Source: Deltaproteobacteria bacterium (lineage in GTDB: Bacteria > Desulfobacterota > Desulfomonilia > Desulfomonilales > Desulfomonilaceae). Taken from it: a stretch of DNA of 48,912 nucleotides. Numbering within the stretch: the stretch's first letter is position 1; every line of letters begins with the position of its first letter. Of this stretch, positions 1 through 48,912 are shown piece after piece. The translations under genes were made by a program, and so were the position numbers. Below the pieces are notes generated by a model. That model was not told the DNA's origin. It did not search any database and saw nothing but the letters and a program-made list of their open reading frames with translations. The stretch is from the NCBI GenBank assembly GCA_021777225.1, contig JAJYDQ010000028.1, positions 1 through 48,912 on the forward strand. Direction: 5' to 3'.

Positions 1-1403
1 AGACTGGCCGCTACCGTCCACGCAAATCCGGAGAACAGCAACCGAATCTCCCGAGAAATAGTCATCACAGGGATAAAGACAATTACCGTGGTAAGCGTCG
101 ACAGGAGAAGAGGGAAAGCCACATCTTCAGTTCCATCAACTACCCCTTTGGTCACTCCATCTCCCTCAGTCCAGCGGCGAGATATCGACTCAACCACGAC
201 AATTGCATTGTCAACAAGTATTCCCAGACCCAGGGTGAGCCCGCCCAGAGATAGAAGATCGAAGGTGACCCCCAAAAGTTTCATCAGTAAAATCGTAACA
301 AACAGAGAAAAAGGGATAGCCGATAAAACGACTACGGTAGACCTTAGATTACCGAGGAAGATAAACAGAACACATGCGGTAATCGTCGCAGTCATGGCAA
401 TCATTATATTCATCCGCCGGAGAACGGTTTCCAACTCGGCGGCCTGATTGGAAACGACTTGAATGATAGGAGCTGATTCATCTCCAGTTCGGATATCATC
501 AAGAAGAGTTCCCACTTCCTTCCACACTTGTCTCAAATCAGCGTCTGTAGAGCGATAAATTTCGACGGTGATCAACAACTGCCCATTGTATCGGGTGATC
601 TCGGCCGGTTCTTCAATTCCGAGCTTTACATGGGCCAACTGACCTACGGTCAGCAACGCGCCATTTTCGGAAACATGGACAGGCTGCAGTTCCACATCTT
701 CCGGAGTCTGGTGCTTCCCTGCTGTAAGGACCGACAGGTGTCTCCCCTCCCTGGTCAAAAAACCGGCAGGTAGGGTCTCGTGGCCGCCTTTAATAGCCAA
801 CATCACATCATGTATGGTCAAGGACAGGGCGTTGAGTCTCCCCGCATCGCAATCGACAGTTATCTCCTTCTTCGGAGCGCCGGAGACCCGGACTGTCGCA
901 ACTCCATCAATCCTGCCCAATTTCGGTTTCAAAGTGTGAAGGACCCATTCCCCGGCTTCTTCCTGGGAAACTTTGCCCATAACAGCCAGTATTGCGACAG
1001 GAGAATCTGAAGGGTCATATCTAGTTATGACAGGGAATCGCGCGTCCTTGGGCAATAGCGGAAACAATCGGCGTATACGGCTCCGAACTTCCAGGGCCTT
1101 TTCCGAGATGCTTTTGCCATAATGAAACTGCAAGGTGATTTCCGATTCGCCAGAGTGAGAGAGTGACTGGATCTTTCGTAAACCCGCAATGTCGGCTATA
1201 GCTTCCTCAATCGGTTTGGTAATTAAGGTCTCAATCTCTTCAGGGCTGCTGTCGCTAAGAATCGTGCTGATGGTCAGGACTGGGAACTGGGTATGAGGAT
1301 AAAGGTTTATAGGCATATAGAACAGGGCAAAAGCCCCGAGAATAACGAGACAAAGGCAAGCTGACAACGTGCCTAACGGTCTCTTGAGAAGAAATGATAT
1401 CAT
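1..1403 (-). CDS. RND efflux permease, second of a tandem pair (3' end outside window)
   Basis: An open frame runs from an ATG at 1403 to the left edge without a stop, giving about 467 N-terminal residues. It reads as an inner-membrane, proton-driven RND (AcrB/MdtB-C type) permease. It begins with a short cytoplasmic stretch (MISFLLKRPL) and a first membrane helix, then the porter domain with the familiar NLYPHTQFPVLTI and SPEEIE segments, then TM2-TM4. The TM4 relay segment reads GILVDNAIVVVE, so the second Asp of the AcrB Asp-Asp pair is Asn here. The start overlaps the stop of the upstream permease (ATGA), so the two are probably translated together and may form a mixed trimer as MdtB/MdtC do. 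Substrate cannot be told. Apparent plus-strand frames here are antisense shadows. Confidence 0.9.
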   Translation of the reverse strand, partial: MISFLLKRPLGTLSACLCLVILGAFALFYMPINLYPHTQFPVLTISTILSDSSPEEIETLITKPIEEAIADIAGLRKIQSLSHSGESEITLQFHYGKSISEKALEVRSRIRRLFPLLPKDARFPVITRYDPSDSPVAILAVMGKVSQEEAGEWVLHTLKPKLGRIDGVATVRVSGAPKKEITVDCDAGRLNALSLTIHDVMLAIKGGHETLPAGFLTREGRHLSVLTAGKHQTPEDVELQPVHVSENGALLTVGQLAHVKLGIEEPAEITRYNGQLLITVEIYRSTDADLRQVWKEVGTLLDDIRTGDESAPIIQVVSNQAAELETVLRRMNIMIAMTATITACVLFIFLGNLRSTVVVLSAIPFSLFVTILLMKLLGVTFDLLSLGGLTLGLGILVDNAIVVVESISRRWTEGDGVTKGVVDGTEDVAFPLLLSTLTTVIVFIPVMTISREIRLLFSGFAWTVAAS

Positions 1404-4400
1404 TCTGAGCCCAAGTCTCGACCAGGTTCAACATGTGCCACTGTCCCGAAGCGAGTTTTTGCGACAAGCTCATAAACTACCGGAAGCCCAAAAAGTTTAA
1501 AGACAGCGGAAGCCAGAAGCCCGGTTACAATTGTTATAGCCAGCGGCTTGTTCAACTGATCAGCGGCCCCTTGGGCCAGGCATATCGGAAGCGCCCCGAA
1601 AACGGTTGTCGCTGTGGTCATAAGAATAGGTCTGAGTCTGGTTGTCGATCCTTCGATTACTGCCTGCCGCAGACTCGTGCCCTGCCTTCTCATGTCATTA
1701 ATGGTTGAGACCATGAGGATTGCCATATTGACTACAATTCCAACCAGGACAACCGCCCCGATCAGGACCAGGACGTTCACAGGCGTCCCTCTCAGGTTAA
1801 GGGCCATGGCGGGGCCGACAATGCTTATGGGGACTGCTGTAAATACCACGAACGGCCACACAAGAGATTCAAACTGGATTACCAGTATGGTGTAGACTAA
1901 TATTGAGGCCATTATAACCGCAGTGGAAAGACTTCCAAGTGATTCCATCAACTCAAACCTGGCAATTCCCTGCCTGGCCGCATATCCAGGTGGAAGGTCA
2001 ATAACGCTTGCGGCTTTCAATGCGTTTTCTTCCCCTTTGCTGATCGCCATCCCAACAACATTGCCACGAAAAACAACGTTGCGCTGTCTGTCAGTTCTTA
2101 TTATTTCTCTAGGCCCCTTACCGGTGGTCACCATAGCGATCCGTCCCAGGAGACTGAAACTGTCCTGCCCAGATCGGAAAGTGAGATTGTCTAAGTCTTC
2201 TGCCGTAGTTTTATCCTTGGTTTTCAGTCGGACACGGATATCCTGTTCATGGTCCCCTTCTATGAATTTCCCGACGGTTTTTCCTTCTATAGCGGCTTGC
2301 ACAGCATGTGCAACATCATCAACCGATATGCCTGCGGCAGTAGCTTTGTATCGGTCCACAATCACACGTAAGTGCTCCGTCCAAACGTTTCCATCGCAGG
2401 AAATGTCCTTCAGCCATTCCTTGCCGGACAGGATCCTGGTCAACCAGTCGGCCGCTCGGCCCAACTCTTCCAGGTCATCCCCTGAGAGACGCAATAATTC
2501 GGGGCTGCCTTTGGTCCCGAGAATCCTGGTGAGAGGGCCCTGGTTTAGAACAAAATCTACCTTAATTCCCTCAAGTGATTCGCTCTGGCGGCGCAATTTT
2601 TGTATAATCAGGTTAGTTGTCTCATAAACAGAGGATCCCGAACCGAGCGCTACCGCAATTCTTGCCTCGTTAGATTTTCCGATGTCCTGGGAAGGCTCAA
2701 GGCCGGTCCTATTGCGCTCAACGCCAGCCTCAGTTACGTAACACATTACCTGTGGAAATTCGTGGATCCATGACTCTATTTTGTCAACCGCATTTTCCAC
2801 TCTATGAAGGCTGCTTTCCGCTGGTAAGGTGATATTTATATTGAAGCGTCCCACGTCAACGTTAGGGATCAATTCGAACCCGGCCCGGTAGATACCAACA
2901 GCGGCGCCTACGAACAGAAAGCAACATGTTCCAAGGACGTGCCATGGATGGTCGAGGGCAAGGGCTACATTGCGTCGATATTTTTCCTGAATGGACAACA
3001 TCTGTCTGTCATCTTGAGATGACATTTTCCTGGAAGCCTGTGCCCAGACGATGATTGCAGGCAGCAACAGAACCGATACGAGCAGGGAGATCAATAGAGA
3101 TCCTCCCATGGTAAAAGCAAAGTCGCGAAAAAGCTTCTGCGCCATACCGGTCATGAACAAAATCGGTATTAGCACCGCCAGTGAAGTTAATGTGCCGGAA
3201 ACAACACTTCCTCCCACCTCGCTGAGCGCAGTAGTTGTGGCTTCAAGTATGTCCCTGGATTGAAGCCGCTTCCTGTGGATTGCCTCCAATACGACGATAG
3301 AGCAGTCCACCAGCATCCCAACACCCAGAGCCAACCCCCCAATGGACATGATGTTCAGACTGACTCCAAAAAAAGACATTAAAGCAAAAGATGAAACTAC
3401 AGAAACAGGGATAGAAAGCATAATGAAGGCTGTACCGCCTAGATTACGAAGAGAAATCAGCAGCACACCGAACGCCAGCGCGCTTCCCCACAACATGTCC
3501 GTTTTCAAGTCGTTAAGTGCCTTTTCAATAAATGGAGCTTCGTTGTCGACCACCTCAAGCGTCGCTCCAAGCGGGACACGCCGTCGAAGGTCATCCAACC
3601 TGGCCATGACGCGTTGGGAAACTTCCACAGTATTTTCCGACGGTTCTTTTATGATGCCCATGAGAACCGCCGGTTGCCCGTTAACTCGATTAATGCTAGT
3701 ACGATCGGCATGAGAGGCCACTACTTGGGCGACATCGCCCACTCGAATAGTTCCGCCTTCTGTTCCCTTTCCCAATGATACGGAAGATATCTCATCGAGG
3801 GTCTTGAAACGGCCGACAGTACGAACCGGGAATTCCATTGATCCCTTGATCAGGCTGCCCCCGGGGAAATTGATGTTTGCGGCTTCAAGTCGGTCCGTAA
3901 CCAGTTTTAGGTCCAGTGTTTGAGCGACAAGCCGTCCCTGATCAACCAGGACCTGAATTTCAGCAGTCAATCCGCCGGAAATCCTGACGTTGGCTACCCC
4001 ACTAATAGTTTCCAACTCTGGCTTGAGCGTGTTTTTGGACAGCGTATACAGAGAGCCCGGATCTTTGTCTCCAGTTAGAGCCAGTGTAACAATAGGAGTG
4101 TCGGTGGGGTCATATTGAACAACTATTGGTAGTTTTGCTTCTCTCGGAAATTCATCGGCAGTCAGATCCAGCTTCTCACGGACTTCCGCTGCTGCGATGC
4201 TCATGTTAGAGCCCCAGTTAAACCTCAATATAACCGAAGACATACCTTCAGAAGAAACGGAGTTTACTGAACGAAGACCGGTCACTGTGCCTACAGCCTC
4301 TTCAACCGGTCGCGTCAATAAGGACTCTACCTCTTCCGCTGACGCGTTTCCAAAGGAAGTGATAATGACCAGACGCGGGTATTTAAGACTGGGAAGTAAT

Positions 4401-4495
4401 TCAACAGGCAGTGATAACGAAGAAATAATGCCTGCAACGATAAGTAACGAGAAGGTCGCGACTATTGCCAACGGGTGTCGCAAGATCTGGTTCAT
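1400..4495 (-). CDS. RND efflux permease, first of a tandem pair
   Basis: This 1031-residue protein has the usual length of HAE-type RND permeases. The order is TM1 (about 8-28), a periplasmic porter/docking domain, TM2-TM7, a second porter domain and TM8-TM12. The TM4 motif reads GMLVDCSIVVLE (D397, C398), so one acidic relay residue is replaced by Cys. In TM10 the position of AcrB Lys940 falls in GIVVNMAIL and is not Lys, as in many SwrC/NolG-like members of the family. The protein would sit in the inner membrane and export small molecules or lipophilic compounds through the adaptor encoded just upstream and a TolC channel. ATGA overlaps on both sides (4492-4495 and 1400-1403) place it in a three-gene operon. 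Substrate is unknown. Confidence 0.95.
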   Translation of the reverse strand: MNQILRHPLAIVATFSLLIVAGIISSLSLPVELLPSLKYPRLVIITSFGNASAEEVESLLTRPVEEAVGTVTGLRSVNSVSSEGMSSVILRFNWGSNMSIAAAEVREKLDLTADEFPREAKLPIVVQYDPTDTPIVTLALTGDKDPGSLYTLSKNTLKPELETISGVANVRISGGLTAEIQVLVDQGRLVAQTLDLKLVTDRLEAANINFPGGSLIKGSMEFPVRTVGRFKTLDEISSVSLGKGTEGGTIRVGDVAQVVASHADRTSINRVNGQPAVLMGIIKEPSENTVEVSQRVMARLDDLRRRVPLGATLEVVDNEAPFIEKALNDLKTDMLWGSALAFGVLLISLRNLGGTAFIMLSIPVSVVSSFALMSFFGVSLNIMSIGGLALGVGMLVDCSIVVLEAIHRKRLQSRDILEATTTALSEVGGSVVSGTLTSLAVLIPILFMTGMAQKLFRDFAFTMGGSLLISLLVSVLLLPAIIVWAQASRKMSSQDDRQMLSIQEKYRRNVALALDHPWHVLGTCCFLFVGAAVGIYRAGFELIPNVDVGRFNINITLPAESSLHRVENAVDKIESWIHEFPQVMCYVTEAGVERNRTGLEPSQDIGKSNEARIAVALGSGSSVYETTNLIIQKLRRQSESLEGIKVDFVLNQGPLTRILGTKGSPELLRLSGDDLEELGRAADWLTRILSGKEWLKDISCDGNVWTEHLRVIVDRYKATAAGISVDDVAHAVQAAIEGKTVGKFIEGDHEQDIRVRLKTKDKTTAEDLDNLTFRSGQDSFSLLGRIAMVTTGKGPREIIRTDRQRNVVFRGNVVGMAISKGEENALKAASVIDLPPGYAARQGIARFELMESLGSLSTAVIMASILVYTILVIQFESLVWPFVVFTAVPISIVGPAMALNLRGTPVNVLVLIGAVVLVGIVVNMAILMVSTINDMRRQGTSLRQAVIEGSTTRLRPILMTTATTVFGALPICLAQGAADQLNKPLAITIVTGLLASAVFKLFGLPVVYELVAKTRFGTVAHVEPGRDLGSE

Positions 4496-5628
4496 TTGGG
4501 ATCCATTTTGTCTTCAGACATTTCGACCGACACCTCATCGAGGTCGGCAATCCTGTCCTGGCCATGGATTATAACCAAATCTCCTTTCGTTAAACCTTTC
4601 AATATCTCAATTCTGTCCCCTGAAGTCTTTCCGACAATTACATTGCGTCTCAGGGACAACCCGTCTTTGACTACGAAAACAAATCCAGCTCCGGCGGTTC
4701 CTAGATCCTGAACAGCCGTCTTAGGAACCCACACGGGCGTTTGGCCTCCAGACGTGTCAATGTCGGCCCTGACGAACATTCCTGGACGCAAAATCCACTT
4801 AGAATTGTCTATCTCTGCTTTCAGTATAAAAGTTCGATTCTTTTTGTCGATCTGGGGAGCCACCCTGACCAAATGACCTTCGAAGGTTTGGTTTTCAAAC
4901 GCGTCGACCTTCACTGTCACGGGCATTCCAGGCCGTGCTATGGAGAAAAGCTTTTCTCCAAGTTCTATCTCTGCAAATGCCTTTCTGCACTGAATCAATG
5001 TGATTACTTTATTGGAGTTGGCCGTGATAACGGAACCCACTTCAACATGTTTCTGGGCCACCAGCCCTGATGTTGGAGCATACAGAATTCTTCTTTTCAG
5101 TTTCGCCTCCACCATCCCGATTTCTGCGAGGGCGTATTCTATAGACGCTTTGCTTTTATCGACCTCTAGGGCCGCCTTTTTTAGATCTGTGTCAGACACC
5201 ACGTTCTTTGCAAAGAGATGTTCCTTTTTCTCGAGTTCGTTTTGGTTGAATCTTAATTCAGCCTCGGCTGAAGTCAGTCTGGCTTTGGCGGTGCATTTCT
5301 CGGCTTCTAGCACCGACGAGTCCAATTTGGCGATAACTTGCCCTTCTTGGATTGGGTCTCCTTCGTCAACCAGAAGCTCTGAGACGATCCCGCTGTCGTC
5401 GAAACCTAGGTCAACGGTTTTCGGACACGAAATGGAGCCCATTCCAGATATGATGCCCTTGAAAGATGACACCCCAACCTTCACAGCCTTTACTTTGACC
5501 GGATCATTCTTTTTTGGGACATCTTGGGCACCTTGAGCAGGCCATACTGTTATAGCGGAAAACAGAACTATAAAAACAAATATGAAAGATACGATAAATT
5601 TCAGGAGACAGTTTCCCGTGATCAACAC
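4492..5628 (-). CDS. RND periplasmic adaptor (membrane fusion protein)
   Basis: The protein has 378 residues. An N-terminal hydrophobic signal/anchor (about 8-32) is followed by a split lipoyl/biotinyl-like half-motif (DEGDPIQEGQVIAKLDSSV), an alpha-hairpin rich in Ala, Glu and Lys (about 110-170), the second lipoyl half (LYAPTSGLVAQKHVEVGSV), and beta-barrel and membrane-proximal domains. This is the HlyD/AcrA adaptor architecture that links an RND permease to an outer-membrane channel. The start is a GTG at 5628, chosen because AGGAGGG lies about 8 nt upstream. Its stop overlaps the next permease start (ATGA). No outer-membrane channel lies in this operon; the TolC-like genes at 6898 and 11556 are candidates (inference). 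Confidence 0.93.
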   Translation of the reverse strand: MLITGNCLLKFIVSFIFVFIVLFSAITVWPAQGAQDVPKKNDPVKVKAVKVGVSSFKGIISGMGSISCPKTVDLGFDDSGIVSELLVDEGDPIQEGQVIAKLDSSVLEAEKCTAKARLTSAEAELRFNQNELEKKEHLFAKNVVSDTDLKKAALEVDKSKASIEYALAEIGMVEAKLKRRILYAPTSGLVAQKHVEVGSVITANSNKVITLIQCRKAFAEIELGEKLFSIARPGMPVTVKVDAFENQTFEGHLVRVAPQIDKKNRTFILKAEIDNSKWILRPGMFVRADIDTSGGQTPVWVPKTAVQDLGTAGAGFVFVVKDGLSLRRNVIVGKTSGDRIEILKGLTKGDLVIIHGQDRIADLDEVSVEMSEDKMDPK

Positions 5629-5735
5629 TTGAACATCCCTCCTAGAATCATGCTCGTTATTATAACTACTTTGTTAACGTACCTCGACTCCGCTCTCGGC
5701 AAATAATCGCAAGACATCGCTCCCTCGGCATAAAT

Positions 5736-5764
5736 TTACAATGCTAAGCACGTTATCATTGCAA
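5736..5764 (-). promoter_or_regulatory. Possible promoter of the adaptor-RND operon
   Basis: On the minus strand TTGCAA (5759-5764) is followed after 17 nt by TTGTAA (5736-5741). The -35 is fair and the -10 is poor, so this is only a candidate. It would leave a leader of about 100 nt before the GTG at 5628. Confidence 0.3.
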
Positions 5765-5840
5765 CGGGAATGTGTTCCTGTCGGTTTAGCTCTCTTGAGA
5801 TAATTTCCCACAATTGCCAAGATTAATACACAGAGCTAAA

Positions 5841-5868
5841 TTGAAATAAAATTTACTGTAATTATAGG
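5841..5868 (+). promoter_or_regulatory. Candidate sigma70 promoter of the leader RNA
   Basis: TTGAAA (5841-5846), a 16-nt spacer and TATAGG (5863-5868) lie in AT-rich DNA. This would start a plus-strand transcript near 5876, just ahead of a structured stretch that ends in an intrinsic terminator. It points away from the RND operon, so it serves a separate transcript. Confidence 0.4.
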
Positions 5869-5875
5869 ATAATTT

Positions 5876-6018
5876 CAATTGGAATCCGCTGGAGGTGTGA
5901 AACCATTCGGTTACGCGGTGCGAAAACATCTGCTTCTCCTGCTTTCGAAGCTGCGGGAACAACACGAAATTTAGGATTAGCAGGTGAGCTGTCTTGCGGC
6001 AAAGCCTTCAGACCTCAT
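5876..6018 (+). ncRNA. Candidate structured leader RNA or small RNA
   Basis: This segment lies between a candidate promoter (5841-5868) and a strong intrinsic terminator (6018-6042). It has no credible reading frame with a ribosome-binding site. It contains short self-complementary pieces, for example GCAGG pairing with CTTGC around an 8-nt loop near 5980-5998, followed by GGCAAAGCC. The layout of promoter, structured RNA, terminator, short ORF and second terminator is that of an attenuator/riboswitch or of a stand-alone small RNA. I do not recognise the aptamer class; the CAAAGCC core faintly recalls c-di-GMP-I riboswitches, but the rest does not match. Confidence 0.35.
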
Positions 6019-6042
6019 CACGTCCAGAGGACGTGGTTTTTT
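6018..6042 (+). terminator. Intrinsic terminator, possible attenuator
   Basis: A perfect 7-bp stem, CACGTCC / GGACGTG (6019-6025 with 6029-6035), with loop AGA is followed by G and six T (6037-6042). It stops plus-strand transcription within about 170 nt of the candidate promoter, ahead of the short ORF. Confidence 0.65.
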
Positions 6043-6061
6043 AGGTTGGAATAAACAGGGC

Positions 6062-6220
6062 GTGTATAACAATGCGTACTTTCTGAGCGGCTTAAAGGCA
6101 GGCAAAAATGTTTCCAATGCCTTCTACGGTGTTTGGGGGGTAACCTTGAACCAGAGTACAACCGTTCATACCAATACCGGCGATTTTTACTACTACTTCT
6201 ATAACTACTGGTGGTCATAG
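6062..6220 (+). CDS. Doubtful small Tyr/Trp-rich ORF
   Basis: A frame between the two terminators could encode about 52 residues from a GTG near 6062 (longer from a GTG at 5984). It ends in a strikingly aromatic tail, FYYYFYNYWWS. No Shine-Dalgarno sequence precedes any start, there is no signal peptide, and I recognise no family. It could be a small protein under attenuator control, the remains of a larger gene, or chance within an RNA gene. The protein-like segment AYFLSGLKAGKNVSNAFYGV argues mildly for past or present coding. Confidence 0.25.
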   Translation: MYNNAYFLSGLKAGKNVSNAFYGVWGVTLNQSTTVHTNTGDFYYYFYNYWWS

Positions 6221-6263
6221 GTGGCATGTTTTTCAGCGTGCCTATGCTCTCAACCACAATTAC

Positions 6264-6290
6264 AGAGGCCTTCGGGCCTCTTTTTTACTT
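6264..6290 (+). terminator. Strong intrinsic terminator
   Basis: AGAGGCC, a TTCG tetraloop and GGCCTCT are followed by a run of T. This is a textbook rho-independent terminator for plus-strand transcription. It closes the 5841-6290 transcription unit and faces the minus-strand gene ending at 6384. Confidence 0.85.
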
Positions 6291-6383
6291 TTACGCCTGC
6301 TTTCACCTTCACAAAATAACCTTAGCCAAACAAATGGCATTACTCAATTCGATTAGCGATCACGTTTAAATACTTGGAAGTTG

Positions 6384-6872
6384 TTAGCGCCCCATGGGGC
6401 CCCCTTTTAGCCTTTTAGCGTAATCAGCCATCGCTTTAAGCCTGGCGAAGCGCATTGATTCAAACTGGGCGTCTTGCGAAAGATTGCTTAGCGCTTTCTG
6501 TGTCGCCGCAAGCCGATTGAGCAGGGCGCTCAAGGTCCGGGTGCAGTTTACGAGGTCGGTGTTTGGAACAGTGTTGACGTTACCCTGAGGATCACGAAGA
6601 ACCTGCGGCAGGCTTGCGTTCTTTATACACGCCTTTGCCACGGTTATGGCCTGATTGAGCGAAGCCTGCTGTTGAAGCAACATATTCTGTTTGATCGTTA
6701 CTGGACTTGGAACGCTGGAGTTAGGGCTGACCGGCGTCGCAGAGGCGCTGGAAGCAGATTGTAGAGGGGAACTGGACAGTACCTGAGCTGTTGCCACATC
6801 ACACACCATGGCTGTAAAATAGCAGCCCATAACCACACAAATTGTCAATTTAATCAAACTATCCCGAAACAT
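6384..6872 (-). CDS. Small exported protein of unknown function, downstream of tolC
   Basis: The protein has 162 residues from the ATG at 6872. That start is preferred over the one at 6893 because GGAGGGTCC lies about 10 nt upstream and the upstream start would have its ribosome site inside tolC. A signal peptide is visible (LIKLTICVVMGCYFTAMVCD, cleavage near ATA-Q). It is followed by a Ser/Pro-rich linker and a helical region with two cysteines (AKACIKN and LVNCTRT), possibly a disulfide. I do not recognise the family. It starts 25 nt after the TolC stop, so it is probably co-transcribed and may act in the periplasm with the export channel (inference). Confidence 0.75.
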   Translation of the reverse strand: MFRDSLIKLTICVVMGCYFTAMVCDVATAQVLSSSPLQSASSASATPVSPNSSVPSPVTIKQNMLLQQQASLNQAITVAKACIKNASLPQVLRDPQGNVNTVPNTDLVNCTRTLSALLNRLAATQKALSNLSQDAQFESMRFARLKAMADYAKRLKGGPMGR

Positions 6873-6897
6873 GTTAAAGGACCCTCCAGACATTTGG

Positions 6898-8583
6898 CTA
6901 CCTCAATATTCCCATTTTACGTTCCAGTGTCGCCTGACTGATCTTGAAACCGCATATAGAGATGTAAAAGTTGCCCTGGGCCAACTGCAACTGGCGTTGA
7001 GCGTCAAGCACTTCGACGTACGTGGCGACCTGCTCCTTGTAACGTTCCTGGTTGATTCGGAAGTTCTCACTCTGGAACTCCACAGAGGCCTTGTTGTCCG
7101 CAATATTCTGGTAGTTACGCTGCATGTCCTCATAGGCCTGCTTTACTTCATTCATCACGGTTTCAACTAGCAGTTCGCGATTGACAAAGGACCTTGCCTC
7201 CGTCGTGCGTCTTTCGGCAACTGTGGAACGTTTTCTGAACATGTCAAACGTCCATGTGAGGAATCCCTGGATCTGCCAGTCGTTATACCCTTCAGGGTCG
7301 ATAACGTTCCAGTCGTCGTTGTATCTCGTCCCTGTCAAGGAAACGGCAATATTGGGCATCACATCAGCCTTGGCTGATTTGATTAATGCAAGCGCCTGAT
7401 CGACGGAAATGTTCGCCTGCCGAATCTCCAGCCGGTTGGCCGCGGCAATGGCGTATGCGTCCGGCAGCCTGTATTGGCTGGGATTGTATGACATGTCCTC
7501 GATTATCTGCGTCGGGGTTTCCTGAGGGTTCCGGATCAGATAGTTCAACGTAGCCTGGTTCTGGGCGATGTCGGAAATGGACTGGGTCCTTTGGATCCTG
7601 GCCTGCGCCAGTTGTCCTTCGGTTGATAAAACGTCCACTTTGGCTACAACACCGGCCTTGTAAAATTCCTTTGTCTGGTTAACCAGGGCTTCCAGAGCGC
7701 GAATAGCCGCATTAGAAACCTGAAGCAGTTTTTCAGCCTGCATCATCTGGTAGTATGCCTGGTTCACATTGAGGATCAGGTCCTGGCGGTTGAGCTCAAA
7801 CTGGATGCCGGTATAGTCGACGCCAAGCCTGGCGTATTTGTAATCGTTTATTAGCTTGCCGCCGCTGAATATGGGCTGAGTGATCGTGACTGCCCCAGTG
7901 AACTGACGGTACGGGTCGATGCGGTAGGGATATCGCGGATGAAGTGGGCCAAAGGGTGGTGGCAGAAGTGCCATACGAGTGGCTTGTTGAGCGCCGGCAT
8001 ATCTTGAATTTCCGACACCATCCAAACCCAAGGTAAACAGCGGGTTGCTATATCTGTCAATAGTTCCACTGTACTGCAAGGTGATTGACGGGAAGAAATC
8101 CGAGTAAGCTTCACGCCGCTGGTATTCCTTTTCCTGGACGGCGAGTCTCGAATCCGCCATGGTGAGGTTTCTCGCCAGTGCGATCTGTATTGCCTGCGCC
8201 AGGCTGAGTGTTATATCCGGACTATTCTTTTTGTAAGTCGGATACGACTTGGAGCCGGAGTCAGATGGAATACTGGCTAGCGATTTCTTCTCGATGGTTA
8301 AAGACTGATCTGTCCCAGTTGAGGACTCGCCCTGCGAGGAACTGGCATCCGGCTTTGTCTGGCCAGCCGCCGGCTTTTTTGGGACTATCCGATTGGTTCG
8401 CGGTTTTACAGCTATTAAACCGGATGCGGCTGCAGGGGTCCCTCCTCCAACCTGTGACGCGCCAGACGCGGAAGCCATCATTTTCTTAGCGGCTGCGTCG
8501 GATTGATCGGCCCACATGCCAGCAAACAGCAGAACAACTATAATGAGAGTGAGCGCAACAGGCCCTAACCTGACCTTACCCAT
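6898..8583 (-). CDS. TolC-family outer-membrane efflux protein with long N-terminal linker
   Basis: The protein has 561 residues. After a signal peptide (about 1-31) comes an unusual linker of roughly 100 residues rich in Ala, Ser, Thr and Lys. The OEP domain follows, from LSLAQAIQIALARNLTM onwards, with the two helical repeats typical of TolC channels. It would form the trimeric outer-membrane and periplasmic tunnel for an RND pump. The domain is closely similar to the 469-residue protein at 11556-12965; shared stretches include YPYRIDPYRQ, GAVTITQPIFSGGKLIN and VATYVEVLDAQRQL. The start has GGAGG at good spacing. Usual TolC length is 420-500, so the excess is the linker. Confidence 0.93.
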   Translation of the reverse strand: MGKVRLGPVALTLIIVVLLFAGMWADQSDAAAKKMMASASGASQVGGGTPAAASGLIAVKPRTNRIVPKKPAAGQTKPDASSSQGESSTGTDQSLTIEKKSLASIPSDSGSKSYPTYKKNSPDITLSLAQAIQIALARNLTMADSRLAVQEKEYQRREAYSDFFPSITLQYSGTIDRYSNPLFTLGLDGVGNSRYAGAQQATRMALLPPPFGPLHPRYPYRIDPYRQFTGAVTITQPIFSGGKLINDYKYARLGVDYTGIQFELNRQDLILNVNQAYYQMMQAEKLLQVSNAAIRALEALVNQTKEFYKAGVVAKVDVLSTEGQLAQARIQRTQSISDIAQNQATLNYLIRNPQETPTQIIEDMSYNPSQYRLPDAYAIAAANRLEIRQANISVDQALALIKSAKADVMPNIAVSLTGTRYNDDWNVIDPEGYNDWQIQGFLTWTFDMFRKRSTVAERRTTEARSFVNRELLVETVMNEVKQAYEDMQRNYQNIADNKASVEFQSENFRINQERYKEQVATYVEVLDAQRQLQLAQGNFYISICGFKISQATLERKMGILR

Positions 8584-8634
8584 TGGTCCTCCATCCTTAA
8601 CTCAGATACATCCCGGTTCAATGTCCGGGGGAAA

Positions 8635-8729
8635 TGTCATTTCGATCGTAGTGAGAAATCTTTAACGCCGCTTAAATGTATCAAGCTACCTGGACAGATC
8701 TCTCGTCGCTTCGCTCTGTCGAGATGACA
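8635..8729. repeat. Dispersed inverted-end repeat, copy A
   Basis: A 95-bp element opens with TGTCATTTCGA and closes with TCGAGATGACA, so its ends are imperfect inverted repeats able to fold into a long hairpin. The inner parts GTGAGAAATCTTT and AGATCTCTCGTCGCTTCGCT recur in copies B and C. It lies 18 nt beyond the stop of the M20 peptidase gene. This is REP/MITE-like; no transposase is present. Confidence 0.75.
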
Positions 8730-8747
8730 TGGCGGCAACAGGCCGCC

Positions 8748-9977
8748 CTACGAATTCATCATCATACGGGCAAAAACCTTTGCATTGCCCACAAGGTTGT
8801 CTATAAGGACCCGCTCATTGGGAGCATGGGCCAGTCCTTCGATCTTTTCCCAAACAGCCGCGGGCAATCCCTTTTTCCGGAAAAATGTCGCAACTGTTTG
8901 TCCTCCGATCCCCTGTGGCCGGGATTGAACACCGTAGACCTCCTGGACAGCCTGAGCCAGGGCAATCACGACCGGAGAATCAGGCGCCGTGCCGTTTGGA
9001 GATTCACTTCTGAGATGTTCTTGAACCGCGACATCCACTCCGAACTTATCAGCGACAGCCTTTGCTACCGATCTCATCTCCACGATTACATCGGCCAGGT
9101 CAATCTTCGGCAACACCCTGCAATCAAAGAAGAAAACATCTTCACCCGGTATGGTGTTGATATTCTCGACGTTTGCGTCCTTGCGGGTTGGTTCGAACGT
9201 GCTTTCAGCAGGATTGAAAAAACTGTCTCTTGTGATGAATTTGCTGTGCAAAGCTTCATCAAGAGCGACGATCATATTGGCCGCCACGCGCAGAGTATTC
9301 CTGCATTTGTCCGGGCGACTCGCGTGCCCCTGACTACCGGTTATCTTGAACTTGACCTGGAACAGGTGCTTCTCTGATATCTCGATCACGTCACCGTCTT
9401 TGGAGCCTGCGTCCGGAGCCAGTATCAGGTCCTGCGGTTTGAAGAGGTCAGGTCTGTTGTTGAGGACATAGTCCAGACCGTATAGACTGCCGCATTCTTC
9501 GTCTGAAACGAGCGCAAGCCCAACGTTGAGGCCGAATTCGCCAACCTCTTTTACGGCGCGCGCCGCGAAAACACTCGCTGCCAACGCCTGACCATTGTCT
9601 TCCACACCGCGGCCGTAAAGGTAACCGTCTTTGACATACGGCTGAAATGGATCGTGGTCCCAAAGGCGTAGTTCACCAACCGGCACGACATCAATATGGC
9701 TCAATATCCAGAGGGTGCGAGACGTGTCCTTACCTTTGAAGATAGCGAGCAAATTAGGCCGAACCCGATCAGGAACACGGTTATCTGGGGCTGGTATCTC
9801 AATTATCTCGTCAGGACCTATCTTCAGGACTTCTTCTTTTATGGCGAGGTACTTGGCCATTTCACCGGACCCACGGTTATCCGGCCCCAGGGCTGGTATG
9901 GTGCAGATCCGGGCAAGGAAGTTTACCGATTCATTTCTGAGTCCTTCAATTCGTTGAACGATCCGCTGGAAGCCCAC
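8748..9977 (-). CDS. M20-family metallopeptidase/deacylase
   Basis: The protein has 409 residues and is cytosolic, with no signal. The M20 zinc-hydrolase signature is intact: SHIDVVPVG (H94, D96), YGRGVEDNG (metal Asp D127), DEECGS (E160 catalytic, E161 metal) and a C-terminal metal His in LAHAPNE (about H384). M20 enzymes cleave dipeptides or N-acyl amino acids; the ArgE/DapE/Sapep-like branch fits, but the substrate cannot be assigned. The start is a GTG at 9977 with AGGAGG about 7 nt upstream. The upstream promoter resembles that of the tolC gene at 11556. It is divergent from the ATPase at 10197. Confidence 0.9.
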   Translation of the reverse strand: MGFQRIVQRIEGLRNESVNFLARICTIPALGPDNRGSGEMAKYLAIKEEVLKIGPDEIIEIPAPDNRVPDRVRPNLLAIFKGKDTSRTLWILSHIDVVPVGELRLWDHDPFQPYVKDGYLYGRGVEDNGQALAASVFAARAVKEVGEFGLNVGLALVSDEECGSLYGLDYVLNNRPDLFKPQDLILAPDAGSKDGDVIEISEKHLFQVKFKITGSQGHASRPDKCRNTLRVAANMIVALDEALHSKFITRDSFFNPAESTFEPTRKDANVENINTIPGEDVFFFDCRVLPKIDLADVIVEMRSVAKAVADKFGVDVAVQEHLRSESPNGTAPDSPVVIALAQAVQEVYGVQSRPQGIGGQTVATFFRKKGLPAAVWEKIEGLAHAPNERVLIDNLVGNAKVFARMMMNS

Positions 9978-10033
9978 AATACCTCCTAATTTACTTTAAT
10001 AAATAGATCGGTTAATTATATTGCTGTATTAGT

Positions 10034-10063
10034 ATCTTATCTCAATTAGCTAGAATAAGTCAA
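10034..10063 (-). promoter_or_regulatory. Promoter of the M20 peptidase gene
   Basis: On the minus strand TTGACT (10058-10063), an 18-nt spacer and TAAGAT (10034-10039) form a good sigma70 match. The spacer contains AGCTAATTGA, shared with the promoter at 13082-13111, and both leaders carry TAAATAGAT closer to the gene. Confidence 0.6.
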
Positions 10064-10134
10064 GGAAATTAAGGCAAAATTGATCAAGAGTCACGACGTC
10101 GCCGGAGGGGTTGGGAATGTCTCAATTCGAATAC

Positions 10135-10163
10135 TTGCATAAAATACAATTACCGTCTATCAT
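10135..10163 (+). promoter_or_regulatory. Promoter of the DUF4143-type ATPase gene
   Basis: TTGCAT (10135-10140), a 17-nt spacer and TATCAT (10158-10163) lie about 34 nt before the GTG start at 10197. The predicted transcription start falls on an inverted repeat at 10168-10182. Confidence 0.6.
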
Positions 10164-10167
10164 GCAT

Positions 10168-10182
10168 CATAATGACATTATG
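10168..10182. promoter_or_regulatory. Inverted repeat over the predicted transcription start
   Basis: CATAAT-GAC-ATTATG is a perfect 6+3+6 palindrome at the predicted start site of the ATPase transcript. Its position suits a repressor operator; the regulator is unknown. Confidence 0.4.
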
Positions 10183-10196
10183 GACGGAAACCTCTC

Positions 10197-11420
10197 GTGT
10201 ATGTAACAAGGACCCTTGAAACATTCTTCGTAAAGGCTTCTCAGCAGTTTCCCGTGATGCTGCTCACAGGCGCAAGGCAAGCGGGAAAAACCACATTCCT
10301 TCAGCATCTAAAAGAGAATGACAGATCGTATGTAACCCTCGACGACCCATTGGTCCTCTCTCTGTCAAAAGAGGACCCAGCCCTCTTTTTTCAGCGCTTC
10401 CCGCCCCCTGTCCTAATAGATGAGATACAATACGCTCCTGAATTGCTCCCCCACATAAAGATGCAGGTTGACCAAAATCGGCGAACCGGGATGTTCTGGC
10501 TCACAGGATCGCAGCAATTTCATCTCATGAAGGGTGTTTCAGAATCACTGGCCGGACGAGTCGGTGTCGTTGAACTTCTTGGCTTGTCAAGATGGGAGCG
10601 CGACGGTCGAGGCGACCTTTCCACTCCGTTTCTACCAACAAGTGAACAGATCAGCCGGCGGGAAAAGTTGGCGGTAGGGTTGTCCTTAAAGGAACTTTAC
10701 CATATCATATGGCGTGGGTCTTTCCCTGCGATCGCGCTGTCCAGCGACACGAACCGTGATCTCTTCTACAGTTCTTATACTCAGACCTATCTTCAGCGTG
10801 ATGTTCGTGATTTGGCTCAGGTAGGGGATGAAATGGCATTTCTTAGGTTCCTGCGCGCGGCGGCCGCCCGCTCGGCCCAGCTTCTTAACATGGTAGAACT
10901 GTCGCGTGACGTTGATGTAGCTCCAAATACGGTGAAGCGCTGGGTTTCGATTTTGCAGGCGTCCGGCATAGCGTTCCTGCTTGAAGCCTATCATTCTAAT
11001 GTTACAAAGCGACTTGTAAAAGCGCCTAAGCTCTATTTCTTCGATACCGGTTTATGCGCATGGTTGACCGAGTGGTCCAGTCCGGAAACATTGGAAGCCG
11101 GCGCTATGTCGGGACCTATACTTGAAACATGGATCATGTCGGAGGTTTTCAAAAGCTGGTGTCACGCAGGCCGTAGACCGCCTTTCTATTTTTATAGGGA
11201 CAAAGATCAAAAAGAGATCGACCTGCTCATTTCTCAGGACGGAATTGTATACCCCATGGAGTTTAAGAAAACCGCTTCGCCGAACATTGCGGCGGCGAGG
11301 CATTTTAGGTCGCTGGAGAGGCATAACATCCCCGTAGGTCCTGGCGCGATCATTTGCCTTGTCAAACAACCCCTGCCCTTGACCGCGACAACCTGGTGCG
11401 TTCCTGTGGGCTTGGTTTAA
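10197..11420 (+). CDS. AAA ATPase with DUF4143-type C-terminal domain
   Basis: The protein has 407 residues. A Walker A motif GARQAGKTT (25-33) and a Walker B with the sensor stretch VLIDEIQYAP (about 72-81) belong to the AAA_14 group. The second half (HIIWRGSFPAI, QTYLQRDVRDL, KLYFFDTGLCAWL, FKKTASP) is typical of DUF4143, a domain with a nuclease-like fold. Such proteins are widespread and patchy in bacteria and poorly characterised; links to defence or toxin-antitoxin function have been proposed but not settled. The start is a GTG at 10197 with only weak upstream purines; no ATG in frame fits. It stands alone between two dispersed repeats and has its own promoter, which suggests an accessory gene. 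Confidence 0.9.
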   Translation: MYVTRTLETFFVKASQQFPVMLLTGARQAGKTTFLQHLKENDRSYVTLDDPLVLSLSKEDPALFFQRFPPPVLIDEIQYAPELLPHIKMQVDQNRRTGMFWLTGSQQFHLMKGVSESLAGRVGVVELLGLSRWERDGRGDLSTPFLPTSEQISRREKLAVGLSLKELYHIIWRGSFPAIALSSDTNRDLFYSSYTQTYLQRDVRDLAQVGDEMAFLRFLRAAAARSAQLLNMVELSRDVDVAPNTVKRWVSILQASGIAFLLEAYHSNVTKRLVKAPKLYFFDTGLCAWLTEWSSPETLEAGAMSGPILETWIMSEVFKSWCHAGRRPPFYFYRDKDQKEIDLLISQDGIVYPMEFKKTASPNIAAARHFRSLERHNIPVGPGAIICLVKQPLPLTATTWCVPVGLV

Positions 11421-11443
11421 ATGCTGGTCGATGCCTTATATCA

Positions 11444-11538
11444 TGTCATCTCGAGCGAGCGAAGCGACGAGAGATTTTCCCAGATAGCTTAGTCTATCTG
11501 AGTGACGCTATAGATTTCTCACTCCGTTCGAAATGACA
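11444..11538. repeat. Dispersed inverted-end repeat, copy B
   Basis: A 95-bp element running from TGTCATCTCGAGCGA to TCACTCCGTTCGAAATGACA, with the same ends and spacing as copy A. It lies 23 nt after the ATPase stop and 17 nt from the end of the convergent tolC gene, so it could act as a bidirectional terminator or an mRNA-end stabiliser. Confidence 0.75.
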
Positions 11539-11555
11539 TATTCTGCGTCAATTTT

Positions 11556-12965
11556 CTATTTCAGGATTCCCATTTTACGTTCCAGGGTAGCCTGATTGAT
11601 CTTGTAGGCGGCCATGGACAAGTGATAGTCCGCCTGAGCCAAAGAAAGCTGTCTCTGGGCGTCAAGGACCTCGACATATGTAGCGACCTGTTGTTCGTAC
11701 TCCAGCCGGCTGATGCGAAAGCTCTCCCTGCGAAACCGGACTGCGTCCATGGTGTCGTTGATATTGCTCTCAGAACGTTTCAGGTCCGCATAAACCTGCT
11801 TTACTTCATTCATGATCTTTTCCACCAGTAGCTTACGGTTTACCTCGGCCCTGGATCTGGTTGAGCGTTTCTCCTGCACTGCGGACCGCTTTCGAAACAT
11901 ATCGAAAGTCCAGGAGGCCAGCCCTTGAAGCAACCAGTCGTTATAACCTTCCGGATCCAGAATATTCCAGTCGTCATTGTATCGCATCGCTGTAGCCGTC
12001 ACATCAGCAGTGGGCGCCAAATCCGCTTTTGCCGACTTGACCAGAGCCATGGCCTGCTCAACCGAAATATGCGCCTGCCGAACTTCCAGCCTGTTAGCCG
12101 CCGCTATGCCGTAAGCCTCGGGTAAGGAGTACGTATTCGATTGAGGGGCCGGGTCCTCGACGATTTTAAGAGGCGTCTCCTGTGGGTTTCTCAGCAGATA
12201 ATTCAAAAACGCCTGGTTCTGCGCGATGTCGGCAAGTGACTGGGTCCGCTGAATCATGGCTTGGGCTAATTGACCCTCGGTAGACAAAAGGTCGACCTTG
12301 GGCACAAGTCCAACCTGATAGAATTTCCTTGTCTGGTCACGAAGACCTTCCAGGGCCTTGATTGACTCGTTCGCCACCTCGAGTAGCTTTTGGGACAGCA
12401 TCAGTTGATAATACGCCTGATTAACACTCAGGATCAGGTCCTGGCGGTTCACATCATATTGTATAGATGAATAATCCACTCCCAGTTTGGCGTATTTGTA
12501 CTCGTTAATTAACTTTCCACCACTGAATATTGGCTGCGTAATTGTTACGGCGCCGGTGATCTGGCGGTAGGGGTCAATACGATAGGGATACGTGGGATGA
12601 AGGTCCAGAGGGGCCACACGAACGGCCTGTTGATAGCCGGCGTATCTCGAATCGTGCATACCATTATTGGTCATTCCCCACATTTCTATATTATAAAATG
12701 GGTATGGGTGACCGTATCTGTCCACTATTGCGTCATACTGAGCGATAGCTAACGGGAAGAAATCAGAGAAAGCTTCACGTCGCTTATATTCCTTTTCTGC
12801 TACCGCCAGCCTCGAATCCACCATCGTGAGATTTCTTTCCAGGGCGATCCGGACAGCTTCCCCTAGACTCAGTGTTTGAACGGGATATGAATGCTCTGCC
12901 ATCACGGTGAAAGCCGGAAAAAAGGTGATCAAGATTGCGATGAACAGAGGCCTAAGCCTTTTCAT
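11556..12965 (-). CDS. TolC-family outer-membrane efflux protein, paralogue
   Basis: The protein has 469 residues from the ATG at 12965; a TTG three codons upstream sits too close to the GGAG site to be likely. The signal peptide (LRPLFIAILITFFPAFTVMA) is followed by an OEP domain that starts almost at once, without the long linker of the paralogue at 6898. Two OEP repeats are visible, with VATYVEVLDAQRQLSLAQ near the C-terminus and the shared ending LERKMGIL. It would provide an outer-membrane exit duct for an RND or ABC exporter. It has its own promoter (13082-13111), so it is regulated separately from the first copy. The high similarity indicates a local duplication later separated by the M20 and ATPase genes. 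Confidence 0.93.
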   Translation of the reverse strand: MKRLRPLFIAILITFFPAFTVMAEHSYPVQTLSLGEAVRIALERNLTMVDSRLAVAEKEYKRREAFSDFFPLAIAQYDAIVDRYGHPYPFYNIEMWGMTNNGMHDSRYAGYQQAVRVAPLDLHPTYPYRIDPYRQITGAVTITQPIFSGGKLINEYKYAKLGVDYSSIQYDVNRQDLILSVNQAYYQLMLSQKLLEVANESIKALEGLRDQTRKFYQVGLVPKVDLLSTEGQLAQAMIQRTQSLADIAQNQAFLNYLLRNPQETPLKIVEDPAPQSNTYSLPEAYGIAAANRLEVRQAHISVEQAMALVKSAKADLAPTADVTATAMRYNDDWNILDPEGYNDWLLQGLASWTFDMFRKRSAVQEKRSTRSRAEVNRKLLVEKIMNEVKQVYADLKRSESNINDTMDAVRFRRESFRISRLEYEQQVATYVEVLDAQRQLSLAQADYHLSMAAYKINQATLERKMGILK

Positions 12966-13081
12966 ATAGTTCAAATCTCCACTTCGGACCTAACAACAGA
13001 TTTAACTTTATAAATAGATTGTAACGAACTCATAATGATAATATTTTATATACTAAGATTACATTATATAGTAGTGTTGGT

Positions 13082-13111
13082 ATATTAAGTCAATTAGCTA
13101 TAGTAAGTCAA
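13082..13111 (-). promoter_or_regulatory. Promoter of the tolC paralogue
   Basis: TTGACT (13106-13111), an 18-nt spacer and TAATAT (13082-13087) lie on the minus strand. TTGACTTA occurs twice as a direct repeat, once as the -35 and again inside the spacer/-10 region, which may mark an activator or repressor site. It is related to the promoter at 10034-10063. Confidence 0.6.
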
Positions 13112-13152
13112 GAAAAAACGAGATTCTAAGAATTGAGGCAACTGCTGTATCG

Positions 13153-13251
13153 TATCATCTCGACTATGATGCGTAGCGAGGAGAGATCTTTCCTAGCAAC
13201 TTTGTTGGAACTAAGCGGCTAAATAGATTTCTCACTGCGTTCGAAATGACA
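13153..13251. repeat. Dispersed inverted-end repeat, copy C
   Basis: A 99-bp element from TATCATCTCGA to TTCGAAATGACA, sharing GAGAGATCTTTCC and AGATTTCTCACT with the other copies. It lies 38 nt past the stop of rsmA. Confidence 0.7.
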
Positions 13252-13289
13252 TGATAAAAGGTGAGAAATAACAGTAGTGGATGTCGGTG

Positions 13290-14144
13290 TTACATTTGCG
13301 TAAAACGAGAGAGCGTGTTGGAGAACACAACAAACTCTTCAGGGGAAAGGGTTTCAGCCCGACGACCCAGGTCAATCCCTGTAAGGCCTGCAACGCTCTC
13401 AATTTGATCGAAAGATAACCCAGGCAGGGTTAACGACTTGAGGGCGTTTCTAAGGGTTTTACGCCTGGATGAAAAGCCGGATTTCACGAGTTTTGTCAGC
13501 GTCTTATGGTCAGTCACATTGTAAGGGGGTGGGTCAGGAAAGACTATTCTTATCAGGGTCGATACTACTTCAGGACGAGGATAGAACGCCGACGGAGGAA
13601 TGTCAAACAGCGCCTGAGCCTTTGTCGTGGCCGCCAGCAGCACGGTTAGCGCCCCGTAGTCCCTCGATCCCGGCCCTGCGACAAGTCGCTCCGCAACTTC
13701 TTTTTGAAGCATGACAACCGCATAATCGAATATGTCCCGATTTTCCTGAAAAGTGAATACCAGCCGGCTCGAAAGGCTGTAAGGAAGGTTGGCCACCACT
13801 TTCAATTTACCAATATCCACCGCCAAAGAGCGAAAATCAAATTTCAGAACATCTCTATGGATCAACCGGACATTGGGTTCATTCCTGAACGTGACTTCCA
13901 GTTCCCTGAAAAACCCCGCGTCAACCTCGATGGCCCATACAGTAACATTTCGCCGGACAAGTTCCCTGGTCAATGCCCCCAGTCCGGCCCCTATCTCAAC
14001 GATGTGGTCTCCTTCCGATATCCTGGCGGCGTCCACGATCATGCCAAGGTAGGATGGTTCTACGAGGAGGTTCTGCCCCATCCATTTTTTGGGAGCGAGG
14101 CCTTTGGCCTTGAATATGGCCTTGGGATGCGTGTCGGGCTTCAT
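13290..14144 (-). CDS. rsmA: 16S rRNA dimethyladenosine transferase RsmA (KsgA)
   Basis: The protein has 284 residues. It dimethylates two adjacent adenosines in the 3' hairpin of 16S rRNA during small-subunit assembly, using S-adenosylmethionine. The visible motifs are APKKWMGQNLLVEPSYL at the N-terminus, VEIGAGLGALTREL for SAM binding, and the catalytic VVANLPYSLSS. The C-terminal helical domain contains SGFSSRRKTLRNALK. The frame is open upstream, but the ATG at 14144 is chosen because AGGA lies at good spacing and the length then fits the family. It begins 19 nt after the mnmE stop, so the two are co-transcribed. Confidence 0.95.
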   Translation of the reverse strand: MKPDTHPKAIFKAKGLAPKKWMGQNLLVEPSYLGMIVDAARISEGDHIVEIGAGLGALTRELVRRNVTVWAIEVDAGFFRELEVTFRNEPNVRLIHRDVLKFDFRSLAVDIGKLKVVANLPYSLSSRLVFTFQENRDIFDYAVVMLQKEVAERLVAGPGSRDYGALTVLLAATTKAQALFDIPPSAFYPRPEVVSTLIRIVFPDPPPYNVTDHKTLTKLVKSGFSSRRKTLRNALKSLTLPGLSFDQIESVAGLTGIDLGRRAETLSPEEFVVFSNTLSRFTQM

Positions 14145-14163
14145 TAGTTTCCTGACTTCAGGG

Positions 14164-15561
14164 TTATTTTCCCACACAGAATCGCTCAAATATCCGGTCA
14201 AGCACTGCTTCGTCAATACTGTCACCGGTTATTTCCAGCAAGTCGCGCAACACTCCGGTCAATTCCAGCGACAATATCTCGGGACCAGGGTTGTGGCCAG
14301 TGGAAACTAGTTTCACTATGGCTTCGATCTTACGGCTAGCGGATCCGACAAGGGCAACACCTCGCTGATTCAGCCCGCACCCCAGGGAATATTCGGCGGA
14401 AGACAGTATGTCGCTCCCATACTCGAACATAGCATCCATTAATCTGTCAATCCCTGCTCCAGTCTTTGCGCTGACATACGTCGCGGCGGCTTCCTTTTCA
14501 ATCAAATGGCCTGCGACAGCAGATGCGGCAGGCAGATCTATTTTATTAAAGACGAGTATCTTTTTGGAGTCCTTGCATGAATCATAGGCCCACCGATCGT
14601 AATCGTCCACGGGAAGGCCGACGTCCATGACCAACAGCACTAGATCCGAACGTTTTATCCAATCCAGTGTGCGTCTTATTCCCTCCTCTTCAACAGGCTC
14701 TGGGTTTTCTCTTAAACCGGCCGTATCACAAATCACAAAAGAGACGCCTTTGATAACGACAGTCTCAGAGACAGCGTCTCTGGTGGTCCCTGGATGGGGT
14801 GTGGCAATCATACGTTCCTCGCCCAGGAGCGCGTTAAATAATGTGGACTTGCCAACATTCGGCTTACCCACGATAGCGACCCTTAAACCTTCAGTGCGGT
14901 ATCTACCGGAATCGGCTGATTGTAGAAGTCGCCGCATTTTCGTCTGAACGTCGACCAGGGCGGATTGAGGCGATGATGGTGAGGTTTCCGCGTCTTCTGC
15001 GAACTCTATGTCCGCTTCGAGTTCCGCAATTATGTCAGTTACGGCCCCAATCATACTCTGGACTTCATGGGACAGTTTCCTGTCTAGACGGGACCTGGCT
15101 TCTTGAACTGCAGAGAGTGTCGAAGCCATAATGATGTCAATCACCGCTTCCGCCTGAACCAAATCCAGCTTCGAGTTTAAAAAAGCCCGCCTGGTAAACT
15201 CTCCCCTTGTCGCCAGCCTGGCGCCGAGGGTCAGGATGGTCTTGAGAGCCTGGTCCAGTATCACAGGGCTACCATGCAGACTAATTTCCACCACGTCCTC
15301 GCCTGTGTATGAATTTGGCCCGCGCATAACCGCGACAACGCCGTCGTCAAGAGTATTTCCATCCAGGGGTGACACAAATCTGCCATATATTGCCTTCCGG
15401 TCCGGGAATTTGTTTTCGTCCCGGCTGGCCGGTTTGAAGACCTGATCAATTATCGCAATTGAATCAGGGCCACTAATCCTGACAACACCGATCCCGGAAT
15501 ATCCTGGCGCAGTGGATAAAGCGGCTATGGTGTCTGCGGTGATGGTAAAGGGTTCAGTCAT
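14164..15561 (-). CDS. mnmE: tRNA modification GTPase MnmE
   Basis: The protein has 465 residues. With MnmG it installs the 5-aminomethyl-type modification on U34 of certain tRNAs, using a folate one-carbon unit and GTP hydrolysis. The N-terminal folate-binding domain starts TITADTIAALSTAPGYSGIG. The embedded G domain has GKPNVGKST (about 232-240), TTRDAVSE, DTAGLRE and NKID, and the protein ends in the family's catalytic-Cys tail FERFCVGK. The ATG at 15561 is preferred to an in-frame TTG at 15576, which lies in the T-rich tail of the upstream terminator. It is followed by rsmA. Confidence 0.96.
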   Translation of the reverse strand: MTEPFTITADTIAALSTAPGYSGIGVVRISGPDSIAIIDQVFKPASRDENKFPDRKAIYGRFVSPLDGNTLDDGVVAVMRGPNSYTGEDVVEISLHGSPVILDQALKTILTLGARLATRGEFTRRAFLNSKLDLVQAEAVIDIIMASTLSAVQEARSRLDRKLSHEVQSMIGAVTDIIAELEADIEFAEDAETSPSSPQSALVDVQTKMRRLLQSADSGRYRTEGLRVAIVGKPNVGKSTLFNALLGEERMIATPHPGTTRDAVSETVVIKGVSFVICDTAGLRENPEPVEEEGIRRTLDWIKRSDLVLLVMDVGLPVDDYDRWAYDSCKDSKKILVFNKIDLPAASAVAGHLIEKEAAATYVSAKTGAGIDRLMDAMFEYGSDILSSAEYSLGCGLNQRGVALVGSASRKIEAIVKLVSTGHNPGPEILSLELTGVLRDLLEITGDSIDEAVLDRIFERFCVGK

Positions 15562-15570
15562 TGTTGTGCA

Positions 15571-15617
15571 AAACAAAAAGCCCGTGAGTTCGAACAGTTA
15601 GATCGACAGACACGGGC
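15571..15617 (-). terminator. Intrinsic terminator after rplY
   Basis: On the minus strand GCCCGTG (15617-15611) pairs with CACGGGC (15586-15580) across a 24-nt loop and is followed by TTTTTGTTT. It separates the prs-rplY unit from mnmE-rsmA. The loop is longer than usual. Confidence 0.6.
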
Positions 15618-15643
15618 AATAGACAAAAGATTGTACGCGGAAT

Positions 15644-16255
15644 TTACTTTGCAGGCTCTTCGGGGACTTCAGCCTCGACCTGATCCTCTTTCTTTGGCGC
15701 TACTACGGTCGCAAGAGCAATACCGAGATCCGTGGCCGGTTTGACACCTTCAGGTAGGGTAATCTGTCCTACGTGAATGGAATGGCCCCTTTCGAGCTGG
15801 GAAATATCAACCACGATTTCATCAGGGATATCCGCAGGCAGGCAGGACACCCGAATTTCCTTAGCCGCAGTCTGAAACATTCCCCCCTTTTCGACGCCAA
15901 TGGCCTTGCCCACAAATTCGAGGGGCACGTCGACTTCGATGGGTTCATCCATAAAGACCTGAATGAAATCAAGGTGTACCAGAGAGGAGTCTACGGGACG
16001 AATCTGACGCTCCTTGAGCAGTGCTATCATAGTCGTTTCAGTGTCGCCATCGGTGGATATGCGTAAATCGAAAAGCGGATTGCTTCCAGCCTTTTCAACC
16101 GCTTTATGGAATTCATGAATCTGCACGGCGAGATTCATAGGCTCAGTTTTCTTGCCATAAAAGATAGCGGGCGCCTGACCGGCGGCCCTCAATCTTCTAG
16201 CTGGCCCTTTTCCTGTTTCCACACGCTGCCGGGCGTTGAGAGTTACTTTGTTCAC
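15644..16255 (-). CDS. rplY: 50S ribosomal protein L25, long (Ctc/TL5) form
   Basis: The protein has 203 residues. It binds 5S rRNA in the large ribosomal subunit. The N-terminal L25 domain begins VTLNARQRVETGKGPARRLR, and the C-terminal TL5-like beta domain carries IPVDIS-type strands followed by an acidic tail (VEAEVPEEPAK). This is the two-domain Ctc form rather than the short E. coli one. The start is a GTG at 16255 with GGAGG about 5 nt upstream. It follows prs by 61 nt, the conserved prs-rplY pair. Confidence 0.95.
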   Translation of the reverse strand: MNKVTLNARQRVETGKGPARRLRAAGQAPAIFYGKKTEPMNLAVQIHEFHKAVEKAGSNPLFDLRISTDGDTETTMIALLKERQIRPVDSSLVHLDFIQVFMDEPIEVDVPLEFVGKAIGVEKGGMFQTAAKEIRVSCLPADIPDEIVVDISQLERGHSIHVGQITLPEGVKPATDLGIALATVVAPKKEDQVEAEVPEEPAK

Positions 16256-16316
16256 TGTTCCTCCATTTAAGGGTCCACGGGTTATAGAAGGACCTTAACC
16301 GCTTGTCCCCTTTAGA

Positions 16317-17261
16317 CTACACAAATAGTTCAGAGACGGAAACTTCTCGATGTATCCGACCTATCGCCTCCCCCAAGAGGGGAGCGACTGATTGCACCTT
16401 GATTTTGGGACACTTCACCGGCTTGTCGTCCGCCGGGATCGTGTCCGTAATGTAGAGTTTCGAGATGGGCGAATCATTGATACGCTGCACTGCTGCGCCG
16501 GAAAGCACGGGGTGTGTACAGCAGGCTTCGATCTTGCAAGCGCCGGCGTTCTGCAACGCGATGGCGGCCTTTACCAGAGTCCCGGCGGTATCGACCATAT
16601 CGTCAAGCAACACCACATCTTTGCCTGTTACGTCCCCAATCACGTTCATGACTTCGGATTCGTTGGGTTTGGACCTGCGTTTATCAATGATGGCTAGAGT
16701 AGCCCCGAGTCTTTTGGCGAAGGACCTTGCCCGTTCAACTCCACCGGCGTCAGGTGATACCACTACACAATCTCCGCCCTTGTGATCGGACCTTATAGTA
16801 TCGGCCATAATCGGACCGGCATAAAGGTGATCCACAGGGATATCGAAAAAACCCTGTATCTGACCGGCATGCAGGTCTACGGTCAGGACGCGGTCGGCTC
16901 CTGCGGCGGTAATGATGTCCGCTATGAGTTTAGCTGTTATGGGCGCCCTGGAAGCGACCTTTCTGTCCTGGCGGGCATATCCGTAGTAGGGCATTACTGC
17001 GGTGACCCGACTGGCCGAAGCCCGTTTAAGGGCGTCGATCATGACCAGGAGTTCAAGGATGTTGTCATTCACGGGGCTACACGTGGATTGCACCACGAAA
17101 ACATCCATCCCGCGAACGTTTTCTCTAAACTCTACCTGCGTTTCCCCATCGCTGAAGTGTCCAACGGTCGCGTCTCCGATGGGAATTCCCATATATTTGG
17201 TTATGGCATGCGCCAACGCCGGATTTGAATTTCCGGTGAATATTTTTAGCCCTACTCTCAT
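16317..17261 (-). CDS. prs: Ribose-phosphate pyrophosphokinase
   Basis: The protein has 314 residues, the normal length. It makes PRPP from ribose 5-phosphate and ATP for purine, pyrimidine, His and Trp synthesis. The visible motifs are FSDGETQVEFRENVRG, the flexible-loop segment YYGYARQDRKV, DLHAGQIQGFFDIPVDHL, VSPDAGGVERAR and the PRPP-binding loop VVLLDDMVDTAGT. The start ATG at 17261 has GGAAGG upstream. It heads the prs-rplY transcript. Confidence 0.97.
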   Translation of the reverse strand: MRVGLKIFTGNSNPALAHAITKYMGIPIGDATVGHFSDGETQVEFRENVRGMDVFVVQSTCSPVNDNILELLVMIDALKRASASRVTAVMPYYGYARQDRKVASRAPITAKLIADIITAAGADRVLTVDLHAGQIQGFFDIPVDHLYAGPIMADTIRSDHKGGDCVVVSPDAGGVERARSFAKRLGATLAIIDKRRSKPNESEVMNVIGDVTGKDVVLLDDMVDTAGTLVKAAIALQNAGACKIEACCTHPVLSGAAVQRINDSPISKLYITDTIPADDKPVKCPKIKVQSVAPLLGEAIGRIHREVSVSELFV

Positions 17262-17413
17262 CCAGGGGTCCTTCCAACAAGACTAGGCTTTGCGTTCTTT
17301 GCATTAAACATCTGATATTACGATGAAGCTTTTGCCATGTCAACAGCAAACAGGCCTCAAGGCAATTTTATTCATGTCTGGACCGAGTCTGAACCTGACC
17401 CGTCACTAATTTA

Positions 17414-17442
17414 TTGAAATGACGGTTAAATCTTGATAGAAT
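17414..17442 (+). promoter_or_regulatory. Promoter of the 106-residue exported protein gene
   Basis: TTGAAA (17414-17419), a 17-nt spacer and TAGAAT (17437-17442) lie about 34 nt before the start codon, with GGAGG at 17464-17468. This is a strong sigma70 match. Confidence 0.65.
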
Positions 17443-17476
17443 TAAGTGTTCCGAAAAAATATTGGAGGACTTGTAA

Positions 17477-17797
17477 ATGAAAACACTCGCAGTGTTTTTA
17501 TCACTGGCCTTTTTTTGCCTTGCGACTATAGCTTCCGCACAGGCCGCTGGGGCGGCGGCGCAACCCGAACCGGCAAAGAAACCTGTTGTCAATTACAACG
17601 AGAAGTACCAATGCGTCATGGTCTGCAAAGGCGAAAAACCCACGCTCGAGACACTTGAGGACGGACTCGCTTATGCGCTGGACATTCCCTTAGCTTTGCT
17701 AAGCCCAATTACCGCTCCTGTGATGTACCCTATCCTTGACAAGTACGATTCCAGTCCGGACAGGACCTATGCCGGCAGGGCCGCAGGCAGAAGATAG
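17477..17797 (+). CDS. Small exported protein of unknown function
   Basis: The protein has 106 residues. A clear signal peptide (KTLAVFLSLAFFCLATIASA, cleavage after AQA) leads into a short Ala/Pro stretch and a core with two cysteines spaced C-x3-C (YQCVMVCKGE), then a mildly hydrophobic segment (IPLALLSPITAPVMYPILD) and a basic tail. I recognise no family. A good promoter and a GGAGG site 8 nt upstream show it is a real gene. It is monocistronic and convergent with the lipoprotein gene at 17833. Confidence 0.75.
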   Translation: MKTLAVFLSLAFFCLATIASAQAAGAAAQPEPAKKPVVNYNEKYQCVMVCKGEKPTLETLEDGLAYALDIPLALLSPITAPVMYPILDKYDSSPDRTYAGRAAGRR

Positions 17798-17832
17798 CGG
17801 ATTTAAAAGGGCATACCGGAGTTTCATTTCCC

Positions 17833-18381
17833 TCATTTCAGGACGAAGCATTTCTCATCGCCCACTTCTCCTTTGAGATGGAATTCGAGTTGTTTCTGAG
17901 GGACTTCCTTGAGGTGATAGACTATTTCCCATTCCTGAGATTTTTTGTTCCAGGAGTATTGGTCGAGTGAAATCTTCTTGCCCCTCGACACATATGTCAT
18001 CAGGTACCAGCCGCCGTAAAGCTTGGAATAACATATTTTCACATGTTTCACATTTTTGATGTGACTCGCGAAATCCAGGGCGGCCTGGCTTACCTGATCC
18101 TTTTCCATCGGATCAACAACGGACTCGGCAGCGGCTTTTGGGCCTCCACCCGCAGGTGGGTTATATTTGGGGGGGGGTGGGGTCGCAAGCAGCGACTTTA
18201 ACTCTTCCTGGGACGGTTTGTTCGCTGTCTGTTCCTGTTGTTTGGGTTGCTCGGGCGAGGGCGTAGCCTGTTCCTTGGCTGAGGGCTCATTCGGGGCTTT
18301 CGTATTCTTCAGCGCAGATACGCAACCAACAAGGACTGCTGTGAACAAGACCAAAAACAGAAAGCCTCGATAAAACTTCAT
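17833..18381 (-). CDS. Putative lipoprotein with Pro/Gln-rich linker
   Basis: The protein has 182 residues. The N-terminus has a lipoprotein signal with a lipobox-like LVGC (Cys about 20). A linker rich in Pro, Gln, Glu and Lys follows (about 30-80), then a compact C-terminal domain with CYSKLYGGWYLMTY, SWNKKSQEWE and a late Cys (EKCFVLK). The same architecture and Trp/Tyr pattern occur in the lipoprotein at 45281-46120 (W-x-L-x-x-Y, then W-D/N-x5-W-E, then a late Cys), so these are probably distant paralogues of an unnamed family. It would be anchored to a membrane facing the periplasm. Function unknown. Confidence 0.8.
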   Translation of the reverse strand: MKFYRGFLFLVLFTAVLVGCVSALKNTKAPNEPSAKEQATPSPEQPKQQEQTANKPSQEELKSLLATPPPPKYNPPAGGGPKAAAESVVDPMEKDQVSQAALDFASHIKNVKHVKICYSKLYGGWYLMTYVSRGKKISLDQYSWNKKSQEWEIVYHLKEVPQKQLEFHLKGEVGDEKCFVLK

Positions 18382-18420
18382 TCATCCATCCATCAATTAA
18401 TAGTTCAATAAAACAGCGTA

Positions 18421-18449
18421 ATGATAGCATGTTGAACTTACATTTTCAA
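18421..18449 (-). promoter_or_regulatory. Promoter of the 182-residue lipoprotein gene
   Basis: On the minus strand TTGAAA (18444-18449), a 17-nt spacer and TATCAT (18421-18426) lie about 40 nt before the ATG at 18381. It overlaps the last codons of the HIT gene. Confidence 0.6.
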
Positions 18450-18850
18450 CTTTTACTTTGCAATTTGGCAACCAGCTTCCGCCACGCAACTGCCAGGGAA
18501 ATGGCCCCCTTGATAAATTTGGAGCCAATATCCTTACCCGAAACCAGATGAGCGTGGAGGTGAAAGATGACCTGCCCTCCCCCTTTGTTCACATTAATAA
18601 AGAACCTGTAACCTGGTTGCGCTACTCCAATATTTTCAGCGATTTTCTTCGCCACTGTGGCTATATGACTTAATATTGGATCGTTTTCCGGGACATCGTT
18701 AAGCGTAGGGATGTGTTTTCTGGGCACAATGAGAATGTGTATCGGGGCGGCGGGATTAGCGTCTTCGAAAGCCACAACAAGATCATCCTGATACACAATT
18801 TTAGCCGGGACCTTGCCCTCGATTATCTTGCAGAAAATACAGTCAGCCAT
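18446..18850 (-). CDS. HIT-family nucleotide hydrolase (HinT-like)
   Basis: The protein has 134 residues. The histidine triad HLHAH (H97, H99, H101) and a nucleotide-binding core place it in the HIT superfamily, whose HinT branch hydrolyses purine nucleoside phosphoramidates in the cytosol. An N-terminal C-x2-C pair (CIFCKI, C4 and C7) suggests a zinc site as in many HinT proteins. FEDANPAAPIHILIVPRKHI is the classic central strand-helix segment. It is divergent from the transporter gene at 19083. Confidence 0.92.
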   Translation of the reverse strand: MADCIFCKIIEGKVPAKIVYQDDLVVAFEDANPAAPIHILIVPRKHIPTLNDVPENDPILSHIATVAKKIAENIGVAQPGYRFFINVNKGGGQVIFHLHAHLVSGKDIGSKFIKGAISLAVAWRKLVAKLQSKS

Positions 18851-18900
18851 CGGGTCACCTTCTCAAGCAGAATTTTGTATTCTTACGCGAAAATCATTCC

Positions 18901-18937
18901 TGAACCAAATGAAAATTCTCTAACTCAATTTGGTTCA
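18901..18937. promoter_or_regulatory. Inverted repeat between hit and the YeiH-type gene
   Basis: TGAACCAAAT (18901-18910) and ATTTGGTTCA (18928-18937) are perfect 10-bp inverted arms around a 17-bp spacer. Arm centres lie 27 bp apart. TTGGTT at 18930-18935 could be part of a -35 element. The repeat may be an operator pair for divergent control or a hairpin in a leader. Confidence 0.45.
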
Positions 18938-19082
18938 ATTTTAAGTTCGGGAATTGATAAGAAGTTCCAAATTGGCTTTGACGATGATAGTATATTGGAA
19001 CAGCATTCGCACACACAAATTGCAAGAATTCTATTATCGTCACAATTACTTCTTACGATGTACCATTGGAAAAGGAGTGGCT

Positions 19083-20570
19083 ATGTCAGAAGAGGCCCCG
19101 AGTCTGTACCAAAAACAGTCGGTCCTTGAGAGCGAAGATTGGTGGGCCGTTTGGCTGGGTCTATTCATCTTCCTGTTGGGCCTAGGCCCCATCTATGGGA
19201 AGGACCTGCTTGGCTGGGTCGTAACCAACAATGTTTGGATAGAACTCAGCAAATCAATCAAACCTGTCTCCCCCGGATACAGTTCATTATCCGGACTTTC
19301 TTCCATGATTTTGACTTACATTTTTATGCTGGTCCTCACATCAATAGGTGTGATGGCTATGGGCAAAAACGTTAAGAGCTACGCTGTTGCGTTTACGATC
19401 ATCTTCTGGATTGTCATGGCCTGTATGATCGCGGGCAACAACGCGTATATCGCTGCTACCCCCGACAAACAGGCGGCCTTCAAGATACCGTGGTCTTTGA
19501 GTCTCGGAGAGATGGGGTTCGTAGTCGCCATGATTGTTGGGCTTGTCATCGGCAACTTCTTTCCATCCCTGGCCAAGTTTCTGGAAGACGCGGCCAAACC
19601 TGAGTGGTTTATTAAAACAGGTATCGTCATATTGGGCGCAGCGATCGGCATCAAGGCTGTTGGCGCGCTGGGGCTTGCTAGCACAGTCATAATCAGCGGC
19701 ACATGCGCTACAGCCCAGGCCTATTTGATTTACTGGCCGGTTGTCTATTATGTCTCAAGAAAGTATTTCAAATTCACCCCGGAATGGGCGGCCCCTCTTG
19801 CTTCAGGTATTTCAGTTTGCGGAGTTTCAGCCGCCATAGCAACAGGGGCCGCGATCCGCGCGCGTCCAGTTGTGCCGGTAATCTTATCCGCGGTAATCAT
19901 AGTTTTTGTAGCGGTTGAACTACTCTTCCTTCCGTGGTTGGCCCAGGCCTTCCTGTACAGGGAACCCATGGTAGCCGGCGCGTGGATGGGGCTTGTGGTG
20001 AAAAGTGACGGTGGGGCTGTAGCAAGCGGGGCTATAACGGATTCCCTGATAAGCGCCAAGGCGCTAACGGAACTCGGGATCAGGTGGGAGCCAGGATGGA
20101 TGTTGATGGCCGCCACAACAACCAAGGTTTTTATTGATGTATTTATAGGGATCTGGGCATTTGTGCTGGCAATAGTCTGGTCAGTTTATCGTATAGGTCA
20201 ACCTGACGCGGCCAGCGACACCGCGAGAACCAAAGTTTCAGCAGGAGAAATTTGGGACAGATTTCCCAAATTCGTAATAGGCTTTACCCTAACATTCCTT
20301 ATTCTGTTAATAATGGGTTTGGACAATCCTGCCATCGTTAAGGCTGCGGAAAAAGGATCAGGTGACGCAAACGCGTTGAGGACAATCCTTTTTGCCCTCT
20401 GTTTTTTCACAATTGGCATGGTAACCAACGTCAGAAAGTTGTGGGCTGAGGGAATGGGGCGAATAGTGGCAGTCTACGCGGTTTGCCTGTTCGGGTTTAT
20501 TCTCTGGGTAGGTCTGTTAATCTCATGGATTTTTTATCATGGTGTTATGCCTCCAGTGCTGCCGCACTAA
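19083..20570 (+). CDS. YeiH-family (putative sulfate exporter) membrane transporter
   Basis: The protein has 495 residues from the ATG at 19083, which has AAGGAG at good spacing; the open frame upstream has no ribosome site. There are about 10-12 hydrophobic helices. The YeiH/UPF0324 family core is recognisable: VGLVIGNFFP, KTGIVILGAAIGIKAVGALG, SGISVCGVSAAIATGAAI and KFVIGFTLTFLILL. The family is annotated as putative sulfate exporters, with limited experimental support. This copy is longer than the usual 340 or so residues, with extra N-terminal helices (about 25-130) and an insertion. It is followed 31 nt later by a small membrane-protein gene. Confidence 0.88.
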   Translation: MSEEAPSLYQKQSVLESEDWWAVWLGLFIFLLGLGPIYGKDLLGWVVTNNVWIELSKSIKPVSPGYSSLSGLSSMILTYIFMLVLTSIGVMAMGKNVKSYAVAFTIIFWIVMACMIAGNNAYIAATPDKQAAFKIPWSLSLGEMGFVVAMIVGLVIGNFFPSLAKFLEDAAKPEWFIKTGIVILGAAIGIKAVGALGLASTVIISGTCATAQAYLIYWPVVYYVSRKYFKFTPEWAAPLASGISVCGVSAAIATGAAIRARPVVPVILSAVIIVFVAVELLFLPWLAQAFLYREPMVAGAWMGLVVKSDGGAVASGAITDSLISAKALTELGIRWEPGWMLMAATTTKVFIDVFIGIWAFVLAIVWSVYRIGQPDAASDTARTKVSAGEIWDRFPKFVIGFTLTFLILLIMGLDNPAIVKAAEKGSGDANALRTILFALCFFTIGMVTNVRKLWAEGMGRIVAVYAVCLFGFILWVGLLISWIFYHGVMPPVLPH

Positions 20571-20601
20571 TTGATGTTCTCGAGGAAAGGCGTGTGACAA
20601 T

Positions 20602-20775
20602 ATGGCTAATGAAAAAACAAACTCAGTCAAAACTTCAGAGAGTTCCGGAGCAATGGCGACTGACGAATGGTACGATCTTTTACCAGTTGAAAAGAAGCTG
20701 ATTCTTACCTCGCTGTCCCTGGGGATCGCTTTACTGGTGATATTTGTTTTCGCTTTCGGAGCATTCCACCACTAA
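20602..20775 (+). CDS. 57-residue single-span membrane protein next to the YeiH-type transporter
   Basis: An ATG at 20602, preceded by GAGGAAAGG, opens a 57-residue frame. It has a soluble N-terminal half (EWYDLLPVEKK) and one membrane helix (LILTSLSLGIALLVIFVFAF), ending in FHH. It lies 31 nt after the transporter stop and before a hairpin terminator, so it is the second gene of a two-gene operon. A small partner or stabilising subunit of the transporter is a reasonable guess; I recognise no family. Confidence 0.7.
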   Translation: MANEKTNSVKTSESSGAMATDEWYDLLPVEKKLILTSLSLGIALLVIFVFAFGAFHH

Positions 20776-20797
20776 GCGCTAAATGACGTATTACTCA

Positions 20798-20826
20798 CGG
20801 GGACCTGTCGAAGGGTCCCTGTTTCC
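20798..20826 (+). terminator. Likely terminator after the YeiH-type operon
   Basis: GGGACC (20800-20805) and GGTCCC (20814-20819) form a GC-rich stem with an 8-nt loop, followed by the weak T-rich tract TGTTTCCTT. It sits 22 nt after the small membrane-protein gene. Confidence 0.5.
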
Positions 20827-20870
20827 TTCCAGAAAACCAACCACCACATCTTACTAACAAGAAATTACAG

Positions 20871-20900
20871 TTGCCAATATCAAATTTAAACATGATATTA
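20871..20900 (+). promoter_or_regulatory. Candidate promoter of the second RND operon
   Basis: TTGCCA (20871-20876) with GATATT or ATATTA at 17-18 nt spacing lies about 85 nt before the permease ATG. Moderate match. Confidence 0.4.
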
Positions 20901-20984
20901 TTTGTTGTTCTCTGAAGCCTTCCCCGAGGTGGCGTTTGTAGACTGAGGACAACAAGTTGAACCGATAGAATCAGGATACCGTAT

Positions 20985-23900
20985 ATGTGGATAGTCCGTC
21001 TCGCTCTGCGCCGTCCCTACACTGTCGCAGTCATGTCAATGCTGATACTGGTCATGGGGGCCCTCTCCCTCAGCCGAATGATGGTGGACATTTTCCCCGC
21101 CATTGACATACCGGTTGTCGTGGTGGTCTGGAATTACCCAGGGCTTTCCCCGGAAGACATCGAACGCAGGATCGTCCTCATCAGCGAACGGGCTTATTCC
21201 ACAACCGTCAACGGTATCGAGCGAATCGAGTCCCAGTCAATACCTAGCATAGGTATCCTGAAACTGTATTTTTATCCGGGGACGGAAATAGGAGCTGCAA
21301 TAGCCCAGATCTCGGCGGTATCCAGCACTCTTTTAAGAATAGCCCCACCTGGATTGCAGCCACCAAATATAATTCAATTCAACGCGTCTAACGTCCCGGT
21401 GGCGCAGCTGACCGTATCGAGCCAGACTCTTTCTGAGGAAAAGGTTTATGACTATGGGCTGAATTTCATTAGGGTCCGCTTGTTTACAATCCCTGGACTG
21501 TCAACACCCGCTCCGTTTGGCGGGAAATCGCGTGAAATCAATGTCGATATCGATCCAAACGCCATGGGGGCAAGAGGTTTGTCTCCGTCAGACATCGTAA
21601 ACGCGCTCCTGCAATCAAACGTTATCCTGCCTGCCGGAACAGCGAAAATAGGTAAATTCGAATACAATGTCCTTACTAATTCAAGCCCAAAAAAATTGGA
21701 AGAGTTCAACCGCTTCCCTGTAAAGGTTGTCGGGAACGCTGTCGTTTATTTGGGAGATGTGGCCAAAATTTCGGACAGTTACGCAGAGCAGGTCAACATT
21801 GTCCGAGTGGATGGTAGAAAGGCTACATACCTTGCGATCCTCAAACATGCCGACGCTTCGACACTTGCCGTAGTGAATGCTACAAGGGCAGTGCTTCCGC
21901 TGATTAAGTCAGTCGCTCCCAAAGGGCTGGAACTAAAAATTGATTTCGACCAGTCCGTCTTTGTCCGAACAGCTATTGAGGGAGTAGTTCGAGAGGTTAT
22001 TCTGGCCTCGGTCCTCGTCTCACTGATGATCCTGGTTTTTCTTGGAAGCATCCGCAGTATGATAATCGTGGTGATATCAATTCCGCTTGCCATACTGACA
22101 TCCATAGTAGGCCTTTTTCTCACCGGGCACAGTATCAACATCATGACGCTCGGCGGACTCGCCCTGGCGGTTGGGATGCTGGTTGACGACGCGACAGTGG
22201 AGGTGGAAAATATCCACCGTAACCGTCACATGGGGAAGCCATTGACGGTGGCGATACTCGATGGAGCGCGACAGGTGGCGGTCCCTGCGATTGTGGCCAC
22301 ACTGGCTGTTTGTGTGGTGTTTTTCCCGGTGGTATTGCTCTATGGGCCTGCAAAGTTCCTTTTTACACCGCTCGCATTGGCGGTTGTAATAGCCATGCTT
22401 GCTTCCTATGTGCTTTCCAGGACTCTGGTGCCAACTCTTGCCCGTATGTTGATGACCGGTGAGCGCGACCTGTTGGCAGAACATCACGAGGATGCGGTTG
22501 GCGGTAGCGGTCCTTCGTCTGTCATCCAGAAATTAAACAATTTGAGGGACCGTTCGTTCGACAAGCTCCAATCGGCTTATGGCAACGCTCTGGAAACTTT
22601 CATGCGGCACAGGTTTTTCGTCCTTGTGATAGCCGGACTTGTGATCATTTTAAGCCTTGGCCTAGTCCCAATCATAGGGACTGATTTCTTTCCATCCGTG
22701 GACGCAGGGCTTATGAAGCTTCATTTTAGAGCCCCACACGGGACTCGAATTGAGGAGACAGACCGCCTTGTATCCAGAGTGGAAAAACGTATCCGTGAAG
22801 TAATCCCCGCAAAGGAATTGAGCACGATCAATGTCATGATCGGTGTGCCTACATCATTTAACCTTGGATTTGTCCAGACAGATAACGTTGGCAGCATGGA
22901 CGCTGATATTCTGATTGCCCTTAAAGAGTCCCACAAACCTACTATCGATTACATTAAAAAGATCAGAGAAGTCCTGTCTCAAGATTTTCCGGACTCGTCT
23001 TTCTATTTCCAGCCTGCGGACATTGTCACTCAGGTGCTTAATTTTGGAGTTCCTTCCCCGATCGACGTTCAGATAGAAGGGCTGGATCTTGAAAAATCTT
23101 ACGAATACGCCAAGAAGATACGCGAGGACATGGCTAAAATCACGGGAGTGGCTGACGTTCACATAAAGCAGGTCCTGGACTATCCGTCTTTACAGGTAGA
23201 TGTTGACCGCACGTTGGCCGCCAAACTCGGGATGACTGAACAGAATGTGGCGAGCAGCATGCTTATTTCGCTATCATCGAGCATTCTTGTCTCCCCCTCT
23301 TTCTATCTTAATCCTTCGAACAACGTAAATTACTTCGTCGCTGTCCGCATCCCTCCATCTGTAATCGATTCAATTGAAAGTCTTAATTCAATACCCATGA
23401 CACCTCCTCTTTCATCGGCAGATTTTGTAACCCCGGGGGGCGTCCCTGCGCCGACCACGATTCCAACGATACCGGCCCAGACGCTGGCCAATGTGGCTAC
23501 GATAACTCACAGGGTCAGTTACGAAAATATTGATCACTATACAGTTCAACGGGTTATCAATGTTGACGCAAATGTGGAAGGAAGGGACCTGGGGTCTGTC
23601 GCCAGTGAAATCCAACAGAAAATTTCAGAATTGGGGAAGCTTCCACCGGGAACTCGCATAGCGCTTCGAGGACAGTTCGAAGTTATGGAGCATTCGTTTA
23701 AAAGTCTTGGAATGGGATTGATTCTTGCCATATTGTTTGTATATCTCCTGATGGTTGTCCTTTTTCAATCATGGCTGGATCCTTTTATCATAATTATGGC
23801 CATACCAGGGGCCCTGGTCGGGATATTGTGGATGCTCGCATTAACGGGAACAACAATTAACGTGGAGTCATTGATGGGTTCTATTATGGCGGTAGGTGTG

Positions 23901-24260
23901 GCCACAGCCAATTCGATCCTGTTGGTCAGTTTCGCTAACGATTTCCGGATGGAGAGCGGGGGGTCCCCGACACATGCGGCATTGGAGGCGGGGAAGACAC
24001 GGTTGCGGCCTGTTTTGATGACCGCGCTGGCAATGATTTTGGGTATGCTTCCAATGGCTTTGGCTTTGGGCGAAGCCGGTGAACAGAACGCTCCATTGGG
24101 AAGGGCGGTAATCGGAGGCCTCATTGTGGCGACTGTGGCGACCCTCTTTGTAGTGCCGGTTATCTACTCTCTGCTGCGCAAGGACCTTCCTACCAAAGAT
24201 ATGCTCGAGAAACGGTTCCTCGCTGAAGAACGAGGGGAAATATGGTCAGGTAAAATTTAA
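20985..24260 (+). CDS. RND efflux permease of a permease-first operon
   Basis: The protein has 1091 residues, some 50 longer than AcrB. TM1 is at about 12-30, and the first porter domain includes FPAIDIPVVVVVWNYPG. TM4 carries the intact acidic pair in AVGMLVDDATVEVENIH (D401, D402). In TM10 the AcrB Lys position falls in GVATANSILLV and is Ala or Thr, so the proton path differs from AcrB. The extra length lies partly in the second porter domain, in a Pro/Thr-rich loop (PGGVPAPTTIPTIPAQT). It is an inner-membrane exporter of unknown substrate. Its TAA overlaps the adaptor ATG by one base (TAATG), which indicates coupled translation. Confidence 0.95.
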   Translation: MWIVRLALRRPYTVAVMSMLILVMGALSLSRMMVDIFPAIDIPVVVVVWNYPGLSPEDIERRIVLISERAYSTTVNGIERIESQSIPSIGILKLYFYPGTEIGAAIAQISAVSSTLLRIAPPGLQPPNIIQFNASNVPVAQLTVSSQTLSEEKVYDYGLNFIRVRLFTIPGLSTPAPFGGKSREINVDIDPNAMGARGLSPSDIVNALLQSNVILPAGTAKIGKFEYNVLTNSSPKKLEEFNRFPVKVVGNAVVYLGDVAKISDSYAEQVNIVRVDGRKATYLAILKHADASTLAVVNATRAVLPLIKSVAPKGLELKIDFDQSVFVRTAIEGVVREVILASVLVSLMILVFLGSIRSMIIVVISIPLAILTSIVGLFLTGHSINIMTLGGLALAVGMLVDDATVEVENIHRNRHMGKPLTVAILDGARQVAVPAIVATLAVCVVFFPVVLLYGPAKFLFTPLALAVVIAMLASYVLSRTLVPTLARMLMTGERDLLAEHHEDAVGGSGPSSVIQKLNNLRDRSFDKLQSAYGNALETFMRHRFFVLVIAGLVIILSLGLVPIIGTDFFPSVDAGLMKLHFRAPHGTRIEETDRLVSRVEKRIREVIPAKELSTINVMIGVPTSFNLGFVQTDNVGSMDADILIALKESHKPTIDYIKKIREVLSQDFPDSSFYFQPADIVTQVLNFGVPSPIDVQIEGLDLEKSYEYAKKIREDMAKITGVADVHIKQVLDYPSLQVDVDRTLAAKLGMTEQNVASSMLISLSSSILVSPSFYLNPSNNVNYFVAVRIPPSVIDSIESLNSIPMTPPLSSADFVTPGGVPAPTTIPTIPAQTLANVATITHRVSYENIDHYTVQRVINVDANVEGRDLGSVASEIQQKISELGKLPPGTRIALRGQFEVMEHSFKSLGMGLILAILFVYLLMVVLFQSWLDPFIIIMAIPGALVGILWMLALTGTTINVESLMGSIMAVGVATANSILLVSFANDFRMESGGSPTHAALEAGKTRLRPVLMTALAMILGMLPMALALGEAGEQNAPLGRAVIGGLIVATVATLFVVPVIYSLLRKDLPTKDMLEKRFLAEERGEIWSGKI

Positions 24261-25417
24261 TGGGAAGTTCAGTTCCTAAATCGAACGCAAAGCCGGGCAA
24301 ATTACTCTATATCGGCGGCATTGTGGTTGTACTGGCTGCTCTAATGCTCATTCTCGGCCTCTGGAAAGCTAACAGTGATTATCTGCGAGTTGAGGGCAGC
24401 GAGAGACTGGAAGCCATGAAAGTGGGTTATCCAGTTAGAACTGTGCGCGCTAAATTGGCTTCGACGACGAGATCCATTGCACTCATAGGAGACGCCCGTC
24501 CTTTTACAAGCGTTGTTCTGTATGCCAAGGTCGGTGGTTTTCTGAAAACCATAAATGTAGACAAAGGTGACAGGGTCACCGAAGGGCAAGTCCTGGCAGT
24601 GATTGAGTCCCCTGAGCTGGATCGACAATATGACGCCGCATTGGCGGACGCCAAGGACAAGCAGGCGGACGCCCGACGCGCGCGGGGCCTTTACAAAACT
24701 GGGGCCATGTCTTTGCAGGACGCAGAACGCTTGGAAGCCGTTGCGCAAGTCTCGCAAAACACGGCCGAGTCCCTGAAAGCTCAAAAGGCGTATGAAATAA
24801 TTTCTGCGCCGTTTACCGGGGCCGTTACAGCGAGGTTTGTCGACCCTGGCGCTCTTATACAAAACGCCACCACTACCCAGACTTCGGCTCAGCCTATAGT
24901 TTCGGTGGCCCAAATTGACAAATTGAGAATCTATGTTTACCCGGATCAGAGCGTCGCGAGCCTGATCAGAAATGGAGACGCTGCCCATGTTGCCGATCCC
25001 GCATGGCCGGACGCCAAAGTTAGAGGGACTGTCACGAGAAATAGTAGAGAGCTTGACCCAAAGACCCGCACCCTTCTCGTAGAGATTGACATTGACAATC
25101 ACGAAAACCGTATTCTTGCAGGCAGTTCCGTTCAGGTCATCGTCTGGGTACAAACACCTCAATATGTCGAAGTCCCTGCTGAAGCCCTCTTGATACGGAA
25201 AGAAAAGAATTTTGTGGGTGTCATAACACCAGATAACAAGATCAGTTTTCGCCCAATTACCATTTACTATAGTGATGGCAAGATTTTGAGAATCAGTTCC
25301 GGCGTGAAGGAGGGCGAATTGGTAGCCATTAATCTGAAGAACACCATTTCCGATGGAGACAAGGTCCACCCGATTGAAGAGGGGGCAGTCGAGAAAAATA
25401 ACAAGTCAAACGGCTAA
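24260..25417 (+). CDS. RND periplasmic adaptor, downstream of its permease
   Basis: The protein has 385 residues. An N-terminal membrane anchor (LLYIGGIVVVLAALMLILGL, about 14-33) precedes the adaptor fold. The first lipoyl half is VDKGDRVTEGQVLAVIESPE, then a relatively short alpha-hairpin (about 125-170), the second half (IISAPFTGAVTARFVDPGAL), a beta-barrel and a membrane-proximal domain. It joins the permease at 20985 to a TolC-type channel, which is not encoded here. The order permease-then-adaptor is the reverse of the common one. A long antisense frame across this gene is a shadow. Confidence 0.93.
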   Translation: MGSSVPKSNAKPGKLLYIGGIVVVLAALMLILGLWKANSDYLRVEGSERLEAMKVGYPVRTVRAKLASTTRSIALIGDARPFTSVVLYAKVGGFLKTINVDKGDRVTEGQVLAVIESPELDRQYDAALADAKDKQADARRARGLYKTGAMSLQDAERLEAVAQVSQNTAESLKAQKAYEIISAPFTGAVTARFVDPGALIQNATTTQTSAQPIVSVAQIDKLRIYVYPDQSVASLIRNGDAAHVADPAWPDAKVRGTVTRNSRELDPKTRTLLVEIDIDNHENRILAGSSVQVIVWVQTPQYVEVPAEALLIRKEKNFVGVITPDNKISFRPITIYYSDGKILRISSGVKEGELVAINLKNTISDGDKVHPIEEGAVEKNNKSNG

Positions 25418-25507
25418 ACCACGGAAAACCTTAATTATCAGGAGAGGCCCTGATTGATATGGCGTCTGGGGCCGCGTAACAGCTCCAAGACCATCCCGAC
25501 GGCCTGG

Positions 25508-26044
25508 CTAAAGCCAAAACTCTGGATAACGACGATTCTTTGCGGCATTATTGAAAAGTAACGCCACCAGAAGCATTATTGCAACACCTATAGCAACAGG
25601 AACAACCGCATAAGTGAAACCAAGAGCGTGTACTTTCGGGCCGCCAATTACGGCGTTCAACGCTGTCGCTCCGGCCGGTGGATGGAGAGTACGTGTTAGA
25701 TGCATTACGGCTATGGCTGTAGAAACCGCAAGTGAGGCGGCCAGCGCAGGTTGTGTGATAAAGACTTTACAAAAAGCCACCCCTATGAAAGCCGCCAAAA
25801 GATGACCGCCGACGAGATTTCTGGGTTGGGCCAATGGGCTTTTGGGGGCCCCAAAAAGGAGGACGGCCGAAGCGGCGAATGACGCTATCATCAGCGCGTT
25901 TTCCTGGCTGCCCATGTATACATAGTTCAAGGCCCCTATAGCGGCTATTCCCAGGAAAGAACCCAACCAGGATAAAATTACTTCCAGTTTTGAAACTGGC
26001 GGCGGACTTTGACTCACGCCTTTCATCTTTTCAAAATAGTTCAT
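25508..26044 (-). CDS. HPP-family integral membrane protein
   Basis: The protein has 178 residues and about four or five membrane helices (roughly 25-45, 50-66, 77-95, 100-116, 140-163). The signature TRTLHPPAGATAL, with the His-Pro-Pro at 121-123, defines the HPP family. Some cyanobacterial members are implicated in nitrite transport; here the substrate is open. The ATG overlaps the stop of the CBS-protein gene (ATGA, 26041-26044), so the two are translated together. HPP and CBS domains occur fused in other proteins, which supports a joint function. Confidence 0.9.
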   Translation of the reverse strand: MNYFEKMKGVSQSPPPVSKLEVILSWLGSFLGIAAIGALNYVYMGSQENALMIASFAASAVLLFGAPKSPLAQPRNLVGGHLLAAFIGVAFCKVFITQPALAASLAVSTAIAVMHLTRTLHPPAGATALNAVIGGPKVHALGFTYAVVPVAIGVAIMLLVALLFNNAAKNRRYPEFWL

Positions 26045-26652
26045 TGTTCGCCCCCAACTACTGGCGCCTTCATTAGGTCGCCACGCGTGACTATGCCGAT
26101 TATCCGTCTTTCACCATCAACTACCGGGGCGCGATTTATTCCTTTGGTTGCGAAAAGATTGGAAACGTCATCAACAGAATCATCTCCCCCTACGATTATC
26201 ACCGGCGAAGTCATAATGTCTTCTGCGGATTTTATGCGAACAGGCGCCATCAAGCAGTTTTTGCCTTTTAGACACTGAACGATAATTTCCATAAGGTTTG
26301 CGGATTTTCGACCCACCATGACCTCAAGGAAATCTCTTTCGGATATCACTCCTATTGGTTTTTCACGGTCATCTACCACCGGCAGGCCTGATATGTGATT
26401 TACGGCCATGATTTCGGCCACTTTTTCGAGTGTAAATTCCAGTTTCGCTGTAATGACGTTGGTGGTCATAACTTCCTTGACTTTGACTACCCGGGTCAAT
26501 CTCGACAGAGCGTGATTGTACGCTTTGAGATAGAGTTCCTTGAAATCGGATGGGGTAATGTCAAGATATCCGGAGATCTCGCGCATTGCTGTGAAGATGT
26601 CGTCATCCGAGATCTGGACCGGAGCGCACGCATTGAATGATGTGTCCGCCAT
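26041..26652 (-). CDS. Two-CBS-domain protein, partner of the HPP membrane protein
   Basis: The protein has 203 residues from the ATG at 26652, chosen because AAGGAG lies about 7 nt upstream; an earlier in-frame ATG has none. The first CBS repeat runs from VKEVMTTNVITAKLEFTLEK to IGVISERDFLEVMV, the second from AEDIMTSPVIIVGGDDSVDD to IGIVTRGDLMKAP. CBS pairs bind adenine nucleotides or S-adenosylmethionine and gate transporters or enzymes. The helical N-terminus (about 15-60) may bind the partner. It is the first gene of a two-gene operon. An FNR-type palindrome lies 60 nt upstream. Confidence 0.9.
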   Translation of the reverse strand: MADTSFNACAPVQISDDDIFTAMREISGYLDITPSDFKELYLKAYNHALSRLTRVVKVKEVMTTNVITAKLEFTLEKVAEIMAVNHISGLPVVDDREKPIGVISERDFLEVMVGRKSANLMEIIVQCLKGKNCLMAPVRIKSAEDIMTSPVIIVGGDDSVDDVSNLFATKGINRAPVVDGERRIIGIVTRGDLMKAPVVGGEQ

Positions 26653-26711
26653 TTTTCGCTCCTTCACCTGTGTCTTGGTTGTTATTTTGGTATGTTCCAG
26701 GGTAGAGGTCT

Positions 26712-26725
26712 TTGACTTAAGTCAA
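26712..26725. promoter_or_regulatory. CRP/FNR-type palindromic operator
   Basis: TTGACTTAAGTCAA is a perfect 14-bp palindrome of the form TTGAC-N4-GTCAA, the spacing of CRP/FNR-family sites (FNR itself prefers TTGAT-N4-ATCAA). It lies 60 bp before the start of the CBS-HPP operon and after no other start, so it most likely controls that operon in response to redox or NO-type signals (inference). Confidence 0.5.
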
Positions 26726-26809
26726 GACAACCGAAAGAAAGTTAATGATCGGCGTCATATATGTTTGCAAATTTCGATCTGGGAAAAGTGACTCAACTTC
26801 GCGGTATGA

Positions 26810-29305
26810 TCAATCTTCATCAATGATCATACGGACAGCGTCTAGAGCCTGTTTAACCTGATACGGTTTGGACACAAATCCCCTGGCTGAGGATTCTATT
26901 ATCTTTCTGTCGCTTGCATCGACCGTAAGACCACTTGCTATGAGGACCCTTGCATTTGGATCTATTTTCTTAATCTCTTCCAGGCACTGCAATCCCCCCA
27001 TCTCCGGCATGATCAAATCAAGGATGATCAGGGATATCCTGTCTTTGTCACGCGTAAAGATGTCTATCGCTTCCCGGCCATTACAAGCGACAATCACTTT
27101 GTACCCGGCGGAAGTTAGAAACCTCACAGCCAGGTCTCTTACTAAGTCTTCGTCATCCACCAGCAGGATGGTTTCGGCGCCACCTTTGGGTGTAACGTCA
27201 GGACCAACATCGATGTTTTGAACCGCATTTTCTGAAAGGGCGGGCAAATAAATCCTGAAGGTTGTTCCTTTACCAGGCTCGCTATCGCACGTAACAAAGC
27301 CTTCGTGACGCCTTACGACTCCATAGACTATCGAAAGACCCAACCCTGTGCCTTTGCCTTCACTCTTGGTGGTGAAAAATGGCTCAAAGATCTGTTCCAA
27401 AGTCTTATGGTCCATCCCGACACCAGTATCGGAAACGGTCAACAATACACAGTCTCTAGCTCTTGAGCCGACGTGAAGCCGACACTCTTCTTCGTCCAGG
27501 GCCACGTTCGTGGTTTCAATATTAAGTTTGCCCCCGTTGGGCATCGCGTCCCTCGCGTTGACCGCCAAATTTAGAAGGATCTGATCTATCTGTGTTGGAT
27601 CAGCGGTTACCATAGCTGGATCAGCATTTAGGCCCAAACTTATTTCGATCATTCTGGGGATGGTCCGCTCCAGCATCCCCTTGAGTTTTTCCACCTGCTC
27701 ATTTAAATTGACGGGTATCCTGTTGATTTCTCCTTTTCGGCTAAACGCGAGCAGTCTCTTGGCCAGCTCAGCTCCATCCTTTGCGGCGTGATTGATTTTG
27801 CTCAGGTCCGCCACGGTCCGTTCATCTAGTTTCCTGCTGGAAATCATTAACTCGGAATACCCAAGCACAACTTGAAGCAGGTTATTAAAATCATGAGCGA
27901 CACCACCGGCTAGAGCACCCAGAGATTCCATTTTCTGGGCCTGGATAAGCTGCAATCTTAGGCTCTTTTCTTTAGTCACATCAATCACAAAAGCCAGAGT
28001 CGCCGGGACACCATCGAAGTCTATTAGAGTACCCCAAACCAAAAGATTTAAACGCTTTCCTACCTTTGACAGGCCCGTTACTTCATAGTGAGGTATATGA
28101 AGACCCGCAGCCCTGTCCATCGCCACTTTTTTGATGAATTCCCTTTCCTCCGGAACACACAGGGACTCAAGAGGAAGCCCTATTATTTCATTTACGTCAT
28201 CATATCCAAACATTCTTACAAAGGCCGGGTTTGCGTAAATGTAGACACCTTGACGTACGACTGTAATACCGATCGGAGCAACCTCGATTAGTTGACGCGT
28301 CCTTTCTTCGGAGGCTTTAAGCGCCGCTTCAGCGAGCTTTCTTTCGGTAATGTCCCTGTCGATGGCCAACGCGTATGAATGGTTTTCCAATTTCAGAAGT
28401 CTTGCGTTAATTTCAAGCGGAAATTCCGTACCATCTTTTCTTCGATGGGTGACTTCATCCCTGACTGTCTCCCCGTGCAATACCCTGGCTATTCTTCCGG
28501 GCAATCCTTTTGCAGACTCTTCAGTATCAAGGTCCTTGATGTTCATAGTGAGAAGTTCTTCTATGGTATAACCGTGCATCCTGGCCGCAGCATTATTGGC
28601 GGACAAGATTTTACCCATCTGGTCTCCTTCGCTTTCAACTAAATATATTGAATCAGCGGCGCTTTCAAAAAGTGTGCGGTAACGTTTTTCGCTCTCCTGC
28701 AACCTTTCTTCCATTCGCTTGTGTTCCGTGATGTCCCTAGCCACATGCACAGATCCTGCCAAGGACCCATTCTCATCGTAGATCGGAGAAGAACTAATGA
28801 AATAAATCCCTCCAAGATGGGGTTCAAAGAGTTCAACCTCATGCGGCTTACCATCAATCATGGCTTGTTTATGAGGGCAAGAAGGGTGTGGGGAATCCAG
28901 GCCATGGCAAAAAGTGTAACATGGACGGCCAATGGCTTCCTCAGGATTAACATTTAACCGATTGGCCATTGTTCTGTTAATCCGGACAATCTTATGGTCC
29001 CTGTCGACTATGAACACGATGTCAGGGATTGCGTCAAAGGTGCGTTCCCATTCATTCCTGGCGTTGGCCGCGGTTTCTTCGGCCTGTCTGTAACGTCCAA
29101 CAACTTTGGCCGCTATCGTTCCAAATATCAGGAAAGCCGCAGTAACAAGTAGCCGGCGATAGAATTCGTATAAAGTAACCTTGAATATTAGCGCATCCCA
29201 TATCGACATATCCGGGAGCCATATATGTTCCCAGACAGCGTCACCGACGCACACAAACACAAAGAAAATAATCGAGAGTATTATTATCCTGAATTCCGTC
29301 TTCAC
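26810..29305 (-). CDS. Membrane hybrid histidine kinase with three PAS domains and a receiver
   Basis: The protein has 831 residues. Two membrane helices (about 6-23 and 50-68) flank a short periplasmic loop. PAS domains follow (about 85-195, 203-325, 330-445), then HisKA with the phospho-acceptor His in GGVAHDFNN (H471), a HATPase domain ([16 protein letters not shown]) and a C-terminal receiver with the acceptor Asp in [12 protein letters not shown] (D763). The first PAS carries a C-x3-C-H-x8-C-x-H cluster (C129, C133, H134, C143, H145) that could bind a metal or sense redox state. The start is a GTG at 29305 with GGAGGG upstream. No response-regulator gene is adjacent. Confidence 0.93.
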
Positions 29306-29592
29306 GCGAAGCCCTCCGAGGCTGTAAAGCCTGACGAGACAACGTTACTAAGCGACGACAGGACAGTAGATGGGCGCAATAATTTAAGCGTAAGTTAATG
29401 TGCTACGCAGGGGCCGTTCGAATTAGTATTCTAGCCTATAAATCCGCTCGTTGGCAATCTATAATGTTAGCCAACAAGATTAGGGCTAACACTAAAGAGT
29501 CTCATATAGATGCATACGGCTTCAATCACATGTATTAATATTTTTAGGTTAGACGGCCAATCGGCGGGGAGAAAATGTTATGGAGAAAATGA

Positions 29593-30483
29593 ATGTCGTT
29601 CGAAACTTTTAAATTGACAGACAACCTTTTCGTTATTCTAGGAAGACGGCATGGGCATTTCCCCATGTCCCACTCATTTCTGGTTCGAGACGAAATTTCG
29701 GCCTTAATTGACACAGGCTGCGGTATTGATCTGCTTGCGGAAATAAAAGAAACTTTCAGGGTAGATATCATAATTAACTCTCATGGTCACCCTGACCACT
29801 CAGCGGGTAACTGGGTATTTCCTGATACTCCTCTATATGCGCCTGAAATGGGCGCTGAAAGCCATGGGCGACTTGAACTTCTATCAAGACGCTTCTTCCC
29901 TAATTGGTCACAGGCCGAAATGTGGCGGCGTTGGATAAGAGAAACCATGGGTTTTCAGGATAGGGGGCCGACTCATTTCTTTGGTGACGGACATGTTTTT
30001 GATTTCGGGCATATTTCATTACAGGCCATTCATACTCCCGGACACACTAAAGATCATTTTTGCCTTCTGGAATTGGAGAACGGGATACTTCTAACCTTTG
30101 ACATAGATCTAACACCTTTTGGTCCGTGGTACGGAAATCTGGAATCCAGCCTGAAAGATTTCAGAGCGGCAATTACAAAAGTTCGCCATATTCGCCCCGG
30201 GGTCATAGCATCGAGCCATAGCGCCCCTTTGTTCGATGTTCTAGAAGATCGCATTGACAGTTACGAGGGAGTCCTTGAACAGAGGACTCAGGCCATCAAG
30301 GAAATGATTGATCAAGGCGCGACAAGATCGGACATCATAAAGGCCAAGCCGATATATGGCTATCATCCATATGCTCGGAAAATATTGCCTTTGTTTGAAG
30401 CCAGGATGATAGACCTGCATTTAGAAGAAATGTTGGAAATTGGAATGATAGAGACCGACGGGGAATTGTTCCGAACCATCTGA
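29593..30483 (+). CDS. Metallo-beta-lactamase-fold hydrolase
   Basis: The protein has 296 residues and no signal. The zinc-binding motif H-x-H-x-D-H is present in SHGHPDHSAG (H64, H66, D68, H69), with further ligands in HTPGHTKDH (H147 or H151) and FDIDLTP (D168 or D170) and a late His in ASSHSAP. The GHTKDH variant and the length resemble the LACTB2/glyoxalase-II-like branch, which hydrolyses thioesters or nucleic acids; the substrate is not assignable. The start has GGAG about 9 nt upstream. It stands between two kinase genes on the opposite strand. Confidence 0.88.
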   Translation: MSFETFKLTDNLFVILGRRHGHFPMSHSFLVRDEISALIDTGCGIDLLAEIKETFRVDIIINSHGHPDHSAGNWVFPDTPLYAPEMGAESHGRLELLSRRFFPNWSQAEMWRRWIRETMGFQDRGPTHFFGDGHVFDFGHISLQAIHTPGHTKDHFCLLELENGILLTFDIDLTPFGPWYGNLESSLKDFRAAITKVRHIRPGVIASSHSAPLFDVLEDRIDSYEGVLEQRTQAIKEMIDQGATRSDIIKAKPIYGYHPYARKILPLFEARMIDLHLEEMLEIGMIETDGELFRTI

Positions 30484-30514
30484 TCATCAGGCGCCATCTC
30501 AGGTGAACCGTATC

Positions 30515-32782
30515 CTAGCAGTTTTTCGTTTCTGAATGTGTCTCGTTCCGTAATGCAGGGAGATAAATTTTGAACGTGGTCCCTTGACCTGGCTCGCTAT
30601 GGCATTGAATCTGGCCCTTGTGATTTTTAATGACGCCATAAACTGTGGACAGCCCCAATCCTGTGCCTTTTCCAATTTCTTTCGTGCTAAAAAATGGCTC
30701 ATAGATATGCGCCAGTGTCTCGTTGTCCATTCCGCTCCCGGAATCAGACACCGCGAGTAACACATAACGCCCGGGATCAACTCCTAGATGTTGTCTGCAA
30801 TACGTTTCGTTCAGTTCAATGTTTGATGTCTCTATCGTCAGTGTCCCGCCATCCGGCATGGCGTCCCTTGCGTTGATCGCTAGATTCATTAGGACTTGTG
30901 ACATTTGCGACCGGTCTACCTGAACCGGATCAAGATCATCGCTGAGTTTTAAATCGATGGCGATAGTCTTTGGAATTGTTCGTGTCAGAAAACTCCGAAC
31001 CTGAACTATTTCCTGGTTTAAATCACATTGACTCAGATCAGGCTCAGATTTTCGGCTAAATGTGAGTAAACCCTTGATCAATTCAGCCCCATTCTTCCCT
31101 GCCTCATAGATTTTCTGGACATTGGAATAATCAGGACCGTTTTCCTTTTTGCCCGCTAGGAGTAACTCTGAATATCCCAACACAACCTGCAGAATGTTGT
31201 TGAAATCGTGAGATATTCCACCGGCAAGAGTTCCTATAGCCTCCATTTTCTGGGCATGAAGAAGTTGCCGTTTGAGATCTTCACTTTCCAGTTCGGATCT
31301 CTTTCTGTCGGTAATATCCTCTGAAATACTCAGCAAATATTGTGGATTGCCGTTGGAGTTAAGAACCGGCAGTTTCTTGGTTCGCAGTAGCCGTTTCCCC
31401 TTGAGTTTAGTATCCATTTCTTCTTCAGGAATATCCACAAGCTTTCCGGTGGCAAGCGCCAGCTTGTCCTTTGAGGAAAACGACTCAGCCTCAGATTGAG
31501 GGAACAGGTCGTAGTCGGTTTTCCCTAACAGATCATCACGGGAACATCCTAAAAGGTCCTCCCCCGCCTTATTGAGACGGACTAGACTTAGCGTTTCCGC
31601 ATCCTTGACGAAAATCATGTCCGGTATGTTTTCCAGGACCTGATTTAGAAACATCTCATTTCTTTCAAGCTTTTCTTCCGACCGTTTAGTATCAATTAAT
31701 GTTTTGGCGAGCTTCAGATTGCTGTAGCTAAGTTGGCCCACCATCGATGCAAATTTCGAATAAAATGTCATCACTGTGTGTACTTTTTCCCGGCTCCATC
31801 GCGGGACTCTTTTAAGAGCCGCAAGATATTCTTCCTTATCAAACCCGTAATGTTCCGCCTGAGCGGAAAAAACAGCCAAGTCCAAGTCTTCATCATCAAA
31901 TAGAAATTGTCCTAAAAGAAGATTGCCGACACGTTTACCGCCCATAAAAATTGGCGTGACGATGTCCCACATGTTGTTTTTACATTTGTAGCGTCGATAC
32001 TCCCACTCCTTAACATCGGCGGTCAGTTCAATTGCGCTTTCAATACAATTTTGGTGAGTCACAGGGTGGACACGATGGAAATTCTTGCAAATGTCCTGCC
32101 AGCCAGTCACGACAATTACATTTCCCTTCAAATCGCTTATTGTGACACCGATGTCTGTCAGTTTGTAAAAATCATCCATGAGTGACTGGATTCTGGGTCC
32201 ATCTATTACATTTCTAAATTCATCTTCCTCAATTTTGTATTCAGGAGATATGAGATTGGAGACCTTGAGACGGAGATTTTCTTCACTCGCCCTTAAAGCG
32301 TCTTCTCCCAGTTTATGGTCGGTAATGTCCGTCATAAGACATAAAGCGGCCGGTTTCCCTTCCCACATGATCAGGGAAGATTTCATTTCCACCCACTTGA
32401 CGGTTCTATCCTTACATAAAATTCTGAATGGATATCGATACGGAGTTGTCACTCCTTGTTGGCGAGACTTATAATATTGCGCTACCAATTCCCGGTCGTC
32501 CGGATGGACAAAATCCTTGATCGCATCCGCGGCCAGAGCTTCCTGGTCCGAATACCCTGTAAGTTCTCTACAAGCCGGGTTCACGAATTTGATTGGTCCA
32601 TCCTGGTACACAAAAATGGATTCGCTTGTCCGATCAACGATATGACGATATTCATCATGTATATTTAAGGAGTTTTGTGATTTTTCGAGTTTAACGCGGG
32701 CTGCTTCTGATTCATCCAACTTGTGGCGTATTTCTGACAATTCCTGGAGAAGCTGTTCCTTTGACTTTTCCTGATCAAGCAT
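30515..32782 (-). CDS. Soluble sensor histidine kinase with PAS and PocR domains
   Basis: The protein has 755 residues and no membrane helices. An N-terminal coiled coil (about 1-40) is followed by PAS (about 42-160), a PocR sensory domain (about 195-345) containing DICKNFHRVHPVTHQNC and GKRVGNLLLGQF, a second PAS (about 375-495), HisKA with H525 (GGISHDFNN) and HATPase ([16 protein letters not shown]). PocR domains are predicted to bind small diols or hydrocarbon-derived ligands, as in the propanediol regulator PocR. Unlike its two neighbours it has no receiver, so it needs a partner regulator. Its N-terminus resembles that of the next kinase. Confidence 0.93.
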   Translation of the reverse strand: MLDQEKSKEQLLQELSEIRHKLDESEAARVKLEKSQNSLNIHDEYRHIVDRTSESIFVYQDGPIKFVNPACRELTGYSDQEALAADAIKDFVHPDDRELVAQYYKSRQQGVTTPYRYPFRILCKDRTVKWVEMKSSLIMWEGKPAALCLMTDITDHKLGEDALRASEENLRLKVSNLISPEYKIEEDEFRNVIDGPRIQSLMDDFYKLTDIGVTISDLKGNVIVVTGWQDICKNFHRVHPVTHQNCIESAIELTADVKEWEYRRYKCKNNMWDIVTPIFMGGKRVGNLLLGQFLFDDEDLDLAVFSAQAEHYGFDKEEYLAALKRVPRWSREKVHTVMTFYSKFASMVGQLSYSNLKLAKTLIDTKRSEEKLERNEMFLNQVLENIPDMIFVKDAETLSLVRLNKAGEDLLGCSRDDLLGKTDYDLFPQSEAESFSSKDKLALATGKLVDIPEEEMDTKLKGKRLLRTKKLPVLNSNGNPQYLLSISEDITDRKRSELESEDLKRQLLHAQKMEAIGTLAGGISHDFNNILQVVLGYSELLLAGKKENGPDYSNVQKIYEAGKNGAELIKGLLTFSRKSEPDLSQCDLNQEIVQVRSFLTRTIPKTIAIDLKLSDDLDPVQVDRSQMSQVLMNLAINARDAMPDGGTLTIETSNIELNETYCRQHLGVDPGRYVLLAVSDSGSGMDNETLAHIYEPFFSTKEIGKGTGLGLSTVYGVIKNHKGQIQCHSEPGQGTTFKIYLPALRNETHSETKNC

Positions 32783-32871
32783 ACAGGGGTTCCTTTGCCC
32801 GATAGAGGGCCATCTTTAATGCAACACCGCAAAGGGCTTCGAAGCGCTGAATGTTTTCCGGGTAATACAGA

Positions 32872-34911
32872 CTAATCATTACCGTTAAGAATAGATCCTA
32901 TCGCTGTAATTAACTGTGGCATGTTGTAGGGCTTGTGAACAAAACCCTTTGCAAAACGCATGATCTCTTCCTCAAGATGCGTGTCCGGAGAAAAACCGCT
33001 TGCGATTAGTACCTTTACCGAAGGATCTATCTTTACCAATTCTGTCAGGCAGTCTTTACCAGGCATCACCGGCATTAGCAGGTCCAATATCACTAGCGAT
33101 ATCTCTTCCTTTCTGCTCTTGTATATTTCAAGGGCCTCGCTGCCGTTGAAAGCTGTAATCACGGGGTATCCAGCATGAGAAAGAAGCCTGTGGGCCTGAT
33201 CCACGACCAAGAGATCATCGTCAACCAGCAGGATGGCGCCAATTGAACGAGCCCGGGCCTGCATTTTCCTTTGTTTCGAGAATTTTGGCGGAGGTTGTGC
33301 AGCAGGGAAATATATATCCACTTCCGTCCCTTCACCCGGTTCACTGCGGCAGTTTATGTGACCTCCGTGCTGTTCCACAATCCCTTGAACTACGGACAGA
33401 CCAAGTCCGGTTCCCTTTATCGCTCCCTTTTCCTTCGTGGAAAAGAATGGCTCAAATATTCTGGCCGCTGTTCGTTCATCCATTCCAAGACCGGTATCGG
33501 ATAAAGAGAGTAGAACGTATGGCCCAGGTTTTGCCCCATGATGGTACGCACAATATTCGTCATCCAGATCTACAGCCGTTAGCTGAATTGCCAGACGTCC
33601 GCCTTCGGGCATGGCCTCCGACGCGTTTATGGCGACGTTCATGATAGCCTGATTAATTTGACTGGGATCCGCATGGATAAACAAAGGCGCATCGACCGGA
33701 GTGAACCTGATATCAATCGTCTTGGGCAGAGTATGAGACATCAAATCGACAACTTTTTTGATTTGATGATTGAGATCCAGAACCACCGGTCGTAATGGAG
33801 CTTCGCGTCCGAACATGAGTAGTTTGTTTACCATATCGGCCCCATCCTTGACTGTTCGAACTATTGACAGAAGGTCAGGGTAATCCTGGTGGTCTTCCTC
33901 CTTATCCATCAAAAGCAACTGGGTGTAACCAATTATGATCTGGAGCATGTTATTCAAGTCGTGAGCCAGGCCTCCGACCAGCGTGCCGATAGCTTCCATT
34001 TTCTGAGATTTGACAAGCTGGGCCATAAGGGCTTCTTTTTCCTGTTCGGCCTTCTTGCGCGGGGTAATGTCTGCAATGGTGGCGATTACTCCTTTATGCG
34101 GGTCTAGGGCATCCAGAGGGCTCATGCGTATGTGAGCGTCGAAAACCTCCCCGTTTCTTCGAACCATCTTTGTGTCGGTTTCACCGACCTGTCCTTTTTC
34201 CAGGAATGGATAGATCGCCTCTCTTACTCGTTCAAATTCTTCTTCTGATGGATAAAGACTCACCGGACTCTGACCCAAGAACTGTTTTTTGTCCTCAAAC
34301 CCAAAAAGAGCCAGCCATGACTGATTCGCCCACAACATGGTCCTGTTATAAGCTGTGAAACCTATCCCGATAGGACACGCCGCCAGGATACCGTTTAGTG
34401 TCTGCTCACTATCCCAAAGAGCCTTCTCTGCCTTTTTGCGAAGGGTGATGTCCTGAACGATAACTATGCCTCCGAGTACAAAACCTTTCGAGTTTGACTC
34501 AGGGGCGCAAATTATGTTTAACCAGGCTGTCTTACCTCCTGCCACCGATGTATATTCCCCGGCATATTCTGCAGTTTTGCCGGCAAGGGAGGTTTTGATG
34601 ATGCTTCGGACTTTTTCATCTTTTATAGAAACCCCGAAATTTGAGCCAATAACCCGTTCTCTTGTGAAGCCACAGACGTCAAGAAAAGCAGGATTACAGT
34701 CAATCACAACCCCTTCGGAGTTAAAGCGCATAAGGCCTAGAGGAGACCTCTCGAAAATCACATGGTAATTCTGCTCGGATTGCCACAATGCATCCTGTGC
34801 TCGTTCAAGTTCCATCGCCTCGTTCCGGCAGTCTCGTGCTTCCGCCGCCTTTCGGCGCATTTCGCCCAATTCGTTGATGAGTTGTTCTTTAGTCTTATCT
34901 TTATCAAGCAT
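32872..34911 (-). CDS. Soluble hybrid histidine kinase with two PAS domains and a receiver
   Basis: The protein has 679 residues. The N-terminal coiled coil (MLDKDKTKEQLINELGEMRR) matches the start of the PocR kinase and marks a shared ancestor. PAS domains lie at about 45-160 and 165-290, HisKA has its acceptor His in GGLAHDLNN (H317), HATPase follows (DTGLGMD, GTGLGLS), and the receiver has the acceptor Asp in ILDLLMPVMPG (D610) and the Lys of HKPY. It lies 89 nt upstream of the PocR kinase on the same strand; the two may be co-transcribed and exchange phosphate (inference). Confidence 0.93.
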   Translation of the reverse strand: MLDKDKTKEQLINELGEMRRKAAEARDCRNEAMELERAQDALWQSEQNYHVIFERSPLGLMRFNSEGVVIDCNPAFLDVCGFTRERVIGSNFGVSIKDEKVRSIIKTSLAGKTAEYAGEYTSVAGGKTAWLNIICAPESNSKGFVLGGIVIVQDITLRKKAEKALWDSEQTLNGILAACPIGIGFTAYNRTMLWANQSWLALFGFEDKKQFLGQSPVSLYPSEEEFERVREAIYPFLEKGQVGETDTKMVRRNGEVFDAHIRMSPLDALDPHKGVIATIADITPRKKAEQEKEALMAQLVKSQKMEAIGTLVGGLAHDLNNMLQIIIGYTQLLLMDKEEDHQDYPDLLSIVRTVKDGADMVNKLLMFGREAPLRPVVLDLNHQIKKVVDLMSHTLPKTIDIRFTPVDAPLFIHADPSQINQAIMNVAINASEAMPEGGRLAIQLTAVDLDDEYCAYHHGAKPGPYVLLSLSDTGLGMDERTAARIFEPFFSTKEKGAIKGTGLGLSVVQGIVEQHGGHINCRSEPGEGTEVDIYFPAAQPPPKFSKQRKMQARARSIGAILLVDDDLLVVDQAHRLLSHAGYPVITAFNGSEALEIYKSRKEEISLVILDLLMPVMPGKDCLTELVKIDPSVKVLIASGFSPDTHLEEEIMRFAKGFVHKPYNMPQLITAIGSILNGND

Positions 34912-35157
34912 GATATTGCCTCATCGGCTACGGTTTATGAGCAGTAAGTATAATTCTAAGACTTGTCAGGATTCTATCAATACCTAAAGCGCAAAAAATA
35001 ATGCATAAGAGCGAAACATATTTGATTTCGGAAGAAATTTTCGCCAAACGCGGATCGACTTCGCTACATGTAAACCGGCTGCGACGGATCGTCCTGCTCA
35101 TCGTTTAGCAATAGAAAACTCCGGGAGATTTCGAGCAAAGAAAATCAAGCATCAGGG

Positions 35158-35439
35158 CTAGCCGCCCGCGTCCTCCTTTAGTCGCGCCAACACAGCGCCC
35201 CACCCTCCGGCTTCCAAAGGGGCCTGACCAAAAGATTCGACATTAGGATGCCTCTTCAATAGAGCATACACTCGATTGCGAAGGACCCCCTTGCCTTTTC
35301 CGTGGATGATCCTGATGTCGAAGATTCGGTCATCCAGGCAGGCTTCAATATAATCATCAATGAGATCATCGATTTCGTGGGGTAAAAAGGTGTGAAGGTC
35401 GAGGACACCATCAATCGTTAACTCTATCGGTTCTTCCAT
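35158..35439 (-). CDS. Small Smr-domain protein
   Basis: The protein has 93 residues, consisting almost only of an Smr domain: LDLHTFLPHE (the conserved LDLH), a helix, and IIHGKGKGVLR (the HGxGxG loop). Smr domains are nucleic-acid nicking or binding modules, found C-terminal in MutS2 and as stand-alone proteins. It follows the VOC gene by 3 nt, so both form one operon. The target is unknown. Confidence 0.88.
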   Translation of the reverse strand: MEEPIELTIDGVLDLHTFLPHEIDDLIDDYIEACLDDRIFDIRIIHGKGKGVLRNRVYALLKRHPNVESFGQAPLEAGGWGAVLARLKEDAGG

Positions 35440-35442
35440 CTT

Positions 35443-35835
35443 TCAGCTTTTTTCAACGAATTCCACTATGTTGCCATCTGGATCCTTAACCATGGCAATG
35501 CGGGTACCTGGTCTGATTTCTTTTTCCGGGAAAGCAAATTCAACACCCCTGTTTGTAAGGTCTGCACAGAGTTCGGACAAATTGCTTACAAGGAAAGTCA
35601 TGTACCTAAAACCCAATTGATTCTCCAGGCCTATAGGTCCTTTAGGTGAAACTACTTTAGGTTCAATCAGTTTGACGTCACTGGTACCAAATCGTAACCG
35701 GTACATAGTGCCGAACCACAACGGCACACTCTCTATAAACTCCAATCCCAGAACGTCCCGATAGAAGTCAAGACTCGCCTTAATGTCACTGACAATTACC
35801 CCCAGATCCAGAGAATTCTTGGCTGGCTTCATCAT
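35443..35835 (-). CDS. VOC-superfamily (glyoxalase/dioxygenase fold) protein
   Basis: The protein has 130 residues. The fold is recognisable from DLGVIVSDIKASLDFYRDVLGLEFIE at its start and MVKDPDGNIVEFVE at its end. Paired beta-alpha-beta units build a metal site in many members. Glyoxalase I, epimerases and antibiotic-binding proteins share this fold, so the activity is not assignable. GGAG lies 9 nt before the ATG. It is followed at once by the Smr gene. Confidence 0.85.
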   Translation of the reverse strand: MMKPAKNSLDLGVIVSDIKASLDFYRDVLGLEFIESVPLWFGTMYRLRFGTSDVKLIEPKVVSPKGPIGLENQLGFRYMTFLVSNLSELCADLTNRGVEFAFPEKEIRPGTRIAMVKDPDGNIVEFVEKS

Positions 35836-36215
35836 TTTGTTGTTCTCCTTTCCGATGATCTTTTTTGTGTGGTCATACGCATTGTATTTGAAACACTTCT
35901 GAAAAACCAGCGCATCAATTAACAGAAAAAAAATTGACAGGCAAGAATTGAACTCGTACGTTACTAGAAGAATACAGTCGCATCACTGAATCCATGTAAC
36001 CAGATCCATTTTACCGAAGCGCCTCCACTGGAGATAGGGACTTAATGCGGTCAACTTGGGTAATATGCCCCAACTGATACAAAAACGTCAATGAGTCAGG
36101 GAATATAGCTTCTCTTGCAAGAGCGCCGACTTTTCAATGAAACTGTAAACCCTAAATTGATTTCGTTAAGGGATAGGATTACGGGATTTTGCAAGCCCAA
36201 CTGTCGGGAGATCTA
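35836..36215. other. Intergenic stretch between the VOC and radical SAM genes
   Basis: These 380 bp carry no credible ORF. A candidate plus-strand promoter starts with TTGACA (35934-35939) with a weak TACGTT 17 nt on. CTCTTGCAAGAG, a perfect 12-bp palindrome, lies at 36112-36123, about 90 nt before the radical SAM start. Confidence 0.45.
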
Positions 36216-37322
36216 ATGAGATTAAGCCTCAAGAACCTTGCTAATGACATTAGGTTCAATGTGCGGGATTCGCTTGCCTACTTTATATTGTACGTGACCC
36301 AAGGCTGTAACATGGAGTGCGCTCACTGTTTCAACCACTCGCGAAATCACGAATCCAACAAGGACCTGACTATCGAGGAGATAGATCTATTCTCAAGAAA
36401 TTTGGGAAGAATCAAGTACATGACTATGGCCGGCGGGGAACCCTTGCTTCGTTCCCAGTTGGAGACAATTGCCGAGATCTTCTATACAAACAACAAACTT
36501 GACATCCTCAACGTCTCAACGAACGGGTGGCTCACGGATCGAGTTATTTCATTCGTGGAATCAACATTGAACTCCTGCCCTGGACTTACTCTAGCCATCG
36601 CAGTTTCGGTGGATGGCGGCAGGGAAACCCATGACAGCATCCGGCGCAGGAAAGGTAGCTTTGACCGGGCGGTCAACACGCTCAAAGAATTGAAGCGTGT
36701 GCAAGAACGTGTAGACCCAAACCGTTTGGCCATCTTTGCTCACGGAACGTACAATGCGTTGAACGCTAACGAATTCCTGGACACCGCACGGTTCTTTTCA
36801 GAGAAGATCCAAGTGCCCTACTCAGTGGCTCTAATCAGGGGGGATGGACTCCCGGATGATTCCCTGAGCAATGTGGACATAGACCACTTTTACTCTGTTT
36901 TTAAACACATCATTCCGTTGGTTCGCAGAGGTCTGGCAAAGAATTACCCGTTCAGACGCGCAGGCGTGGCGATGGCCGATTTGGTGGGTGATGTCATCTA
37001 CAATAGTGTAAAACACCACAAGATGACGGTCCCATGCAAGGCCGGCAAGAAGTGTTTCGTAATGACCGCAGACGGTGATGTGATCCTCTGCGAACTGCTC
37101 AAAATAGTGCTCGGTAACATACGCGATCACAACTACGATCCCATGAAGCTTCTCCGTTCAGACACTGCGATTAGTGAAATGAGGGCTATCAGGGAAAATG
37201 AATGTCACTGCACATGGGAGTGTTTTCAGTTAGTGAACGTGTGGTCCTCGCCTAGGATGCTACCCCGTATTATCGGCAAAGCCTTTTCCTATGCCATTCA
37301 GGATTGGCGAAACGGCAAGTAA
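36216..37322 (+). CDS. Radical SAM protein with SPASM-like C-terminus
   Basis: The protein has 368 residues from the ATG at 36216, chosen for the GGGAG site 5 nt upstream; an in-frame TTG at 36189 lacks one. The C-x3-C-x2-C cluster motif is CNMECAHC (C31, C35, C38), followed by MTMAGGEPLL, the SAM-binding GGE. The C-terminus has seven further cysteines: VPCKAGKKC, VILCELL, ENECHCTWEC. These form a SPASM/Twitch-like auxiliary Fe-S region. Such enzymes often modify peptides or mature enzymes, but no precursor peptide is seen here. It is convergent with the acyltransferase-like gene at 37417. Confidence 0.9.
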   Translation: MRLSLKNLANDIRFNVRDSLAYFILYVTQGCNMECAHCFNHSRNHESNKDLTIEEIDLFSRNLGRIKYMTMAGGEPLLRSQLETIAEIFYTNNKLDILNVSTNGWLTDRVISFVESTLNSCPGLTLAIAVSVDGGRETHDSIRRRKGSFDRAVNTLKELKRVQERVDPNRLAIFAHGTYNALNANEFLDTARFFSEKIQVPYSVALIRGDGLPDDSLSNVDIDHFYSVFKHIIPLVRRGLAKNYPFRRAGVAMADLVGDVIYNSVKHHKMTVPCKAGKKCFVMTADGDVILCELLKIVLGNIRDHNYDPMKLLRSDTAISEMRAIRENECHCTWECFQLVNVWSSPRMLPRIIGKAFSYAIQDWRNGK

Positions 37323-37416
37323 CTGTTGGTACGCTGTTCCGTGGCATCAGGACAGTCCGCTCGATTACCAGGTGTCGCTGAAAGCAGGCTTCTGAGTCTC
37401 AGAGAGCATCAAGTAT

Positions 37417-38901
37417 TCAGACAATCGTCCTGTGTACACGCATAAGATTATCCACAATCAAATCCATAAACGCCTCTGCTTCCTGCCGATTGAAGAGACT
37501 GGCGGAGGCCCCGAGGATCATGTTCAAACGGTTTCGGAACAGATAAACTACAAGGAGTAACCGCGTGTTTGACGCAAGTTTGTATCCGAGACCATGTACT
37601 TCTGCGACCTCGAGATCTCCCGAAGCGCTGAGGAATGTATCCCCGGTTGGCTTTCCGTTTCGAATTTCGGGCCAGAGCACGCCAAGAAGGGTGATCGCAA
37701 TCGAAACCTTGTGTTTGTTCAATATATGACTGGCCAATCTTCGCCGAGCGGGAAAAGGTAGAATTCGGAGAATATTGTTGAAACTTTCCAGACTTTCATA
37801 GTAGCGATAATCGTTCCTGGACCTAAAATGCCTCAGACGCTGCGCAGCGAGGACCTGATTAAACTCATTCGGATCTGTTCGTTCGTGCGGCAGGGACCTC
37901 AGGAAAAGGAGCGCACTATTGTTAGGGTTGTCCAGGTTTTTGTACCGTCCTCTCATATTAACCGTCAGCGATGTTGTGAGCGTTCCTGGAGCAATGTTTC
38001 GACGACGATTCCACTCATCCACAGCGAGATGAGAAGCGGCCGTTAGCCAGTCCACCAAGGATGATTGAGTTTCTTTCGAATGCCGGGCGAGAATCCGCGA
38101 GTCCTGCACGGAGATCACTCTCCTGATCTGGTGCTGCTTGTTGCGATCGTGGGCATCACCTGCGCCTGCGGGTAATACAGGGGTCTTCAGGAAGCCTGAC
38201 AGTGTCCGCGCTGCATTCCGGAGTATTCCTCGCCACGTTACCTGTTTGTGTTTCGCCGGTTTTTTCCCTGAGCTTGACAGAGACAGACTGCTTGAAGCCC
38301 ATTCCGGCGGTTGTCCCGAGACAAGCTCATGGTAGGTGGCCAGGAGTTTTTGGCCGAATTCCATGAGGTTACCCACGTCGCCTGCAGCGTGATGAATGAA
38401 GAGGCACAACACATGATGTTTCTCTGATACCCTGATCAAATGGAGTTCGACCGGCAGTTCAGAGAAGAGATCCCAGTCCCTGTCCAAACGCTTTCGCAGT
38501 GTGTACAGCAGACTATCAAGCAACTCGGGGGAGTCGTCTCTGACTAGCAGTTCTTGCTGAAAGAATGGCAGTGAAAGATCTGGTCTCAAGCGCCTGAACA
38601 GATGGTAGCGTCCCTTGAGCTTGATCTCTTTGATCGTGCTACGGAAATTAGGGAAATTTTGTCCTGATAGCTCGACCGCCTGGCTGAATGCCTCTGTATC
38701 CACATGTCCTTTTAGTTCCAATGCGCTAAAAATGATGTTCTTTCCGTAGCCGTAACTCGTGAGGGCCAACATCTCGGATATTGCGTCGAATTTTGGATCA
38801 CAATCGGGCATGACGCTCCAATCGTTGAAATGAATCAAGGTCTCCTGACAACAGGAACATTGAACTATATTAGGACAGTTGGCCGATGTGTGCAATTTCA
38901 T
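37417..38901 (-). CDS. Condensation-domain/WES-type acyltransferase-like protein
   Basis: The protein has 494 residues. The catalytic H-H-x3-D motif is FIHHAAGDVG (H170, H171, D175), as in NRPS condensation domains, PapA-type acyltransferases and wax ester synthases. The rest is weakly conserved (TTSLTVNMRGRYKNLDNPNN resembles the later conserved block). The N-terminus is Cys-rich (CPNIVQCSCC), suggesting a metal site. It probably transfers an acyl group from CoA or a carrier protein to an unknown acceptor. It shares an 85-bp divergent promoter region with lexA, and the LexA operator abuts its candidate -35. Confidence 0.82.
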   Translation of the reverse strand: MKLHTSANCPNIVQCSCCQETLIHFNDWSVMPDCDPKFDAISEMLALTSYGYGKNIIFSALELKGHVDTEAFSQAVELSGQNFPNFRSTIKEIKLKGRYHLFRRLRPDLSLPFFQQELLVRDDSPELLDSLLYTLRKRLDRDWDLFSELPVELHLIRVSEKHHVLCLFIHHAAGDVGNLMEFGQKLLATYHELVSGQPPEWASSSLSLSSSGKKPAKHKQVTWRGILRNAARTLSGFLKTPVLPAGAGDAHDRNKQHQIRRVISVQDSRILARHSKETQSSLVDWLTAASHLAVDEWNRRRNIAPGTLTTSLTVNMRGRYKNLDNPNNSALLFLRSLPHERTDPNEFNQVLAAQRLRHFRSRNDYRYYESLESFNNILRILPFPARRRLASHILNKHKVSIAITLLGVLWPEIRNGKPTGDTFLSASGDLEVAEVHGLGYKLASNTRLLLVVYLFRNRLNMILGASASLFNRQEAEAFMDLIVDNLMRVHRTIV

Positions 38902-38952
38902 AATGTTTCATACCTGTTTGCATCGCGTCCAATTTTATTGAAACTTTTTTCT

Positions 38953-38958
38953 TGTCAA
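38953..38958 (-). promoter_or_regulatory. Candidate -35 of the divergent acyltransferase-like gene
   Basis: TTGACA on the minus strand overlaps the lexA -35 on the other strand and directly abuts the palindrome. AT-rich DNA follows (AATAAAATT), but no clear -10 at 17 nt. It would serve the gene starting at 38901. Confidence 0.4.
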
Positions 38959-38975
38959 GAGACCATATGGTCTCT
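38958..38975. promoter_or_regulatory. LexA operator (SOS box)
   Basis: AGAGACCATATGGTCTCT is a perfect 18-bp palindrome that fills the spacer of the lexA promoter. Position, symmetry and the adjacent repressor gene identify it as the autoregulatory site. It differs from the E. coli (CTGT-N8-ACAG) and Gram-positive (GAAC-N4-GTTC) boxes. No second copy was noticed in the window. Confidence 0.75.
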
Positions 38976-38986
38976 ATAATACAGAC

Positions 38987-39607
38987 ATGACCACCACTGA
39001 ACGACAAAAACAAATCCTGGATTTCATAAGCATGTTCCAAAAACAAGAAGGGTTCCCTCCATCTTTAAGAGAAATATGCAAAGGTATAGGTCTTGTTTCT
39101 CACGGGAGTCTTATAAAGCATATTCGCTCACTGGAATCTCAAGGCCTGATTAAAGGGATGCCCGGGAAAAAAAGGGCCTGGAAATTAGTTGATTCACAAT
39201 CAATAGAGATACCTTCCATACCCGTTCTAGGGAGAATAGCCGCAGGGAATCCCATATTGGCTCAAGAGGACAAAGAAGAACAGTTACCAATTAATCCCTC
39301 ATTCTTTGGCTCATCTGAAGCTTTCGCACTCAGAGTCAAGGGCGATTCAATGATTGAAGCCCACATTCAGGACGGAGATCTCGCTATAATTCGACCTCAG
39401 CAGGAAGCGGAAAACGGCTCCATCGTTGCTGTTATTGTTGAGGGGATTGAACCTGAAGCCACTTTGAAAATTCTTGGAATCACCAAAAACACAATAGAAT
39501 TACGACCTGCAAATGAATTTTATGAATCATTAATTTTTAGAGGAAACGATCGTTCAAAGATAAAAGTCTTGGGAAAGCTTGTCGGGATTATACGGGCCAA
39601 ACCCTAA
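38987..39607 (+). CDS. lexA: LexA-type SOS repressor
   Basis: The protein has 206 residues. The N-terminal winged helix (about 1-66; TERQKQILDFISMFQKQEGF, SLREICKGIGL) binds DNA. The C-terminal S24 protease domain has the Ala-Gly self-cleavage site in GRIAAGNP (A86-G87), the catalytic Ser in VKGDSMIEAHI (S121) and the Lys in EATLKIL (K161). RecA-stimulated self-cleavage would derepress the palindrome upstream. The recognition helix differs from that of E. coli LexA, matching the unusual operator. It precedes a DnaE2-like polymerase, the arrangement of lexA2-mutasome loci, though imuA and imuB are not in the window. Confidence 0.95.
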   Translation: MTTTERQKQILDFISMFQKQEGFPPSLREICKGIGLVSHGSLIKHIRSLESQGLIKGMPGKKRAWKLVDSQSIEIPSIPVLGRIAAGNPILAQEDKEEQLPINPSFFGSSEAFALRVKGDSMIEAHIQDGDLAIIRPQQEAENGSIVAVIVEGIEPEATLKILGITKNTIELRPANEFYESLIFRGNDRSKIKVLGKLVGIIRAKP

Positions 39608-39681
39608 CAAGCTTGCCACTCTCGTTCCAAATCGAACAAATCGATTAAACGACCAAAACATAACAATGTGATCATGTTTTC

Positions 39682-42267
39682 ATGAATATGGATACCTTTG
39701 TTCATCTTGAAGTCCTTAGCGCCTTCTCATTTCTTTGGGGGACCTTCACCCCGGAAGATCTGGTCGAGGCCGTCGTATCAATGGGACAGAAGTCCGTAGC
39801 CCTTACCGATTATGGGCTGCACGGGGCTATTAGGTTCTATAAGGCGGCTGTTAGGAGCGGAATTCAACCAATCATAGGGACGAAACATCGAATCTGGGAT
39901 GGGTCCCAGGTAACTTTTTTGGCGACAAGTTTTGAATCTTACAGGAACCTTTGCCGTCTTGTGTCAATTACTTCGAATTCCGGGGTCATTACCAAACAGG
40001 ACTTGAGCCATTATTCGAAGGGACTGGTGACAATAGCCGGTGGCCGAGATTCCCTGATTTGCGCCGCCCTTAAAAAAAGGAGATTTGACGAAGCGGAATT
40101 AGGTTTGCTGGAATTGAAATCGTCATTAAATAACCCTGAATGGCTTTTTATAACCATTCAAAATGATGGCGGGTCCGATCAACTATTAGAAAACAAGATA
40201 GACTTTGCCTTATCCATGAATATTCAGATCGTAGCCACAAACGAGGTCACATTCCTGACGCCTCGGGACTATATCCTCCACCGCATATTGGTCAACATTC
40301 AGTGTAAACATCATCACAGGACAGTCACGCCTCTACCGAATGACAGTTTCTTTTTAACCTCCATCGAAGAAATGGAAAATCGAATTAACTATCATCAAGC
40401 GATTGAAAACACTCAATATGTGGCTTCACTTTGCAAGAGATTTTCCCTCCCTGTCGGAAAACTTCATCCTCCGTCTATTCAAGCCCCTAAAAAGGCGTCG
40501 GAAAAACTTACCAAACTATGTTTCAAGGAATTGGCCACGCTCAATAGCCCTGTTGGCGTTAACTATTTCCGCCGCCTTGATCTCGAATTGGAAGCCGTAA
40601 ATAAAACCCGACTGGCTGATTTCTTTCTTTTAGTCAGAAACGTAGTTGACTTTGCCCGCTCGGGGAATATCCGCCACAGCGTCCGTGGTTCAGCCGCAGG
40701 AAGCTTGATAGTTTATTTAATCCTTGGCGGTGTTGATCCAGTAGCCAACGATCTACTTTTCGAACGCTTCATTAATGATGGCCGTGGAGATATGCCGGAC
40801 ATAGACATTGATTTTGACTCTGAACGCAGGGATGAGGTGATCAACTATGTTCTGGGATTATTTCCACGGCAGACGGCAATGGTCTGCACAATCCACAAGT
40901 TCAAATGCCGGAGCGCTGTGCGTTTGGCGGCAAGAGCTATGGGATATCCTCTGAACGAGATAAACCGTCTTGCTTCATGCCTTCCCTGGTCACTTAGAGG
41001 ACGTGATCTGAAGCTGTCCCTGCAAGAATTACCGGAATTAAGAAGCGCTCCAATCCAGAAAGAAACACAGCTTGTGGATTTGGCATCAAGGCTTACAGGT
41101 CTTCCTTTCCAGACATCAGTTCATTTAGGGGGTATAATAATTGCTCCTGACGACATTAATACCTGGTCGCCAGTGGGTAGATCACCTAAAGGATTACCTG
41201 TAAGCCAACTGGATAAAGACGATGTTGAAGCTTTAGGTCTTCTCAAGCTGGACATATTGGGACTACGTATGCACACAGCTATCACAAAGGCCCTTGAGAT
41301 ATTGGATGAAAAAGGAATCAACCTGAATCTTGACCATATTCCCCTGGATGACAAAAGGACTTATTCACTACTTTGCAGCACCCATAGTGTCGGGGTTTTC
41401 CAGCTTGAATCTCCCGGACAACGCAGCCTTTTGGGATGTCTCCAGCCAACCGAGTTTAAAGATCTGGTAGCGGAAGTTTCTCTTTTCAGGCCCGGTCCGG
41501 TTGAAGGCGATATGGTTAACGTTTACATTCGGAGGCGAAACCAAGAAGAGTCTGTCCCTTTTTTACACGGGACTATTTCAGAAGTATTGAAAGAGACCTA
41601 CGGTGTAATTCTTTTCCAGGAACAGGTTTTACGCATCGCCCATTTTTTTGCCGGTTTGTCTTACGCTGAAGCTGACGCATTCCGTAGAGCCATGACAAAA
41701 GACCGGAAATCCAGAAAGATGGAACTTCTGAAACAGTGTTTCATTGAAGGCGCAATAGATCATGGGCATAGCAAATCTCTCGCGGAGAAAGTTTTCACTC
41801 AGGTTTCAGCTTTCGCGTCGTACGGGTTTTGTAAGGCCCACGCCGCTTCATTCGCTCACATTACCTATCAAAGCGCTTACCTGAAAGCTCATTATCCTCA
41901 GGCTTTTTATCTTGGGCTTCTAAACGCCGGACAAGTGGGCTCATATCCCCATTCAGTAGTAATAAACGAGGCGAGGAGATGGGGCTTACGAATATATCCA
42001 CCCCATGTTAACTCAAGCGATGTTGAATACACGGCTGAGGGGACAGGGATAAGGGTCCCGCTGGACGTAATAAACGGGGTTGGACCTGCCCTGGCCCGCC
42101 GCATTCGAGCCAATCGTAAAAGATTTGGGCCATTCCAGAGTCGCGAAGAATTTCTGGCCCGCATTCCGGCTCCTAAGCGCATAGAGGATACCCTGTCTAT
42201 CGCGGGGGCTTTTGAAGGCCTCGAATATTACGAATGGGGATTGATCCAGGAAGCCTATAATGCTTAA
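39682..42267 (+). CDS. dnaE2: DnaE2/ImuC-like error-prone DNA polymerase III alpha, lacking the OB fold
   Basis: The protein has 861 residues against about 1050 for typical DnaE2. The order is an N-terminal PHP domain with degraded metal ligands (HLEVLSAFSF, LTDYGLHGA), palm/thumb with RHSVRGSAAGS and the catalytic Asps in MPDIDIDF (D373, D375), fingers (SVGVFQLES, EVSLFRPGP, YGVILFQEQ), the YGFCKAHA segment, and a helix-hairpin-helix (GVGPALARRIR). It stops before the C-terminal OB fold, which is encoded by the next, overlapping gene. DnaE2 enzymes do mutagenic translesion synthesis under SOS control. It lies 75 nt after lexA; no Shine-Dalgarno sequence is evident at the start. Confidence 0.9.
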   Translation: MNMDTFVHLEVLSAFSFLWGTFTPEDLVEAVVSMGQKSVALTDYGLHGAIRFYKAAVRSGIQPIIGTKHRIWDGSQVTFLATSFESYRNLCRLVSITSNSGVITKQDLSHYSKGLVTIAGGRDSLICAALKKRRFDEAELGLLELKSSLNNPEWLFITIQNDGGSDQLLENKIDFALSMNIQIVATNEVTFLTPRDYILHRILVNIQCKHHHRTVTPLPNDSFFLTSIEEMENRINYHQAIENTQYVASLCKRFSLPVGKLHPPSIQAPKKASEKLTKLCFKELATLNSPVGVNYFRRLDLELEAVNKTRLADFFLLVRNVVDFARSGNIRHSVRGSAAGSLIVYLILGGVDPVANDLLFERFINDGRGDMPDIDIDFDSERRDEVINYVLGLFPRQTAMVCTIHKFKCRSAVRLAARAMGYPLNEINRLASCLPWSLRGRDLKLSLQELPELRSAPIQKETQLVDLASRLTGLPFQTSVHLGGIIIAPDDINTWSPVGRSPKGLPVSQLDKDDVEALGLLKLDILGLRMHTAITKALEILDEKGINLNLDHIPLDDKRTYSLLCSTHSVGVFQLESPGQRSLLGCLQPTEFKDLVAEVSLFRPGPVEGDMVNVYIRRRNQEESVPFLHGTISEVLKETYGVILFQEQVLRIAHFFAGLSYAEADAFRRAMTKDRKSRKMELLKQCFIEGAIDHGHSKSLAEKVFTQVSAFASYGFCKAHAASFAHITYQSAYLKAHYPQAFYLGLLNAGQVGSYPHSVVINEARRWGLRIYPPHVNSSDVEYTAEGTGIRVPLDVINGVGPALARRIRANRKRFGPFQSREEFLARIPAPKRIEDTLSIAGAFEGLEYYEWGLIQEAYNA

Positions 42268-42721
42268 CAGGGCCAAATATATAAATGAGGCCGCCAGGAC
42301 TCGGGCTTATAATGAAACCGTCTCCATGAAAGTCTTCTGTCACGCCCATCCTTTGTCTGTGATGAGACCTTTGCTAATTCAGCAAAATATTATCAAGGCG
42401 ACTGACTTGCGACGTTTACCATCGGGCAGTCTTGTAAGGGTTATCGGTTTGCTCGTGATCGTGCATACTCCGCCCACAAAATCGGGCAAAAGGGTTATGT
42501 TCCTGACGATGGAGGATGAAACCGGGCTGATTGATGTGGTGGTTTTCCCAAAAGCCCAGAAGGGGTTTGCCCGAACTATACTTACCAGTGAGGTTCTCGC
42601 TGTTGAGGGTAAATTGCAAAAACAGGGAGTTAAAGGGATATCAATATCAATCGTCATGGAGAAGGCGCTGACAGCCTGGAGCGGTCGATTGGATAAATTC
42701 CTAAAAATGGAGGTTCATTAG
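42260..42721 (+). CDS. OB-fold protein, split-off C-terminus of the DnaE2-like polymerase
   Basis: The protein has 153 residues. The segment MKVFCHAHPLSVMRPLL corresponds to the stretch that in one-piece DnaE2 proteins joins the helix-hairpin-helix to the OB fold. SLVRVIGLLVIVHTPPTKSGKRV and FLTMEDETGLIDVVVFPKA are the OB-fold (tRNA_anti type) strands. The ATG overlaps the polymerase stop by 8 nt (ATGCTTAA), in the +1 frame, and AGGA lies 8 nt upstream. A working ribosome site argues for a genuine two-subunit arrangement rather than a sequencing slip. It probably binds single-stranded DNA or the clamp/ImuB side of the mutasome (inference). Confidence 0.85.
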   Translation: MLNRAKYINEAARTRAYNETVSMKVFCHAHPLSVMRPLLIQQNIIKATDLRRLPSGSLVRVIGLLVIVHTPPTKSGKRVMFLTMEDETGLIDVVVFPKAQKGFARTILTSEVLAVEGKLQKQGVKGISISIVMEKALTAWSGRLDKFLKMEVH

Positions 42722-42948
42722 TTATGGCGGACGGGACCGGTCCTTACATTTCTGACGCCGTTGACTACTTAATCTATAAATAGTTCCGGATAAAGTTTTC
42801 TCGCGCAGTCCGGGCAAATTCCGTGACCATTTCAGTCCACACGTGATTTTGATGCGGCCAATTTTGGGTGAAGAAACTTCTTACATTTTGGACGGCACTA
42901 TGGTAAAAAAATTATTTTCGGGAATTTTGGACTTTGGAGGCATGAAAC

Positions 42949-44484
42949 GTGCTTGAGATACTGTCTCGTGGTTTCCGAGACGCCCGTCAATACTTGCAGG
43001 GAATGAGGACGCTAAACGAGGAAAATCTCGGTGAAGCCCTCAAGATTGTCCGCATGTCCCTTCTGGAAGCTGATGTCGAATTCCAGGTAACCCGCTCCTT
43101 TCTGGACAAAGTCAAAGAGCAGGCTATTGGAGAAATAGTTCAGGTAAAGGTCAAACACAAAGACAAAAAGCTCAAGATTGCACCCGGGGATCACTTTATC
43201 AGGCTGTGCCAGGATGAACTCGTACGTCTCATGGGACCGGCCGATGTTTCACTGAATTTTCGATCCAAGCCGGTCAGTTCGATCATGTTGGTAGGGCTTC
43301 AAGGCTCGGGGAAAACCACCACAGCAGCCAAGATAGCCAAATATTTAGTAAAATCCGGGAAGGCGCCAATGCTTGTAGCGGCCGACGTTTATCGTCCCGC
43401 CGCTGTTGAACAACTTAAAAAATTAGGCAAAGACCTTAACATTCCTGTTCATTCAAACGGTTCCGCCAATCCGCCGGAAATCTGCAAAGCCGCCCTTTCC
43501 AAGGCGCCGGAACTTGGATGCGATGTGGCTATATTCGACACCGCCGGTCGTCTGACCGTCGACTCGAACTTGATGGACGAACTGCATCAGATCGAAAGGC
43601 TCACATCTCCAGACAATGTGCTCCTGGTCTGTGACGCAATGATTGGCCAAGAGTCGGTAAATGTCGCAAAGGCCTTCAACGAGAGTATCAACCTTACCGG
43701 TTTCATCCTCACGAAACTTGATGGTGACGCCAGAGGTGGGGCCGCCATATCCGTAAAGGAAGCGACGGGTGTGCCTATAAAATTCCTGGGTATGGGCGAA
43801 GGTCTCGACCGCCTGGAGGAATTCAGGCCTGAAGGGTTGGCTTCCCGCATACTGGGATTAGGGGATGTCGTAGGATTAGTTAAAGATTTTGAAGAAGTTG
43901 TCGATGAAAAGAAAGCTGAAGAAGACGCTATGCGTATGCTTCAAGGCAACTTCACGCTCAACGATTTTCTGTCTCAAATTCGCACAATAAAGAAAATGGG
44001 CCCTTTAAAGGACGTTGTTGAAAAGCTCCCGTTTTTTCAGGGCGGGCTTCCCGCTCAAGCCAACTTTGACGATTATGAACTCGTCAAGATCGAATCCATG
44101 ATTAACTCAATGACCCCAGGTGAACGAAAAGCGCCGGATCTCATTAATGACAGTCGTATCAAACGAATATCGACAGGTTCCGGACGCAAGGAAAACGAAG
44201 TTCGGGATTTGTTGACAAAATTCAAGGATATGCGCGACCTCATGAGCGCAATGGGAGGCGGCAAACTCCGTGGTCGCTGGAAAAGAATGAAGGGACTGAA
44301 GCGCATGTTTAGCGGTGGTCTAGGAAATCTCATGGGAGGTGATGCGCCCGCTGTTCCCACTCCGGAAAACCCCTTTGGTCTCCCGGAAGTCAAGCAGGGA
44401 CAGCAAGCTTCCAGGAAGAACCTCGAAAAGCAGCGCAAGAAAAACAAGGAAGCAAAAAAGGCGAGGAAAAAATCCCGTCGATAA
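42949..44484 (+). CDS. ffh: Signal recognition particle protein Ffh
   Basis: The protein has 511 residues and is the GTPase of SRP, which binds 4.5S RNA and signal sequences and delivers nascent membrane proteins to FtsY. The N domain contains LNEENLGEALKIVRMSLLEADV. The G domain has GLQGSGKTT (116-124), DTAGR, TKLDGDARGG and a GQ-type LGMGEGLDRLEEF. The M domain includes FTLNDFLSQIRTIKKMGPL and the RNA-binding segment RISTGSG. The C-terminus is unusually basic (about 40 residues ending KKARKKSRR). The start is a GTG at 42949 with GGAGG about 7 nt upstream. No 4.5S RNA or rpsP is seen beside it. Confidence 0.97.
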   Translation: MLEILSRGFRDARQYLQGMRTLNEENLGEALKIVRMSLLEADVEFQVTRSFLDKVKEQAIGEIVQVKVKHKDKKLKIAPGDHFIRLCQDELVRLMGPADVSLNFRSKPVSSIMLVGLQGSGKTTTAAKIAKYLVKSGKAPMLVAADVYRPAAVEQLKKLGKDLNIPVHSNGSANPPEICKAALSKAPELGCDVAIFDTAGRLTVDSNLMDELHQIERLTSPDNVLLVCDAMIGQESVNVAKAFNESINLTGFILTKLDGDARGGAAISVKEATGVPIKFLGMGEGLDRLEEFRPEGLASRILGLGDVVGLVKDFEEVVDEKKAEEDAMRMLQGNFTLNDFLSQIRTIKKMGPLKDVVEKLPFFQGGLPAQANFDDYELVKIESMINSMTPGERKAPDLINDSRIKRISTGSGRKENEVRDLLTKFKDMRDLMSAMGGGKLRGRWKRMKGLKRMFSGGLGNLMGGDAPAVPTPENPFGLPEVKQGQQASRKNLEKQRKKNKEAKKARKKSRR

Positions 44485-44616
44485 ACACTTGTCTTGTTGT
44501 TATACGAAAGGTGATGTCCTACATGTTATCAGATTAGGAAGTTAAATGGGCCTCGCCGTAATGCTTGAATCCGGTTCCATGTTTCGAACCGACTTTACAT
44601 TAAGATGGAGGAAAAA

Positions 44617-45036
44617 ATGCTCTGGAAATTAATTGGAATGATCATTCTTGGGATAATCAGCGGCGGATTGAGTTACTACAAAAAAAACTTTTTTGTGAAT
44701 ATCTTCGATGACATCCTCGGAAGAGAAGAAGACACCGACACTGTCAACAGAATCGGCAGAGGATTTTTCTATGGCTTTTTTTTCCCGCTTTATTTTTTCC
44801 TGTTACTGGCAGGTCTTGCCGCCCTGGTTTCCTTCCTTATTTCAGCGGGTATAATTGCGGCCATACTTTTTGTCCTGGTATGGATCACCGAAAAGCTCCT
44901 GCCTCAAAAATGGATAGGTGAAGTTTGTCTTTCACTGTTTAAGAAGATAGGCCTTAAAGGCGCTGAATCGGCCAGCCAACCTTGTTGCACTGTTCAATCG
45001 GATATTTATCCCCCTTCGGACAACTCTAACAAATAG
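44617..45036 (+). CDS. Membrane protein of unknown function
   Basis: The protein has 139 residues from the ATG at 44617, chosen because GGAGG lies exactly 5 nt upstream; an ATG at 44605 overlaps that site. Hydrophobic helices appear near 3-18 and at about 48-75 and 75-95 (FFYGFFFPLYFFLLLAGLAA and SFLISAGIIAAILFVLVWI). The C-terminal tail holds a Cys-Cys pair (QPCCTVQ). I recognise no family. It lies 130 nt after ffh with no clear terminator between, so it may be read through from ffh. Confidence 0.7.
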   Translation: MLWKLIGMIILGIISGGLSYYKKNFFVNIFDDILGREEDTDTVNRIGRGFFYGFFFPLYFFLLLAGLAALVSFLISAGIIAAILFVLVWITEKLLPQKWIGEVCLSLFKKIGLKGAESASQPCCTVQSDIYPPSDNSNK

Positions 45037-45096
45037 AAACTGTGTCCAACGCCAACTCGAACCAGACGTTAGAAATCCGAAAGAAGTAAGACAAAA

Positions 45097-45119
45097 GAAG
45101 GCGCTGTTTGAGCGCCTTC
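45097..45119. terminator. Strong hairpin, possibly a terminator read on the minus strand
   Basis: GAAGGCGCT and AGCGCCTTC form a perfect 9-bp stem with loop GTTTG. The plus-strand side lacks a T-run; the minus-strand side has TTTTGTCTT. There is no minus-strand gene for it to serve, so it may instead protect the 3' end of the upstream plus-strand message. Confidence 0.4.
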
Positions 45120-45280
45120 GCTGGTTCTGAGCATCCTGCCCGATACGGAATATTTGCTTTCAATTAGCGAAGGCTGGGTTTCCGTGTTTGTTGCCTTTTG
45201 TGGAGAAAAATATTACCAATAGGCTGCGGTTAAGGGAAAATCCACCGGACATGTTTGGTTCGGAGCGTACAACTGACCTG

Positions 45281-46120
45281 ATGTTCCCAAAAGCATTTTT
45301 CAAAGCTCTTTTTATCAGACCCACATCCAGGTCTTCGACCTTTTTTATGCTTGGGATATTCGTTCTGTCGGTCACAACCCTGGCAGGTTGTGTTCCAACA
45401 TTGTTTCGGGCTGCTAAGACAACCGATGAGACGACAAAACCGAAGAAACAGGAATCAACCCTAATAAAACCGCGACTCGCTCAACAGCCTGATAGCTCTG
45501 GTCAGTCTCCACCCAAAAACAGCCAAAGCTCAGGAAATGAAGTTAGTTCAGATGATAAATCTACCAGTAAAACTAATGACAAATCAAAATCTCTTGACAT
45601 TTCCTCTGCCGGCCGAAATGAATCTTTGACTGATCCCAAATCTAAAAGCTTGAACGACAAAGAAAAGGCGCCAAGGCGACTAATCGGTGTTGAGAAGGGT
45701 AAAGTCCCTCCTGAATCCGAGCAGATTCAGGGCGAAAAGCCGAGTGACGTAAAACTTTCGGCTCCCGAGGAAGCGGATTGGATGCTATCAGATGAAAGAA
45801 AGCCCAAATTCAAGAAACATGATCATTCCAAATACGTAAAACGAATAAAAACTCTTGCAATAGAAGCCCTCAACAAAGAGTATGACCCATTTTACGCTAC
45901 GCTCTGTTGTGATTCGACCACCGATGAATGGTCTCTGACTATATATTTCAGGAAGGCTGAGACTTTCCGATACAAGTCTTTGGTATGGGACCCGATTGAT
46001 GATAAATGGGAAAAGAATTATGAATCGGGGAATAAGCCGATGGCCACGTGGAAAAAGCATGTGAGCTTCATATCGGCGGACAAGCAGTGCAACCAGTTAA
46101 AGGGTGGCGATCGCAACTGA
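45281..46120 (+). CDS. Putative lipoprotein with long charged linker
   Basis: The protein has about 279 residues from the ATG at 45281. An ATG at 45251 and a more distant TTG are also open, none with a good ribosome site. A basic N-terminus leads to a hydrophobic stretch and a lipobox-like LAGC. A low-complexity linker rich in Ser, Lys, Asp and Pro fills the middle. The C-terminal domain (CDSTTDEWSLTIYFRKAE, WDPIDDKWEKNYE, a late Cys in DKQC) parallels that of the lipoprotein at 17833. It is the first gene of a plus-strand group leading to the ten-haem cytochrome. Function unknown. Confidence 0.75.
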   Translation: MFPKAFFKALFIRPTSRSSTFFMLGIFVLSVTTLAGCVPTLFRAAKTTDETTKPKKQESTLIKPRLAQQPDSSGQSPPKNSQSSGNEVSSDDKSTSKTNDKSKSLDISSAGRNESLTDPKSKSLNDKEKAPRRLIGVEKGKVPPESEQIQGEKPSDVKLSAPEEADWMLSDERKPKFKKHDHSKYVKRIKTLAIEALNKEYDPFYATLCCDSTTDEWSLTIYFRKAETFRYKSLVWDPIDDKWEKNYESGNKPMATWKKHVSFISADKQCNQLKGGDRN

Positions 46121-46254
46121 TAACGCCGAAAAGCTGAAAAGCTTGAGAATTTTGTTGATTTTAGTAAACTAAGAGGGAAGTTTTGCAACGAGGTTGGTAT
46201 ATCGTACGAACAGGCCGATTTTGACAAACTTTACTGGGTCCATGGAGATGAGCA

Positions 46255-46842
46255 ATGATCAACAAGTCGTCGGCGTATAAACGGGGATTGTATTCAAAAT
46301 TGGCGCCATTAACTCGAATGAGCTTCGTGATCGGATTGTTTTTGTTAACGGCCGGCGTGAACGATTCGAGAGGTCAGGCGCTTTTCCAGCAAACTCGTGA
46401 ACAGTGTGACGAATGTTGCAAGAAGTCGGGTTACGACGACTACTATCTTGAGCAATGCCGGTTAAAGTGTTTTAGGAACCACGATTACTGCATGGGGCCC
46501 AAAGGAAGCCACGCTGAACCATCTGCAAACAAACCGGAAACTCCTGTTCAAACCACCCGACCGCCAAGTGAACGGCCTGTTGAACAACCGGAGCCTCAAC
46601 CACAGCAGCAAGTTCAAAAACCGAAATTCGTGTGGCCCAATCCGCTCAACCTCATACCCGGCCGCGAAGGTGAAGCCGCTGCGCATATTCTGGCCTTAAA
46701 CGGAATTCCGCCTCAACATCCGAACTATGCACGAGCCATGGGCGCTATACAAGGCATTCTCATAAATTTCGCCCGAAACAACCCATCGGGAGGCGCATTG
46801 CCCACAGCGCAATTACAGCAGATAATATCCCAGCTTAGGTGA
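46255..46842 (+). CDS. Exported Cys-rich protein with Pro/Gln linker
   Basis: The protein has 195 residues. The signal peptide (MSFVIGLFLLTAGVNDSRGQ) has a long basic lead-in. A compact Cys-rich module follows: CDECC, then CRLKCFRNHDYC, seven cysteines in all within about 30 residues, suggesting disulfides or a metal site. A Pro/Gln/Glu-rich linker leads to a helical C-terminal domain (EGEAAAHILALNGIPPQHPN). I recognise no family. GGAG precedes the ATG. Its TGA overlaps the possible GTG start of the cytochrome gene, so the two are tightly coupled and may share a complex. Confidence 0.75.
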   Translation: MINKSSAYKRGLYSKLAPLTRMSFVIGLFLLTAGVNDSRGQALFQQTREQCDECCKKSGYDDYYLEQCRLKCFRNHDYCMGPKGSHAEPSANKPETPVQTTRPPSERPVEQPEPQPQQQVQKPKFVWPNPLNLIPGREGEAAAHILALNGIPPQHPNYARAMGAIQGILINFARNNPSGGALPTAQLQQIISQLR

Positions 46843-46844
46843 AA

Positions 46845-48833
46845 ATGGTCAGGGTCCTGATTGAAGGGAGAATCAAACCTGAATTGCTTCAGGTTTTGAT
46901 GAGCGTCATCCTTATACTCACCTCCCTTATCGGCCCTGATATGGCGATCTCTGCGGAGTTCCACCTATACCCACCCTTGACCGGTGTCAATTGTGAGTAT
47001 CCTGACCATTTGTATCCGGACTGGTGGGGGCAGCCGCCGGAAACATGGAATAAGTCAACCTGTCCTGACCCGGGATCATGTGTAAAGTGCCATCCTAACA
47101 ACGCGGAAATGGACCAACTCCATGCGCTCCCATGTTCAACATGCCACAAGGGTAATGCTCAGGAAACCAGTAAGGACCTTGCTCACGAGGGGTTGATTCC
47201 AGATCCGGGAGACCTGGATCTGGTCGATCAAACATGCGGAAGGTGCCACCCGGAACACGCTCGCAACGTTAAGATCTCCAGAATGGCCCTTGCCCCAAAC
47301 CTTATAAACCACACCAGATATGCCTTCGGAGCACAAGACACAGCGTCGCCTGCGTTTGGAGTTAGGGAGCTTTCAGGACTTAAGGAAATTCCCGTGCCAA
47401 AGTTGGAAAATTTGTCCCCTGGTAATCAGGTTAAGACGCCGACCCAGGACATAAATCCCGCAATGGACATGAAATCTGTTCTGGCGGACTTGGGGGACGA
47501 CCTCTTGCGAAGGTCCTGTCTGCGGTGTCATTTGTACACTAAAGGGTCCGCACGTGCTGGAGAGCAAAGGGGTAAGGGATGTTCGGCGTGTCATACACCG
47601 TATTCCAACTCCGACTCGAAAAAACCCTATGCCCATGTCATTTCAAAATCATTAGGCGTTACGCCCTGCTTGAAATGTCACAACTCAAACCATGTTGGAT
47701 GCGACTACGTCGGGCTCTTCGAGAAAGACTTCAACCGGGGATTTCGTAGTCCAATTGTCAATGGCGCTCAAGCCCCCACCATCTATGGATCAGAACAGCA
47801 TCGTCTCATGCCGGATACACATTATACGGCTGGTATGATTTGCTCCGACTGTCACACGTCAGCACAAATTCACGGGACCGGAAGCAAAATCACTCAGGAT
47901 AATAACAAATTCGATGTGGCTTGCGAAAGTTGTCATGTCGTTTTTAGTAACCCACGCATTTCCAGGACCGACAAAGGTGAATTCAGTCTAAAAAGAAGGC
48001 CTGACATTAAAGTGCCTGTATTGCGACGCGATATATTACCTCACAATGTAGATAAACACAGGAGACTGTTGACGTGCGTAGCCTGCCATGCCGCCTGGTC
48101 GTTTCAGGACTACGGCTTTCATTTAATGTTGGACGAGAGGGCGGAATACTGGATGTGGTCGATAAATGCGGCCCAGAATGACCCTCAGATTCAGGATCTC
48201 TTGCGAAAATTCGTTGGTGACTATGCTGAACTGGTCCCTCCAAGAGGTGAGATTAAACTCCCAATGCTTGAAAAAAATTGGACCCACCCGAAGACCAGAG
48301 ACTGGTTGAATGGAAAATCCAGATCCGGCGCGTGGTTTAGGGGTTTTACAATTAGAAGATGGGCCAATCCACCTCTTGGTCTAAATGCCGTCGGCAAAGT
48401 CACAATAATGAGGCCCATGAGACAATATGTAGTTTCGTGGGTCAAGCCTGATGGAACGGTAGCGCTGGACAGTGTTATACCCACTACCGGTTCGGGCAGG
48501 CCCGCCCTTGTCATGGACCCTTACTCTCCTCACACCATCCAGAAAAAGGGTAGACAATGTCACGATTGTCACGGAAGCCCTAAAGCGGTCGGACTCGGAG
48601 AGTCCCTTCTAGGGAATCAGAAATTTTCTGTGCAGCCCATACTCAGACCCGAGAAAGGAGTTCCCGGCGTTATTTTTAGATGGGACGCTTTACTCGATGA
48701 AAATGGAAATGCGCTTCAGTTTAGTTCATACCCCGGCGCCGGACCTCTTGGACCTGAGATTTTCAGGAAACTTCTGTTTCCAGGGTCCCACTTCCGGTCA
48801 GTTTGGAGCAAATATCTTAGTGGATCAAGGTAG
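46845..48833 (+). CDS. Exported ten-haem c-type cytochrome
   Basis: The protein has 662 residues from the ATG at 46845; AGGTGA lies 3 nt upstream, and a GTG two codons earlier overlaps the previous stop. After a signal peptide (LLQVLMSVILILTSLIGPDM) there are ten C-x2-C-H haem sites: CVKCH, CSTCH, CGRCH, CLRCH, CSACH, CLKCH, CSDCH, CESCH, CVACH and CHDCH. The first three lie within 60 residues, the last alone near residue 580. No membrane anchor is visible at the C-terminus, so it is likely periplasmic or secreted. Multihaem cytochromes carry electrons to terminal reductases, between species or to minerals; the partner is unknown. Confidence 0.92.
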   Translation: MVRVLIEGRIKPELLQVLMSVILILTSLIGPDMAISAEFHLYPPLTGVNCEYPDHLYPDWWGQPPETWNKSTCPDPGSCVKCHPNNAEMDQLHALPCSTCHKGNAQETSKDLAHEGLIPDPGDLDLVDQTCGRCHPEHARNVKISRMALAPNLINHTRYAFGAQDTASPAFGVRELSGLKEIPVPKLENLSPGNQVKTPTQDINPAMDMKSVLADLGDDLLRRSCLRCHLYTKGSARAGEQRGKGCSACHTPYSNSDSKKPYAHVISKSLGVTPCLKCHNSNHVGCDYVGLFEKDFNRGFRSPIVNGAQAPTIYGSEQHRLMPDTHYTAGMICSDCHTSAQIHGTGSKITQDNNKFDVACESCHVVFSNPRISRTDKGEFSLKRRPDIKVPVLRRDILPHNVDKHRRLLTCVACHAAWSFQDYGFHLMLDERAEYWMWSINAAQNDPQIQDLLRKFVGDYAELVPPRGEIKLPMLEKNWTHPKTRDWLNGKSRSGAWFRGFTIRRWANPPLGLNAVGKVTIMRPMRQYVVSWVKPDGTVALDSVIPTTGSGRPALVMDPYSPHTIQKKGRQCHDCHGSPKAVGLGESLLGNQKFSVQPILRPEKGVPGVIFRWDALLDENGNALQFSSYPGAGPLGPEIFRKLLFPGSHFRSVWSKYLSGSR

Positions 48834-48912
48834 AGTGAATGCTCCACCGCCTATAAGGCGGTGGCTTCCCGTTTGTCGACTGTAAGTCGACTTCATGCGT
48901 TGTCGCCTATCG
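48834..48912 (+). repeat. Paired hairpins resembling an IS200/IS605-type element end
   Basis: CCACCGCC, loop TATAA, GGCGGTGG (48844-48864) is followed by GTCGAC, loop TGTAA, GTCGAC (48875-48891). Subterminal imperfect hairpins of this kind mark the ends of IS200/IS605 elements, and the flank GAATGCTCC resembles such ends from memory. No transposase or TnpB frame lies in the window, so an element may begin here and continue beyond the edge. The first hairpin could also simply be the terminator of the cytochrome gene, though it lacks a T-run. Confidence 0.35.

What the first reader, a model, noticed from the sequence alone, without database searches (positions are those of the whole stretch)
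39682..42721. DnaE2-like SOS polymerase split into a catalytic polypeptide and a separate OB-fold polypeptide
The 861-residue frame ends after the helix-hairpin-helix. The missing linker and OB fold are in the next frame, starting with an 8-nt overlap (ATGCTTAA) and preceded by AGGA at the right distance. A ribosome site placed exactly for the second start suggests an evolved split with coupled translation rather than a random frameshift. Separating the OB fold would allow independent dosage or exchange of the part thought to contact ssDNA or the clamp side of the mutasome.
Basis: partly seen in the sequence, partly recalled or inferred. Interest (0 to 1): 0.65.

Follow-up and report, generated by a model that had tools for sequence, protein, structure and literature searches.

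The report
Two-piece SOS polymerase with separate OB
In a Desulfomonile-like bacterium and its wider phylum, an emergency DNA-copying enzyme that other bacteria make as one protein is encoded as two separately made proteins under one DNA-damage switch, an ancient and conserved split that also lacks the usual partner protein.

Summary
An 861-aa DnaE2-type polymerase (PHP, palm/fingers, HhH) ends just after the HhH. Its linker and OB fold form a separate 153-aa gene that overlaps it by 8 nt. The same two genes follow lexA in at least seven families of the phylum (Desulfobacterota), in independent assemblies. Both reading frames are under purifying selection. Trees place all the split polymerases in one clade on the DnaE2 side, so the fission looks single and old. 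Two rearrangements show that the halves work as separate genes. In some same-genus genomes the adjacent OB gene has decayed, and intact OB paralogues sit elsewhere behind copies of the same LexA operator and promoter. In an eighth family (f37) lexA-OB stays together and the polymerase lies elsewhere. No split genome had an ImuB, and 19 of 25 had no Y-family polymerase at all. One-piece DnaE2 genomes of the same phylum all had an ImuB-like hit. The linker segment that carries clamp-binding motifs in one-piece DnaE2 is missing from the split pair. I conclude that this is a LexA-controlled, two-subunit, ImuB-free DnaE2: a new variant of a known kind. Binding between the two proteins is inferred, not shown.

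The parts
38952..38980 (+). Sigma-70-type promoter TTGTCA-17 nt-TATAAT of the cassette
   Evidence: sequence; architecture conserved in relatives
38959..38974 (.). LexA operator GAGACCATATGGTCTC in the promoter spacer; the only match with at most 1 mismatch in the 4.04-Mb genome
38987..39607 (+). lexA (206 aa); the only protein of the genome above the Pfam LexA cut-off; the start codon is 6 nt after the -10 box
   Evidence: (TIGR00498 177 bits)
39682..42267 (+). Short DnaE2-type polymerase (861 aa): PHP, palm/finger, HhH; ends in a disordered tail right after the HhH; the three palm aspartates are present (D373, D375, D524)
42248..42251 (+). AGGA, Shine-Dalgarno-like, 8 nt before the OB start; AGGAGG-like in several relatives
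42260..42267 (+). 8-nt overlap ATGCTTAA: start of the OB gene and stop of dnaE
42260..42721 (+). Separate OB-fold subunit (153 aa): DnaE2 linker remnant, HP motif and OB fold with conserved HTPPT(K/R)SGKR loop

Best explanation
A DNA-damage-inducible DnaE2-type translesion polymerase has been divided, once and long ago, into a catalytic subunit and a separate OB-fold subunit, both controlled by the LexA encoded by the first gene of the cassette. Shown from sequence: the split and its conservation, a tree that fits one origin, purifying selection on both halves, the LexA operator over the promoter, no ImuB found, and rearranged genomes in which the halves sit at different loci. Inferred: LexA cleavage after damage releases the operon. 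Ribosomes that finish dnaE start the OB gene at the overlapping ATG. The OB protein rejoins the HhH end of the polymerase, or the template strand beside it, without a covalent bond and supplies the single-strand contact that the OB domain gives in one-piece DnaE. The pair works without ImuB, and without the linker clamp motif of one-piece DnaE2.
For: The cassette lexA - short dnaE (848-922 aa) - OB (130-206 aa) occurs in families f1, f79, f31, f65, f38, f26 and f22, with the OB start overlapping or close behind the dnaE stop in nearly all; f37 has the same genes rearranged. The split point is the same in the 18 aligned polymerases, with the catalytic Asp triad invariant. Trees: all split polymerases form one clade (100/99) on the DnaE2 side, sister to a one-piece LexA-DnaE2 of Ca. 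Aerophobetes (98/97), with DnaE1 apart (100/100). dN/dS is 0.04-0.23 for OB pairs and 0.07-0.19 for DnaE pairs. The operator-promoter pattern with at most 2 mismatches gives 13 sites in 14 family genomes, all at a cassette lexA or a detached OB gene. In G004 and G006 the adjacent OB gene is a decayed 5' remnant and intact OB copies lie elsewhere. In f37 lexA-OB and the polymerase lie at different loci. The OB model best matches the OB region of M. tuberculosis DnaE1.
Against: No interaction, activity or induction is shown. Most sequences come from metagenome assemblies. The detached OBs form their own clade, so they could have acquired another role. G002 keeps an adjacent OB together with detached OB sequences. 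One Desulfobacterales contig has a fused frame, but with the HhH replaced by repeat-like sequence. The OB frame is most often in the same relation to dnaE, which leaves room for some fused product by frameshifting.
Confidence: 0.8

Rival explanations
1. A sequencing or assembly indel near 42260 splits an ordinary one-piece dnaE2.
For: Such errors occur in metagenome assemblies; the two frames join within a few residues of each other.
Against: The same split is in many independent assemblies and in several families. The overlap sequence varies while its geometry is kept. In several genomes the halves lie at different loci.
Confidence: 0.01
2. A real but recent loss-of-function frameshift: the OB frame is a pseudogene.
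For: In G004 and G006 the adjacent OB gene has indeed decayed.
Against: dN/dS of 0.04-0.23, including well-diverged pairs; the frame is kept across the phylum; detached copies keep a LexA promoter.
Confidence: 0.02
3. Programmed frameshifting at the overlap makes a fused polymerase, with the short form as a second product (as with dnaX).
For: The overlap length leaves the two frames in the same relation (remainder 2) in most loci.
Against: The overlap varies (1, 4, 8, 17, 20, 26, 38 nt and gaps) with no conserved slippery sequence noticed. G011, L143, L158 and L164 have gaps. In G004, G006 and f37 no fusion is possible.
Confidence: 0.07
4. The OB protein has become an independent single-strand-binding or regulatory SOS protein and no longer works with the short polymerase, which acts alone.
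For: Detached OBs are multi-copy in G004, form their own clade and have new C-terminal tails. E. coli alpha structures without the OB part (2hnh, 4jom) are among the best matches of the short polymerase.
Against: In most loci the OB gene stays in an overlapping operon with the polymerase, under one LexA promoter, and genomes whose adjacent OB decayed keep an OB elsewhere.
Confidence: 0.12

Closest known systems
[quoted passage not shown]
   Same: Same C-family branch in the tree; LexA-type operator; degenerate PHP metal site; no C-terminal tau-binding domain; OB protein aligns to the DnaE2 OB segment.
   Different: Two polypeptides; lexA is the first gene; no ImuB; no clamp-motif segment between HhH and OB.
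LexA + one-piece DnaE2 of Ca. Aerophobetes (L160)
   Same: Sister lineage of the split clade; preceded by lexA; short linker without an obvious clamp motif.
   Different: Single 1007-aa polypeptide.
DnaE2 and DnaE3 proteins without an OB domain (Timinskas et al. 2014, PMC3919608)
   Same: That survey states that several DnaE2 sequences lack the OB domain; some may be split polymerases like this one.
   Different: A separate OB gene is not described in the sections read; the supplement could not be checked.
ImuA-less mutasome variants with stand-alone ImuB-C (Timinskas and Venclovas 2019, PMC6511836)
   Same: Mutasome components redistributed as separate genes, often beside lexA.
   Different: Those variants keep a Y-family protein; this genome has none, and no DUF6504 match was found in it.
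Cyanobacterial split dnaE (split-intein trans-splicing)
   Same: A C-family alpha subunit encoded in two genes (own knowledge; split DnaE inteins in PMC2664965).
   Different: There the halves carry intein parts and are spliced into one protein. Here only about 13 residues follow the HhH and about 30 precede the conserved OB part, too few for an intein.

Membership tests
DnaE2 (ImuC) error-prone C-family polymerase | Phylogenetic placement with DnaE2, not DnaE1 | tested here: met
   Trees: DnaE1 split off at 100/100; the split clade is sister to a one-piece DnaE2-type (98/97)
DnaE2 (ImuC) error-prone C-family polymerase | Catalytic aspartate triad of the palm | tested here: met
   PDIDIDF and KLDILGL motifs; D373, D375 and D524 invariant in the alignment
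DnaE2 (ImuC) error-prone C-family polymerase | PHP metal site degenerate, as in most DnaE2 (PMC3919608) | tested here: met
   HLHLH...LLDG and TDHG of DnaE1 read HLEVL...FLWG and TDY-
DnaE2 (ImuC) error-prone C-family polymerase | OB domain within the same chain | tested here: not met
   It is a separate gene; this is the variant feature. PMC3919608 counts some OB-less proteins as DnaE2, so the feature is usual rather than strictly defining
DnaE2 (ImuC) error-prone C-family polymerase | No C-terminal tau-binding domain | tested here: met
   Nothing beyond the OB fold in either protein
DnaE2 (ImuC) error-prone C-family polymerase | Error-prone translesion synthesis | not testable with these tools
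   Needs biochemistry or genetics
ImuA-ImuB-DnaE2 mutasome | ImuB (Y-family homologue) in the genome | tested here: not met
   No PF00817 match in the genome; no ImuB-like match in 25 split genomes; all 7 one-piece genomes have an ImuB-like hit
ImuA-ImuB-DnaE2 mutasome | ImuA | not tested
   No ImuA model was run; none noticed in the cassettes
SOS (LexA) regulon | LexA operator over the promoter | tested here: met
   GAGACCATATGGTCTC between -35 and -10; conserved in relatives
SOS (LexA) regulon | Induction by DNA damage | not testable with these tools
   Needs expression data
Split-intein DnaE | Intein fragments at the junction | tested here: not met
   Junction tails too short, and no intein match in Pfam or NCBIfam

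The most novel reading that the evidence does not exclude
A minimal SOS mutasome made of two C-family pieces and no Y-family protein, in which the OB subunit is an exchangeable, trans-acting loading factor. Detached paralogues in G004, which end in TQLALGF, would carry the clamp-binding peptide that one-piece DnaE2 keeps in its linker, so that a cell could tune clamp access by choosing among OB subunits.
Probability: 0.2. Interest if true: 0.8.

Novelty: new variant of a known kind. Interest (0 to 1): 0.62.

Why it matters
The role of the OB domain in bacterial C-family polymerases is hard to isolate because it is normally part of the chain. Here evolution has separated it, kept both halves under one damage-controlled switch, and then moved or multiplied the OB part in some genomes. 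That allows deletion, mixing and titration of the OB part without cutting a protein. It also shows that a DnaE2-type polymerase can persist in genomes with no ImuB and often no Y-family protein at all, against the model in which DnaE2 depends on ImuB.

Tried and rejected
Indel error, pseudogene and split intein were rejected (see rivals and membership). A clamp-motif search in the window's own pair found nothing beyond QRSLL inside the polymerase core, which is part of the conserved fold. The 982-aa fused frame L167 looked like a counter-example, but the HhH region is replaced by repeat-like sequence and it nests inside the split clade. The phage hit MT838003 is an unverified 5.8-kb record without annotation and was not pursued. 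Plasmid hits, where annotated among those listed, are error-prone or DnaE polymerases, not OB genes. A stand-alone ImuB-C (PF20114) was sought in split genomes without a match above the cut-off; the model is also weak on phylum members that do have an ImuB-like protein, so this is little evidence.

Full report
OBSERVATION. Pfam gives PHP, DNA_pol3_alpha, finger and HHH_6 in the first and an OB fold in the second. NCBIfam maps them to consecutive parts of the error-prone polymerase model. AlphaFold models are confident: pLDDT 87 for the polymerase, with its last 13 residues disordered, and 89 for the OB protein. The best Foldseek matches are Pol III alpha structures for the first, including the E. 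coli alpha entries 2hnh and 4jom, and M. tuberculosis DnaE1 for the second (Pol III alpha OB regions also by sequence profile).

SURROUNDINGS. A complete LexA (206 aa) lies just upstream (38987-39607). Its promoter is TTGTCA-17-TATAAT, and the 16-bp palindrome GAGACCATATGGTCTC fills the spacer. In the whole 4.04-Mb genome this operator, allowing one mismatch, occurs only there. This LexA is the only protein of the genome above the Pfam LexA cut-off. No Y-family polymerase of any kind was found in the genome, while the same model rang in 11 of 14 control genomes. The other C-family polymerase is an ordinary DnaE1 with a 1158-aa open frame.

RELATIVES. In the same family (loci named Desulfomonile sp. 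or tiedjei in public records) the order lexA - short dnaE - OB recurs, with ATGCYTRA-, ATGTCTRA- or ATGTATGA-type overlaps in G000, G012, G009, G007, G013, G014 and G008, and an insertion of about 280 nt between the genes in G011. Across the phylum a stand-alone OB frame turns up in 17 of 395 sampled genomes at E <= 1e-12, in eight family codes, and mostly beside a short dnaE and lexA. A scan of 84,980 species (best 80 loci) finds split cassettes only in Desulfobacterota/Thermodesulfobacteriota-type records. In other phyla the OB is part of a one-piece polymerase, often preceded by an ImuB-like gene.

PHYLOGENY AND SELECTION. On trees of the polymerase core all split polymerases form one group (100/99 in the careful tree), which also holds the odd fused frame L167. 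Its sister is a one-piece LexA-DnaE2 of Ca. Aerophobetes (98/97), and both lie on the DnaE2 side, away from DnaE1 (100/100). One fission followed by long inheritance, with some transfer not excluded, is the simplest reading. Pairwise dN/dS is 0.04-0.23 for OB genes, detached copies included, and 0.07-0.19 for the polymerases.

SEPARATION AS A NATURAL EXPERIMENT. In G004 and G006 (same genus as the window) the stretch after the short dnaE is a decayed remnant of the OB 5' end. G004 keeps the ATG, but its frame is broken soon after. In G006 the start reads ACG and a stop follows the CHAH motif. Both genomes have intact OB genes elsewhere: one in G006, and two full-length plus several truncated in G004, often beside an HU-like gene. 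The detached OBs form a clade of their own (100/98), so they are paralogues that outlived the adjacent copy, not simply the same gene moved. G002 has an adjacent OB and further OB sequences elsewhere. Detached OB genes carry the same promoter-operator. The pattern TTGNNNNGAGANCATNTGNTCTCTATA with at most 2 mismatches has 13 occurrences in 14 family genomes, eight at cassette lexA positions and five at detached OB genes, and none elsewhere. One detached copy (t2) stands behind a 449-bp, 92% identical copy of the G004 lexA upstream region. Independently, in G076 and G414 (f37) lexA and OB stay together while the short dnaE lies at another locus. These arrangements show that OB and polymerase are made as separate proteins. 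They do not show that the proteins meet.

NO ImuB. Of 25 genomes with a split system, 19 have no Y-family match. The other six have one strong match each, DinB-like, and none lies in the cassette. All seven one-piece DnaE2 genomes of the phylum that were tested have a weaker, ImuB-like match, five of them within about 5 kb of dnaE2 on the same contig. In the alignment most one-piece proteins have a longer stretch between HhH and OB, with clamp-motif-like strings such as QGDLF or QGSLFLL. In the split pairs this segment is where the chain is interrupted, and the motif is absent. Clamp motifs in DnaE groups are from Timinskas et al. 2014 (PMC3919608); their place between HhH and OB is own knowledge of Pol III alpha and is seen in the alignment. 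Detached OBs of G004 end in TQLALGF, which resembles a clamp-binding peptide; this is a lead only.

MECHANISM. Most likely, DNA damage inactivates LexA and the operon is transcribed. The OB gene is translated by ribosomes that finish dnaE at the overlapping ATG, helped by AGGA. The two proteins then act as a non-covalent DnaE2. Regulation and separate synthesis rest on sequence evidence. Coupling, complex formation and error-prone synthesis are inference from the known behaviour of DnaE2.

KNOWN OR NEW. DnaE2 is well known. Timinskas et al. noted that several DnaE2 lack an OB domain, and mutasome variants with redistributed parts have been described, all with a Y-family member. Nine full-text searches of the open library gave no description of a separate OB gene for a C-family polymerase; that library lacks most subscription papers. 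I file this as a new variant of a known kind.

Noticed in passing
38975-38989: lexA starts 6 nt after the -10 box TATAAT, and a similar spacing recurs in relatives, so the lexA-dnaE-OB transcript is probably leaderless.
   Followed up: partly
L067:4257-6698, L068:6055-8418, L072:1801-4164: G004 and G006 carry another short DnaE (787-813 aa) of DnaE1 descent that ends before the HhH, in similar gene neighbourhoods at each locus; an odd truncated replicative-type polymerase.
   Followed up: partly
L064, L065, L066, L067, L079, L080: Detached OB genes lie close to a 90-aa HU-like gene (MTKAEFVDKLAEKG...), and the unit is multiplied and partly decayed in G004.
   Followed up: partly
L120, L121 (G076, G414): lexA-OB two-gene unit without a polymerase; the OB protein is only 108 aa and lacks the N-terminal linker part.
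   Followed up: partly
L167:1013-3961: One Desulfobacterales contig has the polymerase and OB in one frame with the HhH replaced by repeat-like CGLRIADCG sequence; degenerate or misassembled.
   Followed up: partly
L253:1770-3644: Some relatives have a second lexA directly beside a DinB-type gene, a separate LexA-DinB unit.
   Followed up: no
1400-4495 and 20985-24260: Two long RND-type efflux transporter genes, each beside a membrane-fusion-like partner gene, in one 49-kb window (judged by eye from the translations).
   Followed up: no
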